From: Opitutales bacterium
GTDB lineage: Bacteria > Verrucomicrobiota > Verrucomicrobiia > Opitutales > Seribacteraceae
Assembly (NCBI GenBank): GCA_029254745.1
Contig: JAQWWZ010000012.1
Coordinates: 1-59,975, forward strand
DNA length: 59,975 bases
Direction: 5' to 3'
Each line of letters starts with the position of its first letter. Position 1 is the stretch's first letter. The notes beneath the pieces are model-generated. The model saw nothing but the letters and a program-made list of their open reading frames with translations, had not been told where the DNA came from and ran no database searches. A program made the position numbers and the translations under genes. Shown piece by piece: positions 1 through 59,975 of this stretch.

Positions 1-24
1 TAAATTCAGGGCCTGAATGAATAA

Positions 25-822
25 TCATTGTCTGTATATAAAGCGCAAGGCTTTATTTAGAAATTTGCTTGAGATAAACCTTGGGAGCAAAGGAGCTATT
101 TTCGACTGAAACCTGCCACCTCCGTAATATAGACCTGAATCACCCTTTGATATCGCATCAAATATTTGGTTGGCAGCTTTTTCAGGAGAAGGAGCATGAT
201 TAAGTTGCTTTTCAATTTGATACCATGCTCGTTTCATTGGGTCCGACCATTTCTCTTGGATTGGTTTTGCCGAGACTTTGTTGAAATCTGTTTTTACATC
301 ACCCATACGAAAATCAATAAAAGTAGGATATGCTTTATATTCCAAGATCATGGATTGCGTAAAGGACGACAGTGCTGTCTTCCCTGCATTATACAATGGC
401 ATGTAAGGCAACGGGTAAAGTGTAGCAAGAGAGGTTAAATTAAGAATAACTCCAGATTGTCTTTCCGCCATTAGTGGAGCTAGTTTACGGCAGAACAGTA
501 CAGGAACAGAAAAGAGTAAATTAATTTGTTTACTAATTTCTTCCATTGGAAAATTTGCCCAGTCGAAAAAGGCCCCGGAACCTGCATTATTAATTAAAAG
601 ATCCGGAACGCCGTGCTCATCTAGAAAATGATTGATAAACTTTTCAGAGGCAGCTTGGGAAGAAAGATCACATTCATGAGGGAAGACATTTCCAGCTAAG
701 GGTTTTATTGGCACAGTTCGCGAAACGGTATGGACTTCAGCAGATTGCTTTTCAAAAAGATTCACAAGAGATAATCCCATGCCCCTAGACCCACCGGTGA
801 TTAAAACTTTTCGAATTTTCAT
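25..822 (-). CDS. Short-chain dehydrogenase/reductase (SDR)
   Basis: This is a classical SDR of about 265 residues, an NAD(P)-dependent oxidoreductase with unknown substrate. The cofactor-binding glycine motif TGGSRGMG lies at residues 9-16, NNAG at 77-80, and the catalytic residues are Ser130 and YNAGK (Tyr143, Lys147). I chose the ATG at 822 because the reading frame upstream to 864 adds residues that fit no SDR and the Rossmann strand starts directly at KVLITGG. It is divergent from the glycosyltransferase at 888, with a 65 bp shared upstream region. The family call is firm; the substrate cannot be read from sequence. Confidence 0.9.
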   Translation of the reverse strand: MKIRKVLITGGSRGMGLSLVNLFEKQSAEVHTVSRTVPIKPLAGNVFPHECDLSSQAASEKFINHFLDEHGVPDLLINNAGSGAFFDWANFPMEEISKQINLLFSVPVLFCRKLAPLMAERQSGVILNLTSLATLYPLPYMPLYNAGKTALSSFTQSMILEYKAYPTFIDFRMGDVKTDFNKVSAKPIQEKWSDPMKRAWYQIEKQLNHAPSPEKAANQIFDAISKGDSGLYYGGGRFQSKIAPLLPRFISSKFLNKALRFIYRQ

Positions 823-887
823 AAAGTAGATAGTGTAAACAAGTTTTTGTTGGCGGAGAAGCAAAAGATTCCAATGATATGAAGTAA

Positions 888-2006
888 TTGAAAACTAATA
901 GAATTATTTTACTTACCCATGAATATCCACCTGAAAAAGGAGGAGCAGGAACATACTGTAAGGAAATCGCAGAAAGTGCTCACCAACAAAAAATTAATAT
1001 TGAAGTTTGGGCACCTTGCGGATCTGAAAATAATTCAACTTTCCATGTCAAAGAAATGGAATGGAAAGGTTCACAAAGTTGGTTAAGCTCGATATTGTTG
1101 ATTTTAAATCTCAGGTCATTTCTTTTCAAAAAAACAGAGGCTTTAACCGTACATATCGCCGAACCTGGAGCTTGTCGGGCATTCATAAGACTTGGATGGT
1201 TGTTGCCTAATAACATACAGAAAATAGTTACCTTACATGGTTCAGAACTGATTAGCTTCACTCGAAATCCACTGGAAAGAATTTTATTCCGTAAGCTATT
1301 GATCTCCAGCACTAAGATTCATGTGCTATCAAAGTATAATCAAGATCAATGCATCAAATTTTGCAAACAAAGTATAGATAAAATCAGATTGATCCCAGGA
1401 GCACCATCAAGCATGGTTCTCAATAACCAATCTCGTCAAATAATATGTCCAGACACCAAAATTCTACAGATTCTTTGCGTAGGGCGAATTCATCCAAGAA
1501 AAGGACAATTGCAACTGCTTCAAGCATTGCAGTTAATACCACGAGAATTACAAAACAACATTCGAGTAGTTTTTGCGGGTCCAATAAACAAGACATCCTA
1601 CCAGAAAAAGTTGAAAGGAGTTGCTTTAAGTACGAGAGCAGAAATTATATTTACCGGTGAAATTTCTGATAAAGATTTAAGGGGATTATACCAAAAATCT
1701 ACTATTTTTGCCCTTACTCCAATCCTTACCAAAAAAAGTGTAGAAGGATTTGGGTTTGTGTACCTTGAAGCATCTGCATTTGGGCTCCCAATTATTGCAA
1801 CTAAGGTTGGAGGGGTTGAGGATGCAGTACGGCATGGAGAGACTGGTCTTTTATCAAATCCAAGTGACGCGGAGAAATTAAAAAATAATATTGTAACTTT
1901 AATTGAAAACCCAAGCCTACGGAAAAAATTCGGTACCCATGGGATTACTTGGGCAAAACGGCACACGTGGAAAACCGTTGCACACAAACTATACCGAGTA
2001 AATTAA
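888..2006 (+). CDS. Glycosyltransferase family 4 (GT-B fold)
   Basis: This 372-residue retaining GT4 probably adds a sugar to a cell-surface glycan or lipid carrier in the cytoplasm. The N-terminal Gly-rich loop THEYPPEKGGAG is at residues 10-21. The donor-binding half begins around GRIHPRKGQ (199-207), and the E-x7-E motif is at Glu286/Glu294, followed by GLPIIATKVGGV. The start is TTG; no ATG is available that keeps the first beta strand. Its stop overlaps the end of the convergent permease gene by 4 bp. The neighbouring Wzm-like permease suggests surface polysaccharide work, but the two genes are convergent, so the link is only contextual. Confidence 0.88.
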   Translation: MKTNRIILLTHEYPPEKGGAGTYCKEIAESAHQQKINIEVWAPCGSENNSTFHVKEMEWKGSQSWLSSILLILNLRSFLFKKTEALTVHIAEPGACRAFIRLGWLLPNNIQKIVTLHGSELISFTRNPLERILFRKLLISSTKIHVLSKYNQDQCIKFCKQSIDKIRLIPGAPSSMVLNNQSRQIICPDTKILQILCVGRIHPRKGQLQLLQALQLIPRELQNNIRVVFAGPINKTSYQKKLKGVALSTRAEIIFTGEISDKDLRGLYQKSTIFALTPILTKKSVEGFGFVYLEASAFGLPIIATKVGGVEDAVRHGETGLLSNPSDAEKLKNNIVTLIENPSLRKKFGTHGITWAKRHTWKTVAHKLYRVN

Positions 2007-2809
2007 AGCACATCGGCAAAAGCTGGTCTCAGCCGATTAAAAAACCAAGAACCTCCAAGAAGACAGACCAAACCGAAAACCCAACAGTATCCAATTGAAG
2101 ACCAGTTGGGTACCCCACCCCATAAAACAACCTGCCTCAAAGAATCAATAATTTGAAGCAAGGGGTTCCACCGTAAAAAAGTCCAAATAGCAGGAGCAGT
2201 TGCCTCCGCTTTTGCCGCGGAGTAAAATACCCCGCTTGAATAAAGTAAAGCGAGACCTAGAAAAGATCCCAATTGATTAATATCCCTTATAAAAACTCCC
2301 AGGGCGGAAAAAAAAAATGCCAGACCTAAAGCCATTAAAAAAGCAGGACCTATGATGAGTATGGCATATAATGAAGAAAAAGTAAGACCAGGGCCAAACA
2401 TAGCAATTCCAGCAAAGCACAACCCTAGTCCAATGACTAAATCATAAGCCAGTGCCCCAACAGTGGCAGCCGGTAAGATTTCCAAAGGGAAAACAACTTT
2501 TTTCACAAAATTTGGCTGGGACACAATAATTCCCGGAGCCGTGCCAATAATTCCTGATATCAAACTTAAAAGACTTAGGCCAAGAAAAACGCCGAGGGCA
2601 TAATCGAGTGTAGATTCATCAGCTGAATCGGTAAAACGACCGCCAAAAACAACACCGAATGCAAAAACATAAAGTCCCAACATCAGCAAGGGATTGGCAA
2701 GAAGCCAAAAGGCACCTAAAATACTACCTCGATGACGAGATTTTATATTTCTTACCAGAAACTGCCAAAGTAATTCTCGTTTGAGAAATAAATTTAATAG
2801 GGGATTCAT
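2003..2809 (-). CDS. ABC-2 type polysaccharide/polyol-phosphate export permease (Wzm/TagG-like)
   Basis: This 268-residue integral membrane protein has about six predicted segments. It starts with the typical amphipathic N-terminus (LLWQFLVRNIKSRHRGSILG), then WLLANPLLMLGLYVFAFG, and a C-terminal region ending in a Gly/Trp-rich helix. The length and layout match Wzm/RfbA/TagG permeases that export O-antigen or capsule chains across the inner membrane. The family normally sits beside its ATPase (Wzt), but no ABC ATPase is adjacent here: downstream is the convergent GT4 and upstream a protease gene. Confidence 0.88.
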   Translation of the reverse strand: MNPLLNLFLKRELLWQFLVRNIKSRHRGSILGAFWLLANPLLMLGLYVFAFGVVFGGRFTDSADESTLDYALGVFLGLSLLSLISGIIGTAPGIIVSQPNFVKKVVFPLEILPAATVGALAYDLVIGLGLCFAGIAMFGPGLTFSSLYAILIIGPAFLMALGLAFFFSALGVFIRDINQLGSFLGLALLYSSGVFYSAAKAEATAPAIWTFLRWNPLLQIIDSLRQVVLWGGVPNWSSIGYCWVFGLVCLLGGSWFFNRLRPAFADVL

Positions 2810-2857
2810 GCTTATTTAAGGGGGTGTTTTATCAAAATCACTTACGAGTGAACATCT

Positions 2858-4147
2858 TTAAAATTCATTCGAATATAATGCCCAAGATTTCGAACTGTAA
2901 CTGAACACCTTATGTTGCCTTGAGTTGCTCGATTCCATATCCAAGTATAGCCAATCGTTGGTATTAAAGGAGTAGAAGTAAGGAAATGAGAAAGACGACA
3001 CCCATATCCAACCTTGTTCTTTTTGCCATAACCAAATGGAACTCGCTGTCCGAGTTGAGGCGTAAAACCAACCGAGTTGAGCATGAAAAATCCAGCCACT
3101 TTCAAAAGGGAGAAATATGCCAAACCATTGTAACTGCCTCCAGTCACCACCTTGTAAAATTTTCGCCTCTGGCCAAGCAGGAAGGAACTGCTGAATCCAA
3201 GTTGAATGACTTGCTAGTCGGGTGAATACAGTAATATCCCCATACAATGAAAAATTCGTGCCATATGAAACCACTCCATTTATTTTCCACTGGCCATCTA
3301 AAAACATCATCGCAGGCCCCCCGCTATCACCTACAGCCGTGCTTACTTCAAGTGCTAAAGGAGATGGGTCACTATCACCCGTTCCTAGATAATCAACGGG
3401 CTCGTAGTTCGACCCCAAAAGGTTTGCATCTTTTTGAGGGGAATCGAAGTCTACAGCTAAAAGCCCCCCCCAATACTCTTCTGGTAGTGAGGAAATAATA
3501 ACTTTTTCCACGACCCGATCTACGATATTTTCTCCTGCCAGTCTTTGAGAATTATTTGAACTGAAAAATCCATCTACCCCATCAACTTGGGTTCCAAATC
3601 CGGCAATAACAACACGATCACCTACAGATTCAAGTTGAGAACTTGGAAGTGAAAGCGGGTAAATTCCTTCTATTCCTGATTCCAAAAAGCCTAGACAAAG
3701 ATCAACCCCGATACGATCGCCATCCCCCATACCTTCATTAAAACCATCTGTTTGCCTAACAGTCCAACCTGGGTGAATCTCAAACTTTGAAATTTTAAAA
3801 ATCTGAGATTCGTTCGCTTGATCAAAATCCTCAGCAAGAATAAACTGCCAATCACTACCTTGAGGTAAAGGATCAGCCAATGAATTTCTGACAACATGGG
3901 CAGCGGTTACAAAAATATTCGGAGCAATAAGTGTAGCGGTCCCGATGATTCCCTTACTCGATTCCAACAAGCCAACGGCACTTAAATCGGGATAATCAAC
4001 TGAGGGAGAAAAAAAAGTAGCATTTCTTCCAAAATCCTTATGTGACTCCCAGCTTTGGCTATTTAATTTACCAATTCTTCGGGAACAATCTCCTCTAACC
4101 AATAAAAAAAAATAAATGACGAGGGAACAATATACCCACTTATTCAT
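2858..4147 (-). CDS. Secreted trypsin-like (S1) serine protease with aromatic C-terminal domain
   Basis: The 429-residue protein has an N-terminal hydrophobic signal segment (residues 4-17). An S1 peptidase domain follows: TAAHV with His84, a VDLCLGFL segment with the probable Asp149, and GDSGGP with Ser275. The last 97 residues (333-429) are very rich in Trp, Tyr and Phe (GWIF, GWFY, SIWLW, GWIWV, FPYFYS, DWLYLD). They match the C-terminus of the 1803-residue protein at 47540-52951. The ATG start overlaps the end of the proline-rich gene upstream by 8 bp, so the two are probably co-translated. Protease function is solid; the role of the C-terminal domain is unknown, possibly surface sorting or anchoring. 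Confidence 0.85.
   Translation of the reverse strand: MNKWVYCSLVIYFFLLVRGDCSRRIGKLNSQSWESHKDFGRNATFFSPSVDYPDLSAVGLLESSKGIIGTATLIAPNIFVTAAHVVRNSLADPLPQGSDWQFILAEDFDQANESQIFKISKFEIHPGWTVRQTDGFNEGMGDGDRIGVDLCLGFLESGIEGIYPLSLPSSQLESVGDRVVIAGFGTQVDGVDGFFSSNNSQRLAGENIVDRVVEKVIISSLPEEYWGGLLAVDFDSPQKDANLLGSNYEPVDYLGTGDSDPSPLALEVSTAVGDSGGPAMMFLDGQWKINGVVSYGTNFSLYGDITVFTRLASHSTWIQQFLPAWPEAKILQGGDWRQLQWFGIFLPFESGWIFHAQLGWFYASTRTASSIWLWQKEQGWIWVSSFSFPYFYSFNTNDWLYLDMESSNSRQHKVFSYSSKSWALYSNEF
2861..3151 (-). other. C-terminal aromatic repeat domain, copy 1 (in S1 protease)
   Basis: This codes for residues 333-429 of the protease. By hand alignment with copy 2 at 52667-52948, about a third of the residues are identical over 70 positions without gaps. 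Nearly all Trp and many Tyr coincide: WR, WFG, W-I-x-H, GW-x-Y, S-x-W, W-x-W, PYxYS, DWxY. The spacing of GW pairs suggests a small repeated beta unit. Copies sit at the extreme C-terminus of two unrelated exported enzymes. Confidence 0.75.
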
Positions 4148-5045
4148 CTCTGGATGGCTGAATATCCGGGGGCGGACTTGGCGGTAAGATATTGGGTGGT
4201 GGGGGGGGAGGAGGCAAGTTTTCTAATAATATACTACCCTCATCATTACCAGCCGTTGCAGCTTCATTGATCAAATTTCCTGAAGAAACAGAATTCACCT
4301 CTTGAACATTTACTGCAGAGGAAGATGTTTGCTGTATATTGCGTTGAGCAGCAGGTTTAGGACTATTTGAAACAGTTTGAGAGGAAGCCAGGGAAGTGGA
4401 ACTTGCGTTACTTAAAGCCTGACTCGGGTTTGGTAAACCGCGAAAGAATGGACCTGGTGTTGTCCGCCGAGGAACGGCACCGGGATAGGATCGAGAAAAA
4501 GGTTGAGCAGAACTTGCACTACTACCTTCTCTTTTTTTGGAAAGCCAATCTGGTAAAGTGGGAGTAGTTTTAGGTCGAGGAGGCATAAACCTTGTGGTCT
4601 GCTTGGAAGGACTCTTATTTGTGAGGTTGGCATTCCTAGCTTGCGTGCTTTTGCTAAGTACCCCTCCACTCCCACCCGCTTTTGAATCCATCAAGGATAG
4701 AGGAAACGATTGTCCTTCAAAAGATAGGATTAGTTTTTCACTCTGTATATCAAATTCTTCAATTAAATAAGATTCATAACTAGATTCGGAAACAGCTAAC
4801 CATTCGGCATGCCCAGACTTTTTATTAAAAATACAAAAAAAGGGGTTACCTTTGAGGATAAAATAACCTCGGAATTCTACTTCCTTCTGAGCATCCGAAA
4901 TTTTAGCTGGAGGAACTGAAACAGATTTGGGGGGTGGGGGTGGTTGCCTAGATGAACCCGGACGTAAGAAAGGATTTGAAGAAACTCCAGCCAGCAAAAT
5001 TGAAGGTACTATTACAGAGATGCAACTAAAAGCAAAATTTTGCAT
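4140..5045 (-). CDS. Secreted proline-rich protein of unknown function
   Basis: This 301-residue protein has an N-terminal signal segment (FAFSCISVIVPSILLAG). Poly-Pro tracts follow near residue 35 and at the C-terminus (LPPPPPPPNILPPSPPP). Between them is a short ordered-looking region (about residues 56-118) beginning FRGYFILKGNPFFCIFNKK, then a long Ser/Pro/Ala-rich linker. The folded segment resembles short periplasmic beta domains of secretion or pilus proteins, but I cannot assign it. It overlaps the protease gene downstream by 8 bp, so a functional pairing (for example tethering or presenting the protease) is plausible. The product is a hypothetical envelope protein. Confidence 0.72.
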   Translation of the reverse strand: MQNFAFSCISVIVPSILLAGVSSNPFLRPGSSRQPPPPPKSVSVPPAKISDAQKEVEFRGYFILKGNPFFCIFNKKSGHAEWLAVSESSYESYLIEEFDIQSEKLILSFEGQSFPLSLMDSKAGGSGGVLSKSTQARNANLTNKSPSKQTTRFMPPRPKTTPTLPDWLSKKREGSSASSAQPFSRSYPGAVPRRTTPGPFFRGLPNPSQALSNASSTSLASSQTVSNSPKPAAQRNIQQTSSSAVNVQEVNSVSSGNLINEAATAGNDEGSILLENLPPPPPPPNILPPSPPPDIQPSRDE

Positions 5046-5092
5046 TAGATATCAAACCTCTTATAATTTCAGAGTTTTTGCAAGATGCAAGG

Positions 5093-5464
5093 TCAGGACT
5101 GAAAAAAAGAAAAAATCCGAAATGCAGCTATGATTGCAAGTACTGAACCAAAAACATTGAGAAAAACATAAATGAAACTCATCGACCACTGTGAAGATTT
5201 TAACATATCAAGTATTTCTATTCCAAATGTGGAAAATGTAGTAAACCCACCACAAACTCCTATGATCCAAAAAGCCTTAAACAAATCGGGATCAGAAGAA
5301 TTCTCCATGAGCTTTACAAAAAGACCAATAAGAAAAGCACCACATACATTCACGAATAAAGTAGTCCATGGAGAGAAGGAACAAAATATGAATGATATTA
5401 AACCTCGACAAATAGAACCAAGTGCACCTCCCAGACCAATGAGAAGGAAACCAGTAAGACCCAT
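5093..5464 (-). CDS. crcB: Fluoride ion channel CrcB/FluC
   Basis: This four-helix membrane protein of 123 residues exports fluoride across the inner membrane as a dual-topology dimer. The family signatures are visible: GGALGSICR near residues 12-20, the conserved Asn39 in TLFVNVCGAF, and CGGFTTFSTFG at 71-81, which carries the Phe-box and central polar track residues. The length is typical. It starts 23 bp after infC on the same strand and is probably in that transcript. I see no fluoride riboswitch in front of it. Confidence 0.93.
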   Translation of the reverse strand: MGLTGFLLIGLGGALGSICRGLISFIFCSFSPWTTLFVNVCGAFLIGLFVKLMENSSDPDLFKAFWIIGVCGGFTTFSTFGIEILDMLKSSQWSMSFIYVFLNVFGSVLAIIAAFRIFSFFQS

Positions 5465-5487
5465 TTAAAATAATTTACGAAGACTGC

Positions 5488-6147
5488 TTATGAATCAGAT
5501 TCTTCGGCAATCTCATCAGCTTCTGAGAAATCTTCCTCATTTGCATCATCGTTCTCTTCGACTTCAGCTTCTTCTACTGAATTGTATCGAAGAACTCTTT
5601 GGTTTTGAGGAATTGGAGAAAGATTTACTATGATAAACCGCCCGCTCAACTTTGGCTGATCATCGGCTTTGCCAACCCCTTCAAGGTCTTTAATCGCTTG
5701 CTTTACCAAGGTCATACCTAAATTTATATGCTCCATTTCACGACCACGAAACATTAAAGTAATTTTTAATTTGTTACCCTGATGTAAAAACTTTTCTGAC
5801 CGTCGTATTTTTGTAACATAATCATGTTCCTCAATGCGAGGTCTGAATTTAGCTTCTTTTACACGTTTTGCAGTCTTTTCCTTATTTCTCTTATTTTTGC
5901 TGAGTTCGTATTTATACTTCCCGAACTCCAAAATTCGACAAACAGGTGGATTTGCAGAGGAAGCAACTTCTACTAAATCAAGGCCATGAGACTTCGCAAT
6001 TTTCACTGCATCTTCAGGTGCCATGACGCCTAGCATCTCACCATCATGACCAATGACCCTTACTTCTCGAGCACGGATCTTATCATTTTTTCTAATGAAG
6101 TTACGGTTATTGTGCCGTCTTTTATTTCCACTTGGTTTTTTTACCAT
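5488..6147 (-). CDS. infC: Translation initiation factor IF-3
   Basis: IF-3 binds the 30S subunit and checks initiator tRNA and start codon. The N-domain begins at about residue 16 (NFIRKNDKIRAREVRVIG), followed by the Lys-rich linker helix (YKYELSKNKRNKEKTAKR) and the C-domain with LKITLMFRGREMEH. The protein is 219 residues, longer than the usual 170-180, because of an acidic tail (EEAEVEENDDANEEDF and beyond). The start read here is ATG at 6147, not the AUU known from enterobacteria. The usual partners rpmI and rplT do not follow; crcB does. Confidence 0.96.
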   Translation of the reverse strand: MVKKPSGNKRRHNNRNFIRKNDKIRAREVRVIGHDGEMLGVMAPEDAVKIAKSHGLDLVEVASSANPPVCRILEFGKYKYELSKNKRNKEKTAKRVKEAKFRPRIEEHDYVTKIRRSEKFLHQGNKLKITLMFRGREMEHINLGMTLVKQAIKDLEGVGKADDQPKLSGRFIIVNLSPIPQNQRVLRYNSVEEAEVEENDDANEEDFSEADEIAEESDS

Positions 6148-6255
6148 GTGGTTAGTTTTGTAGTCTGTTGTGTATCAAATGCCTCAAATATTAAACACTT
6201 AAATTTATTAAATATGCCTTTCTTGCAAGCCTTAATTTCGGCCCATCCTCTTTCA

Positions 6256-6627
6256 TTAAAGATTAAAACTCTCACCACAACTGCAGCTAGCTTTTGCGTT
6301 CGGGTTAGAAAACTTAAATCCACCTGCAACTAATTTGTTCGAGTAATCTAAGGTTGTACCTCGAAGATATAGCGTAGTTTTAGAATCGACCAAAACCTTA
6401 GCTTCTTCGGATATAACCAAAATATCACCCTTTTTACCAAGCTCTACAAACTTCATATTGTATGACAGTCCATTGCAACCTCCACCCGTTATACGTATCC
6501 TCAAGTATTCACCTTTGTTTTCCCGAGTCTTTAGCTCGTTAATCTTAATTGACGCATCCTTTGTGACCCGGACCAATTTCTCATTTCCAATCCGATACTC
6601 AACCTGATCTGTTTGTACTGATGTCAT
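6256..6627 (-). CDS. A-type iron-sulfur carrier (HesB/IscA/ErpA family)
   Basis: This 123-residue protein receives and delivers Fe-S clusters to apo-enzymes. The three conserved cysteines are Cys51 in GGGCNGLSY and Cys115/Cys117 in ASCSCGESF, the canonical C-x(n)-C-x-C pattern. The length is slightly above the usual 105-115 because of an N-terminal extension of about 15 residues. It starts 3 bp after lpxA, so it is probably transcribed with it. No iscS/iscU or suf genes lie in the window, so IscA, ErpA and SufA cannot be told apart. Confidence 0.92.
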   Translation of the reverse strand: MTSVQTDQVEYRIGNEKLVRVTKDASIKINELKTRENKGEYLRIRITGGGCNGLSYNMKFVELGKKGDILVISEEAKVLVDSKTTLYLRGTTLDYSNKLVAGGFKFSNPNAKASCSCGESFNL

Positions 6628-6630
6628 AAC

Positions 6631-7458
6631 TTATATTGGGGGCAAAGGATCTTCATTATTAGACTGTTTCAAACTCTTTGCAAAATTACGACTACCAGCA
6701 AGAAAAAATCGGACAAATCCAATCGCAATTTCTGCTTGGGGAGGAGTCTTTGAGGCAAGCAAATCAGTGGCTCTTTGCTTAAGGTTACCACTCCTGCATA
6801 AAAATTGAGTGTAGAGATTTTTCAGTTCTGAGACATGATTAAGTGGTACTCCTCTTCTTTTCAAACCGACCAGATTTAGCCCACTTGCTTGATTTCTTCC
6901 CGCCAAAGTAATTTGAGGCGGAACATCTGCAGAGACCTGGGCCATACCTCCTATCATTGCACCATTTCCTACTCGTACAAACTGGTGTAAGGCGGCCCCT
7001 CCGCCCACAAAAACATCTTTTCCGATCTCTACATGCCCCCCTAATAAAACACCGTTTGCTAAGATTACATTCTCTGCCAGAATACAGTCGTGGGCTATGT
7101 GTGAATTACCCATAAGAAAGCAGTCATTACCCACCTCCGTGTACTGATTTTCATTGATCGAACGATGGATCGTAACACCCTCACTAATTCGAACTCCAGC
7201 TCCTAAGTTTACATAAGACGGCGTTGAAGGATCAAAGCTTAGATGCTGAGGGTCTCCTCCGATTACTGAAAAATGACCAACCCTGCAACCCTGACCAATG
7301 ATCGCTCTTTCCTTGATCAACGCATGGGCTTCAATGTTAGAATCTCTCCCAATCTTGGCCCCTTTTTCCACAATTGCATAAGGACCGATCTTGACTCCGA
7401 AATCTAGCTCTGCCTTAGGGTCTACAATTGCGGTTGAATGAATTTCTGCAGCCATCAC
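6631..7458 (-). CDS. lpxA: Acyl-ACP--UDP-N-acetylglucosamine O-acyltransferase
   Basis: LpxA catalyses the first step of lipid A synthesis. The 275-residue protein has a left-handed beta-helix of hexapeptide repeats (IGPYAI, IGRDSNIEAHAL, IGQGCRVG) and the catalytic His123 in GNSHIAHDC. The C-terminal helical domain (from about residue 190) has the family's GLNLVGLKRRG. Its start overlaps the preceding gene's stop by 4 bp. The usual lpxD-fabZ-lpxA-lpxB neighbours are absent; lpxA is embedded with aroB and ftsY. It shows that the organism makes an LPS-type outer membrane. Confidence 0.96.
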   Translation of the reverse strand: MMAAEIHSTAIVDPKAELDFGVKIGPYAIVEKGAKIGRDSNIEAHALIKERAIIGQGCRVGHFSVIGGDPQHLSFDPSTPSYVNLGAGVRISEGVTIHRSINENQYTEVGNDCFLMGNSHIAHDCILAENVILANGVLLGGHVEIGKDVFVGGGAALHQFVRVGNGAMIGGMAQVSADVPPQITLAGRNQASGLNLVGLKRRGVPLNHVSELKNLYTQFLCRSGNLKQRATDLLASKTPPQAEIAIGFVRFFLAGSRNFAKSLKQSNNEDPLPPI

Positions 7459-8066
7459 TTCTCGTTAAACATATCAAGCTGTGGCTCTTTGACGAGGTCA
7501 TATGCTTTCAAAAGCTTGAGGGTGTGAAAAATTTCTTGATTTACAAATGTTTCAGCTGGAGAACTCTTACGAAGTAAATTTTCAAAAATGGACCGAAGGG
7601 TTAAAACTCCATCTACCCCTGCATCTTGCAGGTGATCTATGAGCAATTTTGCTTTCTGCTCGTTACGGGGGAAGTGGGGAATGACGAGTAAGCATAAAAA
7701 TTCTCCCATACCACTTTCAGCAAGCAAAGGACTTGGTTTAAAACCTATTTTTAGTTTTTCCAGTAAATCTTCTGATTTAAAAAATTTTGCAAGCCGGACA
7801 TCACTTGTCATGCAATCATTAGTAAAAGAAGAATTGCTCCAACCTAAAAGAGAAACCAGGGCTGACCTTATATTTACCAAATCCCCAGTAAACATGCGAA
7901 AGCCTAGATCTTGCTCATTTTCTGATCTTTTGGGATTGAATATCGCAAGAGTTGGCAAAGGTGATACTTTTTTCTTTCTCGACTCTACGTGAGGCTCTCC
8001 AGCCCGCCTCACCAAAAAACCGTTACTCTCGAAATAGGTCTCTACCAAGTCGATCTCAACACTCAT
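7455..8066 (-). CDS. Conserved protein of unknown function between aroB and lpxA
   Basis: The protein is 203 residues if the ATG at 8066 is used. That start lies 11 bp after the aroB stop and gives a clean N-terminus (SVEIDLVETYFESNGF); an upstream start at 8102 would overlap aroB. There is no signal peptide or membrane segment. The composition is that of a cytosolic alpha/beta protein with a C-terminal helical part ending in LDMFNEK. I recognise no family. The 4 bp overlap with lpxA shows translational coupling, so it probably belongs to the same expression unit. Confidence 0.75.
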   Translation of the reverse strand: MSVEIDLVETYFESNGFLVRRAGEPHVESRKKKVSPLPTLAIFNPKRSENEQDLGFRMFTGDLVNIRSALVSLLGWSNSSFTNDCMTSDVRLAKFFKSEDLLEKLKIGFKPSPLLAESGMGEFLCLLVIPHFPRNEQKAKLLIDHLQDAGVDGVLTLRSIFENLLRKSSPAETFVNQEIFHTLKLLKAYDLVKEPQLDMFNEK

Positions 8067-8077
8067 CAAACAGTTAC

Positions 8078-9184
8078 TCAAGAAGCACCAACGCTCTTCC
8101 AAACTTCTTCCACTTGGGTAAGGTGAACTCCTTCCTGCACAAAGGCCTGGCCAATGGATTCCATAAGGACAAAGCGCAGTTTACCTTGAAATACTTTTTT
8201 GTCTAATTGCATACTTTTGGTCAAAGACAAGGCAGGCAGTGGGTTCTTGAGTTGTACGGGCAAATCGTAAGAAGCGAGTGCGGAAAGAAGTTTCTCCTCT
8301 TTATCCTGCATACACAAACCAAGTGCCCTCGAAAGCCTAAAGGCGCAGACAAGACCAATACTGACTGCTTCCCCATGCAAATAATCACCATACCCGGCAA
8401 CCGATTCAATTGCATGGGCAAATGTATGACCAAGGTTTAGCAAGGCTCGCCCTCCCCTTCCGCATGCTGTTTCCCGTTCGTCATCTTCTACAACTTTAGC
8501 CTTTTCCGAACAGCAAGTTTGAATTAATTCCTGTAGTTCAGGAATCGCAGCATCATATGGGGCGACGCGGTCTGTGATGCTTTGAAAAAGAGCAGGATTG
8601 CCAATCATGCCGTATTTGATTACTTCGGCCATACCCGCAGAGAATTCCCGCTTGGGCAGGGTAGACAAAACATCCATATCAATAAAAACCTTGGCAGGCT
8701 GGTGAAAGGAACCCACGAGATTCTTACCCGCCTTCAGATTTATTCCAGTCTTCCCCCCCACCGAACTGTCGACCATTGAAAGAAGGGTGGTTGGGACTTG
8801 ATACAAGGAAACACCACGAAGAAAAGTTGCCGCAGCAAACCCAACTATGTCTCCCGTAACGCCCCCTCCTACCGCAAATACCGCACTCGATCGATCAACT
8901 CGTTGAGTGGCTAGAAAATCCCAAATCTGTATCAGGTGATCCGAAGACTTTGTTTTCTCACCGGATGGTAAAATTAAATGATCGGTTGATTGAAAAAATT
9001 TATCCAAAAAAGAGGGGTTCGAAGAACGTAATCCCTGGTCAGTGATGGCGACCACTTTTTCACCACGATTTAACAAATCTAATTTATACTCAAGGATACT
9101 TGACTCCAACCCTCTACCGATTTCAATGGAATAGGATCGATCGCTCAATCCTACTTTTATCTGACTGCTTTTGCTAAGATTCAT
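8078..9184 (-). CDS. aroB: 3-dehydroquinate synthase
   Basis: AroB converts DAHP to 3-dehydroquinate in the shikimate pathway, using NAD and a divalent metal. The ATG at 9184 gives 368 residues, the normal length; the frame remains open to 9283 but that extension runs into ftsY. The NAD-binding GGGVTGD is at residues 106-112, followed by GFAAATFLRG and VPTTLLSMVDSSVGGKTGIN. The metal ligand region LNLGHTFAHAIE and HGEAVSIG follow. It lies 22 bp after ftsY on the same strand and the operon continues into the unknown gene and lpxA. Confidence 0.96.
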   Translation of the reverse strand: MNLSKSSQIKVGLSDRSYSIEIGRGLESSILEYKLDLLNRGEKVVAITDQGLRSSNPSFLDKFFQSTDHLILPSGEKTKSSDHLIQIWDFLATQRVDRSSAVFAVGGGVTGDIVGFAAATFLRGVSLYQVPTTLLSMVDSSVGGKTGINLKAGKNLVGSFHQPAKVFIDMDVLSTLPKREFSAGMAEVIKYGMIGNPALFQSITDRVAPYDAAIPELQELIQTCCSEKAKVVEDDERETACGRGGRALLNLGHTFAHAIESVAGYGDYLHGEAVSIGLVCAFRLSRALGLCMQDKEEKLLSALASYDLPVQLKNPLPALSLTKSMQLDKKVFQGKLRFVLMESIGQAFVQEGVHLTQVEEVWKSVGAS

Positions 9185-9206
9185 CTCATGTAAGGGCTTC
9201 CTCCGA

Positions 9207-10142
9207 CTACTCCGCTCCCAGCTTTTGTTGAAGCGGAAGAATCGAGTCCAAATAATAATCAATTGAAAATGGCTGCAAATCATCGGCAGACTCTCCTAAC
9301 CCCAGAAAATAAATAGGAAGCTTTAATTCTCGGTAAATAGAAACCAAAACTCCCCCCTTTGATGTACCATCCAACTTCGTCACCACAAGGCCAGTTAACC
9401 CAAATTTTTGGTGAAAGACTTTCGCCTGCTCCAGCCCATTTGTTCCAGTGGAACCATCCACCACTAACCAAGAATGATGCGGTGCTTTTTCATCTCTTTT
9501 GCCAAGAACTCTTTTCATTTTAAAAAGCTCGTCCATCAGGTTATTTTTTACATGGAGCCTGCCTGCCGTATCAATAATAACAAGATTACAGGATCGGGCA
9601 TCAGCAGCAGAAAAAGCATCATAAGCAACGGCAGCAGAATCCGCTCCGTGATGTCCAAATACACATTCTAAGTCTAATCGATCTGCCCAAGCTTTTAATT
9701 GCTCGGTTGCAGCAGCACGAAAAGTGTCACAGGCACCCAGTAAAACCTTTTTCCCCTGCCCCTGTAAAAGATAACCGAGCTTGGCACAGGTGGTTGTCTT
9801 ACCTGAGCCGTTTACTCCAATCATGCATAATACTTGGAGCCTTTCTTCCGAATCCAACGAAAAAGGCTTTTCTGCTCCATGCAATGTATGCTGTAGAACC
9901 TCCCGGGCTACATGCAGGGCATCTTGCCCCTTAAAATCTTTATTATTTTTGTAGGCATCTTTGATACCAAGAATAATGTCCTCTGTGGTTTCCACCCCAA
10001 AATCAGCCGCATAGAGAGCTTCCTCAATGGATGCCATGTCTTCGGCATCCAGATTCCCTCGACCGAGAACTTTTGAAAATGTTCCCTGTAGGCTGGTTGC
10101 TCCTTTCTGGAACCCTTTTTTAAATTTAGAAAATATACCCAT
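9207..10142 (-). CDS. ftsY: Signal recognition particle receptor FtsY
   Basis: FtsY is the membrane-associated SRP GTPase that docks ribosome-nascent chain complexes. In this 311-residue form the NG domain starts almost at once; the long acidic A domain of E. coli is missing, as in many phyla. G1 GVNGSGKTT is at residues 109-117, followed by DTFRAAATEQL at 139-149, DTAGR at 191-195 and TKLDGTSKGG from 255. The C-terminal GLGESADDLQPF motif is intact. It leads a run with aroB, the unknown gene and lpxA. Confidence 0.97.
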   Translation of the reverse strand: MGIFSKFKKGFQKGATSLQGTFSKVLGRGNLDAEDMASIEEALYAADFGVETTEDIILGIKDAYKNNKDFKGQDALHVAREVLQHTLHGAEKPFSLDSEERLQVLCMIGVNGSGKTTTCAKLGYLLQGQGKKVLLGACDTFRAAATEQLKAWADRLDLECVFGHHGADSAAVAYDAFSAADARSCNLVIIDTAGRLHVKNNLMDELFKMKRVLGKRDEKAPHHSWLVVDGSTGTNGLEQAKVFHQKFGLTGLVVTKLDGTSKGGVLVSIYRELKLPIYFLGLGESADDLQPFSIDYYLDSILPLQQKLGAE

Positions 10143-10175
10143 TTTAGATGGTAATCAAAAGCGAAGATCTCATCG

Positions 10176-10760
10176 TTAAATCTTCTTTGGCTGAATTAAT
10201 AATGTAAAACAAGAATACTGAAGCAGTTGCTCGGTGCAACAGTCCTTTACAGTAAACAACTGGACCGTCATAATCAGGGTACGATCACTGAGCTCCCAGG
10301 TGTCAGTAATAAACCCACCCATATCATCGAGTGGAACTTTGTCCATCGTGGGGAAAACGGTATGCTTTCGCCCCTTCCCGTATAGACTGATTAATTTTTT
10401 CCTTACCATCTCCCATTGCGGCCGGACAACATCCTCATAAAAAAAATCCTGCCATCCACGTTGGCCTTCCACTAAGCAGAGTTTTAGCTGATCATTGACA
10501 ATCTTACAGACCAACTCATAACGCATTCCATCCCATTTGATTGTGCATCGTACTAATCCTTTATCCCTTTCCTCGTAAATTTGAATAAAACCACCCGCTC
10601 TGAGTTTGTGAAGAACCACCTCACGAGAATCCCCAAGTTTTAAGTCTGCGTAGATAAAAGGCTCCCCCTCCGAACTCAGATCTGGGGACTCTGCTTGCAA
10701 CGAAGCGGTTGCCCCCATGACCAAGGCAAAGAATGTTAACATTGCGACACACACCTTCAT
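10176..10760 (-). CDS. Secreted protein of unknown function
   Basis: This 194-residue protein has a clear signal peptide (MKVCVAMLTFFALVMGATASLQA) and a mature part of about 170 residues. The mature region begins with LKLGDSREVVLHKLRAGGF, a pattern seen in SmpA/BamE-like small envelope domains where 'G-S-x-x-V-x-x-x-L' opens a helix. Two adjacent Cys (CC) sit near residues 173-174. Further assignment is not possible. It lies 33 bp upstream of ftsY and 21 bp downstream of the alpha-toroid gene. Confidence 0.7.
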   Translation of the reverse strand: MKVCVAMLTFFALVMGATASLQAESPDLSSEGEPFIYADLKLGDSREVVLHKLRAGGFIQIYEERDKGLVRCTIKWDGMRYELVCKIVNDQLKLCLVEGQRGWQDFFYEDVVRPQWEMVRKKLISLYGKGRKHTVFPTMDKVPLDDMGGFITDTWELSDRTLIMTVQLFTVKDCCTEQLLQYSCFTLLIQPKKI

Positions 10761-10781
10761 TATACTGAATCTAAAAATCCT

Positions 10782-11927
10782 TCACAAAGCATAGAATATG
10801 CGCTCTAAAGATAAAAGGGCATAACAGCTGACCAAAATCGGGTCTTTCTCCCACCACCTACCGTTTTCATTCATCCAGAACCCTTCACTCCTTTGTTGAT
10901 TGATTAATTCCAGTCCTAATTCTTTTCGCCAATCTCGAAGGTTTCCAAATTTGTCTTCTATTTCTTTGGCTTGAGTCAGGGAAAGCGCTTTCGCCATAGT
11001 ATGGTAGTAGTAATAAAGTCCCTGCGGCCCCATACCTGGATTTTCCTGGATCGTGAAATTATCAGACAACCAAGTCTTCACCGCTAGCACCCGTTGATCG
11101 TCCGGCTGCATCTCAGCGTAAATAAAACTTAATAAGCCCGCATAACTCATACTTCCATATGACCTAAGTGCAACCTCTTCACCCGATTTTTTTCTTTCTC
11201 CAGCCATGCTTTTTCCAGGGAAATATACAAATCCTCCTCGGTCATCTTCATGATTGCTTACCCATGACTGTTTGTTGGAGGAGGATAAGTTCTGGCATTT
11301 TGAAACAAATGAAATGGCCGCATCCCAATCAAGGTCGAGTTCACCTTCTACTTTCGCATTCAAAGTATTTTTAGCGTAATACAATGCCTCCATTGCAAGG
11401 TGAGTATTTGAGAGGTCAGAATGTGCCCAAGTAGATCCGTAGCCAATACCTCCGTCAAAAGTGTTATCTGCAGTCCCTTTTAAATCGAAATCTGATTGCT
11501 GGTTGATTAAAAAATTCCGAGCATTCTTGACCGTATTATCATAGGTTTTTTCATTAGCCTGCAATAATGCCATCATACAAATCGAAGTATTGTAAGAAGC
11601 CAAGCCCTTCGAATAAATGCCTCCATCCGATTGAACTTTTGACATTAAAAAATCAAAGCCGATTTTGATTTTTTTACTGCTCTTCTTTTTTTTCTCATAG
11701 TCAGGTGCACCTAAATTGCATCGCAAAGCAAGGCCAGTAAGTGCGGGATAATCAGAGTTACCCCAATGACCACTCGTCACATTTTGCTCCGAGTTTAACC
11801 AACTCAGTCCCTTTTCTATTGCCCGCTGAATTTCTAGCTTAATCGACACATTCTCGATATTTTTTCCATGAACAAGAAAGGGAAACAAACTGAAACAGAG
11901 CACAACAGCGCATTTATAATTTATCAT
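10782..11927 (-). CDS. Secreted alpha/alpha-toroid protein with squalene-cyclase-like repeats
   Basis: With the ATG at 11927 the product is 381 residues: signal peptide (INYKCAVVLCFSLFPFLVHG), then prenyltransferase/squalene-oxidase-type repeats. A QW-like motif KGLSWLNSEQ...GHWG is at residues 39-56, with later repeats GGIYSKGLASYNTSICMMAL, AHSDLSNTHLAMEAL and RSEGFWMNENGRWW. The cyclase DxDD motif is absent, so it is unlikely to cyclise squalene. The closest architecture is the family of exported alpha-toroid proteins common in Planctomycetes and Verrucomicrobia, whose function is unknown. It follows the YdjY gene by 10 bp and probably works with it. Confidence 0.82.
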   Translation of the reverse strand: MINYKCAVVLCFSLFPFLVHGKNIENVSIKLEIQRAIEKGLSWLNSEQNVTSGHWGNSDYPALTGLALRCNLGAPDYEKKKKSSKKIKIGFDFLMSKVQSDGGIYSKGLASYNTSICMMALLQANEKTYDNTVKNARNFLINQQSDFDLKGTADNTFDGGIGYGSTWAHSDLSNTHLAMEALYYAKNTLNAKVEGELDLDWDAAISFVSKCQNLSSSNKQSWVSNHEDDRGGFVYFPGKSMAGERKKSGEEVALRSYGSMSYAGLLSFIYAEMQPDDQRVLAVKTWLSDNFTIQENPGMGPQGLYYYYHTMAKALSLTQAKEIEDKFGNLRDWRKELGLELINQQRSEGFWMNENGRWWEKDPILVSCYALLSLERIFYAL

Positions 11928-11937
11928 TTTAGTAATT

Positions 11938-12648
11938 CTAAGGTCTATTTTGCGGTAATTGCAAGACACAGGTTACTTCTTGATCAAGCGGCGGCATGGT
12001 CAACTTATTAGCAACCCAAAGATCATCGTTATCACTATTACTTTCAATGCTGTTGAGAATCGCATCTGGATCTAAATAAACTCCTAGAATTGAACCTGTA
12101 TGCTCAGCCATAAAAATTGTTTCGATAATCCTAGAACCTGTAAAAAGGTACAAAGGTTTGGCCGGGGTGTTTTTTTTGGCGTTGTGATTGTAATACAGCT
12201 CTCGGAGGTTTCGTTGCTTTATCGTTTGATTCGACTCCCAGGTAACATCGACATCCACGCACCGTGATGAGTAGCTTTGCGAATCATTGCTCTCGGAAAG
12301 GAAATAGTCACCCTCCGCTTTGGCTTTCAGAAGTAGTAATGAAGCGTGTATTATTTCGGGTCTTATTTTTGTTGTAAATAGAGATTCATGAATTTTACCA
12401 TTTTCATGGACAATACCATATTCAATTAACCCGCTTCTTTGGTTGGATGTCATCTTAAACTTGATAAGAAGATTTTGTTTATCGATGGTTACACCATCAA
12501 ATTCATAGCATCCGTTTTCAAGTTTCTTAATTTTGGGCCAATCCGTATTTGCAGACAAGCAGCAGGCGGACATGCTAAGCAAAATGAGAATGATTTTCAA
12601 AATTTTATACAAGGGTGTCGTTTTATGCCCAAAGTGATTGTTATCCAT
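11938..12648 (-). CDS. YdjY-domain lipoprotein
   Basis: This 236-residue protein has a lipoprotein-type signal (ILILLSMSAC, acylated Cys near 29). The mature region matches the YdjY domain as I know it: a strand-rich start (CYEFDGVTIDKQNLLIKFKM), the hallmark segment around GKIHESLFTT followed by PEIIHASLLLLKA, and a C-terminal WVANKLTMPPLDQEVTCVLQLP. YdjY proteins are periplasmic and of unknown role. The gene is divergent from the membrane-anchored alpha-toroid gene at 12740 and precedes the secreted one, so the three form a local set. Confidence 0.75.
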   Translation of the reverse strand: MDNNHFGHKTTPLYKILKIILILLSMSACCLSANTDWPKIKKLENGCYEFDGVTIDKQNLLIKFKMTSNQRSGLIEYGIVHENGKIHESLFTTKIRPEIIHASLLLLKAKAEGDYFLSESNDSQSYSSRCVDVDVTWESNQTIKQRNLRELYYNHNAKKNTPAKPLYLFTGSRIIETIFMAEHTGSILGVYLDPDAILNSIESNSDNDDLWVANKLTMPPLDQEVTCVLQLPQNRP

Positions 12649-12649
12649 A

Positions 12650-12666
12650 GTAAAAATAATTTTTAC
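12650..12666. promoter_or_regulatory. 17-bp palindrome in divergent intergenic region, candidate operator
   Basis: Perfect 8-bp arms GTAAAAAT and ATTTTTAC surround one central base. The palindrome ends 2 bp from the ATG of the YdjY gene, inside the 91-bp gap between it and the alpha-toroid gene on the other strand. The symmetry and position suit a repressor site acting on both genes, but AT-rich palindromes also occur by chance. Confidence 0.35.
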
Positions 12667-12681
12667 AATGAATTGCTCGAC

Positions 12682-12711
12682 TTGACCAATGCAATATTTG
12701 TTTTGTAGAGT
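12682..12711 (+). promoter_or_regulatory. Candidate sigma-70-type promoter for the alpha-toroid/azurin genes
   Basis: TTGACC (12682-12687) and TAGAGT (12706-12711) are separated by 18 bp, and the predicted start lies about 20 nt before the ATG at 12740. The match is five of six bases at -35 and four of six at -10. There is no experimental support. Confidence 0.3.
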
Positions 12712-12739
12712 ATCAAAAATTCGAATTGTATATAAAACT

Positions 12740-14296
12740 ATGGATGAAGCTGAACTACCACCCGAACAAATTATAGATCAAGCGGATATTCCGCCCGACA
12801 TGTCCATCGCTCCACCAGTAGAAGGTGCATTTGGTCAATACATGCGAGAGTACAGACTATTAAACAGTTTACTGTTTTCTCTGTTTATTTTGGTAGGTGC
12901 GTTTGCAGCACTTTGGAACATTGTTGTATATGTCGCAGCGGCAGGTGAAGGCAGTTCTGATTTTTCTGATGCTGGGACAGCTCCAGCTGAACAACAGCAA
13001 GAAAAACAAAAAGTTGTTAAGCTAATGCAAAGGCAGCAAAAATCACAACCGAGCACTCAGCAACAATTTCGTACTACCGCAGTCTCCGATATTTCCCTTC
13101 CTGATCTGAATGAACTGGATGTAAAAGATCTAGCACCTGTCGTGGAAGCTGCCGCCCCAACGATGGCTCAAGTTGGAATGAATAATGATCAAATGAAAAA
13201 GGCCATGGCAGGAATTGGTCTATCATTACCCAAAACGATGCAACAGCGCTGCGATCCTAAAAAAAGGATGGCGCGATTGAGATCAGGAGGAGGAAAAGAG
13301 ATCACAGAAAATGCAATTATTAAAGGTCTGACCTGGCTTAAAAATACGCAGGATAGTGACGGAGGCTGGGGAGATAAAGATAAAACACCTGAAGGTGCCA
13401 AGCCCAGGTATGGTAAAGATTCGCATAAGCAATCGATGACCGGCATGGCCTTGCTTGCTTATTTAGGGCATTGCGAGCTTCAGGATTCCCCTCAATTCGG
13501 CCCGACTGTACAAAAAGCGATCGACTTCCTTACAAGTTTCTCTCCCGACAAAATGACGGGGAGTAATAATTCGGGGGCTTATGCACATGGTATCCGTACA
13601 TATGCGTTGTGCGAAGCGTACACCATGACTAAAATCCCAAAGCTGAAAGAATATGCAAAACGAGCCGCCCTTTTTACTATTAAAGGTCAAAACGAAAACG
13701 GAGGTTGGGCGTATGGCTTTGGTAAAGGACCGGTTGCACACACTGACCTCTCTGTTACCGGATGGTGCATACAAGGTTTAAAAGCTGCGGCACTAACAGG
13801 TATTCCAATCGAGGGCCTGGATGAATCGATGGATAAAGCGATCGCTTATGTAAAAAAATGCCAAGACAGTGCGGGAAGATTCTCATACAAAATGACCGGT
13901 CATGGGGGTCAATCAGGACAGGGCTCTTTGACGGGTACGGGAGTTCTTTCCTTGCAAATTTGGAAAAATGCAAAATCGGCTGAAGCCAAAAAAGGACTCG
14001 CATGGATCCAAACAAATGTGAGTGAGAGTAAGGCTCAAAAAGATTGGAGTAAAATTAATGTGTATGGTTGGTACTATCATGCACAAGCCTGCTTCCAAGC
14101 AACCGGTGCCGGTGGTGCCAATTTTTGGCGTGCATGGAATAAAGACTTCCAGCAAATCGTGACTAAAGCACAATCCGAAGACGGGCACTGGCCCCATGGT
14201 TATCATTTCCATGGCGATACTGACCTTTATCGAACGACCATGACTATTCTGATGCTTGAAGTTTATTATCGATACATGCCATCCAACAAAGTTTAA
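12740..14296 (+). CDS. Membrane-anchored alpha/alpha-toroid protein with squalene-cyclase-like repeats
   Basis: With the ATG at 12740 the product is 518 residues. A cytoplasmic acidic/proline-rich tail (1-38) leads into a single transmembrane helix (about 41-67). A Gln-rich linker follows (EQQQEKQKVVKLMQRQQK), then the toroid domain from about 185. A textbook QW motif KGLTWLKNTQDSDGGW is at 195-210; later repeats include NENGGWAYGFGKGPVAHTDLSVTGW and QSEDGHWPHGYHF. No DxDD motif is seen. The tail/TM/linker plan recalls periplasmic subunits driven from the inner membrane, such as TonB-like or ExbD-like proteins, but that comparison is loose. Azurin follows after 37 bp. Confidence 0.85.
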   Translation: MDEAELPPEQIIDQADIPPDMSIAPPVEGAFGQYMREYRLLNSLLFSLFILVGAFAALWNIVVYVAAAGEGSSDFSDAGTAPAEQQQEKQKVVKLMQRQQKSQPSTQQQFRTTAVSDISLPDLNELDVKDLAPVVEAAAPTMAQVGMNNDQMKKAMAGIGLSLPKTMQQRCDPKKRMARLRSGGGKEITENAIIKGLTWLKNTQDSDGGWGDKDKTPEGAKPRYGKDSHKQSMTGMALLAYLGHCELQDSPQFGPTVQKAIDFLTSFSPDKMTGSNNSGAYAHGIRTYALCEAYTMTKIPKLKEYAKRAALFTIKGQNENGGWAYGFGKGPVAHTDLSVTGWCIQGLKAAALTGIPIEGLDESMDKAIAYVKKCQDSAGRFSYKMTGHGGQSGQGSLTGTGVLSLQIWKNAKSAEAKKGLAWIQTNVSESKAQKDWSKINVYGWYYHAQACFQATGAGGANFWRAWNKDFQQIVTKAQSEDGHWPHGYHFHGDTDLYRTTMTILMLEVYYRYMPSNKV

Positions 14297-14333
14297 TTCT
14301 ACCTTCCCTAATCTAAAACACCCAAAACCAGTA

Positions 14334-14774
14334 ATGAAATTCATCTCTCTTTTTGTACTCTTCTTATTCACCTCATCATTCTTTGTCCACGCAAGTGAAA
14401 TTGTGGTTAATGGAAATGACACCATGCAATTTGATGTAAAAACATTCGAGGTAAAAGCCGGAGAACCTGTGACCCTTACACTCAAAAACACTGGCAAACT
14501 TCCAAAAATTGCTATGGGTCACAACCTCGTTGTCCTGAAGAAAGGAATAAGTGCCATCGCTTTTGGGCAAAAAGCATTGGGTGCCGGCGCAAATGCAACC
14601 AATCCCCTCCCCGACTCAATAAAAGACGATGTGGTAGCAAATACCAAATTATTGGGACCGGGCGAATCCGATACGATCAAATTCACAGCCCCTAAAGAAA
14701 CTGGCTCCTATGAGTTCGTTTGTACATTTCCGGGTCATTTTGCTATGATGCGCGGAACCATGACCGTTAAGTAA
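14334..14774 (+). CDS. Azurin, periplasmic blue copper protein
   Basis: Azurin is a small electron carrier with a type 1 copper site. The 146-residue product has a signal peptide (residues 1-20) and then the azurin fold. All copper ligands are present: His63 in MGHNLVV, Cys130, His135 and Met139 in FVCTFPGHFAMM (Cys-x4-His-x3-Met). The Ala-rich insert typical of azurin (FGQKALGAGANATN) is also there. The start is the ATG at 14334, directly at the signal peptide. It lies 37 bp after the alpha-toroid gene. Its electron partners are not in the window. Confidence 0.93.
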   Translation: MKFISLFVLFLFTSSFFVHASEIVVNGNDTMQFDVKTFEVKAGEPVTLTLKNTGKLPKIAMGHNLVVLKKGISAIAFGQKALGAGANATNPLPDSIKDDVVANTKLLGPGESDTIKFTAPKETGSYEFVCTFPGHFAMMRGTMTVK

Positions 14775-14858
14775 TTTATTACACGAATCATATCTTCAAT
14801 TGATAATCTCAATTATGACTTCTTGACTTTTACTTCAGGAAGTTAGATTTACACCTGT

Positions 14859-16586
14859 ATGGCAAACATTGATCAGGGGAAATATTTACAAGAAGCTGAA
14901 GCGAAGGGATTAGGCTCCCGACTACTTGCTTACTCTAAACTTTCGGGACCGGGGTGGATACAGTCTGCCATAACCTTGGGAGGTGGCTCTCTTGCTTCCA
15001 GTTTGTTCCTTGGTGTTTTAGCTGGTTACAGTCTTTTATGGCTACAACCTGTCGCAATCTTACTTGGTATTATAATGCTAAGCTCGGTGAGTCACGTAAC
15101 CCTTTCCACGGGTCAAAGTCCTTTTACTTCCATAAATAATGAAATCAATCCTGTCCTCGGCTGGGGTTGGGCAATTGCCACGATCATGGCTAATGTGGTT
15201 TGGTGCTTACCCCAATTTTCTCTAGGTACGGCAGCCCTTACTCAAAACTTACTACCTTCCCTCAACCATACTTGGGGAAAAGCTTTGGCATGCCTTCTTA
15301 TTCTCTCTATCGCCCTCATTGTTGTTTGGTCTTATGACCGAGGAAGTAAAGGTGTAAAAGTTTTTGATTGGGTGTTAAAACTCATGGTCGGAATTGTGGT
15401 TATCTCATTCTTTGGTGTCGTCTTTAAATTAGGATCAAACGGCGAACTTGATTGGGGTAGTATTCTTAGTGGATTTATCCCAAACCTTTCCTTACTCAAT
15501 GAACCTGCCGAAGTTTACCAACCATTTTTGCAAGATGCAGGGAAATTTCGGATATTTTGGGAAACAAAAATTATTAGCATGCAGAGAGATGTGATGATAT
15601 CGGCGGCGGCTACCGCGGTCGGTATTAATATGACATTCTTTATGCCGTTTGTTTTGCTACGTCGAAAATGGGGACGGGCACACCGAGGGCTCGCTAAATT
15701 TGATCTTTGGACCGCCCTACTCATTCCTTATGTCATTGCCACCACCTGCGTTGTAATCGCTGCGGGTTCTCGATTTAATGGGAAACCTGAATCAGCTTAC
15801 AGTAATTTTGAGAACCGAGTCCTACAATCCAACCTAGAACAAGGATACGGCAAGTTGACCATTGCTCGTGCCAGATCAGAAATGGGAGATGAGAAGTACA
15901 ACAAATTAGCCCCGGTACAACAAGACCAAGTCCTTGCCTCATTACCAGAAGTTGACAAACAATTGGCGGCCATGCTTGTCAAGCGAGACTCTTTCAACCT
16001 TGCGGCTTCCTTGGAAGGCTTATTTGGCAGTAAGGCTTTCTCCCATTATGTTTTTGGAATCGGGGTTCTTGGCATGGCGATTTCCACCATTATTGTCCTT
16101 ATGACTATAAACGGGCATGCCGTGTGCGAAATTATGGGCAAACCACATCGGGGCCAAACATTTCTCTTTGGTGCTTTAATTGCTGGTATTGGAGTCCTTG
16201 GACCGTTCATATGGAGCGATGCGGCTTTTTGGTTGGCGGTGCCAACATCAATACTCGGATTCACCCTCATACCGGTGGCTTACCTGAGCTTTTTTCTTCT
16301 TATGAATAATAAAGTTATTCTTGGACGCGAACGCCCCGAGGGTTTAAAGCGTTTGGTAGGCAATGGGTTTATGCTCCTCTCCCTGTTGGTAATGGGGACA
16401 GCTGCCTTTTATGTTGCCTGGCAAAAAACATGGGATGGGTTTCCCATTGGGAAGATTATTATCATAGCGTTTGGAATCATGCTCCTCATTGGACATTTTT
16501 CTCTTCGAAACAAAAAACTTTCTAAAAAAATTGAGGGATTGGAAATGAGACTACAAGGTATAAACGCCAAGCTTGATAAATCCTAA
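14859..16586 (+). CDS. Nramp-like (LeuT-fold) membrane transporter, metal-site motifs missing
   Basis: This 575-residue protein has 11-12 predicted transmembrane helices, with a soluble loop (about 305-365) and a coiled C-terminal tail. The first helix SGPGWIQSAITLGGGSLASS is placed like the Nramp GPGFL...DPGN helix, and the general layout fits SLC11/Nramp relatives of Planctomycetes and Verrucomicrobia. The metal-binding DPGN of helix 1 reads LGGGS here, and the helix 6 MPH motif is not present (MTFFMPF). It may therefore not carry Mn2+ or Fe2+. It lies 84 bp after azurin. Confidence 0.7.
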   Translation: MANIDQGKYLQEAEAKGLGSRLLAYSKLSGPGWIQSAITLGGGSLASSLFLGVLAGYSLLWLQPVAILLGIIMLSSVSHVTLSTGQSPFTSINNEINPVLGWGWAIATIMANVVWCLPQFSLGTAALTQNLLPSLNHTWGKALACLLILSIALIVVWSYDRGSKGVKVFDWVLKLMVGIVVISFFGVVFKLGSNGELDWGSILSGFIPNLSLLNEPAEVYQPFLQDAGKFRIFWETKIISMQRDVMISAAATAVGINMTFFMPFVLLRRKWGRAHRGLAKFDLWTALLIPYVIATTCVVIAAGSRFNGKPESAYSNFENRVLQSNLEQGYGKLTIARARSEMGDEKYNKLAPVQQDQVLASLPEVDKQLAAMLVKRDSFNLAASLEGLFGSKAFSHYVFGIGVLGMAISTIIVLMTINGHAVCEIMGKPHRGQTFLFGALIAGIGVLGPFIWSDAAFWLAVPTSILGFTLIPVAYLSFFLLMNNKVILGRERPEGLKRLVGNGFMLLSLLVMGTAAFYVAWQKTWDGFPIGKIIIIAFGIMLLIGHFSLRNKKLSKKIEGLEMRLQGINAKLDKS

Positions 16587-16621
16587 AACTTCTCCCCTTA
16601 GGGAATCAGTAATCTTTTTAA

Positions 16622-16951
16622 CTACTCATTAAGTAAAGGGACCCATTTCCTTTTCTCTCCTGCAGAGGTGAGGTTAGAAACGAGTACCCATCCCTCACCA
16701 GTAGTAGTATCAAACTTGATTAAGCGTTTGTATAAATATGCTTTTTCATCCTGCGAGTAGTATTCGGCACTGATAATCTGATACTTACCAACCTTGGATC
16801 CCATCGATGCAAAATTTGGAGGGGGGGGTATATTCATAGGCAGTCTTGGCGGAGAAACGCTAGGACTTTTTTTGCTTTGAGCAAAGCCTATGATCGCAAA
16901 CAGTGAAAGAGTTAAAATTCCTAGGCAAGAAACGAGTGGTTTAATTTTCAT
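16622..16951 (-). CDS. Small secreted protein of unknown function
   Basis: The 109-residue product has a signal peptide (LVSCLGILTLSLFAIIGFAQ), a short Pro-rich stretch (PPRLPMNIPPPPNF) and a compact beta domain. That domain has the pattern G-K-Y-Q-I...LIKFDTTTGEGWVL...W-V-P-L. It resembles the short beta-propeller-blade-like units ('DTxTGxxW') found singly in many PVC proteins. Function is unknown. It is convergent with the Nramp-like gene. Confidence 0.65.
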   Translation of the reverse strand: MKIKPLVSCLGILTLSLFAIIGFAQSKKSPSVSPPRLPMNIPPPPNFASMGSKVGKYQIISAEYYSQDEKAYLYKRLIKFDTTTGEGWVLVSNLTSAGEKRKWVPLLNE

Positions 16952-16997
16952 GAATAAATATGATTATATTGGTGGAAAGAAAAAAGCGGAACAAATA

Positions 16998-17023
16998 ATT
17001 TACTCTAATTTTTCTGAGTAAAT
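16998..17023. repeat. Inverted repeat in intergenic region
   Basis: Perfect 8-bp arms ATTTACTC and GAGTAAAT flank a 10-nt T-rich loop, about 50 bp upstream of the small secreted gene that starts at 16951. It could be an operator or a weak hairpin; no T-run follows either arm strongly enough for a terminator. Confidence 0.4.
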
Positions 17024-17057
17024 GTCAAATTGTAGTAAGTTGGTATCCACAAAAAAG

Positions 17058-17086
17058 TCGACGACTTTGCCCAAATCGCCGACTTT
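17058..17086. repeat. Short direct repeat, candidate protein-binding site
   Basis: TCGACGACTTT (17058-17068) and TCGCCGACTTT (17076-17086) are two 11-mers matching at 10 positions, with an 18-bp period. The GC-rich repeats stand out in an AT-rich intergenic stretch. A tandem operator is one reading. Confidence 0.35.
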
Positions 17087-17203
17087 ATATGTATTCTAGA
17101 TGAAATTAATCAGACCAGAAGTAACATTAATTAAATAAAAAAATGTATTTAGCAACAATAAAGTATATAAATTCTTTAATTTATACAGTTATCCATGCAT
17201 AAA

Positions 17204-17422
17204 TTATGCATTTTCCTCCTGAATAAATACCATGGACTGCACCCAAATACTATCTTTCTCACAATAAACCAAACCACCCAAACATTGCCATCTTCCCGAA
17301 GAATGAAATAAGAATCCTTCTTTATCCTTATACTCATGCTGAATCAATCGATTGACCTCTTCTACCATTTCTTTCGTGGTCTTGTGCTTTAAAACCTTGT
17401 ATTTACGATGTACTCTAATCAT
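17204..17422 (-). CDS. Small protein resembling DUF1737
   Basis: The 72-residue product starts with RVHRKYKVLKHKTTKEMVEEVNRLI and continues to W-x-C-L-G-G-L-V-Y and WVQSMVF. This order (YKV...L...VN, then W...GG, then QAM/QSM near the end) is the DUF1737 layout as I recall it, with a short insert in the middle. It is cytosolic. The stop codon lies inside a palindrome (17195-17211, ATGCATAA/TTATGCAT). It is divergent from moxR. Confidence 0.6.
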   Translation of the reverse strand: MIRVHRKYKVLKHKTTKEMVEEVNRLIQHEYKDKEGFLFHSSGRWQCLGGLVYCEKDSIWVQSMVFIQEENA

Positions 17423-17498
17423 GAAAAGGAATTATATTTTTATGAATCACTGCCTTCAATTAGCAAGATTTTCCGAATAGTTTATTTATTACAACCTC

Positions 17499-18554
17499 AT
17501 GACCTTAGAAACTTCTGATCAGAAAAACACCTCTGAAACTACTTCTTCTTCCTCAATCAAGGATAACGAAGTTAATCAGATTAAATCTTTACAAAATATT
17601 TTTCTCGATATCAAAGCAGAGTTAAGCAAAATAATTATCGGTCAGGAAGATGCGATTGAGAAACTTTTTCTTTGTTTGTTATCTAGAGGTCATGGGTTGT
17701 TGATGGGTGTTCCTGGTTTAGCCAAGACCTTGCTTGTCAATTCTCTTGCCCAAACCACTTCTCTATCCTTTGGGCGGATTCAATTTACCCCAGACCTTAT
17801 GCCATCTGATGTAACGGGTACTGAAATCTTACAGCAAAGAAACGATGGAGAAGGTCGCGACTTCACTTTTATCAAAGGTCCAATTTTTGCTAATGTTATC
17901 CTAGCGGATGAAATAAACCGGACACCTCCCAAAACCCAGTCTGCCTTATTAGAAGCAATGCAGGAGCAACATGTTACCGTGGCAGGCAAAAATCATGTAC
18001 TCACCAACCCTTTTTTTGTTCTAGCAACTCAAAATCCGATTGAACAAGAAGGCACCTACCCACTTCCTGAAGCACAACTCGATCGATTTATGTTTATCAT
18101 CAGAATGGATTATCCCGAGAGAGAACAAGAGCTTGCTATTGCCAAGCAAACTACGATCGGAGGTACTCCTAACTTACAAGAGGTCATAACAGGAGAAAAA
18201 TTAATAGAATACCAAGACCTAACTGAAAAAATTCCAGTTCCAGACCACATATATGAGCTCGCGGTGGATCTAGTTAGAAAAACAAGACCCAAATCCCAAG
18301 ATGCCCCAAACTGGTTAAAAGAAGTAGTTGAATGGGGAGCCGGTCCCCGAGCTATTCAATTTCTGATTAAAAGTGCCAAAGCCCAAGCCATTATCAATGG
18401 CAACTATATTGTATCTGAACAAGACCTAGAATCTATAGCTGAACCTGTATTGAACCATCGGATTATCACCAATTTCCATGCTCGCTCTGAGGGCATCACA
18501 AGCTCTCAAGTAATTCAAAGGCTTATCAAAGAAGTAAGGAAAGCCAATGACTAG
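17499..18554 (+). CDS. MoxR-family AAA+ ATPase
   Basis: This 351-residue MoxR ATPase is a chaperone-like enzyme thought to mature or activate protein complexes together with vWA proteins. Walker A GVPGLAKT is at residues 70-77, Walker B ILADE at 134-138 followed by INRTPPKTQSALLEAMQE, sensor 1 ATQNP, and the LPEAQLDRFMF arginine-finger region. The lid domain follows. It leads a compact plus-strand cluster of seven genes; the next gene (DUF58) begins 3 bp after its stop. No Shine-Dalgarno sequence is visible before the ATG. Confidence 0.95.
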   Translation: MTLETSDQKNTSETTSSSSIKDNEVNQIKSLQNIFLDIKAELSKIIIGQEDAIEKLFLCLLSRGHGLLMGVPGLAKTLLVNSLAQTTSLSFGRIQFTPDLMPSDVTGTEILQQRNDGEGRDFTFIKGPIFANVILADEINRTPPKTQSALLEAMQEQHVTVAGKNHVLTNPFFVLATQNPIEQEGTYPLPEAQLDRFMFIIRMDYPEREQELAIAKQTTIGGTPNLQEVITGEKLIEYQDLTEKIPVPDHIYELAVDLVRKTRPKSQDAPNWLKEVVEWGAGPRAIQFLIKSAKAQAIINGNYIVSEQDLESIAEPVLNHRIITNFHARSEGITSSQVIQRLIKEVRKAND

Positions 18555-18557
18555 GCT

Positions 18558-19466
18558 ATGAAGCCAACAATGAGGAAAGCCGGAGACTACATTGACCAGA
18601 AAGCTATCTCAAAATTGGTCGGAACCCCTCAGGTAAGCACACAGGCGATGATGGGAACAATCAGTGGTTACCACCGAAGTAGCCATAAGGGCTCGAGTGT
18701 AGAGTTTGCAGAATACCGAGAATACTCCCCCGGAGATGACCTCAAAAGACTTGATTGGCGAGTTCTGGGAAGAACGGAACGGTTTTACTTGAAAGAATTT
18801 GAAGCAGATACCAACTTACAATGCCATTTCCTGCTAGATTCGAGTGCTTCGATGAACTTTGGTAATCAAATTTCCAAGTTCGAGTACGGGAAAAAATTAG
18901 TGGGTACACTTTCTTATTTATTCCTCCAACAAGGAGATGCAGTAGGTATGGATTTATCCAGTATCAATTCTTCTATTACTAGCAGTGCCAAAAGAAACCC
19001 TGCACAGATGAACACCATCCTCCAAGCTTTATTGCAGGCAAAAGCAGAGGGAGATCAGAGCATTTCCTCTAGCATTCACAGGTTAGCACAATCGAGTAGA
19101 AAGAGATCACTTATCATTGTCATCTCTGATTTCTTTGAAGAAGCCGATGACATCAAGCAGGGGATTCATCATTGCAGAGACCGCAAGCATCAACTCTTAC
19201 TATTCCACTTACTAGACAAACAGGAAGAGAATTTTAATTTTACTCGTCCGACTCGATTTATTGATCTCGAAAATGGAAATTCTCTCATAAGTGACCCACA
19301 GTCTGTACGAGATGAATACTTAGATAAATTAAAGAGCCATATCTACACAATCGAGCAAGGATGCCTAGAAACCCAAAGTTCCTATCACAAGCTATCGACT
19401 CACTTAACTCTTTCAGATGGACTTAAGCCATTTGCGACTGATCCTAATTTCAGTAGAAAAAAGTGA
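18558..19466 (+). CDS. DUF58 protein (vWA-like)
   Basis: This 302-residue DUF58 protein is the regular partner of MoxR ATPases. The diagnostic segment EYREYSPGDDLKRLDWRVLG is at about residues 52-71, followed by KEFEADTNLQ and a vWA MIDAS motif DSSAS at 94-98. There is no transmembrane segment. It lies 3 bp after moxR, and the next gene's GTG start overlaps its TGA. In related systems DUF58 probably transmits MoxR activity to membrane vWA proteins, but the target is unknown. Confidence 0.93.
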   Translation: MKPTMRKAGDYIDQKAISKLVGTPQVSTQAMMGTISGYHRSSHKGSSVEFAEYREYSPGDDLKRLDWRVLGRTERFYLKEFEADTNLQCHFLLDSSASMNFGNQISKFEYGKKLVGTLSYLFLQQGDAVGMDLSSINSSITSSAKRNPAQMNTILQALLQAKAEGDQSISSSIHRLAQSSRKRSLIIVISDFFEEADDIKQGIHHCRDRKHQLLLFHLLDKQEENFNFTRPTRFIDLENGNSLISDPQSVRDEYLDKLKSHIYTIEQGCLETQSSYHKLSTHLTLSDGLKPFATDPNFSRKK

Positions 19467-21409
19467 GCTTTCTTCAACCGGTGGCTTTATTTGGGCTGTG
19501 CCTTATTTTGGCACCAATTATTATACACCTTCTCAACCTCTTTCGGCACAAGAAACAATCTTGGGCGGCCATGCAATTTCTTCTAAAAGCCAAAAAAAAG
19601 GATTCAAAATTCTCAAAAATAAGCCATTGGGTACCTCTACTTTTGAGAGTCTTTCTTCTGCTTTCACTCATTTTTTTATTAGCCAGGCCACTTTTTGAAC
19701 AAGGAGCCAATTGGCTGTCATTTTCAGAATATAAACCAAGCACACTCGTTTGCATTATCGATAGGTCGACCAGCATGAGAAGAATGTCTGCCAACTCTTC
19801 TCTCAGCCTGCAAGAAACTGCTCGGAAACAAATACTATCCACATTGATGCGGCAAAGGAGAAAAAAAATTATTCTCTTCGATACTCTAGGAACTGAGCCC
19901 TTCATGATAAACGAATCCATGGCACAAAACCCAGCATTGCTTGACGAAGTACTACAACCAACGGATACAGCTGCCAACCTTCCACAATCGATCAAGCGAG
20001 TGATGGAGTGGCTTACCAGAGAATCTGTCCAGAAAGCTAGCATCCTGGTTTATTCAGACATGCAGAAAAGCAGTTGGGATTTACCAAGTAACTCCTCAAC
20101 TCTACAAAATATAACTGAATACCTGGAAAAAAAAGATACACAATGGGAATTAAAAATTTTCCCAATCAAGCTATCAACTTTTTTAAATCGGTCCATTTCC
20201 ATAGAAAAAATTACCTACAATGAAGACTTCATTAGACCCCAACTTTTAATCGAAAGTTCTAGTGAATCTCCGGAGGGGCTTACTCTTGAAATTCAGACAG
20301 ACCAAAATACGCGGATTCTGGATTTAAATCTGAGTGGTTCCAACAATTTGTTTAGTCCACAAATTGCTCTTTCAAAAAACAGTAAACCCAAATGGGTGCG
20401 CCTAGCCATCCCTACTGATTCATGCGAAGCAGATAATGATGCCTTTCTAACAACTACCATGAAAGACCCAAAGAAGATACTGTTTTGCATAGAAGACAAA
20501 AAAATCGAGAAAATTCTATTAGCGGCTGCTCAAGTTGAACCCAATTTAATACTTTCTACAATCAGCCCCAAAGCCATTAATGACAAGAGCCTGTCACAAG
20601 AAAAGTTCCTGATATTACAAGGCACAAATAAAGGTATAAATTCATCATACTTTTTAGCATTTTTAAAAAATGGCGGAACAATCATCTCATTCCCAGGTAA
20701 ACAGTCCATTAATTCAAATAACAACGTAAGGAATTGGCTCGCAATGGAAACAAGGAAGAAGGGAAACTTCTTTCAAGTTAATCAATGGAATAAAGAAATA
20801 GGAATTCTTGCAAATACTTCAAAAGGTCAACCCCTGCCCTTTTCCTTCTTTCAAGCACGAAAAAGGGCTATTCCTACCGTTGGGAAAGCTCTTGCTTTTT
20901 ATGATGACGGTAAACCTTTTGTAACCAAGAATAAAACAGGTCAAGGAGTGCATTATTATTTTTCCACTCTTCCTATAACCCCATGGTCAAACCTAGAAGA
21001 CGGATTTCTTTTGGTGCCAATTATTCAAAGAATTTATCAATCCAGTGTGGCACAGAACCAAACCTTTTTTGGGGTTTGTGGAAATGCTCAATACTCAGAA
21101 CTGCCAGCAGCGAATGCTGTCACTGGAGAGCAAGATGATTCCCCTTTTACGAACGCGGGGATCTACCAAGTGGACAAGGGATTCTCAGCCTATAATCGGC
21201 CTCAAAGAGAAAATGATATGGAGTTTGTAACGAAGGGAGAGATAATGGATTTCTTATCCTTGGCTGAATTTGGATGGCGAGGTCAAACCTCAACTATGGA
21301 TATTGGAAAGGATGAAGAGATATGGAAAGCGTTGCTTCTGGTCGCAGTCGGATTGCTACTAGCTGAGTCATTCTTTTCATTGCCTCCCAAACTAAATTCA
21401 ATTCGGTAA
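19463..21409 (+). CDS. BatA-like membrane protein with vWA domain
   Basis: The 648-residue product begins with the Aerotolerance/BatA N-terminal helix pair (FLQPVALFGLCLILAPIIIHLLN and a second segment at about 55-74). A vWA domain with MIDAS DRSTS at 100-104 follows, then a long beta-rich region (about 230-600) and a C-terminal membrane helix near 625-640. The vWA and middle domains probably face the periplasm. The start is GTG, overlapping the DUF58 stop by 4 bp. In the middle region, segments such as KNGGTIISFPG suggest a glutamine-amidotransferase-like fold. Confidence 0.88.
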   Translation: MSFLQPVALFGLCLILAPIIIHLLNLFRHKKQSWAAMQFLLKAKKKDSKFSKISHWVPLLLRVFLLLSLIFLLARPLFEQGANWLSFSEYKPSTLVCIIDRSTSMRRMSANSSLSLQETARKQILSTLMRQRRKKIILFDTLGTEPFMINESMAQNPALLDEVLQPTDTAANLPQSIKRVMEWLTRESVQKASILVYSDMQKSSWDLPSNSSTLQNITEYLEKKDTQWELKIFPIKLSTFLNRSISIEKITYNEDFIRPQLLIESSSESPEGLTLEIQTDQNTRILDLNLSGSNNLFSPQIALSKNSKPKWVRLAIPTDSCEADNDAFLTTTMKDPKKILFCIEDKKIEKILLAAAQVEPNLILSTISPKAINDKSLSQEKFLILQGTNKGINSSYFLAFLKNGGTIISFPGKQSINSNNNVRNWLAMETRKKGNFFQVNQWNKEIGILANTSKGQPLPFSFFQARKRAIPTVGKALAFYDDGKPFVTKNKTGQGVHYYFSTLPITPWSNLEDGFLLVPIIQRIYQSSVAQNQTFFGVCGNAQYSELPAANAVTGEQDDSPFTNAGIYQVDKGFSAYNRPQRENDMEFVTKGEIMDFLSLAEFGWRGQTSTMDIGKDEEIWKALLLVAVGLLLAESFFSLPPKLNSIR

Positions 21410-21412
21410 ATT

Positions 21413-23599
21413 ATGGAACTGAGCTGGTACAATTGGAACATACATGTCGGTCTTACCGATGGAATCCTTGTTATTTGCATCCTTACATTGACCGTTTTAT
21501 TTTCTTGGAAAACTTGGATACGGACGAAGAAAAAAATGTTGTGTGGTTTTCTGGAAATATTCCGTTTTTTAATCCTTTGCTTTTTTTGCCTCACATTACT
21601 GAATCCAGAAAAAATTAATATTTTAACGAGTAAAAATAAGCCGCAGTTAGCTGTTCTTGTAGATAAGTCCAAAAGCATGGATACGGTCGATATGCACCTG
21701 AACCAATCGACAATTAAAGCCAGGAAGGAATGGGCTGAAGCAATGATTCAGTCACCATACTTTAAAGAGTTGGAAAAAAATGCTTCCATTTACATTGAGC
21801 TATTTTCTTCACATTATGGGGATACAAGAACTGATATTTACGACTGCATCACAAGTACGGTTGATAAATTTCACGATCTGAAAGGGGTTCTCTTGCTTAC
21901 TGACGGTGATTCCAATCTTGGTCCACCCGTTACTCAAAGTGCCCCCAAACTGAGTGATCAAAATATATCTATTTTCAGCATCTTTACCGGAAGTCATAAA
22001 ACTCTGCCCGACTTAGACCTTGAACATACCTGGGCTCCTGCCTTTACCCTCAAAGAAGAAAAAATCGTAGTTAACTGGCAGGTAAAAAATACATTTAAAA
22101 CCCCTCAAAGCTCTGTTCTTTCGCTGTACGCAAACAACGATCTTGTACAGTCTTCTGTCGTTCACCTTGACCCTAGTTCCTCCCAATCCGGAAACATCTG
22201 TTGGCTCCCTTTAAAGACAGGCAAGTACAAGATGAGCTTAAAGCTCAAGGGCATAAGCGGCGAAACTTTCCAAAATAATAATAACCAATCATTCGACCTT
22301 CGCGTTGAAGAAAAATCGATCAAAGTTCTACTCATTGATACGACCCCAAGGTGGGAGTATCGCTTTTTAAAGAATGCCCTACTTCGAGATCCTGGCGTTG
22401 AAGTAAAATCTTTGCTTTTCCATCCAAACCTTAAGCCCGCTCAAGGTAATGAATATTTAGAGCAGTTCCCTCGGAACCTAAGAGAAATGACATCTTTTGA
22501 TGTCGTCTTCCTTGGAGATATTGGAATAGCTCCAAATGAAATAACTCAAAAAAATGCCGAGTTACTAGAAGAGCTTGTAAAGAATCATGCAGGGGGCATT
22601 GTTTTCCTTCCAGGGAGAAAAGGAAAACAATTAACATTTGAGGACTCGTCCATTGGTCACTTATTACCTGTTCATTTTGACAAAAAAAAACCATCAGGTT
22701 TAGGTACTATAAATCCAGCAAACCTGGAACTTACCGATCGAGGTATGCAGCATTGGCTTACTAACTTGAGAGGTGCGGGTCAATCAGATCGAAATTTTTG
22801 GGCAAACCTCCCTGGATTTTTCTGGTCTGCAATAGTAAAGAAAAGTAAGCCTGGGTCTGAAGTACTTGCCACCCACTCGAATTATTCATCAGATTGGGGG
22901 AAAATGCCTCTCCTGGTTGTTCGACATCATCAGGCAGGTAAAGCATTATTTCTTGGTACAGACTCTGTATGGAGATGGAGGAGAGGAGTCGAAGACAAGT
23001 ATCACTATCGTTTCTGGAGCCAAGTTGTAAGATGGATGGCGCGTGGAAGAAATCAGGCAAGCAATGAAGGCATCCGTCTCATAACTCACCCCGAAAAACC
23101 CGATATTGGTGATCAAGTTCTCTTACATTGTATAGTCATGGATCCAGCAGGGTTTCCGTTAGAATCAAACTATATCAATGCCAATATAGTCCACCAGGGT
23201 GGGATAAGCGAAACTGTTCAACTTTCACGGGTGAAAGACGCTAAAGGAGTTTATACCGGGAGTATTCTTGCAAGAGACCCCGGGGATCTAATGGTGACTG
23301 TTTTCACTAATGTAGATCAACGCAAGCTAACGACCACTTTATCTGTGAATTCCGACATGACTGAAAAACAAGGAAGACCGGTTATAACTCGACCCCTCTC
23401 AACACTGTGTGAAATAACAGGAGGATCTTCAGAATCTTATGAAAATTGGCAAAGATTATTACCTAAACTTAAAACTGCACTTTCTCCGAAGCAGACCGTT
23501 ACAATCCACCGACTTCGGACCAACCTTCATTGGGGTGGATTTCTTTTTGCTTTGTTAGTGATTTACTGGACAGGAAGGAAGTTGCTGGGATTAGTTTGA
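21413..23599 (+). CDS. Membrane vWA protein with glutamine-amidotransferase-like domain
   Basis: The 728-residue product has two N-terminal membrane helices (about 14-34 and 48-64) and a vWA domain with MIDAS DKSKS at 84-88. A beta-sandwich-like region comes next. A class-I glutamine-amidotransferase-like region begins around VLLIDTTPRWEYRFLKNAL, and a C-terminal helix (GGFLFALLVIYW) ends the protein. Similar proteins occur next to BatA-like genes in PVC bacteria. It starts 3 bp after the previous gene. No catalytic Cys triad is evident, so the amidotransferase-like part is probably structural. Confidence 0.85.
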   Translation: MELSWYNWNIHVGLTDGILVICILTLTVLFSWKTWIRTKKKMLCGFLEIFRFLILCFFCLTLLNPEKINILTSKNKPQLAVLVDKSKSMDTVDMHLNQSTIKARKEWAEAMIQSPYFKELEKNASIYIELFSSHYGDTRTDIYDCITSTVDKFHDLKGVLLLTDGDSNLGPPVTQSAPKLSDQNISIFSIFTGSHKTLPDLDLEHTWAPAFTLKEEKIVVNWQVKNTFKTPQSSVLSLYANNDLVQSSVVHLDPSSSQSGNICWLPLKTGKYKMSLKLKGISGETFQNNNNQSFDLRVEEKSIKVLLIDTTPRWEYRFLKNALLRDPGVEVKSLLFHPNLKPAQGNEYLEQFPRNLREMTSFDVVFLGDIGIAPNEITQKNAELLEELVKNHAGGIVFLPGRKGKQLTFEDSSIGHLLPVHFDKKKPSGLGTINPANLELTDRGMQHWLTNLRGAGQSDRNFWANLPGFFWSAIVKKSKPGSEVLATHSNYSSDWGKMPLLVVRHHQAGKALFLGTDSVWRWRRGVEDKYHYRFWSQVVRWMARGRNQASNEGIRLITHPEKPDIGDQVLLHCIVMDPAGFPLESNYINANIVHQGGISETVQLSRVKDAKGVYTGSILARDPGDLMVTVFTNVDQRKLTTTLSVNSDMTEKQGRPVITRPLSTLCEITGGSSESYENWQRLLPKLKTALSPKQTVTIHRLRTNLHWGGFLFALLVIYWTGRKLLGLV

Positions 23600-23644
23600 G
23601 AACGAAATTCTCTAAATAGTAACATTCTATAGCCACAATTTTCG

Positions 23645-26600
23645 ATGTCAGATTTCACACTTACATACCCCATAAAATTCTTCCTTAGTCAACTAGCTAA
23701 GGTTGCCGCACTTTGGAAAGCTAAACAATTCATGGCATATGCCATCTCGTGGGTTTTATTATCATGGCTTACCACTTTCTTATCTGACCGTTTCACTGAT
23801 ACCCCTCAGGTTGTAAGGGGAATCATTTTAGCGGTTTCTTTTTCAGGGATTTTCTATCTTGGCTTCAGGTATTATCTCTTTCTAACAACTGCTCATACAT
23901 CTTGGCTTTGGTTATCCAAACAAGTCAGAAAGACTTACCGTACCCATGGTGAAAAACTCTTAGGCATCGTAGAAATAGCATCAAACAAACAGGACTACCA
24001 AAATCTGAAAACTGCAAAAGTGTTATTCTATGCTGAACAGGCTAAATTTGAAAAAGAAATTTCATCCGTAAACATTAGAACCATTTTCCCTCAGCGGGCT
24101 AATCAAAGTGCATACTTAACCCTCGCATTATTTGCTTCCTCGGCGATCTTGATTGCGGGTGTATTTCCAGCATTATTAAGAAATTCGATTGAGAGATGGA
24201 TTACACCATGGAATCAAACAGAGAGAATAAGTCTTACAAATCTACTCGTTGCAAATCCTGAAATATTCATTCCAAAAAATGAATCTGTTGTCCTACGTTT
24301 TCCTTTTTCTAAAAATTCTAGAATCTTTCCAAAATCAGCATCTTTCGAGAGCGAAAAAAATTTAGACTTCAGAGAAATTTCTAGGTCCAACGGTCATTTT
24401 TTTGAATTTACCATTCCTCCACTGCAAACCGATTCTACATTTAATCTAAGGTGCGGGGATTTCTTCCAGTCTATTAAAATCTCCCCAAGCCATCGCCCTT
24501 CATTATCAATGCTAGAAGCAGTGGTTACATGGCCAAATTATCTCGCATACCCACAGATTAAAGTGAATCTTCTAATGGAAAATTCACCGTTCTTAAGAGG
24601 AAGTGAAATATCTCTTCAAGGAAAAGCTAATAAAGGGTTATCTAATATTTCACTAAGATGTAATGACTGGCTTGATTATCAACTACCTCAAGACCGAGAC
24701 TTTATTTTTAATCTACCTCTTCTGAAAAAAACCCAAGAAATACAGATATATTTTGAAGATCGTACAATGTTTACCCAGGCAAGAAAGTATCTTCTTGATA
24801 TGAAAGTATTTGAGGATAAACCCCCGACTTCGGAAGTTGATCTGCTTGATAATTTCTCTCCCATTTTAGAATTTGAATCGAGGAGTTTTCACATCAAAGC
24901 CGAAGATGATTTTGGTATTTCTTCTTTCGCCCTGACACTTGAAATTTTTAAACCTGATCAAGTCATCATTAAGCATTCGTTAATCTCTCAAAAGTTTAAT
25001 GAAGCTAATAAAACAGAATTAAATATATCGTATCCCTTTGACCCTTCTTTTTTTGGCTTACAAAACAAGGATCAAATCTCCTTAACCCTGTCAGTAAATG
25101 ATCGATTTCCAGAACGAAAATCAACCAAATCATCCTCGCCAAAACTAAAGATCATAGGAGCCCAGGAACACGCAGATTTTATTATCCAAAAAATGGAGGG
25201 ATTGCTTTCAAAAGTTGCAGAAACATCAAGGAAACAGGAAAGTCTTCAAAGCCAAACGATTCTACAAAAGTCTAGATTGGCTGATTCAAAAAATCACCAA
25301 TATACATCTTTTGACACGAACGTCATTTCTGAACTTGCTGAGCAACAAAAATTAGTTACCCAAGACCTATTATCATCTGTTGAAACTGGTTTTACTCTTT
25401 TAAAATACGCCACAGAAAATCCAGTTTTTGATGCTTCCACTTTGAAGGATTTCACTGATTCGGTAAATGAAATGACCGGAATCGCAAATGAACAAATGGC
25501 TCCATCAAAGGAATCACTGACCGAAGCAAGCAAGTCGGCCAAAACCAATATAAACGGCCATTTACTAGTATCTATTCAAAGCCAGGAAATAGCATTAATA
25601 AGGCTGAAGAATCTTCTGCAAGAATTAACAAAGCAGATAGATCTAATAGAAGCCAGATCACTCGCCCAGCGGTTAAATGAATTGGGGCTTAGGGAAAAAA
25701 GTATTTCGATCGATCTGATCACTATTATGCCTCACACCATTGGCCAATCAAAAAGCTCTCTTTCTGACCAAGATTTGAGAATCATAAAGGAACTTCAAGG
25801 ATTTCAAGAACAGGTTCGGCATGAGGCCAAGGAAGCTCATAATGAAATCAGTAGGTATTATGAAAGAACTGGTGTGACAGCTTATCAAAAAGTAAACTTA
25901 CTCATGCACGGATCAAAAGTAGATTCTGGATTAAATTCGATTACTCAAAAAATCGGCGAAAATATAACTCTAAAAGCATTGAATGAGCTTTCTGCCTGGC
26001 AGAATAAATTTTCTTCATGGGCTAGGATTCTTGAAAATCAGATAGCCGAATCTAGTCAAGGTGGAGGAGAAGGTTCATCTTCAGGAAAAGATACAGCCGC
26101 TCAAGTTCTTGAACTTTTAAAAATTAAAAGAAAACAAAAAAATATTCTTCAGAAGACTAAATTAATAAACCAAGATATGTTGGATGTGGATCATGAATTA
26201 TGGAGCCAAAAATTGAGTGAATCACAAAATGAACTGGCAATTGATTTAACAGATTCACAAATTGCTTTGGCCAATGAAGCTTTAAATCCCTTAATCGACG
26301 AAGCCCACACCGCTATGGCTGAAGCCTATGATTTACTCCGCAGAGCAAACACCTGTGAAAAGACACAAGGTAAGCAAATAATCGCAAGGGATTTGGTGAG
26401 CGATATCATTAACCTGTTGGTCGAAGGTCAACAAAAAGACGATAAAAATGAAGTAAGCCAGGAGGTAAGTACGATGGAATTTTTATTGATGCAATCGAAG
26501 TCGCAAAAATCCAAAAAAGGTAAAGGCAATAGTCAGGCTGCAGGGAAAACCGGGGGTGGAAATAATCAAGGAGGAAAAGAAAGTGGCAAGCTTGAGCAGA

Positions 26601-26728
26601 TCAGAGAAGAAAACATGAAAGTACATTTTCATTCTCGCAAACCTAAGACTGGTGGTGCAGTTATCCCAACCATCCCCCCTGAGTTTAAAGAAGCAATGGA
26701 ACGTTATTTAGAAAAAATTGGAAAATGA
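23645..26728 (+). CDS. Large membrane protein with coiled-coil region (DUF4175-like)
   Basis: The 1027-residue product has three membrane segments in the first 180 residues (about 30-48, 58-80 and 158-178). A beta-rich part (about 200-500) follows, then a long helical/coiled-coil region (about 510-930) rich in Gln, Glu, Leu and Ser. A low-complexity Lys/Gly/Ser stretch and the end TIPPEFKEAMERYLEKIGK close it. The 'PPEFKEAMERYL' ending and general layout are typical of the DUF4175-like proteins of MoxR/vWA clusters. It could be the scaffold of the complex. Its stop overlaps the next start by 4 bp. Confidence 0.75.
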   Translation: MSDFTLTYPIKFFLSQLAKVAALWKAKQFMAYAISWVLLSWLTTFLSDRFTDTPQVVRGIILAVSFSGIFYLGFRYYLFLTTAHTSWLWLSKQVRKTYRTHGEKLLGIVEIASNKQDYQNLKTAKVLFYAEQAKFEKEISSVNIRTIFPQRANQSAYLTLALFASSAILIAGVFPALLRNSIERWITPWNQTERISLTNLLVANPEIFIPKNESVVLRFPFSKNSRIFPKSASFESEKNLDFREISRSNGHFFEFTIPPLQTDSTFNLRCGDFFQSIKISPSHRPSLSMLEAVVTWPNYLAYPQIKVNLLMENSPFLRGSEISLQGKANKGLSNISLRCNDWLDYQLPQDRDFIFNLPLLKKTQEIQIYFEDRTMFTQARKYLLDMKVFEDKPPTSEVDLLDNFSPILEFESRSFHIKAEDDFGISSFALTLEIFKPDQVIIKHSLISQKFNEANKTELNISYPFDPSFFGLQNKDQISLTLSVNDRFPERKSTKSSSPKLKIIGAQEHADFIIQKMEGLLSKVAETSRKQESLQSQTILQKSRLADSKNHQYTSFDTNVISELAEQQKLVTQDLLSSVETGFTLLKYATENPVFDASTLKDFTDSVNEMTGIANEQMAPSKESLTEASKSAKTNINGHLLVSIQSQEIALIRLKNLLQELTKQIDLIEARSLAQRLNELGLREKSISIDLITIMPHTIGQSKSSLSDQDLRIIKELQGFQEQVRHEAKEAHNEISRYYERTGVTAYQKVNLLMHGSKVDSGLNSITQKIGENITLKALNELSAWQNKFSSWARILENQIAESSQGGGEGSSSGKDTAAQVLELLKIKRKQKNILQKTKLINQDMLDVDHELWSQKLSESQNELAIDLTDSQIALANEALNPLIDEAHTAMAEAYDLLRRANTCEKTQGKQIIARDLVSDIINLLVEGQQKDDKNEVSQEVSTMEFLLMQSKSQKSKKGKGNSQAAGKTGGGNNQGGKESGKLEQIREENMKVHFHSRKPKTGGAVIPTIPPEFKEAMERYLEKIGK

Positions 26729-27720
26729 ACATTTACCTCTGTGCGAAAAGTACTTTTTTCTTTTTTTGGGCAGGTTTTGTTTCCGCTCAAGACCTTTTTG
26801 AGTCTGAAAGCGACTCCATCGTGAACGCCTTGGATTCTAGTTATCAGAAAGGATTGAGATACTTATCATCTACTCAAGATCCAAATGGTCTGTGGTCTGA
26901 AAGTTCATATGGCGATCAAACTGGTGTTCTTGGAATTTGTATCCTTGCTTTTATCTCAAGGGGTGATGACCCGGAGTTTGGACCTTATGCAGAAGCGGTG
27001 AAAAAATCTCTCTCTTCAATACTTGAGAGGCAGGATTCAGAAACTGGGTTTATTGGTACCACCATGTATAATCATGGCTTTGCCACTCTCGCTCTTTCTG
27101 AACTCTACGGAACACTTGACGACGAGCGAATTGGCCCTGCCCTCAACAATGCTGTCTCATTAAGCGTGAGTGCTGCACAAGTGAATCCCAAAGGAGCATG
27201 GAGATACAAGCCTGACAGTAGAGATGCTGATACTACGGTTTCTGGCACAGTCCTAGTCTCATTATTTGCCGCAAGAAACGCTGGCATGAAAGTACCGGAA
27301 AATACCATAAACAAAGCCGTCGGCTACATAACCAAATGCCAAAACACGAATGGTGGAGTTGGGTACTCTTCGGCTACCGGGCCAAACTTACCAAGAACCT
27401 CGATTGCCTCACTTGTATTCTCTTTATCCAATAGAACCCACACGCCTGCTTACAAAAACTCCTTAGAATACTTAAAAGATAATGCAAAATATGGGGATCA
27501 GGGGCATAAATTTTACAGTCTCTATTACACTGCTCAGGCTTTATTTAAAGCGGGCCCGTCCCATTGGGAAGAATGGAATATCGAAAACATTCGAAAACTC
27601 GTGGGAAGTCAGCAAAAAAACGGATCATGGCGTGGGAATCATGGTGTGACTTTTTCAACAGCTGCCGCCCTTCTTTCTATGGCATTAAACTACCGCTACT
27701 TACCTATTTACGAAAGATGA
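26725..27720 (+). CDS. Secreted alpha/alpha-toroid protein of the MoxR/vWA cluster
   Basis: The 331-residue product has a signal peptide (STFFFFWAGFVSAQ) and a terpene-cyclase-like toroid. The QW-type motif KGLRYLSSTQDPNGLW is at residues 42-57. Later repeats include YNHGFATLALSELYG, NTNGGVGYSS and the C-terminal SQQKNGSWRG. DADTTVSGTVLVSL occupies the place of the cyclase-type motif, but DxDD is absent. It overlaps the upstream gene by ATGA and the downstream gene by ATGA, so it is translationally coupled to the vWA cluster. It is probably a non-enzymatic or unknown-activity exported subunit. Confidence 0.85.
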   Translation: MNIYLCAKSTFFFFWAGFVSAQDLFESESDSIVNALDSSYQKGLRYLSSTQDPNGLWSESSYGDQTGVLGICILAFISRGDDPEFGPYAEAVKKSLSSILERQDSETGFIGTTMYNHGFATLALSELYGTLDDERIGPALNNAVSLSVSAAQVNPKGAWRYKPDSRDADTTVSGTVLVSLFAARNAGMKVPENTINKAVGYITKCQNTNGGVGYSSATGPNLPRTSIASLVFSLSNRTHTPAYKNSLEYLKDNAKYGDQGHKFYSLYYTAQALFKAGPSHWEEWNIENIRKLVGSQQKNGSWRGNHGVTFSTAAALLSMALNYRYLPIYER

Positions 27721-29072
27721 ATTTTCCTTCTTTGCTTTCGACCTTATTTTGTTTCCTTTCAGGATATGCCCTTGTTTACTCGTCTCCCCCCGATCGCACC
27801 CAAGGAATTGAATGTCTAACCTTCACAGATGATTCTTATTTACTTGGAAATGTAGGCGGATTGACGAAAGAAAGAAAACTGCAATGGATTCACCATTCTT
27901 CACGCACTCCCCTCGAGTTTGATTTTAGTGCAGTCCAGTCTGTTACTTTTCACCGTGCTTCTGAAAAAAATCTCCTTTCTAGAGCAAATTTATTACACGA
28001 AATTTATTTTAAAAATGGAGATTTTCTCCGAGGTAATCTTTTCAATATTGAACAAGGTAACCTTCATTTTTCTACAGATTTTTCAGATTGTTTAACTGTT
28101 GGAATCGATGAAATTTCACACCTATTATGCCTTCCGGACTCATACAATGTTGTGTTTGATTCTTTTACTGATTTCAAACAATGGAAAAAAAGCAACTCAA
28201 AGTCTTGGAGGCAAGAAAAGGGTGATTTAATCTCTATTTTTTCTGGAAGTACAGGTACTACTTTACCAAAGCTAGATACCTTAGCCATAAGATTTAAAGC
28301 TAAATGGGATAGATCATTCTACCTGGCCCTTCGCTTCTTCTCGGATTCTGACGGAAGCAATTATGGCAATACTGGCTACCACCTTTCATTTTCAAATCAC
28401 AGGATAAACCTACAATCAAACAAAACTGTTAATGGTCGTACTCTTAGAGAAAGCCTGGGATCTATTCTAGTGGATGAACTTGCAGGTGTAAAATCAGCTA
28501 ATTTCCAAATTTTTGCGAACCGAATAAAAAAGGAATTTATCGTTAAAATCAATGGCACAGAATATGCGAGATGGCGGGAACCCGACCCCCAATACATTCC
28601 TCAGGAAAACGGAATATTGTTGATAAACCAAGGCGGGAATTCATCAATTCGATTACAACATCTATGTATTTCAGGTTGGCAAGGTGACTATTCCCCACAT
28701 CCAATTGATCTACCAGATACAAAAACAAATAAAAGTATAATTTATTTCAAAAATGGGGACGCAACCTCTGCAGACCAGGTCCATGCCAATGATCAAAATA
28801 TTACAATCAATACAAAACATGGATTATTGACTGTTCCTCATGCAAGGATTCAAAGAATTGATTTCAAACATGGTCATGAATCAAACTCGACTAAGCCAAA
28901 AAAAAATTCAAAAGAATACATTTCCCAAAATCAAGTATTTCTTGAAAAAAACAAAGGAAAGATTCGCTTCTCTATATCAAAAATAAAGGACAACCAAATC
29001 TATGGTTATCATTCATTTCTGGGTAATATTTCGATGCCACTATATCTGGTAAAAAAAGTGGAAGGCATTTGA
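27717..29072 (+). CDS. Secreted protein with LamG/3-keto-disaccharide-hydrolase-like domain
   Basis: With the ATG at 27717 (overlapping the preceding TGA by 4 bp) the product is 451 residues with a signal peptide (LLSTLFCFLSGYALVYS). Short modules of the type 'F-x-N-G-D-x-L-x-G-x-L' occur before and after the central domain (NGDFLRGNLFNIEQGNLHF; NGDATSADQVHANDQNITI). The central part (about 135-335) looks like a concanavalin-type jelly roll: SFTDFKQW, LAIRFKAKWDRSFYLALRFF, then IKKEFIVKINGTEYARW. It may bind glycan or polymer. It is the last intact gene of the cluster. Confidence 0.72.
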   Translation: MNFPSLLSTLFCFLSGYALVYSSPPDRTQGIECLTFTDDSYLLGNVGGLTKERKLQWIHHSSRTPLEFDFSAVQSVTFHRASEKNLLSRANLLHEIYFKNGDFLRGNLFNIEQGNLHFSTDFSDCLTVGIDEISHLLCLPDSYNVVFDSFTDFKQWKKSNSKSWRQEKGDLISIFSGSTGTTLPKLDTLAIRFKAKWDRSFYLALRFFSDSDGSNYGNTGYHLSFSNHRINLQSNKTVNGRTLRESLGSILVDELAGVKSANFQIFANRIKKEFIVKINGTEYARWREPDPQYIPQENGILLINQGGNSSIRLQHLCISGWQGDYSPHPIDLPDTKTNKSIIYFKNGDATSADQVHANDQNITINTKHGLLTVPHARIQRIDFKHGHESNSTKPKKNSKEYISQNQVFLEKNKGKIRFSISKIKDNQIYGYHSFLGNISMPLYLVKKVEGI

Positions 29073-29074
29073 CT

Positions 29075-29816
29075 ATGAATTTCGTAAAAGAACACCTTAA
29101 TCTTCTCGATATGGCTCCTCATTCAATCCGGGAATAAAATCCTCTTAGGGCTCTTTCATTACTGGAAGGAACAAGACCATCTTTCAGAGATTGGTACTAT
29201 AAAAGACTGACATTCTTTGCCCAAGGTTTACTAATGGAAGAAACCAGCCGCTTTCAACTCCAGTCAGCAGTAAATTCAATCAATGGGACTTGGTTAGATT
29301 CAAAACAATCTGTTTTAATCTTTGGCCCTGCCCTTCACTTTTCGATCTGGAAAAAAAGTCACGAAGTACACCGTCAGAACTTCATCCACTACCCATTCTC
29401 AGCTAAAAAGAAAACAAAACGAATCGTTGAGGCTCATTGAAATCTCAGATGACTATTTTGAACTATCAAACCACACTGAGATTCCAGTGGAGCAAAAACT
29501 ACCAGCTTTTATTTTGCAAAGGTGGAAAGAACAAAAACAGGACGATGCCATTGGAAAATCACCTGATATTCTTTGGATGGTAACAGCTTTAAACGGGAAG
29601 TTAAGGAAATGGTGTCAACATACAGAGTCTTATTTTAAAACCTTAGCAGGTAACATGATATCCGCTTTTTTCAAATGTAGATTTTCAACTTGTGGGAATT
29701 TCATTAGATTTAAACTACAGAGTGGTCATGTTTTCATCTGCCCAACTACGAAGAACACAGAATCAAATTTAAAAGATCTTGGTAGAGTAAAATTCTATCA
29801 AAACAAGAGATTATAA
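29075..29816 (+). pseudogene. Probable decayed protein-coding gene at the end of the vWA cluster
   Basis: Frame 1 opens with ATG at 29075 (MNFVKEHLNLLDMAPHSIRE), is cut by TAA at 29135-29137, and continues as protein-like sequence (LRALSLLEGTRPSFRDWYY and on) to a stop at 29440. The plausible continuation (SLRLIEISDDYFELSN to the end at 29816) is in the +1 frame. The switch would fall near the A-rich run around 29400-29420, a common slippage site. One nonsense codon plus one frameshift explains the region. Alternatively the two open frames are separate short genes. No family was recognised. The ATG is 3 bp after the previous stop, which suggests it was once the eighth cluster gene. Confidence 0.45.
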
Positions 29817-29888
29817 GTAAACTCTGTCATTAAAAAGATTAATACCGGCAGACAGTACAATAAATTTATCGTTGATGAATATGTATCA

Positions 29889-30461
29889 TTGGGTAAGGTA
29901 AATAGAGTGCTTCTTAAGAAATCAGACTTTTACAATAAAAAGCAGAGCGGATACCTTTTTTTCTTTATCCTTTGTTGCTTACTTTACACCTCATGTGGTG
30001 GAGGAAGCGTAACCACTTTACCAGAAGCACCTCCACCTTATCCTAATTTCCCTGTCCCCTACGAGCCTAGTTCACAGCAACCAGTTCCTGATCATGTTTA
30101 TGGTCATCAGCAACAAGGAGGGCATCAAACTCGTACATTTAGCCCTACTGAGTCCAATCCACAAAATAGTAACAATAACTCTTGGCGATCCTCGCCTAAT
30201 GCTCTGACACAATCACCAAATTATGCTAGGTTTACGGTTCACGCAAATGCGAACCTTTGGCTGCTTGTTCAGGATTCAAACGGGAATGAGTTAGATTGGT
30301 TAAAACTGAAAGAAGGTGAGAAAGTACCCCTCTCTCATATTGGTGCCCTCACCTTAACATGCTCTTCAGGACAAGATATCGAAATCTACAGCAAAGATGG
30401 TAAAAAATTAGATATTCCAGAGAGTAGCAAAGCTGGTATATCAATTATTCGCCTAAACTAG
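29889..30461 (+). CDS. Lipoprotein with RodZ-C-terminal-like (DUF4115-like) domain
   Basis: The 190-residue product has a lipoprotein signal (FFFILCCLLYTSC, Cys36). A Pro/Gln/Asn-rich linker (about 45-110) follows, then a small beta domain (about 113-180). The domain runs ARFTVHANANLWLLVQDSNGNEL...LKEGEKVPLS...GALTLTCSSG...IEIYSKDGKKLDI, which follows the DUF4115 layout (strand, D-x-x-G, L-x-x-G-E, V-x-x-N/D-G). The start is TTG, since no suitable ATG is in frame. The 3' end overlaps the convergent gene by 17 bp. Confidence 0.65.
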   Translation: MGKVNRVLLKKSDFYNKKQSGYLFFFILCCLLYTSCGGGSVTTLPEAPPPYPNFPVPYEPSSQQPVPDHVYGHQQQGGHQTRTFSPTESNPQNSNNNSWRSSPNALTQSPNYARFTVHANANLWLLVQDSNGNELDWLKLKEGEKVPLSHIGALTLTCSSGQDIEIYSKDGKKLDIPESSKAGISIIRLN

Positions 30462-30909
30462 TGGATCCTTTTGGCAGTTGGCCAAATCCTGAATCTTGAT
30501 TTTTGAGCAACTCAAGTGGTATATCTTCAAGCTGAAAGGTAATATAAGAACATCTTCCTTTCAAAAACTTAAAGGATATCAAGGTCCAAGTGTAAACCTT
30601 CTCAGTAGATTCATCAAATACTGGCCTTCGATAATCCCACAAATAGCCATTCCCACCATCAAGGCTCTTTCCATCAGGCTCACCCATGAGCTTTTGTATT
30701 TCATCTCGATTTCTTCCAACAGTAAGAGATTCAAGATTATTTTTTCTCACTATAGGATGCTTCGGTGATGAGGATTGATTTTGTACAAATGCCTCACTGC
30801 TAAATGAAGAACTCCGAACCAATCCAATATTTTGTGAACGTTGGCAGGAACAAATAAAAAAAAGCCCAAAGAACAGAATCAGTTGCCTGTTTAATTTTCT
30901 GTGAATCAT
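30445..30909 (-). CDS. Small lipoprotein, BamE/SmpA-like layout
   Basis: With the ATG at 30909 the product is 154 residues: signal (LILFFGLFFICSC, Cys near 22), Ser-rich linker, then a domain starting LESLTVGRNRDEIQKLMGEPDGKS. 'L-x-x-G-x-x-x-x-E-I-x-x-L-x-G-x-P' is the signature seen in SmpA/OmlA-type domains. WDYRRP and ISFKFLKGRCSYITF complete the alpha-beta-beta pattern. The ATG lies 13 bp after the 3' end of tRNA-Ser on the same strand, so the two may share a transcript. Its exact role is unknown. Confidence 0.65.
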   Translation of the reverse strand: MIHRKLNRQLILFFGLFFICSCQRSQNIGLVRSSSFSSEAFVQNQSSSPKHPIVRKNNLESLTVGRNRDEIQKLMGEPDGKSLDGGNGYLWDYRRPVFDESTEKVYTWTLISFKFLKGRCSYITFQLEDIPLELLKNQDSGFGQLPKGSTSLGE

Positions 30910-30922
30910 GGTTGTCAAAAAG

Positions 30923-31015
30923 TGGCGGAGAGAACGGGATTCGAACCCGTGGAGGAACTATTAGCTCCTCACCGGTTTAGCAAACCAGCGCATTCGACCA
31001 CTCTGCCATCTCTCC
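30923..31015 (-). tRNA. tRNA-Ser (anticodon GCT)
   Basis: This is a complete 93-nt class II tRNA read on the minus strand. The 7-bp acceptor stem GGAGAGA/TCTCTCC pairs perfectly, with G discriminator and an encoded CCA end. The anticodon arm CTGGT-TTGCTAA-ACCGG gives anticodon GCT, which decodes AGC/AGU. The long variable arm (GAGGAGC...GTTCCTC) and the T arm with GGTTCGAATC are present. The variable arm and anticodon make it serine. Confidence 0.97.
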
Positions 31016-31027
31016 TGATCGAATGTA

Positions 31028-31056
31028 CTTTTAATCATTCAAACTAAACCGGGCAA
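31028..31056 (-). promoter_or_regulatory. Candidate promoter of tRNA-Ser
   Basis: On the minus strand, TTGCCC (31051-31056) and TAAAAG (31028-31033) are spaced by 17 bp. The predicted start would fall a few bases before the tRNA 5' end at 31015. Each box matches the sigma-70 consensus at four of six bases. Confidence 0.35.
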
Positions 31057-31240
31057 ACAAAAAAGCTTGAGACTGGCATAGATAACACTGGTATTTTAAG
31101 GTGGGAATGAAAAAAATTTTCACTCGCTGAAAGTTCACTTCTGTTTCCCTCAAATCATACTAGGGAAATTACAGAGTTGGAAGATCTGGAAGGTCCCACT
31201 ACCCCGTTATCAATCTTTCCTTTTTTCCAAGTAAGTTAAT

Positions 31241-31262
31241 GTGAAGGTATTAGCGCCTTCAC
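31241..31262. repeat. Hairpin-forming inverted repeat
   Basis: The arms GTGAAGGT and GCCTTCAC pair over 8 bp (one T-G) around a 6-nt loop. It lies 69 bp past the Sel1 gene's 3' end on the minus strand. It may help transcript termination or stability; T-runs are missing. Confidence 0.4.
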
Positions 31263-31330
31263 TTCATAAAATGAATAAGATAAAAGAGAATGAAAAAAAC
31301 CTTACAAATTAAAGGCAGTTGGGTAACCTC

Positions 31331-32728
31331 TTATTTCCCCAATAAAGCTTGAAGTTTTTCAAGGTTTTTTTTGGCCATCGCATCTCCTCTTTGAGCAGCA
31401 AGGTCGAACCAATATAAAGCCTGTTTAAAATCTTTTTCAACTCCTTTACCCTGCATATACATCATACCCAAGTAACGTGCAGACTCTCCGTCACCTGCAT
31501 TGGCCGATTGAGTAAAAAGATTAAATGCAGCACCCAAGTCAACATCTTGCCCTTTCCCCCAATATGCATTTTTAGCCAAAAGCCTTGGGTTGTTAGAACT
31601 ATTTGGACTCATCATAACTTCTGGTAATTTTACACTTTTGAACCCTTGTGTAATAGGCGAAGCGATCTGCTTGGCTGGCTCAACCACCGAAGTTGCCTTG
31701 GACTCATAAACAGATGGTAGCCTCTCAGTATTTGGTACGGGGGGTGTTGGAGGGAGTTCGGGAGCTGGTGCTGGTGCTAAAAGTGTAAGATTCGAAGTTT
31801 CAGGAGGGGGGCTTGGGATGGATTCTTTTTCTCGATTCGAGGTAGTTCTCAGTAATTCATACTCTTCGATCTTCTGCAGTGCTTTTTCTTGTAACTGAAC
31901 CGAAGCTAATCTTGCATAACGAATCGCTAAGTCAATTTTAACGGGCCCCGAAACTCCATATGCATGGAAGTCTGCCACCAACAATTGGGATAACGCCTTT
32001 CCTTTATCAGCTGCAGCCTGAAAATGAACCAAGGCCATCCCACTATCGGGCTCAACTCCAGTACCTTTAAAGTAAGAACGACCAAGATAGTGATGAGCAG
32101 CGGGCAGCCCTTTTTTGGCTGCTTGCTCCAACAATTTGATCCCTCCTTTTATATCTGATGTAATACCTAAACCAGGATCAGCAATTGCATGAATTTTGAG
32201 TAAAGCGAGTTGAACTGATGCTGGGCTGTATCCTTTTTTGGAAGATAACTCATAATAGCCTGCAGCTAGCTTTATATCAGGAATAACAGTTGGTCTAACC
32301 TCGTCTGATGTAAAAATTTCCGCAAGAGCATATGCGGCGATTGGATCATGGCGGGATGCTTCGCGGATAAGGGTTCCGTCTGGATCTTGAAAAGCCCTTA
32401 GGTAATAGGTTTTGACTTTATTGGAGTTGGGACCAGAAGGAACAAAACGAGCCAAATATCCCATGGCAAAATGGCCCAACCAGTGATCTTTTGCAGATGA
32501 AGATTCTGCAAAGTTAAGGGCATCTTCGATTGAAATATCAAGTCCCTTGTCCCCATGTGCATGGGCTAGGGCAAGAAATCCTTGGGCGTACGCATCATTT
32601 TGGTCAGCAGCATTTTTTAATTCCTCGTATTTTGACAATACGCAACGGTCGCCATCGTTACCTAAAACAGCTTGGATGAGGACACAGAGAAAGAAAATAT
32701 AAAAAGGTTTTCTATGTACTTTAGCCAT
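31331..32728 (-). CDS. Secreted Sel1-repeat protein
   Basis: The 465-residue product has a signal peptide (FYIFFLCVLIQAVLG). Sel1-like (TPR-type) helical repeats occur in an N-terminal block (about 35-280: QGFLALAHAHGDKG, AAHHYLGRSYFKGTGVEPDSGMA and others) and a C-terminal block (about 390-465: ARYLGMMYMQGKGVEKDFKQA, LYWFDLAAQRGDAMA). A Pro-rich linker with PAPAPELPPTPPVP separates them. Such proteins usually mediate protein-protein contacts in the periplasm. The ATG at 32728 is preferred over an upstream TTG. It is divergent from the ACT-domain gene. The partner is unknown. Confidence 0.85.
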   Translation of the reverse strand: MAKVHRKPFYIFFLCVLIQAVLGNDGDRCVLSKYEELKNAADQNDAYAQGFLALAHAHGDKGLDISIEDALNFAESSSAKDHWLGHFAMGYLARFVPSGPNSNKVKTYYLRAFQDPDGTLIREASRHDPIAAYALAEIFTSDEVRPTVIPDIKLAAGYYELSSKKGYSPASVQLALLKIHAIADPGLGITSDIKGGIKLLEQAAKKGLPAAHHYLGRSYFKGTGVEPDSGMALVHFQAAADKGKALSQLLVADFHAYGVSGPVKIDLAIRYARLASVQLQEKALQKIEEYELLRTTSNREKESIPSPPPETSNLTLLAPAPAPELPPTPPVPNTERLPSVYESKATSVVEPAKQIASPITQGFKSVKLPEVMMSPNSSNNPRLLAKNAYWGKGQDVDLGAAFNLFTQSANAGDGESARYLGMMYMQGKGVEKDFKQALYWFDLAAQRGDAMAKKNLEKLQALLGK

Positions 32729-32829
32729 GATCAACCTTATCTTTTATCTGAAGTCATGACACTGGCAAGCGTGGTTTCATTTTTCATGTTCCAATTTTTA
32801 TAATTTAAAGTTAAGATTTGTGATTATTT

Positions 32830-33303
32830 ATGAGTGAAATAAATCCCCATCCATCAACATTACGCAATCCCGGACAAGACCTGATTCGTCAATTTGTTAT
32901 CTATGCTGAAAATAAAGTGGGCTGGCTAAATGATTTCATTCTAATGCTCAATTCAGATGATATTCATATTTTAGCCATCTCTGTATTAGATACAAGTGAC
33001 TCATCAGTCATTAGAATCGTCCCCAATTATCCGAAAAATCTTGCTCGATTACTCAAGTCTCAATCAATTTCTTTTACTGAGAGAAATATTATTGCAGTGG
33101 AAATGAAAAATGATGATTCCCTTCACCAAGTCACGCAATCCTTACTTCGGGCAGAAATTAATATACACTATGTCTACCCCTTCTTACACCAGCCTAACCA
33201 TAGGGCCGTGCTTGCGATTGCAACGGAAGATGAGGACATTGGTGAAGAAGCGTTGAAAGCTTACCAACTAAATGTTTTGTCTCTCGAAGACTTCAACCGC
33301 TAA
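32830..33303 (+). CDS. ACT-domain protein (probable double ACT)
   Basis: The 157-residue soluble protein shows two successive beta-alpha-beta units. The first begins RQFVIYAENKVGWLNDFILMLNSDDIHILAISVLDTSDSSVIRIV; the second begins IIAVEMKNDDSLHQVTQSLLRAEINIHYVYPFL and ends with RAVLAIATED. 'N-K-x-G-x-L' followed by 'I-x-I-x-A-I-S' is typical of ACT amino-acid sensing folds. It has no enzyme domain, so it may be a stand-alone regulatory protein. Its end overlaps the convergent NamZ gene by 4 bp. Confidence 0.82.
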   Translation: MSEINPHPSTLRNPGQDLIRQFVIYAENKVGWLNDFILMLNSDDIHILAISVLDTSDSSVIRIVPNYPKNLARLLKSQSISFTERNIIAVEMKNDDSLHQVTQSLLRAEINIHYVYPFLHQPNHRAVLAIATEDEDIGEEALKAYQLNVLSLEDFNR

Positions 33304-34559
33304 TAAAGCAGATACTTACTAGTCTGATTCCGAAAGGCTTGGCTCTCCAGTTTCCAGTTGGTGATAAACTTTTCTGTTTCTACAGCAGACCCTTCACGAA
33401 TCAATGTGTTCCACCAAAGAGTGGACCCCACATGTTTGTTAAAAAGTTTACTTTCCGATTCACTGGCTTCACCAAACGGACTAGGTTCCTCCCAAAGAGC
33501 ACTTAACTGCATCATATGAAAAGCGAGATCTGTAGGATTCCAAGCATTCCAATCACTCAACACAATATAGACACCCGTTATATCTTCCCCTTTTGTGTTC
33601 GATAAAGTCTTCAACTCAAAAGACAAACCTGGAATATTCAAATTATCCAATGCAATTTTAACATCCTGAGAATCTTTCCCATCAAAAGTTAAAAATCGAA
33701 ATGGATGCTTTGTTCCAATACCATGACGAAACTTACCCAACTGTGCACCAAGCCCGGTCATGGGGTAACCAGCAACGGAATCAAGGGTTGGAATATTGGG
33801 TGAAGTGGGAAACCATACCAAACCTGTTTGAGGCCAAGTCATATCTCGCTCCCATCCTTTCATTGGCACTATAGTTAATTTACCTTTTTTCCGGGTCGCA
33901 TCATCTACCTGCAAAACTCCCAGTGTTTTCTTTGACCAAAGTGCAAGTTCAGCAATGGTCACACCATGAACAAAAGGCATCGGGAAAGCACCCACATAAC
34001 TCATCCACTGCTCATCGATCATAGGCCCCGCAACCTTTTGACCGCCGAGGGGATTAGGTCGATCCAAAACAACCACTTCCACATCGTTTTCAAAACAGGC
34101 TTCCATGGCATATCTCATGCAACTAATATAGGTGTAACAACGTACACCAACATCTTGTAAATCGATGACCAATACATCAATTTTAGAAAGCATGTTTACC
34201 GTCGGCTTTCTAAATTTTCCATAGAGCGAAAAAACAGGTAATCCAGTACGGTGATCAATTTTGTCTTCCACGGGAACCGAGGCTTTTTCATCCCCATAGA
34301 TGCCATGTTCTGGACCAAAAAGTGCGACAAGCTCAACTTCTTTACTGTCTCTAAAAACCTCTACCGTCGATATACCCTTGTTATTCCTTCCGGCAGGATG
34401 AGTCAAAAGACCAACTTTTTTCCCTTTAAGAATCGAAAACTCAAGCTGCTCCAAATAATCAATTCCCAAAGAAATACTCTTAGCCTGCACTGATTGGAGG
34501 ATACCCAAAAAAAGGAATACCGAATAAATAAAAGGCAACTTTAAGAAGAAGCAGTTCAT
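33300..34559 (-). CDS. namZ: Exo-beta-N-acetylmuramidase NamZ (DUF1343/YbbC family)
   Basis: NamZ removes terminal N-acetylmuramic acid from peptidoglycan fragments during cell-wall recovery. With the ATG at 34559 the product is 419 residues: signal peptide (FIYSVFLFLGILQSVQA), then the DUF1343 domain. Family motifs are KVGLLTHPAGRN, FGPEHGIYGDE, DLQDVGVRCYTYISCM, DRPNPLGG and the C-terminal part with WNTLIREG. The upstream frame to 34667 would add a second hydrophobic segment and overlap the DUF2062 gene, so it was rejected. It lies 16 bp after the DUF2062 gene. Confidence 0.9.
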   Translation of the reverse strand: MNCFFLKLPFIYSVFLFLGILQSVQAKSISLGIDYLEQLEFSILKGKKVGLLTHPAGRNNKGISTVEVFRDSKEVELVALFGPEHGIYGDEKASVPVEDKIDHRTGLPVFSLYGKFRKPTVNMLSKIDVLVIDLQDVGVRCYTYISCMRYAMEACFENDVEVVVLDRPNPLGGQKVAGPMIDEQWMSYVGAFPMPFVHGVTIAELALWSKKTLGVLQVDDATRKKGKLTIVPMKGWERDMTWPQTGLVWFPTSPNIPTLDSVAGYPMTGLGAQLGKFRHGIGTKHPFRFLTFDGKDSQDVKIALDNLNIPGLSFELKTLSNTKGEDITGVYIVLSDWNAWNPTDLAFHMMQLSALWEEPSPFGEASESESKLFNKHVGSTLWWNTLIREGSAVETEKFITNWKLESQAFRNQTSKYLLY

Positions 34560-34575
34560 AGGAAAAACACAGGGT

Positions 34576-35154
34576 TTAGTTATTGCATTGATCAGCATCA
34601 TTCGATTTGTACAAGTTGCAAGAAATCTTGTAAAGAAAGACCGCAACAACACCCAGAAAAATACCAACTACAGAGCCACCAATTACCATGGGGGGAAAAG
34701 TATCAAGTAAGGTGAGCAGGTCAGGGTATGTAAAGTTACTCCAATCATAATCAGGCCTTAAAAATTTATTTTTTTGATAGGGGATACCAAAGAGGCGAAG
34801 AACTTCCATACCTATCTTATAATCGGCAAAATATATGGGGCCCATAGTAAATGGATTTGAGATCCATTGTAAGGCCACAATCAACGGCAAATTTGCCCGC
34901 ACCAAAACTGCTAGAATTAAAACCACAAACATTTGGATAGAAACAATTGGAAGCATTGCTATCCACATGCCTAAAAAGAGTGCGGGTATCATTTCTCTGC
35001 TCTTAAATGACCAGAGGTAAGATCTTTCGTAAGCAGTCTTGGAGAACCATTTGAGAATGGGATAGCGATGAATATTGGATCTTCTCGGTAAAGGACGCAT
35101 AATTTTTTTTAATCTTCTTATGCGTTTAAATCGTTTTTCTTTTTCTGCACTCAT
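34576..35154 (-). CDS. DUF2062 membrane protein
   Basis: The 192-residue product has a basic N-terminus (KRFKRIRRLKKIMRPLPRR). DUF2062 follows: ALFLGMWIAMLPIVSIQMFVVLILAVLVRANLP with its G-x-x-P-x-x-Q pattern, then NPFTMGPIYFADYKIG. A final transmembrane helix (VIGGSVVGIFLGVVAVFLY) is near residues 155-175. DUF2062 proteins sit in the inner membrane and have no established role. The gene is between glycerate kinase and namZ on the same strand. Confidence 0.88.
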   Translation of the reverse strand: MSAEKEKRFKRIRRLKKIMRPLPRRSNIHRYPILKWFSKTAYERSYLWSFKSREMIPALFLGMWIAMLPIVSIQMFVVLILAVLVRANLPLIVALQWISNPFTMGPIYFADYKIGMEVLRLFGIPYQKNKFLRPDYDWSNFTYPDLLTLLDTFPPMVIGGSVVGIFLGVVAVFLYKISCNLYKSNDADQCNN

Positions 35155-35167
35155 GAATTTACAAACA

Positions 35168-36349
35168 TTAGTTTGGGAACATTACATCATTCAATGAACT
35201 GATCAAATGCGATGAAGCATTGGTAAGTTTATCCTCTAGGGTTACCCCTAGCTTACCAAATTCATAAATTTCTAAACTTGCATATTCTTTTTCACATATC
35301 TTCTTGGTTTCCTCTTCGACAGACCCGGCAAATACATAAGTTTTTTTTCCAGCTTGGTGGGCTTTCCTTATCAACTCAAAGGGTGCTTTCCCTTGCATCG
35401 AGGTTTTATCAAATCGACCCTCGCCCGTAATCAAAATATCACATCTTCTTATTTTGCTAGGTATATCGCACCAGGAACTAATTAGATCAAAGCCAGGAAC
35501 AAAATTCACTTTATAGGCAAGGCCAAGGCCAAAGCCTATTCCACCTGCTGCCCCACTCCCCTCCGCCTTGGCAGACACTGCAACATCCGAAAACATTGTA
35601 CCCATTAGAGCTAGCATTTCTTCCATCTTTTTTTCCAAACAATCTCGAGCATCAGAATCAAGCCCTTTTTGTTTTCCAAATTGATGGGTTGCTCCCATCG
35701 GTCCAAGTAAAGGGTTGCGCACATCACAGGCAATGGTCAGGGGGGGTAATGAGACCATACATCCTGCTTGGATTTTGGATACTGAGGACCATGTTTCAGG
35801 TGAAGGAAAAGAGATTGAATGCCCTGTCGAATCTATAAATTCGAAACCCAAACTTTTTAATGCACCCACTCCCATATCATTGGTAGAACTACCCCCAATA
35901 CCTAAGAGAATTGCATCAAGTTTCAGGCTGGCACAAAAGGCCAAGACTTCACCCACTCCTTTTGAACTAGTCTTCCAAGCATTTCTTTCTTCTACCTTTA
36001 AGTCGGCAAGCCCAACAATACTTGCCATCTCTATGATCCCAATTTTCCCTTCGTCTGGAAGTTTTAAGAAATCCTTAGCCAAAACAGAAAGATTGCTGAG
36101 TTTACACACCCCAATTTGTACTTCTTTCTTTTTTCCCAATGAATCAGAAGCATAAAAGGGTATAAATTCACCTTTTACTTCAGTCGTAAGAATCTGCACA
36201 AACCCCTCTCCTCCATCTGATAAAGGAACAATATCCACAGCATACTGCCCTACCCTAGACTCAAGGGTATCTTGGGTAAGCTTACAGAGCTCACTAGCGG
36301 CAAGGGAATCCTTGCACTTATCAAATGCAGCAAGGACTTTTTGGGTCAC
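35168..36349 (-). CDS. glxK: Glycerate kinase (GK-I family)
   Basis: The 393-residue enzyme phosphorylates D-glycerate, feeding glyoxylate or serine breakdown into glycolysis. The family motifs are N-terminal AAFDKCKDSLAA, DIVPLSDGGEGF, LGIGGSSTNDMGVGALKSLGF, GSGAAGGIGFGL and DILITGEGRFDKTSMQGKAP. All are intact. The start is GTG at 36349, 6 bp after the RNase E/G stop, so it is probably cotranscribed. Whether it makes 2- or 3-phosphoglycerate cannot be read from sequence; I assume 2-phosphoglycerate, as for GlxK. Confidence 0.94.
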   Translation of the reverse strand: MTQKVLAAFDKCKDSLAASELCKLTQDTLESRVGQYAVDIVPLSDGGEGFVQILTTEVKGEFIPFYASDSLGKKKEVQIGVCKLSNLSVLAKDFLKLPDEGKIGIIEMASIVGLADLKVEERNAWKTSSKGVGEVLAFCASLKLDAILLGIGGSSTNDMGVGALKSLGFEFIDSTGHSISFPSPETWSSVSKIQAGCMVSLPPLTIACDVRNPLLGPMGATHQFGKQKGLDSDARDCLEKKMEEMLALMGTMFSDVAVSAKAEGSGAAGGIGFGLGLAYKVNFVPGFDLISSWCDIPSKIRRCDILITGEGRFDKTSMQGKAPFELIRKAHQAGKKTYVFAGSVEEETKKICEKEYASLEIYEFGKLGVTLEDKLTNASSHLISSLNDVMFPN

Positions 36350-36355
36350 ATCTCG

Positions 36356-38140
36356 TTACTTTACTTCTTCGCCAGTAGTCTCATCGACCACCTTAAAATT
36401 TTCAACATGGTAGGTTTCAGCAGCTTCAAAAGTGAGGCTTAAATTATAATTACGCTGCATTCGCTCAATCAGTTTAGAATCAGGTCCACGCAGACGCCTC
36501 AGGTTGCCAGGGTGTAGAAAAACTTTGAGTTTAAGCTCCGCACTGGCTGGTTCGACTAATTTAGAGCGACTGATCGCGTTACTAATTTTTCGCTGAATTT
36601 CAATACTCACAGCCCGTGGTGACTTTACAATCCCCCTGCCCTTGCAATATGGGCAGGCATCATAAATACCACTCGAATTACTTTCGTCATGTCGCTGACG
36701 AGTAATTTGCATAATTCCAAGCTGAGAGATGGGCAAGATATTGTGCTTGGATTTATCATCCGCCATAGAGGCTTTCATTCGTTGGTGGACCTTTCTTTGG
36801 TCCCCCTTGTTTTTCATATCAATGAAGTCAACGATGACCAACCCACCAAGATTTCTCAGTCGCATCTGTCGAGCAACTTCCATCGCTGCTTCTATATTTG
36901 CTTGTAGAATAAAATTCTTACCATCCTTCCGGTCTCCTTTGTGACTACCAGTGTTCACATCAATAGAAACGAGCGCTTCCGTTTCTTCCATGACAATTTC
37001 TCCACCAGAGGGGAGAAGAACTCGACGCATAAAAGTTTGTTCTATTTGCCGCTCTACATTAAACCGTTCGAAAATTGGAATCTCTTCGTCAAAATGAGTA
37101 ACCTTTGATTTTGATTTAGGAGAAATACGCTGAATTGTTTCAATCAGTCGGTTGTAATCTTCCTTTTTATCAACCTGTACCCGGTCAACATCATCGGTCA
37201 AGAAATCACGAGCGGTGAGACCAATTAAATCTGGCTCTTCATACAAAAACGCCGGACTGTCCTGAGACTTCATTTTGGCCTCAATTTCATCCCATTGTTT
37301 CTTTAAAAGATTTAAATCACGATCAAAAAAACGTTCCGGCTTATTTTGCCCAGCCGTTCTTATAATCACTCCCATACCTTCCCTGAGGGAAAGATTACCA
37401 ATAATTCTTTTTAATCGAGACCTTTCAGATTTATCCTCAATTTTCCTAGATATTCCACATTGACCAGCGTAAGGCATTAAAACCAAAAATCTACCAGGAA
37501 GAGATAGATTTGTGGTTGTCCTTGGACCTTTACTTCCAATTTGTGCTTTCGTAATTTGCACCACAATTTCAGAGCCAATCGGAAAAGCTTTTGGAATATC
37601 CTTGATGGACTTAATTTCATTCTTTTCCGAAGATTTCTTTTTATTTTCGCGGACTATCTCAATCGATGGGTCATTGTTAGCCCCTGGTAGCATGTCCCAA
37701 TAATGTAAGAACGCATTTTTCTCTAAACCAATGTCAACAAAAGCAGCCTTTAAACCAGGCTCAAGATTTTGTACTTTTCCTTTGAAAATTGCTCCGACCA
37801 TGCGATCTTCATCAAGTCTTTCGACATCAAACCCCTGCAGAATACCATTCTCAATTCTGGCTACCCGCCTTTCCAAGGCTTCAGTGTTGATAATTAACTC
37901 TTTGTAATCCTTATTCGCTTCGCGGCGAAAGAATGCCATAATTCTCTCGCGGATAGGTCGGCTTTTGGCACGCTCCAAGGCACCATCCCGTAACTCTCTC
38001 TTATCAATTAAGATCGGGGCTGGCTCGTTTGGAGATGAGCTTAAATCATTATCTGAATTAGGATTTTTTGGTTTCCCATTCGAAGAATGATTTCTTCTGT
38101 TTTTAGAATAATTGGAACGACGCTTGGTATTTCTGGCCAT
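36356..38140 (-). CDS. rng: Ribonuclease E/G family endoribonuclease
   Basis: This 594-residue RNase cuts single-stranded AU-rich RNA and matures rRNA/mRNA. After a basic Asn/Lys/Arg-rich N-terminus (1-40) comes an S1 domain ([32 protein letters not shown], with a 45-residue insert). The catalytic core has [12 protein letters not shown] and VIVDFIDM (the two metal-binding Asp regions) and the Zn-link CPYCKGRG. There is no long C-terminal degradosome scaffold, so it is closer to RNase G or short RNase E. The ATG at 38140 is chosen; an open frame upstream to 38167 looks non-coding. Confidence 0.93.
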
Positions 38141-38209
38141 AATTTGCAGGGATGCGTAACCCAACATCGATAGGTGATTGGAGAGAAAAATTCATTGGCA
38201 AAAACCAAA

Positions 38210-39490
38210 TCATCTAAACTCCTTTCGATATCGATAAACGCTCTGCACCACTCCTAACATCATAAAACAAGTTACGAGGAAGGAACCACCATAGCTCAAG
38301 AAAGGAAGCGGTAAGCCTGTAATCGGAGTTATTCCGATTGTCATTCCGATGTTGACGAACATATGAGTCATCAACAGGACGGAAACACCGACCGCGATCA
38401 TTGATCCAAAACGATCAGATGCTTTGGCTGCAACTTTAATGCATCCGAAGATAATCAAACTAAACGCTAATATAGCCAGCAAGCTCCCCCACAGTCCAGA
38501 CTCTTCAGCGAGGACTGCGAAAATGAAATCATTGTGGGCAACTGCCGTTGGCAGATACCCGAGCTTTGCTTGCATTCCGTCTCCTAACCCTTTGCCTGTG
38601 ACTCCACCGGTGGCGACGGCAATAAGAGCTTGAATGCGGTTCCAATTAGCTCCAATTCCGTGGGGGTCCTCTACCTCTGGTGCGATAAAGGTAAGAATGC
38701 GTTTACGTTGATAATCCTTGAGTGGTACGAGAGACGTTTCCTCATAGGCAACAATTGCCTCCGAGGGACGTGGATTCTCAGATTTATATTGATAGTAACG
38801 AAAGACGTCCCACCCGAGCACACCCATCAAGACCACAAATAAAGCAAATGTGGCAATGAAAAACCGTGTTGGTATGCGGGCGACGTACAAAAGAGAAAAG
38901 GCGATGGGTGGAAAGACCAATGTTGATCCTAAATCAGGTTGCAAAAAAATCAAGAACATTGGACAGCAGAAACAGAAAGCGACTTTTCCAATTCCACTCA
39001 ATGAATCCCGCATACCTCCAATTCTGGATCTAGATAAAATGCTGGCTCCCATTACCAAGGTAGCCCATTTTGCTATTTCAGATGGCTGTATCTTAAAGAA
39101 GCCGAAATCAATCCAACGACTCGCACCGTAAAGAACAGGCCCGCCAAACACAAGTAAGAGTGCGATGAGGGACAGTGCATAGAGAAAGTGCGCGTACCGC
39201 ATCCACAGGTGATAATCAATCAGGGAAAATAACAAATAAGCACCAAAGCCCAGTGCACACCAAATCAACTGCATCTTCCATTGCTCACCCCCAGTGTAAG
39301 CCTGTGCCGAGCGAATAAATAAAACACTCATTATACTCAGACCAATAAGGCAAAACGGGGTAACCCAATCAGTACGGATTTCTTCACCGAGGAGGTCATC
39401 CGATGTTTGCCTACTTTTTTTAATACTTTCCACCGAAGTAAAATGGTTACAAATTAATTTTTGAGAAAAGCCAAGGTTATATCTACCCAT
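38210..39490 (-). CDS. rodA: Rod-shape-determining glycosyltransferase RodA (SEDS family)
   Basis: The 426-residue protein has about ten transmembrane helices and polymerises peptidoglycan glycan strands during elongation. SEDS motifs seen include GASRWIDFGFFKIQPSEIAKWATL, LQPDLGSTLVF, NDFIFAVLAEESGLWG and the C-terminal TGLPLPFLSYGGS. The ATG at 39490 overlaps the upstream gene by 37 bp; a GTG at 39433 would give a more ordinary N-terminus, and I cannot decide. No mreB/mreC/mrdA genes are nearby. Confidence 0.93.
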   Translation of the reverse strand: MGRYNLGFSQKLICNHFTSVESIKKSRQTSDDLLGEEIRTDWVTPFCLIGLSIMSVLFIRSAQAYTGGEQWKMQLIWCALGFGAYLLFSLIDYHLWMRYAHFLYALSLIALLLVFGGPVLYGASRWIDFGFFKIQPSEIAKWATLVMGASILSRSRIGGMRDSLSGIGKVAFCFCCPMFLIFLQPDLGSTLVFPPIAFSLLYVARIPTRFFIATFALFVVLMGVLGWDVFRYYQYKSENPRPSEAIVAYEETSLVPLKDYQRKRILTFIAPEVEDPHGIGANWNRIQALIAVATGGVTGKGLGDGMQAKLGYLPTAVAHNDFIFAVLAEESGLWGSLLAILAFSLIIFGCIKVAAKASDRFGSMIAVGVSVLLMTHMFVNIGMTIGITPITGLPLPFLSYGGSFLVTCFMMLGVVQSVYRYRKEFR

Positions 39491-39750
39491 TCCTCGTCAA
39501 GATCTTTTACAGTTTGGATTGGCTTCCCCGCTCGTGCATACCAGTACGCGGCATTTCCTTGATCTCCCTCTACTCGATGCAAATAGGCATGTATCCAAGA
39601 CCCGCTTGGAGTGGAGTCATCCTGTGCAATATTGTGTGCCTTCTCCCAATTCCCTTTTTTAGACCACCAAAGAGCTTGTAGGCAGGCTGACCACTCAGTT
39701 TGCGGACATTCCCGGTTAAGTGTCGAATTAATAAACTGTTCAATAGTCAT
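39454..39750 (-). CDS. Small conserved Trp-rich protein of unknown function
   Basis: The 98-residue soluble protein has the strongly patterned sequence ACLQALWWSKKGNWEKAHNIAQ, GSWIHAYLHRVEGDQGNAAYWYARAG and LDEEWVDITLAFL. From memory this pattern recurs widely in Bacteroidetes and Verrucomicrobia, but no role is known to me. The Trp/His spacing is typical of a compact helical protein. It is 15 bp downstream of the methyltransferase gene and overlaps rodA's first codons, so it is likely cotranscribed with both. Confidence 0.8.
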   Translation of the reverse strand: MTIEQFINSTLNRECPQTEWSACLQALWWSKKGNWEKAHNIAQDDSTPSGSWIHAYLHRVEGDQGNAAYWYARAGKPIQTVKDLDEEWVDITLAFLKN

Positions 39751-39765
39751 CGAATCAACAAACTG

Positions 39766-40500
39766 TCAATGCACACGAAGCCACCTTGTACCTAAAGAAA
39801 CAGAAAATTGAAACTTCCTACGATGCTCACGAATCACAAAAGGTAAATCCTTACGCTCTTCCAAAATAAAATTGGGACTGAGTAATTCCTTTAATTTTTG
39901 CTCTGAATCACCGGAGCCTAGCCAGTTTTTAGAGGGAGTGAATTCCTCCAGCCATGTAAAAGGGGTTGCTAATAGTAACTGGCCGCCTTCTTTCACTAAT
40001 CCAGGTAACCGATCAAGGAAAAGCAGAGGGTCTGGCAATCTGCAAATTAAATTGGCTGCGTGGACAAGATCAAATGAGCCTAGGTTTTGGGGTAAATCGC
40101 AAGCATCTCCTACTTCAAACTCCACCTCACCTGGCCCAGGATCAATTTGAGCGACTCCGTCAGCATAATGCCCCCCCTCTACCGGAAACCTATAAGCCAT
40201 GGAACCTCGGTTCTTTAAACTATTAGCTGCATCAATAAAAGATTTTGAATAATCAATTCCCAAAACCCTTTGGCATATTTTGCTTAGCTCAAATGAAGAT
40301 CCACCTACTGCACATCCCATGTCAAGTGCACAGGAATCCTCAGGTAATTTAGCATGGTCAACCAGTTCTTCAATGGTTCGCCTCGGAAACTGCAGACCAT
40401 TTTGGGGCCCAAAATCCCAAGGCATAACATCTATATCGGGCCCGTAATGAAAGAGTAAATACTCTCCTAACAACTTATCATCTTCGTATGGATTATTCAT
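39766..40500 (-). CDS. Putative 4-mercaptohistidine N1-methyltransferase (OvoA C-terminal type)
   Basis: The 244-residue protein is a Rossmann-fold SAM methyltransferase. SAM motif I ALDMGCAVGGSSFEL is at residues 58-72; motif II-like GIDYSKSFIDAA and FDLVHAANLICRLPDP follow. The N-terminus (YEDDKLLGEYLLFHYG...LQFPRRT) matches the free-standing relatives of the C-terminal domain of OvoA, which methylates 5-thiohistidine to ovothiol A. The partner sulfoxide synthase domain is not in the window. The assignment rests on motif memory. Neighbours are xylB and the Trp-rich gene. Confidence 0.72.
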   Translation of the reverse strand: MNNPYEDDKLLGEYLLFHYGPDIDVMPWDFGPQNGLQFPRRTIEELVDHAKLPEDSCALDMGCAVGGSSFELSKICQRVLGIDYSKSFIDAANSLKNRGSMAYRFPVEGGHYADGVAQIDPGPGEVEFEVGDACDLPQNLGSFDLVHAANLICRLPDPLLFLDRLPGLVKEGGQLLLATPFTWLEEFTPSKNWLGSGDSEQKLKELLSPNFILEERKDLPFVIREHRRKFQFSVSLGTRWLRVH

Positions 40501-40515
40501 GTGTAAAAATTACTC

Positions 40516-42030
40516 TTAGCTCAAAGCTGATATTTCACTAAATGTTTCCTTTAGTTTGGGATAAAGCCCTTGATACACAGCGTAGTGTTTACGATATTTA
40601 TCCACTTCAACGCTTGGCTGAATTTTTTCCGTTGTCTGAATCCATGCTGCGGAAGCAGAGGTAACATCTTCAAACTGCCCCACTCCTACCGAAGCCAGTA
40701 ATGCTGCACCATAAGCTGCTCCTTCCCGAGCATTGACCATTGAGCACGGTGCATTGAATATGTCAGCCAACATTTGCTTCCAGAGACTTGATTTCGTCCC
40801 TCCCCCTGAAAGTTGTACCTCGTCTGGATTAATACCTAACTTCTTCATTAGCTCAAGAGAGTCATTCAGCCCATAAGATACCCCCTCCAAAACTGAACGA
40901 GACAAGTGCTCTTTTTGATGCCTGAGAGTGAGTCCAATAAAGCAACCCTTTGCATAAGGGTCAGCATAAGGGGTTCGCTCGCCAGATAAGTAAGGTAAGA
41001 AAAACAAACCTTCTGAACCAGCGTCTACACTTTCGGCGTTGCGAGTTAAAATTTCATAGGCATCTCCTTGGCCATCTTTTTCAAGCTTTGCCTCAAGATC
41101 ACCAAGCGTATTTTTATACCACTGAAAAGAACCAGCAGCTGATAACATAACACCCATTACATGCCATTTCCCCGGTACCGCATGGCAAAAGGCATGTAAC
41201 TTGCCCTCCGGTTCAACCCGATATTCATCACTTTGAGCAAAAACAACCCCACTTGTGCCAAGGGTAACAGAAACTTTCCCTTCCTCAACAATAGCACTTC
41301 CAACCGCTTGAGCCGCGCAATCCCCACCCCCAGCAGCAACAGGTGTGCCTTCGAGTAATCCTGTTGCTTCCGCACCACTCGATGAGATTTTAGAAGACAT
41401 TTCAGTTGATTCCGTGACTGTAGGTAACCATGAAGGATCCCAGCCCAAAACATGAAGTATTTCGTCCGACCACTTTCTTTCTCCAACATTGAGTAAGGAT
41501 GTACCGGATGCGTCAGAAACATCGCTGAAAAATTCTCCGGTCAGCCTGTAACGAATATAATCTTTAGGAAGAAGTATCTTTGATACCTTGTTGAAAATAT
41601 CAGGTTCATTTTTTTGCATCCATTTAATTTTAGGTGCGGTAAAACCGGCTAAAACTGGATTTCCTGTGATTTCCAACACCTTTTCAGCCCCGACCAATGA
41701 AGTGATCTCGTTGCACTCCTCATGAGACCTCTGGTCATTCCACATAATACATGGCCGAAGTACTTCTCCGGATGCATCAAGGGCAACCATTCCATGCATT
41801 TGTCCGGTCAAGCCAATCGCAGCAATACTCCCTGGATCAATACCTTTAAGAAGGTCAACAATCGCATGCTTGGTCGCTTGCCACCAAACTTCAGGATCTG
41901 CTTCTGCCCACAAGGGACGAGGCGTTTGAAAAGGGTATTCAGGAGAGCTGACCTTAAGCACCTCTCCCGTTTTGGATACCAACAATGCTTTGACCGAAGA
42001 AGTTCCTATGTCCAATCCAATAATGTTCAT
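40516..42030 (-). CDS. xylB: Xylulokinase
   Basis: The 504-residue FGGY-family kinase phosphorylates D-xylulose to xylulose 5-phosphate for the pentose phosphate pathway. The N-terminal DIGTSSVKALLV (phosphate loop), TGQMHGMVALD, PCIMWNDQRS, the catalytic Asp in VAAGGGDCAAQAVG, and the second signature around LSGGGTKSSLWKQML are intact. The length is typical. It lies downstream of the sugar ABC importer on the same strand, but 900 bp and an opposite-strand gene separate them. D-xylulose could arise from xylose, xylitol or arabitol. Confidence 0.93.
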   Translation of the reverse strand: MNIIGLDIGTSSVKALLVSKTGEVLKVSSPEYPFQTPRPLWAEADPEVWWQATKHAIVDLLKGIDPGSIAAIGLTGQMHGMVALDASGEVLRPCIMWNDQRSHEECNEITSLVGAEKVLEITGNPVLAGFTAPKIKWMQKNEPDIFNKVSKILLPKDYIRYRLTGEFFSDVSDASGTSLLNVGERKWSDEILHVLGWDPSWLPTVTESTEMSSKISSSGAEATGLLEGTPVAAGGGDCAAQAVGSAIVEEGKVSVTLGTSGVVFAQSDEYRVEPEGKLHAFCHAVPGKWHVMGVMLSAAGSFQWYKNTLGDLEAKLEKDGQGDAYEILTRNAESVDAGSEGLFFLPYLSGERTPYADPYAKGCFIGLTLRHQKEHLSRSVLEGVSYGLNDSLELMKKLGINPDEVQLSGGGTKSSLWKQMLADIFNAPCSMVNAREGAAYGAALLASVGVGQFEDVTSASAAWIQTTEKIQPSVEVDKYRKHYAVYQGLYPKLKETFSEISALS

Positions 42031-42648
42031 CTTATTTTGCTAAGATTTTTACCCAGCACTTGGCAACGACAATGCGGAATAGAGACATTATTCTAGAATA
42101 TTTAAAATCATTCATTCAAAAATTATATTGATATTTCACCCAATCTGAGGAGATAAGATACTGCTTTCTCAAACTCCTAGCATTTAAGTAATCTAAAGTC
42201 ATACCGTAAGCCCCCCCTTTCTGGTGCCGTAGATAAATCGATCAATTTAGGTGTCGAACCCTGAATATTTGCACGAGAAAAGCCACCTTGAATATCAAAC
42301 AAAGCAAGCCTGCATCAAACTTCTTAACCTTCTCAAAAAGTAGTGTGATCGGACTAAAACCATTGAGCAGTTTTCCAATAAAGTTCATGGTGAATCAATT
42401 TACACTTTCATTAGTTACTCCTGATTTTCATCAAAACAAGCCATCCCAACTTCTTGCACCCCTAACAATATACCCATGGATCCTCCCAATGATTAGCAGG
42501 CAGAGTATATGGTATAACCTAGCGTGTGATGAGCCAGCTTGTAAAAAATCTATTTCGATTTTTGCGAGCCCTTGATACAGATTATGGGTTCTCGTAGAAA
42601 AAATTTAAAAGAATAAGACAAATATAAAAAGCAAGCCACTTATTACCA
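42031..42648. other. 618-bp intergenic stretch with a possible gene remnant
   Basis: There is no intact gene. The minus strand shows protein-like frames described separately (42116-42388). The rest holds upstream sequence of xylB and of the SelW-like gene. I see no terminator or riboswitch I can defend. Confidence 0.5.
42116..42388 (-). pseudogene. Possible frameshifted gene remnant
   Basis: On the minus strand a frame opens with ATG at 42388 (MNFIGKLLNGFSPITLLFEK). After a frame change near 42300 it continues with a protein-like stretch (FDIQGGFSRANIQGSTPKLI, then AYGMTLDYLNARSLRKQYLI) to TGA at 42116-42118. Each half looks coding, and neither is complete alone. No family was recognised. 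It could equally be chance open frames in non-coding DNA. Confidence 0.3.
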
Positions 42649-42933
42649 ATGAATCAAAATCGAATTAGAATTGAATACTGCACTGGATGTCGTTGGTTAT
42701 TACGATCGGCATGGACAGCACAGGAATTGCTCACCACTTTTCAAAATGAATTGTTCGAGGTAAGCTTACAGCCTAAAATTGAGCAAGCGGGCCACTTCCA
42801 AGTTCATTGTAATGGAACATTGATTTGGTGCCGAAAAAAAGAAGAAGGTTTTCCAGAAATGAAAGAGATAAAGCAGAGGATACGCGATTTGGTAGACCCA
42901 AAAAAAGATTTAGGTCACTCAGAAAAAAAATAA
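42649..42933 (+). CDS. SelW/SelT/SelH-family (Rdx) thioredoxin-like protein
   Basis: The 94-residue protein has the Rdx-type thioredoxin fold. The redox motif is CTGC at residues 11-14 within RIEYCTGCRWLLRSAW, a Cys version of the selenoprotein W CxxU site. The family end (HFQVHCNGTLIWCRKKEEGFPEMKEIKQRIRDLV) is clear. Its role may be thiol redox or glutathione-linked; the physiological partner is unknown. It stands alone on the plus strand between xylB and the sugar importer. Confidence 0.88.
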   Translation: MNQNRIRIEYCTGCRWLLRSAWTAQELLTTFQNELFEVSLQPKIEQAGHFQVHCNGTLIWCRKKEEGFPEMKEIKQRIRDLVDPKKDLGHSEKK

Positions 42934-42947
42934 GGGAACAGAAACAT

Positions 42948-44006
42948 CTATTCCGGATTCTCTACCGTCTTTGACTTTCCACTTAATTCTGCAGCCAGTT
43001 TCTCACTTGCGGCAACCTGCCGTTCAGCCATTTTCTTTTTTAGCATTTCATCCCCAATCACACCCAGCAAGATCACCAAGCCAAGGATTCCAAATTCCAA
43101 GTGAGTTGAAATCCCAACCATATTAATTGAATTGAAGATTATGCGAATGACGGCAGCTGCAATGATGACCCCCAAGACAGAGCCTTCCCCTCCTCTTAGA
43201 CTGCATCCGCCAAGAACAGCCGCTGCGATTGCAAAAAGTTCATAAAATTCGCCTGTCTGGGCCGGTTGGACTGACCCTAATTCAAAAGCAAACAAAATAC
43301 CCGCAATGCCCGCAAAGAAAGAGCATAATACATAGGCAACGATCTTCATACGATCGGTATCAATTCCGCTGTATCGGGCACCTTCCTCATTGTTGCCAAG
43401 GGCATATAAATACCGGCCCCATATGGTCTTCCGTAGAAAGATCGAACCAGCTATTGCGAGAACCACGAGAAAAAGTGCCGGAGTTGGAAGTTTGAAAAAG
43501 CCACCAATTGCTATTTGGCCACTAAAGATAAAATCAAGCATCAGAATCTGCTCCAGGTTTACAAAGCCCAGATCACCCTCGAAAGGGATAGGTCCCAAAG
43601 ACTGGTTGTCCGTTAGCCAACGGCTAAGGCTCCGATAAATTAACAGGCCACAAAGGGTGACCACAAAGGGTTGCAGCTTCGCCTTGGTAATTAACAACCC
43701 ATGAATCAATCCAATCACCACAGACATGAACAGGGTGAGCCCAATGGCAACAATCGGATCAAGGCCTTGAATTTTGGTAAAAAATGAGAGCACAACCGCA
43801 ACCAGACCAACCACCGAACCAATAGATAAATCGATTCCACCGGTTATAATCACAAAAGCAACACCGATACTCATCACTCCATATAAACTCGACCACTTGA
43901 CCGTATTTTGCATGTTGTATGCGGAAAGAAAATTAGGGTCCGCAATTGCTGTTATTAAAAATACAGTGACCAAAAGGCCGAAAATTCCATACACATTTTT
44001 CTTCAT
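42948..44006 (-). CDS. Sugar ABC transporter permease (RbsC family)
   Basis: The 352-residue inner-membrane permease has about ten predicted helices and belongs to the BPD_transp_2/RbsC family. Signature segments are GVAFVIITGGIDLSIGSVVGLVAV, VTLCGLLIYR, FFAGIAGILFAFELGSVQPAQTGEFYELFAIAAAVLGG. The cytosolic tail is longer than in RbsC and charged. It is the last gene of an SDR, binding protein, ATPase, permease run and starts 4 bp after the ATPase stop. Confidence 0.92.
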   Translation of the reverse strand: MKKNVYGIFGLLVTVFLITAIADPNFLSAYNMQNTVKWSSLYGVMSIGVAFVIITGGIDLSIGSVVGLVAVVLSFFTKIQGLDPIVAIGLTLFMSVVIGLIHGLLITKAKLQPFVVTLCGLLIYRSLSRWLTDNQSLGPIPFEGDLGFVNLEQILMLDFIFSGQIAIGGFFKLPTPALFLVVLAIAGSIFLRKTIWGRYLYALGNNEEGARYSGIDTDRMKIVAYVLCSFFAGIAGILFAFELGSVQPAQTGEFYELFAIAAAVLGGCSLRGGEGSVLGVIIAAAVIRIIFNSINMVGISTHLEFGILGLVILLGVIGDEMLKKKMAERQVAASEKLAAELSGKSKTVENPE

Positions 44007-44010
44007 AAAT

Positions 44011-45519
44011 TTAAGCCGCTAACGAGCCTCCTGTAGCCAGTTGCATAATTGATTCCTCAGACATTTGATTCTTTTGTAGTTCTCCCGAAATTTTCCCTTC
44101 GTGCATAACATAAACCCTGTCCGCCATCCCCAGAACTTCCTCCATTTCACTTGAAACAAAGAGAATTGCTATGCCTTTGCCTGCGAGTTTTTCCATGAGT
44201 TTATAAATTTCCCTTTTGGCCCCAATATCAATCCCACGGGTTGGTTCATCGAGCATCAAAAGCTTGGGGTTCATTGCCAGCCATTTCCCCAAAACAATCT
44301 TTTGTTGGTTCCCCCCTGAGAGAAACCGCGCTGCTTGCTCGATACTTGGCGTTTTAATCTGCATCTGATCGACTGCCTCTTCAGCAATTATTTTTTCCTT
44401 TAAATGATCAAGAATACCCATTTTTTGATCCCTTTCAAGGCTGGGCAGGCTTGCATTCTCACGGACTGTCATAGGCAGGACCAACCCATGGTGCTTTCGA
44501 TCCTCAGGAGCCAGGGCCAAACCGGCATGGACAGCATCGGCTGGCGAACGTGGTGAAAAGCCAACTCCCTGCACCTCCAACTCTCCTCCTAAGGATGGAG
44601 TGACCCCAAAAAAGGTCTGTAATAATTCAGTACGACCAGCACCAACGAGCCCAGCAATCCCAACGATTTCACCTGCACACACCTCAATCGACACTGGAAT
44701 TTCAGGATAGGTTGGAGAAACCACATTCACTGCTTTAAGAACGCAATCCCCTGGTCGGTGAATTTCTCGATCATAAAATTCACTTAATTCACGCCCCACC
44801 ATTAAGCGAACCATATTATCGTGATTGATTTTATCTTTGGCTAACTCACCCGCGTTTGCTCCATCCCGAAATACCGTAACCCGGTCAGAAAGTTCCTTCA
44901 CTTCACCCAGTCGGTGAGAAATGTAAATCACGCTAATCCCCTCGTCTCGTAAGCCTTTAACCACATCGAACAAAGTCTCGGTCTCTTTTTGAGACAAACT
45001 ACTAGTCGGCTCATCCATGATCAACACACGGGCGTCGCAGGATAGGGCTTTGGCAATCTCAACCAACTGTTGCTTACCAATCGGTAGCGACCCGGCAATG
45101 GTGTCTGAGGGTAAATTCAGACCGACTCTTTTCAAATACCTGGTTGCTTCCTCATGTAATTTTCGCTCATTGATAAAACCTTTGCTCCCCGGTTCACGTC
45201 CGAGGAAAATATTGGAGGCCAAGTCTAAATTGGAAGCAAGGTTGAGCTCTTGATGAATCAGCGCAATACCCATGTCCATGGCTTCCCTGACATTTTTAAA
45301 ATTCACCCTCTCTCCGTCAATATAGTAATCACCAGAATCCGCAGGTTGCACACCTGCGAGGATTTTCATCAGGGTACTCTTTCCGGCACCATTTTCTCCG
45401 ATCAGCGAAATAACTTCACCCTTCCCCAAAGTCAGGGATACCCCCTTGAGAGCAAGAACGCCTGGGAAACTTTTTTTTAAGTCTCTGACTTCAAGAAGTA
45501 CCTCTGGACCTTCGCTCAT
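44011..45519 (-). CDS. Sugar ABC transporter ATPase (RbsA family, two ABC domains)
   Basis: The 502-residue protein has two fused nucleotide-binding domains that power sugar import. N-domain Walker A GENGAGKST is at residues 41-49 and Walker B VLIMDEPTSSLS follows. The C-domain has a degenerate Walker A (IAGLVGAGRTELLQ), signature LSGGNQQKIVLGKW and LLMLDEPTRGIDIGA. This asymmetric pattern is typical of RbsA/XylG/MglA. It is one base after the binding-protein stop and 4 bp before the permease. The exact sugar is unknown; the neighbouring xylB suggests pentose or polyol. Confidence 0.94.
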   Translation of the reverse strand: MSEGPEVLLEVRDLKKSFPGVLALKGVSLTLGKGEVISLIGENGAGKSTLMKILAGVQPADSGDYYIDGERVNFKNVREAMDMGIALIHQELNLASNLDLASNIFLGREPGSKGFINERKLHEEATRYLKRVGLNLPSDTIAGSLPIGKQQLVEIAKALSCDARVLIMDEPTSSLSQKETETLFDVVKGLRDEGISVIYISHRLGEVKELSDRVTVFRDGANAGELAKDKINHDNMVRLMVGRELSEFYDREIHRPGDCVLKAVNVVSPTYPEIPVSIEVCAGEIVGIAGLVGAGRTELLQTFFGVTPSLGGELEVQGVGFSPRSPADAVHAGLALAPEDRKHHGLVLPMTVRENASLPSLERDQKMGILDHLKEKIIAEEAVDQMQIKTPSIEQAARFLSGGNQQKIVLGKWLAMNPKLLMLDEPTRGIDIGAKREIYKLMEKLAGKGIAILFVSSEMEEVLGMADRVYVMHEGKISGELQKNQMSEESIMQLATGGSLAA

Positions 45520-46560
45520 TTATTGGGTTTTTCCAAGTTCGGCCATTTCCTTTTTCTTGGCCCAGAATTCGTCGATGTTTTTCTTCGTTACTTCCAGAAA
45601 GGCAACTTCTTGGTAAGTTGTCGTGGGCTGAACGCCATCCGAAATATTCTTGAGCATTTTAATGGATTCATATCCATATTTCCAAGGTTGCTGGCTTATA
45701 GTGCCATAGGCATGCCCATCAGTAATTGCTTGAAGTAAGGAGTCCTGTTCATCAAAGCCGCAAACCTTAATGGCACCCAACTTGTTCGCTTCCTTAATTG
45801 CGTCAATGCATGAAGGAGGGTTGTATGCAAACAGACCCACCATACATCTTAAATCCTTATATTTTGCGATCGCATCTTCGGCATTACTTTTAGCTCTTGC
45901 CTTATCGAAATTATCCGTACGGGTATCTAAAATCGTATATTTTGACCCCTCGGAGGTCAAATTGGTTGCGTCAACAGGATCGTATTTCACTTGCTCCAAA
46001 CTTTGCTCCGGGCGACCTAATAATGCATCGATGACTCCCTGCCTTCTTTGGCGTGCGTTTAATTGCTCAAGTCGCCCCACAAAGAGCATAACCTCTCCGC
46101 CCTCAGGCAGAGCCTTTTTCACCAATCCCCCCAAGGATCTGCCCGCCTTATAGTTATTGGTTCCAATGAAGATTAAACGCTTACTCTTTGGGGCGTCCGA
46201 ATCATTGGTAATTAAAATAGTATTTCCAGCCACTTCATTTAAGAAGGGGGTTTGATTTTCGGCATCCACTGGACTAACGGCAATACCATCAATGCCTTTT
46301 GCAAGCAAAGTTTCCATCATTCTTTTTTGATCAACAACTCCCTTTGGAGGCATTAAAACTTCGCAACTGACACCAAATTCTTTCTCTGCAATCCGTACTC
46401 CAGCAGCACATAAATCCCAAAAAGGATCAACTCCATTGGTTACATAAGCAAAGGAAACTTCGGAATCCCCCCCTTCCCCACCTGGCTTATCGCCACAACC
46501 TGAAAAAGAACCGAGAATTGGTGCAAGAAATAGAGAAATTATCTTAGATCGTATCTTCAT
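45520..46560 (-). CDS. Sugar-binding lipoprotein of ABC importer (periplasmic binding protein family I)
   Basis: The 346-residue lipoprotein has the lipobox GSFSGC (Cys22). The mature domain starts VSFAYVTNGVDPFWDLCAAGVRIAEKEFG, then PPKGVVDQKRMMETLLAKGIDGIAVSPVD, followed by the hinge and second lobe to YQEVAFLEVTKKNIDEF. This is the Peripla_BP_4/RbsB-type fold. It supplies sugar to the RbsA/RbsC-like pair. As a lipoprotein it is tethered rather than free in the periplasm. Confidence 0.92.
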   Translation of the reverse strand: MKIRSKIISLFLAPILGSFSGCGDKPGGEGGDSEVSFAYVTNGVDPFWDLCAAGVRIAEKEFGVSCEVLMPPKGVVDQKRMMETLLAKGIDGIAVSPVDAENQTPFLNEVAGNTILITNDSDAPKSKRLIFIGTNNYKAGRSLGGLVKKALPEGGEVMLFVGRLEQLNARQRRQGVIDALLGRPEQSLEQVKYDPVDATNLTSEGSKYTILDTRTDNFDKARAKSNAEDAIAKYKDLRCMVGLFAYNPPSCIDAIKEANKLGAIKVCGFDEQDSLLQAITDGHAYGTISQQPWKYGYESIKMLKNISDGVQPTTTYQEVAFLEVTKKNIDEFWAKKKEMAELGKTQ

Positions 46561-46587
46561 AATGATTTATTAATTAATGGTTAAAAT

Positions 46588-47346
46588 TCACCAAGGCGTG
46601 CGACCGCCGTTTACGCACAAAGTCTGACCGGTAACAAAGGAAGCTTCCGGCGAGGCAAAATAGCAAACTGCATTACCTACATCACTTGGATTCCCCCACC
46701 TGCCCATAGGAATGGTTGAAAGGTACGCGTCTTTGTCTTCTTGAGGATCCTGCTCATGTCTTTCCGTGGGTATCCAACCTGGAGCCACCATATTCACGGT
46801 AATACCAAAAGGAGCTACTTCACTCGCCATACTCCGGCTCCATCCGATTTGCCCTCCTTTTGCAGCAACATAGGCACTGAACTGGGGCACTGAACTATGA
46901 AAAACTTCGCTCGTTATGTTAATTATTCGCCCACCACCATTCTTTTTCATTCCTGAAAGCACAGCTTGGGTTAAGTAAAGAGGACTAAGTACAAAAAAGT
47001 CATACATTTTACGGTAAAAATCACCGTCATAGTTTTCAACAGGCTTCTGTGGTTGATCTGGGGTAGCATTGGGAACTAAAATATCAAGCGAGCCGAATTT
47101 TTCTTGAACTGCTTCAACCATTGCGTGAACTTGGTCAGAATCAGCTGCATCCGCTCTCACGAGCATCGCATGGATTCCACAATCCTGTAATTCTTTCAGG
47201 GCAATTTCGGCATGATCACGATTATTTAAATAATTCAATGCCACTTTCGCACCTGCATTACCCAAAGCCTTAGCAACTCCTTTACCCAAGCCCTTGGTGC
47301 TACCGGTTACGAGAGCAACTTTACCCTTCAATGAAAAATTTCCCAT
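46588..47346 (-). CDS. Short-chain dehydrogenase/reductase linked to sugar importer
   Basis: The 252-residue SDR starts at the ATG at 47346 (MGNFSLKGKVALVTG). The cofactor motif TGSTKGLG is at residues 14-21. The usual NNAG region reads PNAT in ILVPNATPDQP. The catalytic triad appears as Ser in NITSEVFHS and YVAAK, and VNMVAPGWIPT follows. It is first of the importer run, 27 bp before the binding protein. A sugar or polyol dehydrogenase role is likely; a 3-oxoacyl reductase role is less likely in this setting. Confidence 0.9.
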   Translation of the reverse strand: MGNFSLKGKVALVTGSTKGLGKGVAKALGNAGAKVALNYLNNRDHAEIALKELQDCGIHAMLVRADAADSDQVHAMVEAVQEKFGSLDILVPNATPDQPQKPVENYDGDFYRKMYDFFVLSPLYLTQAVLSGMKKNGGGRIINITSEVFHSSVPQFSAYVAAKGGQIGWSRSMASEVAPFGITVNMVAPGWIPTERHEQDPQEDKDAYLSTIPMGRWGNPSDVGNAVCYFASPEASFVTGQTLCVNGGRTPW

Positions 47347-47539
47347 AATCCCACACACTTTTAGGATAAAACATAACTTGGCAATAAATTAATATTTTCA
47401 GCGTATTTAATATTTCAATCTCCTACATTCCCAAGATTTCTATTTCCCTTCAAAGGCAACTGGGATAAAGTTCGACACTGCTATCACTGCTATTTACAAC
47501 TTGCTTACAAAGCTTGTTAAAAGTTATCCATAATGTGCT

Positions 47540-50500
47540 TTGAAAATATCTATTAAATATGTAATAATTTGCTTTTCGTATATATTTCTAATTGCAAACG
47601 CTTACAGCGAATCAACATCGCTAAGCAACTCAACATTTAGAAGCCACCATATTGAATTAAGTGTTGATATCAGTGGTAAAATTTACACAGCCCAAAAAAT
47701 CTCAAGCCGGGACTTGGGATATGGCAATTTTTCATGGCATGGAAAACTTGTTGAAGATCAAAATAGTATTCTCTCTTTTACTAAAGCCGAAAATATTGTT
47801 TTTGGAACTCTTCGCTTTGGTCATGGTCAAACTTTCAGACTTAAAACTAAAAATGATGGTGAAGTTTTCTTTTCACCCGCACCCCAATCAACTGATGTAT
47901 GTGCAGGTTGTGACTCTCCAAAAAGATCTGTACCCCTTGATCCAAGAAGAGATAGAAGAGGGAAAAATTGGCGCAACGGCGACGGTAATCTCATCGATCT
48001 CTTAGTCGCTTACACCTCAGACGCCAAAAGTGCCCAAAACTTTACTACTGAGAGCGAAATCAAAGCCTATGTTCAGAATGCTATTTCTGAGTCAAATTTA
48101 TGCTTTATGAACAGTAAGGTTAATGCATCAATTCGCTTGGTGCATTTAGTTGAAATCGACTATACAGAAACCCTAAACCCATCCTTAGACTTAAACCGAA
48201 CAGTCAACAAAGATGATGGCTACCTGGATGACCTGCACTCATTACGAGACCTGTACGGGGCAGATCTCGTAACTCTTCTTATTTCCCAAGGGGACGGAAC
48301 GGTAGGGGGGATAGCAAAGAGTATGACCTTCCCCACTTTAGCATTCGCAGATAGCGGGTTTAATGTTGTGGTTATGGACCAAATTGGAGCCCCAAATTAC
48401 AGCTTACTTCACGAGATTGGTCATAACATGGGGTGCTTGCATAATCGGGAAGATGCTATGAATCGTGGTATTCCAGAAACAGACCCTTCCAATAAATCAA
48501 CTTTTAAGACATTTAACTATGGCAAAAGATGGATCCTTGAGAATGAAGGTTACCGAACGATTATGGCCTACGATACGGAAGGTGCGATAACCTACTCCAA
48601 TCGCATCCCTTTCTTTTCAAATCCGAACATTAAGTACAAAGGAGTACAAACCGGAAATTTAAATGCAGAAGATAATGCACAGGTTTTGAATACAACCGCA
48701 CCTTATGTTTCCAACTTTCGAAACTCGGTGGTACAAGAAATAATCCCTTCAGTAAATTCCCTTACAGTAATGGAGGGAAATGCGAGCACATTGACGGTTC
48801 GCTTGGCAACAAAACCAGATCAAAATGTGACCATTTCAGCACAACTAGATTCTGCTGGTGATCAAAACTTTAAAATTGTCGGATCGGGTTATCTTTCATT
48901 CTCTACAGAAAATTGGAATCTCCCACAAACTGTACAAATCCAGGCAACTTTTGACCCAGACTCCGCTACAGGTGAGTCCACCCTCTATCTAAGTGCAAAT
49001 GAAATCCCAACAGCCAATATTGAACTCAATGAGAAAGATTCCGAGCTCAGTAAGGATGATAACTTTTTCATTTCTGGGGTGGTTCAAAATTCTCTAGGTA
49101 TTGGCATTAAAAATGTTGATATCTCACTTTCATCAGGTGAGACATTTATCACGGATGAAAAGGGATCTTTTTTTGTAAGTAGGATAAATGGTTGGATCGG
49201 TTCTCTATCAGCTGCTAAATCAGGTCACACGATCTCTCCTTCGAGCCTCTTAATCACAGCTGACACCACAGGCAATATTGATCAATTGTTCACCGCAAAC
49301 AGAAGTCATATCTTGTATGTAGACGAAGGGGCAACTGGCAATCGGGATGGATCGACTTGGGCTAATGCTTATCAAGACTTTTCCGAGGCTCTTGAATCCC
49401 TGCATCCCTTTTCAGAAGTCTGGGTAAAAAGGGGGACATACAAGCCGGGTGTTTTTCGAAGTGATTTCTTTTTAATTCCCCCTGATGTATCAATCTACGG
49501 AGGATTTGATGGAACCGAAACAGAAAGAGGTCAGAAAAATCCCTTTGTTAATGAAACAATTTTATCGGGAGATATTGGAAGTACTGGGGATGGCTCGGAT
49601 AATTCATTCCACATCGTCGTTCCATCTTCAGGATCCCATATCGAAGGGTTTACCATCGAGGACGGCAATGCGAGCGAAAACTTCTCGGACTCAAGGGGCA
49701 AAGGTGCAGGTTTATATGCAAAGAATGTCAGTTTCACAATAATCGACTGTGTTTTTAAAAATAACCGGGCACGACAAAAGGGTGGCGCACTTTATCTTGA
49801 TGAAACGAATGCATCCTTAACAAATTGCTCTTTCACCTCAAACCTCGGTACAGGACTTGGGGATGGATTCGGATATGCTGGTGGGATATACGCCAACAAA
49901 GTAGTTCTCTCGTTGACTGCCTGCCAGTTTACCCAGAACCAATCTGAGCTTAACGGCGGTGGAATTTTCGCCGAATACTCAACCATCAACTCCACTTCCT
50001 GTATTTTTTCTGGCAATCAAAATACCGATAATAACGGAGGCGGTGCCATGGCGCTGAAGTTTTGCATATTCAATGATATAAATAGTTCTTTCCAGGATAA
50101 CTTTTCGGCTTCTTCGGGGGGGGCTGTTGATATTTATGATTCCAATATCTCCCTTTCAGGAACTTTTTTTCACAACAACCAATCATCCTTTTCTGGGGGT
50201 GCGTTGGCTGGTGAGGGTTCAAATATTTCTGCATCAGACAGTAATTTTTCAGGTAATCAGGTTTCGTCCAACAATGGGGGTGCCTTGTATGTATCTGATT
50301 CAAACTTAATTCTTAACCGATCGCAATTCACTGGAAATCGGTCTGGGTTTTCGGGGGGTGGAGTTTATGTGCAAGATAGCAATGTTACCGCAAGCAACAA
50401 TCAATATGCTCAAAACTCCGCAGATTCATATGGAGGGGGGGCAGCCATAAAAAATGGAATGTGGAATGAGACTCTTGCTTCCTACTCCGATAACAATTCC

Positions 50501-52951
50501 TCCTACAATGGAGGAGGGCTTTATTTGGAGAACTCAAGTGGTTTAATTTCAGATACTAATTTCACATCCAATACAAATTTATCTTTTAACGGTGGGGGTG
50601 GGCTTTCCTTAGAATACTCATCTCCTCAAATTACTAACTGTCGATTCCTCACCAATTCAACAGCTTCAAAGTACGGAGGGGCTATTTACATGAACTCAGG
50701 CTCCAGCCCAAGCATTGAAAAGTCTTCCTTTATTCAAAATAAGGCGATTGGAACCGGTGGTTATGGGGGAGCTCTCTACTTTTTCCAAAACTCTTCTGTT
50801 GTAATCAATGAATGTTTATTTATGCAAAACAGTGCAGACAGTGGGGGCGCATTTGCCACTTGGGATACAAGCGATCTTAATTTTACAAATTGTAAATTTA
50901 TTGGAAATGAAGCGAATGTTACCAGTTCATCAAATGGAGGTGTTTGCGTGTTATGGGGCACTGCAGATAACACTCTTTTTGTGAACTGCCTGCTTTCTGA
51001 TAACCACGCAAACCAATATGGAGGCGTAATTAAAGGTGAAGGAACTTCCCAGTTTGTAAACTGTACATTAAGCAGGAATTCAGCAGGGTCATACGGAGGT
51101 GTTTCCATTCTTTTCCCTGGAAATATTCTGAGGTTTGAAAATTCAATTATCTGGCAAAATACAGCGGATATTGATGGCTCCGATATTTTTCTAAATGGTC
51201 AGACCGTTACTGCTTCATCCAGTATTTTAGATACATCCAAATCCTCCAGCTTAATTTCGGGTACGGATCATTTGAACGCTGACCCTCTCTTTGTAAATAG
51301 TGATGGTGAAGATGGAATCGCTGGAAATGAAGATGATGAATACAATTTACAATCCGAATCTCCTGCAATTGACCAAGCTGATTCCTCCGCGTTACATTAT
51401 TCAGTCACTGACATTCTTGGGAAAACTAGGTACGGGGCATCCCCTGATATCGGTGCCTATGAATACAGAGTCAATACTGCTCCTACAATTAGTGATGGTG
51501 CTTCTTACTCACTTTCATCAAATGAAGATCAATCTGTATCCTACACTCTCTCGGCATCAGATGCGGATGCGGATGACTTATCCTGGTCAATTGCTGAGGA
51601 TGCAAGTAACGGAACTGTTTCCGTAGATCACGGAACAGGCGAGGTAAGCTACCAACCAAATCCTGAATGGTCGGGGACAGATTCATTTGTAGTCATGGTT
51701 TCCGATGGCACCATAATTTCCTCCATATCTATAACTGTCGAAGTAACTTCCGTAGACGACCCTCCATATGTTTCAAACGAAATTGCCGATCAGACCAAAC
51801 AGGAAGATGATACCAACTTCAGTATAGACCTATCCTCTGTCTTTTCGGATCCAGATGGGGATGCCCTTACATACTCCGTAAGCTCATCGAATGATTCACT
51901 TGTGATGACATCTGTACAAAACAGCAACCTTATCCTTTCACTAGCACTTAACCAAAACGGAGAGACAACAATCACAGTTTCCGCCACCTCAAACGACGAT
52001 ACCATCACCTCATCTTTTGATTTGCTTGTTGATCCTGTTGATGATCCACCCCTGGTTGTTAGTAAAATCCCGGACCAAGCTTATGAGGAAGATGCTTCCG
52101 ATTTCAGTGTTGATCTCTCTTCTGTTTTCTCAGATCCAGATGGTGACACCCTTACTTATTCGGTCCTGTCAACAAACAACTCGCTTGTATCTTCATCGGT
52201 AGAGGGACATTTCCTTATTCTATCTCCTTCCCTTAATCAAAACGGGCGGGCAACTATCACCTTATCCGCTTCCTCAAATAATCAATCTGCAAGCACAACC
52301 TTCGATGTCTTAATAACCGCTGTTAATGATAATCCTACTTTTGATAGCATCCCAAATCAGCTCAGCGTTTACATCCCAGAATCGACACTGGGTGTTTATG
52401 ATTTTAATGCCTCTGACCTAGATGCAGATTCCTTAACTTATTCCATTATCGGGATTGACTCAGGCAATTTTGAGATAAATGCAAGCACAGGGTGGCTCCT
52501 CTTCCGTGAATTACCTGATTTTGAAAGTCCAGTTGATTCCGACCAAAACAATTCTTACTCGCTCACTGTCCTAGTTAGCGACCCGAGCGAATCTGCTACT
52601 ACCCTTGATGTCACGATTTATGTAAATGATATTGATGAGTTTGCCTGGTCGACCAGCCAGACTCTTCAAGGTAAATGGAGATCAACCTCATGGTTTGGCT
52701 ACTATTACCAGAACTCAAACAAATGGATCTATCATCTCGATCATGGATGGATTTACCGGGAAGGAGACTCCATGCTCTCAACTTGGTTTTACGACAATAC
52801 CCTAAAGTGGTTATGGACTAATAATCATCATTACCCATACCTTTATAGTGCTGAAGCGAGTGATTGGATGTATTTTTCACCTGAACAAGTAGATAGTCGA
52901 AGTTTTTATGACTATGCTACAGGGTCATGGATTGTACTTGATAGGAATTAA
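47540..52951 (+). CDS. Giant secreted protein: metzincin-type protease, beta-helix with Pmp-like repeats, cadherin-like repeats
   Basis: The 1803-residue protein starts at TTG (47540) with a signal peptide (KYVIICFSYIFLIANAYS). A metalloprotease domain (about 145-395) has the zinc motif HEIGHNMGCLH at 291-301 and a Met-turn TIMAYDT near 340-346. A Calx-beta-like segment follows (about 410-495), then a carboxypeptidase-regulatory-like fold (510-590) and a long right-handed beta-helix (about 590-1310) opening YVDEGATGNRDGSTWANAYQ. Tandem cadherin/Ig-like repeats follow (1312-1705), and last the aromatic C-terminal domain (1710-1803). The beta-helix carries about 17 GGA-type and a dozen FxxN motifs. 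It is probably a large surface adhesin or degradative enzyme. Confidence 0.85.
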   Translation: MKISIKYVIICFSYIFLIANAYSESTSLSNSTFRSHHIELSVDISGKIYTAQKISSRDLGYGNFSWHGKLVEDQNSILSFTKAENIVFGTLRFGHGQTFRLKTKNDGEVFFSPAPQSTDVCAGCDSPKRSVPLDPRRDRRGKNWRNGDGNLIDLLVAYTSDAKSAQNFTTESEIKAYVQNAISESNLCFMNSKVNASIRLVHLVEIDYTETLNPSLDLNRTVNKDDGYLDDLHSLRDLYGADLVTLLISQGDGTVGGIAKSMTFPTLAFADSGFNVVVMDQIGAPNYSLLHEIGHNMGCLHNREDAMNRGIPETDPSNKSTFKTFNYGKRWILENEGYRTIMAYDTEGAITYSNRIPFFSNPNIKYKGVQTGNLNAEDNAQVLNTTAPYVSNFRNSVVQEIIPSVNSLTVMEGNASTLTVRLATKPDQNVTISAQLDSAGDQNFKIVGSGYLSFSTENWNLPQTVQIQATFDPDSATGESTLYLSANEIPTANIELNEKDSELSKDDNFFISGVVQNSLGIGIKNVDISLSSGETFITDEKGSFFVSRINGWIGSLSAAKSGHTISPSSLLITADTTGNIDQLFTANRSHILYVDEGATGNRDGSTWANAYQDFSEALESLHPFSEVWVKRGTYKPGVFRSDFFLIPPDVSIYGGFDGTETERGQKNPFVNETILSGDIGSTGDGSDNSFHIVVPSSGSHIEGFTIEDGNASENFSDSRGKGAGLYAKNVSFTIIDCVFKNNRARQKGGALYLDETNASLTNCSFTSNLGTGLGDGFGYAGGIYANKVVLSLTACQFTQNQSELNGGGIFAEYSTINSTSCIFSGNQNTDNNGGGAMALKFCIFNDINSSFQDNFSASSGGAVDIYDSNISLSGTFFHNNQSSFSGGALAGEGSNISASDSNFSGNQVSSNNGGALYVSDSNLILNRSQFTGNRSGFSGGGVYVQDSNVTASNNQYAQNSADSYGGGAAIKNGMWNETLASYSDNNSSYNGGGLYLENSSGLISDTNFTSNTNLSFNGGGGLSLEYSSPQITNCRFLTNSTASKYGGAIYMNSGSSPSIEKSSFIQNKAIGTGGYGGALYFFQNSSVVINECLFMQNSADSGGAFATWDTSDLNFTNCKFIGNEANVTSSSNGGVCVLWGTADNTLFVNCLLSDNHANQYGGVIKGEGTSQFVNCTLSRNSAGSYGGVSILFPGNILRFENSIIWQNTADIDGSDIFLNGQTVTASSSILDTSKSSSLISGTDHLNADPLFVNSDGEDGIAGNEDDEYNLQSESPAIDQADSSALHYSVTDILGKTRYGASPDIGAYEYRVNTAPTISDGASYSLSSNEDQSVSYTLSASDADADDLSWSIAEDASNGTVSVDHGTGEVSYQPNPEWSGTDSFVVMVSDGTIISSISITVEVTSVDDPPYVSNEIADQTKQEDDTNFSIDLSSVFSDPDGDALTYSVSSSNDSLVMTSVQNSNLILSLALNQNGETTITVSATSNDDTITSSFDLLVDPVDDPPLVVSKIPDQAYEEDASDFSVDLSSVFSDPDGDTLTYSVLSTNNSLVSSSVEGHFLILSPSLNQNGRATITLSASSNNQSASTTFDVLITAVNDNPTFDSIPNQLSVYIPESTLGVYDFNASDLDADSLTYSIIGIDSGNFEINASTGWLLFRELPDFESPVDSDQNNSYSLTVLVSDPSESATTLDVTIYVNDIDEFAWSTSQTLQGKWRSTSWFGYYYQNSNKWIYHLDHGWIYREGDSMLSTWFYDNTLKWLWTNNHHYPYLYSAEASDWMYFSPEQVDSRSFYDYATGSWIVLDRN
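49740..51130 (+). repeat. Coding repeats: GGA/FxxN units of the beta-helix
   Basis: About 17 units recur with GGAL, GGGI, GGAV or GGAI and FxxN (FKNN, FTSN, FSGN, FTGN, FIQN, FIGN), every 22-35 residues. The pattern is the same as in chlamydial polymorphic membrane proteins. The DNA is moderately repetitive and coding throughout. Confidence 0.85.
52667..52948 (+). other. C-terminal aromatic repeat domain, copy 2 (in the giant protein)
   Basis: This codes for residues 1710-1803: KWRSTSWFGYYY, KWIYH, GWIYREG, STWFY, KWLWT, YPYLYSAEASDWMYF, SWIVLDRN. It aligns with copy 1 of the S1 protease across its whole length. The two host proteins share nothing else, so the domain is a mobile C-terminal module. 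Confidence 0.75.
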
Positions 52952-52957
52952 AAAAAC

Positions 52958-53833
52958 CTAGCCAGAGTAGGCAAATGAGGGGACTCCCCTGCAACTCAAC
53001 CCATCAACAACAAAAACTTTTCCAGCATGCTCTTCCTTCAATGACTTGTGGATACCTGTTGTCACAAAAAGTTGGTTTAGCCCTACCCCACCAAATGCAC
53101 AAGCGGTAGTTTCAACACATGGGAAATCTATCTTTTGCAGCATTCCCCCGGTCGCAGCGTTGATATTTACGACACACCCCCCGTGACAGAGGGCAACCCA
53201 TAAATGACCATCCGCATCTATAGTCATTCCATCTGGAGAGCCTTCCATTTCTGCCTTTGAAGTATCGAAAATGACTAAACGGTTATCAATAGCCCCAGTT
53301 TCATCATCGTAGTCATAAGACACAATCTCCTTGGTCGGAGTATCAATGTAGTACATTTTGTGCTTTGCCATATCCCAACAGATTCCGTTTGAATTGGTAA
53401 CATCAGGAATTTTCAGCTGAAGAGAACCCTCGGTATCCAACATATAAAGATTAGCGTCCCCTTTCTTTTTTACCGTACTGATCGTACCCGCCCAAAATCT
53501 TCCGGAAGGATCACATTTGCCGTCATTGAAGCGATTCTCAGGTCTTTTAGCTGCTTCAGGATCGGCGAAATTTTCCGTAAGTCCAGTTTGGGGATCGAAG
53601 GAATAAATCCCACTGTCTCCAGCACAAAGAAAGCCTCCAGATTTCCGAGGAACGACTGTACCGATACGTTCTCCCATCTCCCAAGTTTCTTCTCTTTCGG
53701 TTTCAGGATTTAAACAGATCAAGGCATGACCTTCAATATCGACATATAAAAGGCGATCATTCATATAAATTGGTCCTTCTCCCCACTTGGACACTCTAGA
53801 ACCCAATGGCCGGATAGTTACATTATTAGTCAT
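52958..53833 (-). CDS. SMP-30/gluconolactonase-family lactonase
   Basis: The 291-residue six-bladed beta-propeller probably hydrolyses a sugar-derived lactone. Metal-ligand and family motifs are present: EGP near Glu19, RFNDGKCDPSGRFWAGT, NGICWD, and SPDGMTIDADGHLWVAL. It has no signal peptide, so it acts in the cytosol. It is convergent with the giant protein, 6 bp apart. Together with the SDR and sugar importer at 43-47 kb it could form an oxidative sugar route, but the genes are not in one operon. Confidence 0.9.
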   Translation of the reverse strand: MTNNVTIRPLGSRVSKWGEGPIYMNDRLLYVDIEGHALICLNPETEREETWEMGERIGTVVPRKSGGFLCAGDSGIYSFDPQTGLTENFADPEAAKRPENRFNDGKCDPSGRFWAGTISTVKKKGDANLYMLDTEGSLQLKIPDVTNSNGICWDMAKHKMYYIDTPTKEIVSYDYDDETGAIDNRLVIFDTSKAEMEGSPDGMTIDADGHLWVALCHGGCVVNINAATGGMLQKIDFPCVETTACAFGGVGLNQLFVTTGIHKSLKEEHAGKVFVVDGLSCRGVPSFAYSG

Positions 53834-54320
53834 TCCTACTTAATGTGAAAATCTTCTATTACTTGCAACTTATTCGGAATAAAAATGAATAATTTTTTTC
53901 CGGTTCCAACCAACCTCGGTTATTTGAATAATCCAATTACTTTTATAGCACTGTTTTCCAGCTAAGTTTCGGAAGTCCTGAAGGTCCATATTGTAATCGC
54001 ATAGTTCCGGGCGTTTAAATTCAGATCACGATAGAACAAGCGAGCAACCAACTGATTGCAATCGGTTGGTAAAGTATTCCCATTAATGGTTTACAGAAGG
54101 GTCTTAATTCTAGCAACTTCCCGACTGATCTTTAATCTAACTATCCCGAACATGTAAAAGCCTTACAACCATGTAGAAGGGTCTTCATCAACAAAACAAT
54201 ACCTGCACGTCCTGCCCTAAACCTATCATGGGCTACATCCAAAGGATAAATACAACGCATTGCACCACCCCACCCTCGGATCCATATTTCTGAGTTACTA
54301 GCGAGTGAGAGAAGCCTGAA
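53834..54320. other. 487-bp intergenic stretch without an intact gene
   Basis: Nothing convincing is encoded. Short protein-like frames on the minus strand (for example one containing AMRCIYPLDVAHDRFRAG) are broken by stops. A 10-bp direct repeat GAAGGGTCTT occurs twice about 80 bp apart. The region may be a decayed gene. Confidence 0.5.
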
Positions 54321-55736
54321 TTAATTGGCTACCCTAAGTAACAAAAAACCTTCTTTGTTATCTTTAACTTCCCAACCTTTACCAAGTAATTCTTCTCTCA
54401 TTAAATCTGCAAGCCCCCAGTCCTTGGAAAGTTTGGCATTCCATCGTTTGTCAGCAAGATCTTTAATTTCTGCAGGAATCTCTTCCTCCAGTTTTGTTTT
54501 AACCTCAATATGAAATCCGAAGGCATCACAAGTTGCTTGAAATCCCTTCCGAATGGCTTGCAGACTGTGCTCTTTTCCTTGGTATTCTTTCTGATCAAAA
54601 AGTGAGTTAATTTCACGCACTAATCGAAAGCAACGCCCCAGTGCTTCGGGAGTGTTTAAATCCAAAAGAAGAGCTTCCTGGACTGGATAAAATGGACCAA
54701 AATCCGTTTCTAAAACTTCATTATTTTTATACTGAAATCCAATTTTTTCGGCAAAATCTGTTAACTTTGACAGTGCCTTGCGGCCGGCCTGCATGGACTC
54801 AAAAGTAAAATTAAGTGGTTGACGGTAGCTACCAGAAAGCAGGACATAACGAGCTTCTTGTGCTTTATACCCCTTTTTGCCAAGATCGTCCAAGGTGTAA
54901 AGATTTCCCAAAGACTTACTCATTTTTTTTCCCTCTACCATGAGGTGGGCAATGTGAAACCAATGACGGGCAAATGTCTTATCAGTCGCAGCTTCCACCT
55001 GTGCAATTTCATTTTCATGATGGGGGAAAACCAAATCCACTCCTCCGGAGTGAAGGTCGAAACTCTCTCCCATATGCTTCATGCAAATTGCACTACACTC
55101 AATATGCCAACCCGGCCTGCCCTCTCCCCATGGAGATTTCCAAAAATTATCTCCATCTTCAGGTCTTCTAGCTTTCCATAATGCAAAATCAGCGGCGGAA
55201 TCACGATCATATTCATCTGAACTTTCTCGCTCAGTTCCGGTAGTGATCTCACGATCCGCCAAACGGGAGAGTCGACCGTAACCCTCAAATGATTTAACAT
55301 TAAAATAAACGGATCCGTCTGCCGCCTGATACGCTTTTCCTTTTTCAATTAATCGTTCAATCAAAGAAATTTGCTCAGGAATGTGACCCACTGCGGATGG
55401 CTGGACATGCGGAGAAAGAAGATTTAAAGAGTCACAATCTTCTTCAAATAGCTTCGTCCAACGAGCGGTAAATTTCTGCAGGGGCACTCCCTCTTCTCGG
55501 GATTGCCGAATCGTTTTATCGTCCACATCGGTTACATTACGAGCGTGGTAAGTCGCTTGGCCCGATGTTTCCAAGGCCCGACGAAAAACATCCTGCATCA
55601 CAAAGGTTCTAAAATTCCCGATATGAGCCGGACCATAAACAGTGGGCCCACAGCCGTAAAAGCGGACCCTTTTCTTGTCCATGGGAAAAACCTCCTGTAT
55701 TTCGCGAGTAAAGGTGTCGTATAACTTGAGCGGCAT
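54321..55736 (-). CDS. cysS: Cysteinyl-tRNA synthetase
   Basis: CysRS charges tRNA-Cys. In this 471-residue class I synthetase, Zn-ligand Cys29 and the HIGH-type motif GPAHIGN are at 29-41. WHIECSAICMKHMGE, HSGGVDLVFPHHENEIAQ and KKMSKSLGN are all present. The length is normal. It starts 4 bp after the TatD-like gene's stop on the same strand, so it is cotranscribed. There is no Shine-Dalgarno sequence before the ATG. Confidence 0.97.
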   Translation of the reverse strand: MPLKLYDTFTREIQEVFPMDKKRVRFYGCGPTVYGPAHIGNFRTFVMQDVFRRALETSGQATYHARNVTDVDDKTIRQSREEGVPLQKFTARWTKLFEEDCDSLNLLSPHVQPSAVGHIPEQISLIERLIEKGKAYQAADGSVYFNVKSFEGYGRLSRLADREITTGTERESSDEYDRDSAADFALWKARRPEDGDNFWKSPWGEGRPGWHIECSAICMKHMGESFDLHSGGVDLVFPHHENEIAQVEAATDKTFARHWFHIAHLMVEGKKMSKSLGNLYTLDDLGKKGYKAQEARYVLLSGSYRQPLNFTFESMQAGRKALSKLTDFAEKIGFQYKNNEVLETDFGPFYPVQEALLLDLNTPEALGRCFRLVREINSLFDQKEYQGKEHSLQAIRKGFQATCDAFGFHIEVKTKLEEEIPAEIKDLADKRWNAKLSKDWGLADLMREELLGKGWEVKDNKEGFLLLRVAN

Positions 55737-55740
55737 CGAT

Positions 55741-56562
55741 TTATTCTTCGCTTATGGTGATCGGCTTAATGTCCCATTTTGGATTTTGCCCGAGGAAACG
55801 ACATGGATTGTTGTGATAAACTTCGACAGCATCCTGTAGACTGTGCCCACGCCTGCGGAACTCAACTATGGATTCCTGCAAGGTAAATGGATCACTTGGG
55901 CCCCAATCAGCAGAAGAATTAACCAACAAACGCTCACGGGGGTATTTTTCAAGAATATCCACAGAACGTCGGGGACTACACTTAGTCACAGGATAAAGAG
56001 TCATACCCGCCCAATAACCGGCATCTAAAACAGACTCAATTGTTTGTTCTTCGACATGATCAATCCAAATCTTATCGGGGTTGACATCCATACCAGCCAG
56101 CACTTCTAAAACAGTCTTGGTTCCATGGGCTTTATCGGAGAGGTGGGGAGTATGAATAAGCACTAATTGATCGTGCTTCATCGCCATCTCAACATGGGCT
56201 TGTAGGGATTCAATTTCATTCGGGGTCGATTTATGCAGACCCGTCTCACCGACTCCCAAACAGGTTGGTTTTTGAAGAAACTCTGGCATCTGACGAAGTA
56301 CTTCCTGTGTCAGTTCTCGATTCTCTGCCTCTTTCGGATTTACCGCCACCCAACAAAAATGCCGGATGCCAAACTCTGCCGCCCGGGTCGGCTCAAATTC
56401 AGCAATTTGAGCAAAGTAATCGATGAAGGTTTCAGGGTGCCGACGATCAAACCCAGCCCAAAATGCTGGTTCACATACCGCTACAACACCAGACATCGCC
56501 ATTCGCTCGTAGTCTTGGGCAGTTCGAGCAATAGCGTGATAATGTGGTTGAATAATCTGCAT
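55741..56562 (-). CDS. TatD-like metal-dependent hydrolase
   Basis: The 273-residue protein is an amidohydrolase-fold enzyme. The HxH metal motif is in QPHYHAI (His7/His9). A Glu follows in GVGETGLHKS, then His in LVLIHTPHL and His in KIWIDHVEE, with a C-terminal Asp in SSADWGPSD. The order fits TatD/phosphotriesterase-like hydrolases, here with little similarity to DNase TatD. The substrate is unknown. It lies between a 78-residue gene and cysS, with 17- and 4-bp gaps. Confidence 0.85.
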   Translation of the reverse strand: MQIIQPHYHAIARTAQDYERMAMSGVVAVCEPAFWAGFDRRHPETFIDYFAQIAEFEPTRAAEFGIRHFCWVAVNPKEAENRELTQEVLRQMPEFLQKPTCLGVGETGLHKSTPNEIESLQAHVEMAMKHDQLVLIHTPHLSDKAHGTKTVLEVLAGMDVNPDKIWIDHVEEQTIESVLDAGYWAGMTLYPVTKCSPRRSVDILEKYPRERLLVNSSADWGPSDPFTLQESIVEFRRRGHSLQDAVEVYHNNPCRFLGQNPKWDIKPITISEE

Positions 56563-56579
56563 AGCAAAAGGGGGGTTAA

Positions 56580-56816
56580 TTAAGAAATCGTTGCAAAGTG
56601 CTTAAGTAATTTTTCAGCCCGATCAGCTTGTGGATGATCAGGCTCAGACAAAATCTGCATAGCTTGAAGCAAGGAAAATCGTTTAGATTCATCCTGGGCC
56701 TTTTCGCTGTCTCGCTTTACTGCTTGGTCATAACGATCAAGCATAGCAGCAACTTCAAGTAGGTCACGACGAGCCTCTAAGTAATAAGTGTCGAGGGTTT
56801 TTTGCGGAGTGAGCAT
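56580..56816 (-). CDS. Small helical protein paired with TatD-like hydrolase
   Basis: The 78-residue cytosolic protein is all helix by pattern (LDTYYLEARRDLLEVAAMLDRYDQAVKRD, then LLQAMQILSEPDHP, AEKLLKHF). From memory, similar small genes with 'YYLEARxxLLExAAxLDRYD' sit beside TatD-like genes in several phyla, so this is probably a conserved pair. Function is unknown. It starts 33 bp after the NTF2-like gene's stop. Confidence 0.72.
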   Translation of the reverse strand: MLTPQKTLDTYYLEARRDLLEVAAMLDRYDQAVKRDSEKAQDESKRFSLLQAMQILSEPDHPQADRAEKLLKHFATIS

Positions 56817-56849
56817 GAGGAATTAAGAGATGATGGAATAATTTTCAGT

Positions 56850-57224
56850 TTAAGAAGACGGTAATAAAGAGGAATGATGATGAGCGATCTTTGCTTGTTG
56901 ATCAACCTTTACCATAAAACTGTAGCGCGCTGGGTGTCGTACCTGAATGCCACCATCCATGTAATAAAAATCATACAAACCAGTGGCTAAATAACCACGA
57001 CCGTTAAAATCCAGAATTTCTTGCGTTCCTTCCTTGATCTCCACTCCCGCATTCTCGCGACTGGTAAACCCAACAAAATAGTTCTTTATTCCTTCGCGAG
57101 AAGTAATCGGCATTTGCTCAAAGGTAGCAAAAAGGGAAGCTTTTTCATCATAGCAACCAAGGATGGCATCAAGATTTCCTGCATTTACTGCATTTACCCA
57201 ATTTTGAGGTATTTCATATTTCAT
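56850..57224 (-). CDS. NTF2/SnoaL-like protein
   Basis: The 124-residue soluble protein has the cone-shaped NTF2-like fold pattern: an N-terminal helix WVNAVNAGNLDAILGCYDEKASLFATF, then REGIKNYFVGF, and paired strands to HPARYSFMVKVDQQ...IAHHHSSLLPSS. The ending HHHSS resembles the CaMKII-association/DUF4440-like subgroup. It could be a small enzyme or binding protein. It is on the same strand as the TatD/cysS run. Confidence 0.78.
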   Translation of the reverse strand: MKYEIPQNWVNAVNAGNLDAILGCYDEKASLFATFEQMPITSREGIKNYFVGFTSRENAGVEIKEGTQEILDFNGRGYLATGLYDFYYMDGGIQVRHPARYSFMVKVDQQAKIAHHHSSLLPSS

Positions 57225-57279
57225 AATTTACTGAATTTCGATGTAACCATTCTACAAAATCTTACAACATATTTGGACA

Positions 57280-57648
57280 CTACTTTAATAAACTTGCAAA
57301 AGCTTTCTCCCACAGGTCAGGCTTAAAACCTTGAAGATAAATGTTCCCACTAATCAAGAATGGGCGTTTTATCAGATTCCCACGAGTGGAAAGCAAAGAC
57401 AAAACATCTTTTTCAGTCATTTGAGGAAGCTTTTCTTTCACTTTTGGGTCCCTGTAGTCCATGCTCGATGTATTCATGATCTTCTTGAGTCGACCGCCAT
57501 GGGCATCAAGCATCGCTTTTAATTCTTTTACAGGAGGAGGGCATTCTCGGATTTCAATACTCTCGTAGGCAAATCTTTTGTGATTCAACCACTTTCTAGC
57601 CTTGCGGCAAGATTCGCACTTTTCATATTGATAAAATTTCATTTTCAT
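57280..57648 (-). CDS. ArsC/Spx/MgsR-family thioredoxin-fold protein
   Basis: The 122-residue protein starts KFYQYEKCESCRKARKWL with CxxC at Cys11/Cys14, like Spx/MgsR regulators and the YffB-type relatives. The middle RLKKIMNTSSMDYRDPKVKEKLPQ and the PFLISG segment (cis-Pro region) fit the ArsC-like fold. The arsenate reductase Arg triad cannot be confirmed, so reductase versus regulator is open. It is divergent from the M16 gene, 66 bp apart. Confidence 0.85.
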   Translation of the reverse strand: MKMKFYQYEKCESCRKARKWLNHKRFAYESIEIRECPPPVKELKAMLDAHGGRLKKIMNTSSMDYRDPKVKEKLPQMTEKDVLSLLSTRGNLIKRPFLISGNIYLQGFKPDLWEKAFASLLK

Positions 57649-57714
57649 TTGTTTGCCTATTCAATCTCTGTCAATATCAACAAAACCTGACTCATTTCAA
57701 CCTTGTTCGATCCA

Positions 57715-59975
57715 ATGGATACTCAAAAAATTTCCCTCAGTTCTATATTTATCGTTTTAATTTTATTATTTATGACTTCCTGCTCTAATTCAGACCTACC
57801 CAATACGACAATCGATAACAAGGCACCCCTCAGTGACCCAAGTGAAGCTTCGATGCAAGTGATTCAACACACTTTAGCGAATGGCCTTACTTTATTACTT
57901 AGCCCAAACTCAGAAGAACCAAGATTTTACGCTGAAATTGTTACCCGAGCCGGCAGTAAACATGACCCGAGTACAAATACCGGCCTTGCCCATTACTTAG
58001 AACATTTACTTTTCAAAGGAACGAGGAACTTTGGGACTACAAATTTTGAAAATGAAAAGCCTTTGCTAGATCGAATTACAAAATTATACGAAGAAAGGTC
58101 GAAAGAATCAAACGAGAGTAAAAGAGCCCTGATTTATAAAGAAATTAATCAAATTTCTCTTGAAGCTTCAAAAATTGCGGTGCCAAACGAGATGGACAAA
58201 GTGTACAGCGACATGGGTGGTAAAGGGATAAATGCCCACACCTGGCATGAAGAAACTGTCTATAAAGTTGATCTTCCTGCCAACCGTCTGGAGCATTGGG
58301 CTAAAATTGAATCTGAACGGTTTGCAAACCCAGTGTTTCGCCTTTTTCACACCGAATTGGAAACTGTGTATGAGGAAAAAAACCGCGCCATCGACAATAA
58401 AGACAGACTCCTTCATCGAGAGGTAAACAATCTACTTTTCAAGGTCCACCCCTACGGTCAGCAGTCCACTCTCGGTACAATTGAGCATCTCAAGAACCCA
58501 TCTATCTCTGCAATTGAAGAGTTCTACGCCATGCATTATGTGCCGGAAAATATGGCTATCTGCATATCGGGTGATATAAAAGTCAAAGAATCCATCGAGC
58601 TCATTGAGAAATATTTTTCTTCTTGGCAAAACCAAAACTCATTACGGCCAGAGCCCACATGGAAAGAAAAGCCACTCAATGGAAGGGAATTTGCAGAGGT
58701 TAAATACTTGGGGGAAGAACAAGTTCTATTAGCGTTCCAAACCGCTCCTCGGTTTCATAAAGATTACCCTGCGTTACGACTCATTGATATGATTTTAGAT
58801 AATTCAGTGGCCGGCTTAATTAACCTTAATCTCGTTGAAAAACAGGCCGTTCGCTCTGCTGGTTGCTTTCCTCAGAATTACAACGACCATGGTGCTCATT
58901 ACCTCTATGGAATACCCAAAGACGGGCAAAGCATGAAAGATGTTGAAAATCTTCTGCTTGCACAAATAGAACATGTTAAAAAAGGAGAGTTTGAAGATTG
59001 GGTTTTACCGGCAGTTATTAACGATTTCAAAAAAAGCCAAAAAGAAAACCTAGAAAGTAATTCGAAGCGAGTTGAAATGCTTCGGGATACATTCTTGTCA
59101 TTTGTGAAATGGGAAATAATGAAGCAGGAAATTAATGAACTCGAAAAAGTGACGAAAGAAGAGATCATAAATGTGGCTAACCAATACTACCTTGGGAACT
59201 ATGTGGCCGGGTTCAGGATTGACCAGCAACACGATCTTCCCAGCATTGAAAAACCCGCAATCGACCCTTTGAAAATTGATCCTGACAAGTCATCAGATTT
59301 CATGCAGGAAGTAACCAAAATTCCCTTCAATCAATTCGAACCCAAGTTCATTGAAGCAGGAAAAGATTTTGCGACTAAAGAAATTGCTCCGGGAGTTGTT
59401 CTTTTGCATGCGAACAATCCACTTAACGACCTTTTCTCTATTGAAGTACGAATGGAGTTGGGAAATGACCATGCCCCAATGCTTCCCTACGCTAAAAGAA
59501 TGCTCAACCGTGCAGGTGCCGCGGATATATCTTCGGAAGCACTCAAAATCGAGTGGTATAAACTCGCGACTGATTTTGGTTTTGGGGTGCATGAACATCA
59601 TACAAGTTTTTCCTTAAATGGTCTTGATGAAAACTTTAAAGTGTCTCTTGATTTAGCAGAAAAACACCTGCAGTCACCGACCCTAAGTACCGAAACTTGG
59701 AAGCAGACTATTGAAATTATGCTTTCCGAAAGAGATGATGAGCAAAAAGAACCAAGGGCTCTGAGTAACGCATTAGCCCACTTTCACCGGTATGGATTAC
59801 AATCTCGCTATCTCAAACGCCCTTCAGATGCCGACCTCAATGCATCCACTCCCTCAAGTTTAAGTGCATTGATTACCGATGTTTTATCAGTCAAAAGAAG
59901 TATTCTGTATTTTGGACCACGCACAATGAAACAGGTCGAATCTACCATCTTAGATAGTTTTATCGGTCAGGCCCC
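57715..59975 (+). CDS. M16-family zinc metalloprotease, lipoprotein, partial at window end
   Basis: The gene runs off the window; 753 codons are visible. The ATG at 57715 opens a lipoprotein signal (FIVLILLFMTSC, Cys23). The M16 peptidase motif HYLEHLLFKGT (HxxEH at residues 93-97) and the downstream catalytic Glu region (TELETVYEEKNRAI) are intact, so the N-terminal half is active-type. A second M16-like half starts around KEIAPGVVLLHANNPLND without an HxxEH motif in the part seen. Such two-domain proteases degrade peptides in the periplasm or at the outer membrane. No Shine-Dalgarno sequence is seen. Confidence 0.93.
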   Translation, partial: MDTQKISLSSIFIVLILLFMTSCSNSDLPNTTIDNKAPLSDPSEASMQVIQHTLANGLTLLLSPNSEEPRFYAEIVTRAGSKHDPSTNTGLAHYLEHLLFKGTRNFGTTNFENEKPLLDRITKLYEERSKESNESKRALIYKEINQISLEASKIAVPNEMDKVYSDMGGKGINAHTWHEETVYKVDLPANRLEHWAKIESERFANPVFRLFHTELETVYEEKNRAIDNKDRLLHREVNNLLFKVHPYGQQSTLGTIEHLKNPSISAIEEFYAMHYVPENMAICISGDIKVKESIELIEKYFSSWQNQNSLRPEPTWKEKPLNGREFAEVKYLGEEQVLLAFQTAPRFHKDYPALRLIDMILDNSVAGLINLNLVEKQAVRSAGCFPQNYNDHGAHYLYGIPKDGQSMKDVENLLLAQIEHVKKGEFEDWVLPAVINDFKKSQKENLESNSKRVEMLRDTFLSFVKWEIMKQEINELEKVTKEEIINVANQYYLGNYVAGFRIDQQHDLPSIEKPAIDPLKIDPDKSSDFMQEVTKIPFNQFEPKFIEAGKDFATKEIAPGVVLLHANNPLNDLFSIEVRMELGNDHAPMLPYAKRMLNRAGAADISSEALKIEWYKLATDFGFGVHEHHTSFSLNGLDENFKVSLDLAEKHLQSPTLSTETWKQTIEIMLSERDDEQKEPRALSNALAHFHRYGLQSRYLKRPSDADLNASTPSSLSALITDVLSVKRSILYFGPRTMKQVESTILDSFIGQA

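Follow-up and report, generated by a model that had tools for sequence, protein, structure and literature searches.

An aromatic-rich, mostly C-terminal domain on exported proteins of Opitutales: a candidate surface-retention module that shares a slot with PEP-CTERM

Two exported proteases with a common end

The window, by which we mean the whole stretch of 59,975 nucleotides that was analyzed, carries two genes for exported proteases whose products end in the same kind of domain. The first encodes a trypsin-like S1 protease of 429 aa (2858..4147, minus strand; Pfam Trypsin, E 9e-15), with an N-terminal signal peptide, MNKWVYCSLVIYFFLLVRG, that can be recognized by reading. Its last 97 residues correspond to 2861-3151, as the first-pass annotation had correctly placed them, and the aromatic domain (copy 1), which is supported by BLASTP, a profile, and an AlphaFold2 model, occupies 2861..3184 on the minus strand, with a profile core at approximately 2882-3145. 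A proline-rich ORF (4140-5045, minus strand) shares 8 bases at its end with the beginning of the protease ORF; therefore, the two may form one operon.

The second gene (47540..52951, plus strand) encodes an exported metzincin/beta-helix/cadherin-like protein of 1803 aa, in which Pfam identifies Reprolysin_5, Chlam_PMP, Big_9, and Cadherin, and NCBIfam identifies choice_anch_Q, together with a Mep72-like match below the cut-off. The choice-of-anchor Q domain covers residues 1268-1309 (51341..51466, plus strand; NF041518, E 2e-7, 31 bits against a cut-off of 25). Copy 2 of the aromatic domain, supported by the same three kinds of evidence, lies at 52622..52948 on the plus strand (profile core approximately 52673-52933).

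In a BLASTP alignment of 91 columns, the two C-termini are 32% identical, with 49% positives (E 4e-19), and the Trp and Tyr positions are kept. When the full-length proteins are compared (E 6e-18), there is no second significant stretch beyond the C-termini, which bears out the earlier view that the hosts are otherwise unrelated. Judged by their sequences, the last 97 residues of the S1 protease and the last 94 of the metzincin are homologous, as had been proposed; chance is not the explanation, since a profile built from 19 copies has about 27 matches in the same genome, of which 19 are full-length (E 1e-22 to 1e-31).

The family is thus larger than the pair first reported. A search of its own genome with a single copy gave 24 places and the 19-copy profile gave 27, the matches other than the 19 full-length ones (all at E 1e-22 or better) being either weak or fragments, mostly at contig ends. 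One decayed copy with two in-frame stops lies near a contig end (L023, 239-427; G000:C25).

Sequence, predicted fold, and hosts of the aromatic domain

The domain is approximately 90-100 residues long, with invariant or nearly invariant W, G, and H positions that can be summarized as GWxxSxWFGxF ... WIYHxxLGWLY ... WLW ... GWLWT ... YPxLY ... WLYF ... YDY ... W. Aromatic residues make up 27% of it, and the composition is mildly acidic. From one second strand to the next, the Trp residues are spaced by 19-20 residues, and the aromatic profile shows high autocorrelation at lag 20 (permutation p 0.007). Strand positions i and i+2, which form a ladder, are aromatic in 80-99% of copies, and the residues between them are aliphatic in 80-95% at all but one of the seven positions examined; this alternation suggests a two-faced sheet.

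Two AlphaFold2 models, one of the metzincin copy (m1bf184b80e06; pLDDT 91.0, pTM 0.79) and one of the S1 protease copy (m20ef48e6af18; pLDDT 91.1, pTM 0.80), agree on ten short strands arranged as five hairpins. A fold search of the PDB with both models gave no convincing match (Foldseek E no better than 0.49 and 0.32; Z no higher than 3.4 and 3.7), and choline-binding folds were absent among the matches listed; the missing match should not be taken as proof of a new fold.

The first reading had recognized no named family, and the wider searches agree with it: the 19 copies matched no family in Pfam (E 0.5) and nothing in NCBIfam, including its sorting-domain profiles, a sequence search of the PDB gave no match for the domain, and literature searches found no description of it. 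A match to OCRE (E 0.004) was rejected as weak and as a coincidence of W/Y-rich sequence. In two further loci (L144 and L146), the last hairpins are replaced by a common NLTENQRFIFRVR-like tail ending in LYDYGYSP.

That the module is common to unrelated exported proteins, as had been suggested from two examples, is borne out by 72 hosts, which carry 47 Pfam families, none of them in more than 5 hosts. The host domains include cadherin, TSP3, FGE-sulfatase, BACON, subtilase, trypsin, GSDH, endonuclease I, LamG, metallophosphoesterase, and fasciclin, and most of the host families are typical of exported proteins. Choice-of-anchor types J, Z, and NxxGxxAF are also found among the hosts, in addition to type Q in the metzincin of the window. 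A home-made rule scored a signal peptide for 42 of the 60 hosts whose 5' end is complete; among those that failed, several have an evident hydrophobic N-terminus on reading. The rule is permissive (19 of 41 control ORFs in the window also scored), and these counts should be used as supporting evidence for export only. A home-made lipobox pattern was found in 0 of the 42 predicted signal peptides.

Among 175 distinct copies, 156 (89%) end no more than 45 residues from the stop codon (median 5), with no transmembrane (TM) helix or basic tail seen after the domain. Seven are N-terminal, mostly directly behind the signal peptide, nine are placed otherwise, including some that precede FGE-sulfatase-like domains, and three run off the edge of the stretch. 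The domains that follow the internal and N-terminal copies include FGE-sulfatase, fasciclin, and TonB_C-like ones. The DUF1800 proteins carry the domain at the C-terminus in the window's own genome and at the N-terminus in another (G406), which points to a domain that probably works as a folded unit rather than as a C-terminal peptide signal. At one locus (L209, 8441-9301), the domain is followed, by reading, by an apparent TonB C-terminal domain, an arrangement that suggests that some hosts face the periplasm. In L102 and L159, which encode giant proteins, a different common tail with the motif aellifgksss stands behind the domain and is possibly a second terminal element.

The family appears to be confined almost entirely to the order Opitutales (Verrucomicrobiota), in marine members of which dozens of exported proteins carry the domain. 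In a sample of the phylum, it was present in 9 of 388 genomes, seven of which belong to the window's order, and in a sample of the order, in 79 of 273, including all 36 genomes of the window's family, which often hold at least 18 copies each. A motif scan of the named contigs of the whole GTDB returned loci labeled nearly all as Opitutales, Opitutia, or Verrucomicrobia, a scan that required one exact motif and therefore does not prove absence from other groups. One genome deposited as "Deltaproteobacteria" (L135, JAJXYD010000011.1) has 16 copies and is either mislabeled or the recipient of a transfer to another phylum; a bin deposited as "Akkermansiaceae" (L132, JAPKDJ010000116.1) has one copy only, and the short contig that carries it is possibly a contaminant.

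Exchange with PEP-CTERM and the distribution of exosortase

Orthologues of the window's S1 protease were collected across the order. The aromatic domain is their terminal element in the window's family, in family f93, and in two genomes of family f6 (G451 and G481). The orthologues of two other f6 genomes (G164 and G443) have canonical PEP-CTERM tails in exactly that position, IPEPRTLPAILGILTLLVVFIRRRRSHR and IPEPRHFAMAFGAVLMLVVGLRRRTTR (endings also given as VIPEPRTLPAILGILTLLVVFIRRRRSHR and NIPEPRHFAMAFGAVLMLVVGLRRRTTR). A single slot is therefore filled by two types of tag, both inside one protein family and inside one bacterial family. The DUF1800 proteins, used as a second test of this exchange, gave no PEP-CTERM tails.

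The PEP-CTERM profile PF07589, scored over full genomes, had 0 matches in four of four genomes of the window's family, as compared with 34-87 in seven of eight other members of the order and 2 in the eighth (G364). In the order sample, it was found in 2 of 36 genomes of the window's family (one match each) versus 168 of 237 others, a contrast with a Fisher p of 2e-14 that treats genomes as unrelated even though it rests on one clade. Because PF07589 misses some verrucomicrobial PEP-CTERM sets (PMC1569441), the window's own genome was also searched with a home-made scan for a PEP-like motif followed by a TM helix and a basic tail. This found 0 in 1.17 Mb (48%) of the genome as opposed to 10 in 0.45 Mb of control loci from PEP-CTERM-rich genomes. 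Replacement is not general, since families f5 and f6 have both the domain and PEP-CTERM within the same genomes.

The first-pass annotation had suggested co-occurrence as a way to a matching secretion or anchoring partner, and the genome searches, which covered exosortase and PEP-CTERM, gave no dedicated one. All 36 genomes of the window's family have the domain, and 26 of them (G000 and 25 more) have exosortase (PF09721), but so do most genomes without the domain; a pairing of the two is not favored, exosortase being spread irrespective of the domain. The window's family keeps exosortase though PEP-CTERM proteins are virtually absent from it, that is, an enzyme without its usual substrates.

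Proposed function and comparison with known systems

We lean, by a modest degree, toward reading the domain as an undescribed extracytoplasmic retention or anchoring module that would act by non-covalent glycan binding. Its extracytoplasmic location and its exchange with PEP-CTERM are well supported; its ligand and mechanism are what we infer. The host proteins would be exported through an ordinary N-terminal signal peptide, after which the module, a mobile folded row of five short beta-hairpins with W/Y at i and i+2 of each strand, would keep them non-covalently attached to the cell envelope or the extracellular matrix. The aromatic ladder would form the binding face and would most likely stack on an envelope glycan or an exopolysaccharide, and in the window's family, the module would largely have assumed the function of the PEP-CTERM/exosortase tag. 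Non-covalent retention would be the simplest mechanism, and the ligand is a guess. One should keep in mind two points against this reading: the C-terminal bias exceeds what a free-floating binding module would need, and the fold searches, made with predicted models, gave no match to a ligand-binding fold.

A broader proposal, which we offer tentatively and judge possible rather than probable, is that a lineage of Opitutales gave up sorting by PEP-CTERM and shifted much of what it exports to a folded anchor that binds non-covalently. Such an anchor, whether recognized by a dedicated machine or by a ligand in the envelope or matrix, would constitute a new localization system in outer-membrane bacteria.

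The strongest of the rival explanations, though an unlikely one, takes the domain for a C-terminal sorting signal. A dedicated machine for secretion or attachment would recognize it, as happens with the type IX C-terminal domain (CTD), and might cleave it off after export. The crowding of copies near the stop codon, the domain's place in the PEP-CTERM slot of orthologues, and the choice-of-anchor proteins among the hosts are consistent with this, and to that extent the sorting or anchoring role first proposed for the module stands. As a pure C-terminal sorting signal, however, it is unlikely, because some copies lie directly behind a signal peptide or are internal, the latter a position that the first-pass annotation had itself named as speaking against its proposal. 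The stable prediction of a 100-residue fold, the lack of an NCBIfam sorting-domain match, and the failure of the searches, which covered exosortase (spread regardless), to identify a correlated partner also count against it. Given the N-terminal and internal copies, a retention or binding module fits better than a C-terminal sorting or secretion signal.

It is less probable still that the domain is a carbohydrate-binding or adhesin module through which secreted enzymes and adhesins would bind to polysaccharides or particles of the environment rather than to the producing cell. The aromatic ladder, the mildly acidic aromatic-rich composition, and the variable position of the domain would suit such a role, but several hosts (DUF1800, FGE-sulfatase, trypsin) have no evident polymer substrate, no carbohydrate-binding module (CBM) profile in Pfam matched the 19 copies, and the exchange with a sorting tag also counts against it. 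A terminal cap for folding, stability, or oligomerization, with no part in localization, is improbable: it would agree with the terminal position and the confidently predicted compact fold but leaves unexplained the exchange with PEP-CTERM, the presence on dozens of unrelated hosts, and the near-restriction to one order.

Little is understood about surface attachment in PVC bacteria. Recognition of the family would give an annotation to dozens of hypothetical proteins in each genome of a large and mostly uncultured order; orthologous proteases with either the domain or a PEP-CTERM tag are a natural pair for asking what PEP-CTERM does; and the retention of exosortase in a family with nearly no PEP-CTERM proteins raises the question of the substrate of this enzyme.

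Among known systems, PEP-CTERM/exosortase (EpsH; PF07589, TIGR02595, PF09721) resembles the domain in that many different exported proteins of each genome bear it as a C-terminal module and that it occupies the same position on orthologous S1 proteases. PEP-CTERM has been described as associated with EPS in outer-membrane bacteria, and it consists of approximately 25 residues, with a motif, a TM helix, and a basic cluster, that are thought to be processed (PMC1569441). The aromatic domain, in contrast, has approximately 95 residues, is predicted to be folded, lacks the TM helix and basic tail, and can be N-terminal or internal; neither PF07589 nor TIGR02595 matched any of the 19 copies.

The choice-of-anchor domains (J, Q, Z, and NxxGxxAF) adjoin the domain on its hosts and are partner domains rather than the module itself, neighbors that would be expected if the domain is one of the anchors. 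The C-terminal domain of type IX secretion is conserved, has approximately 80-100 residues, and is carried by many different secreted proteins, so that it is similar in size, C-terminal site, and host range; unlike it, the aromatic domain matched no T9SS sorting profile of NCBIfam and is not strictly C-terminal.

Choline-binding repeats (CW_binding_1, PF01473) form rows of W/Y-rich beta-hairpins of approximately 20 residues in a left-handed superhelix and bind the choline of teichoic acid. On paper, the plan is similar, with rows of hairpins at one end of exported proteins, but the aromatic domain has no Pfam match and lives in outer-membrane bacteria. Homology to these repeats, suggested by the 19-20-residue spacing of Trp, was rejected after a profile-profile comparison with four phage lysins (hhalign score of 9.8, as against up to 15.2 in column-shuffled controls). 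By analogy, the domain resembles both the choline-binding modules and PEP-CTERM in presumed purpose but belongs to neither, since it lacks defining features such as a match to their profiles and, for PEP-CTERM, the TM helix and basic tail, and it is best described as an undescribed family within a known kind, the surface-retention modules.
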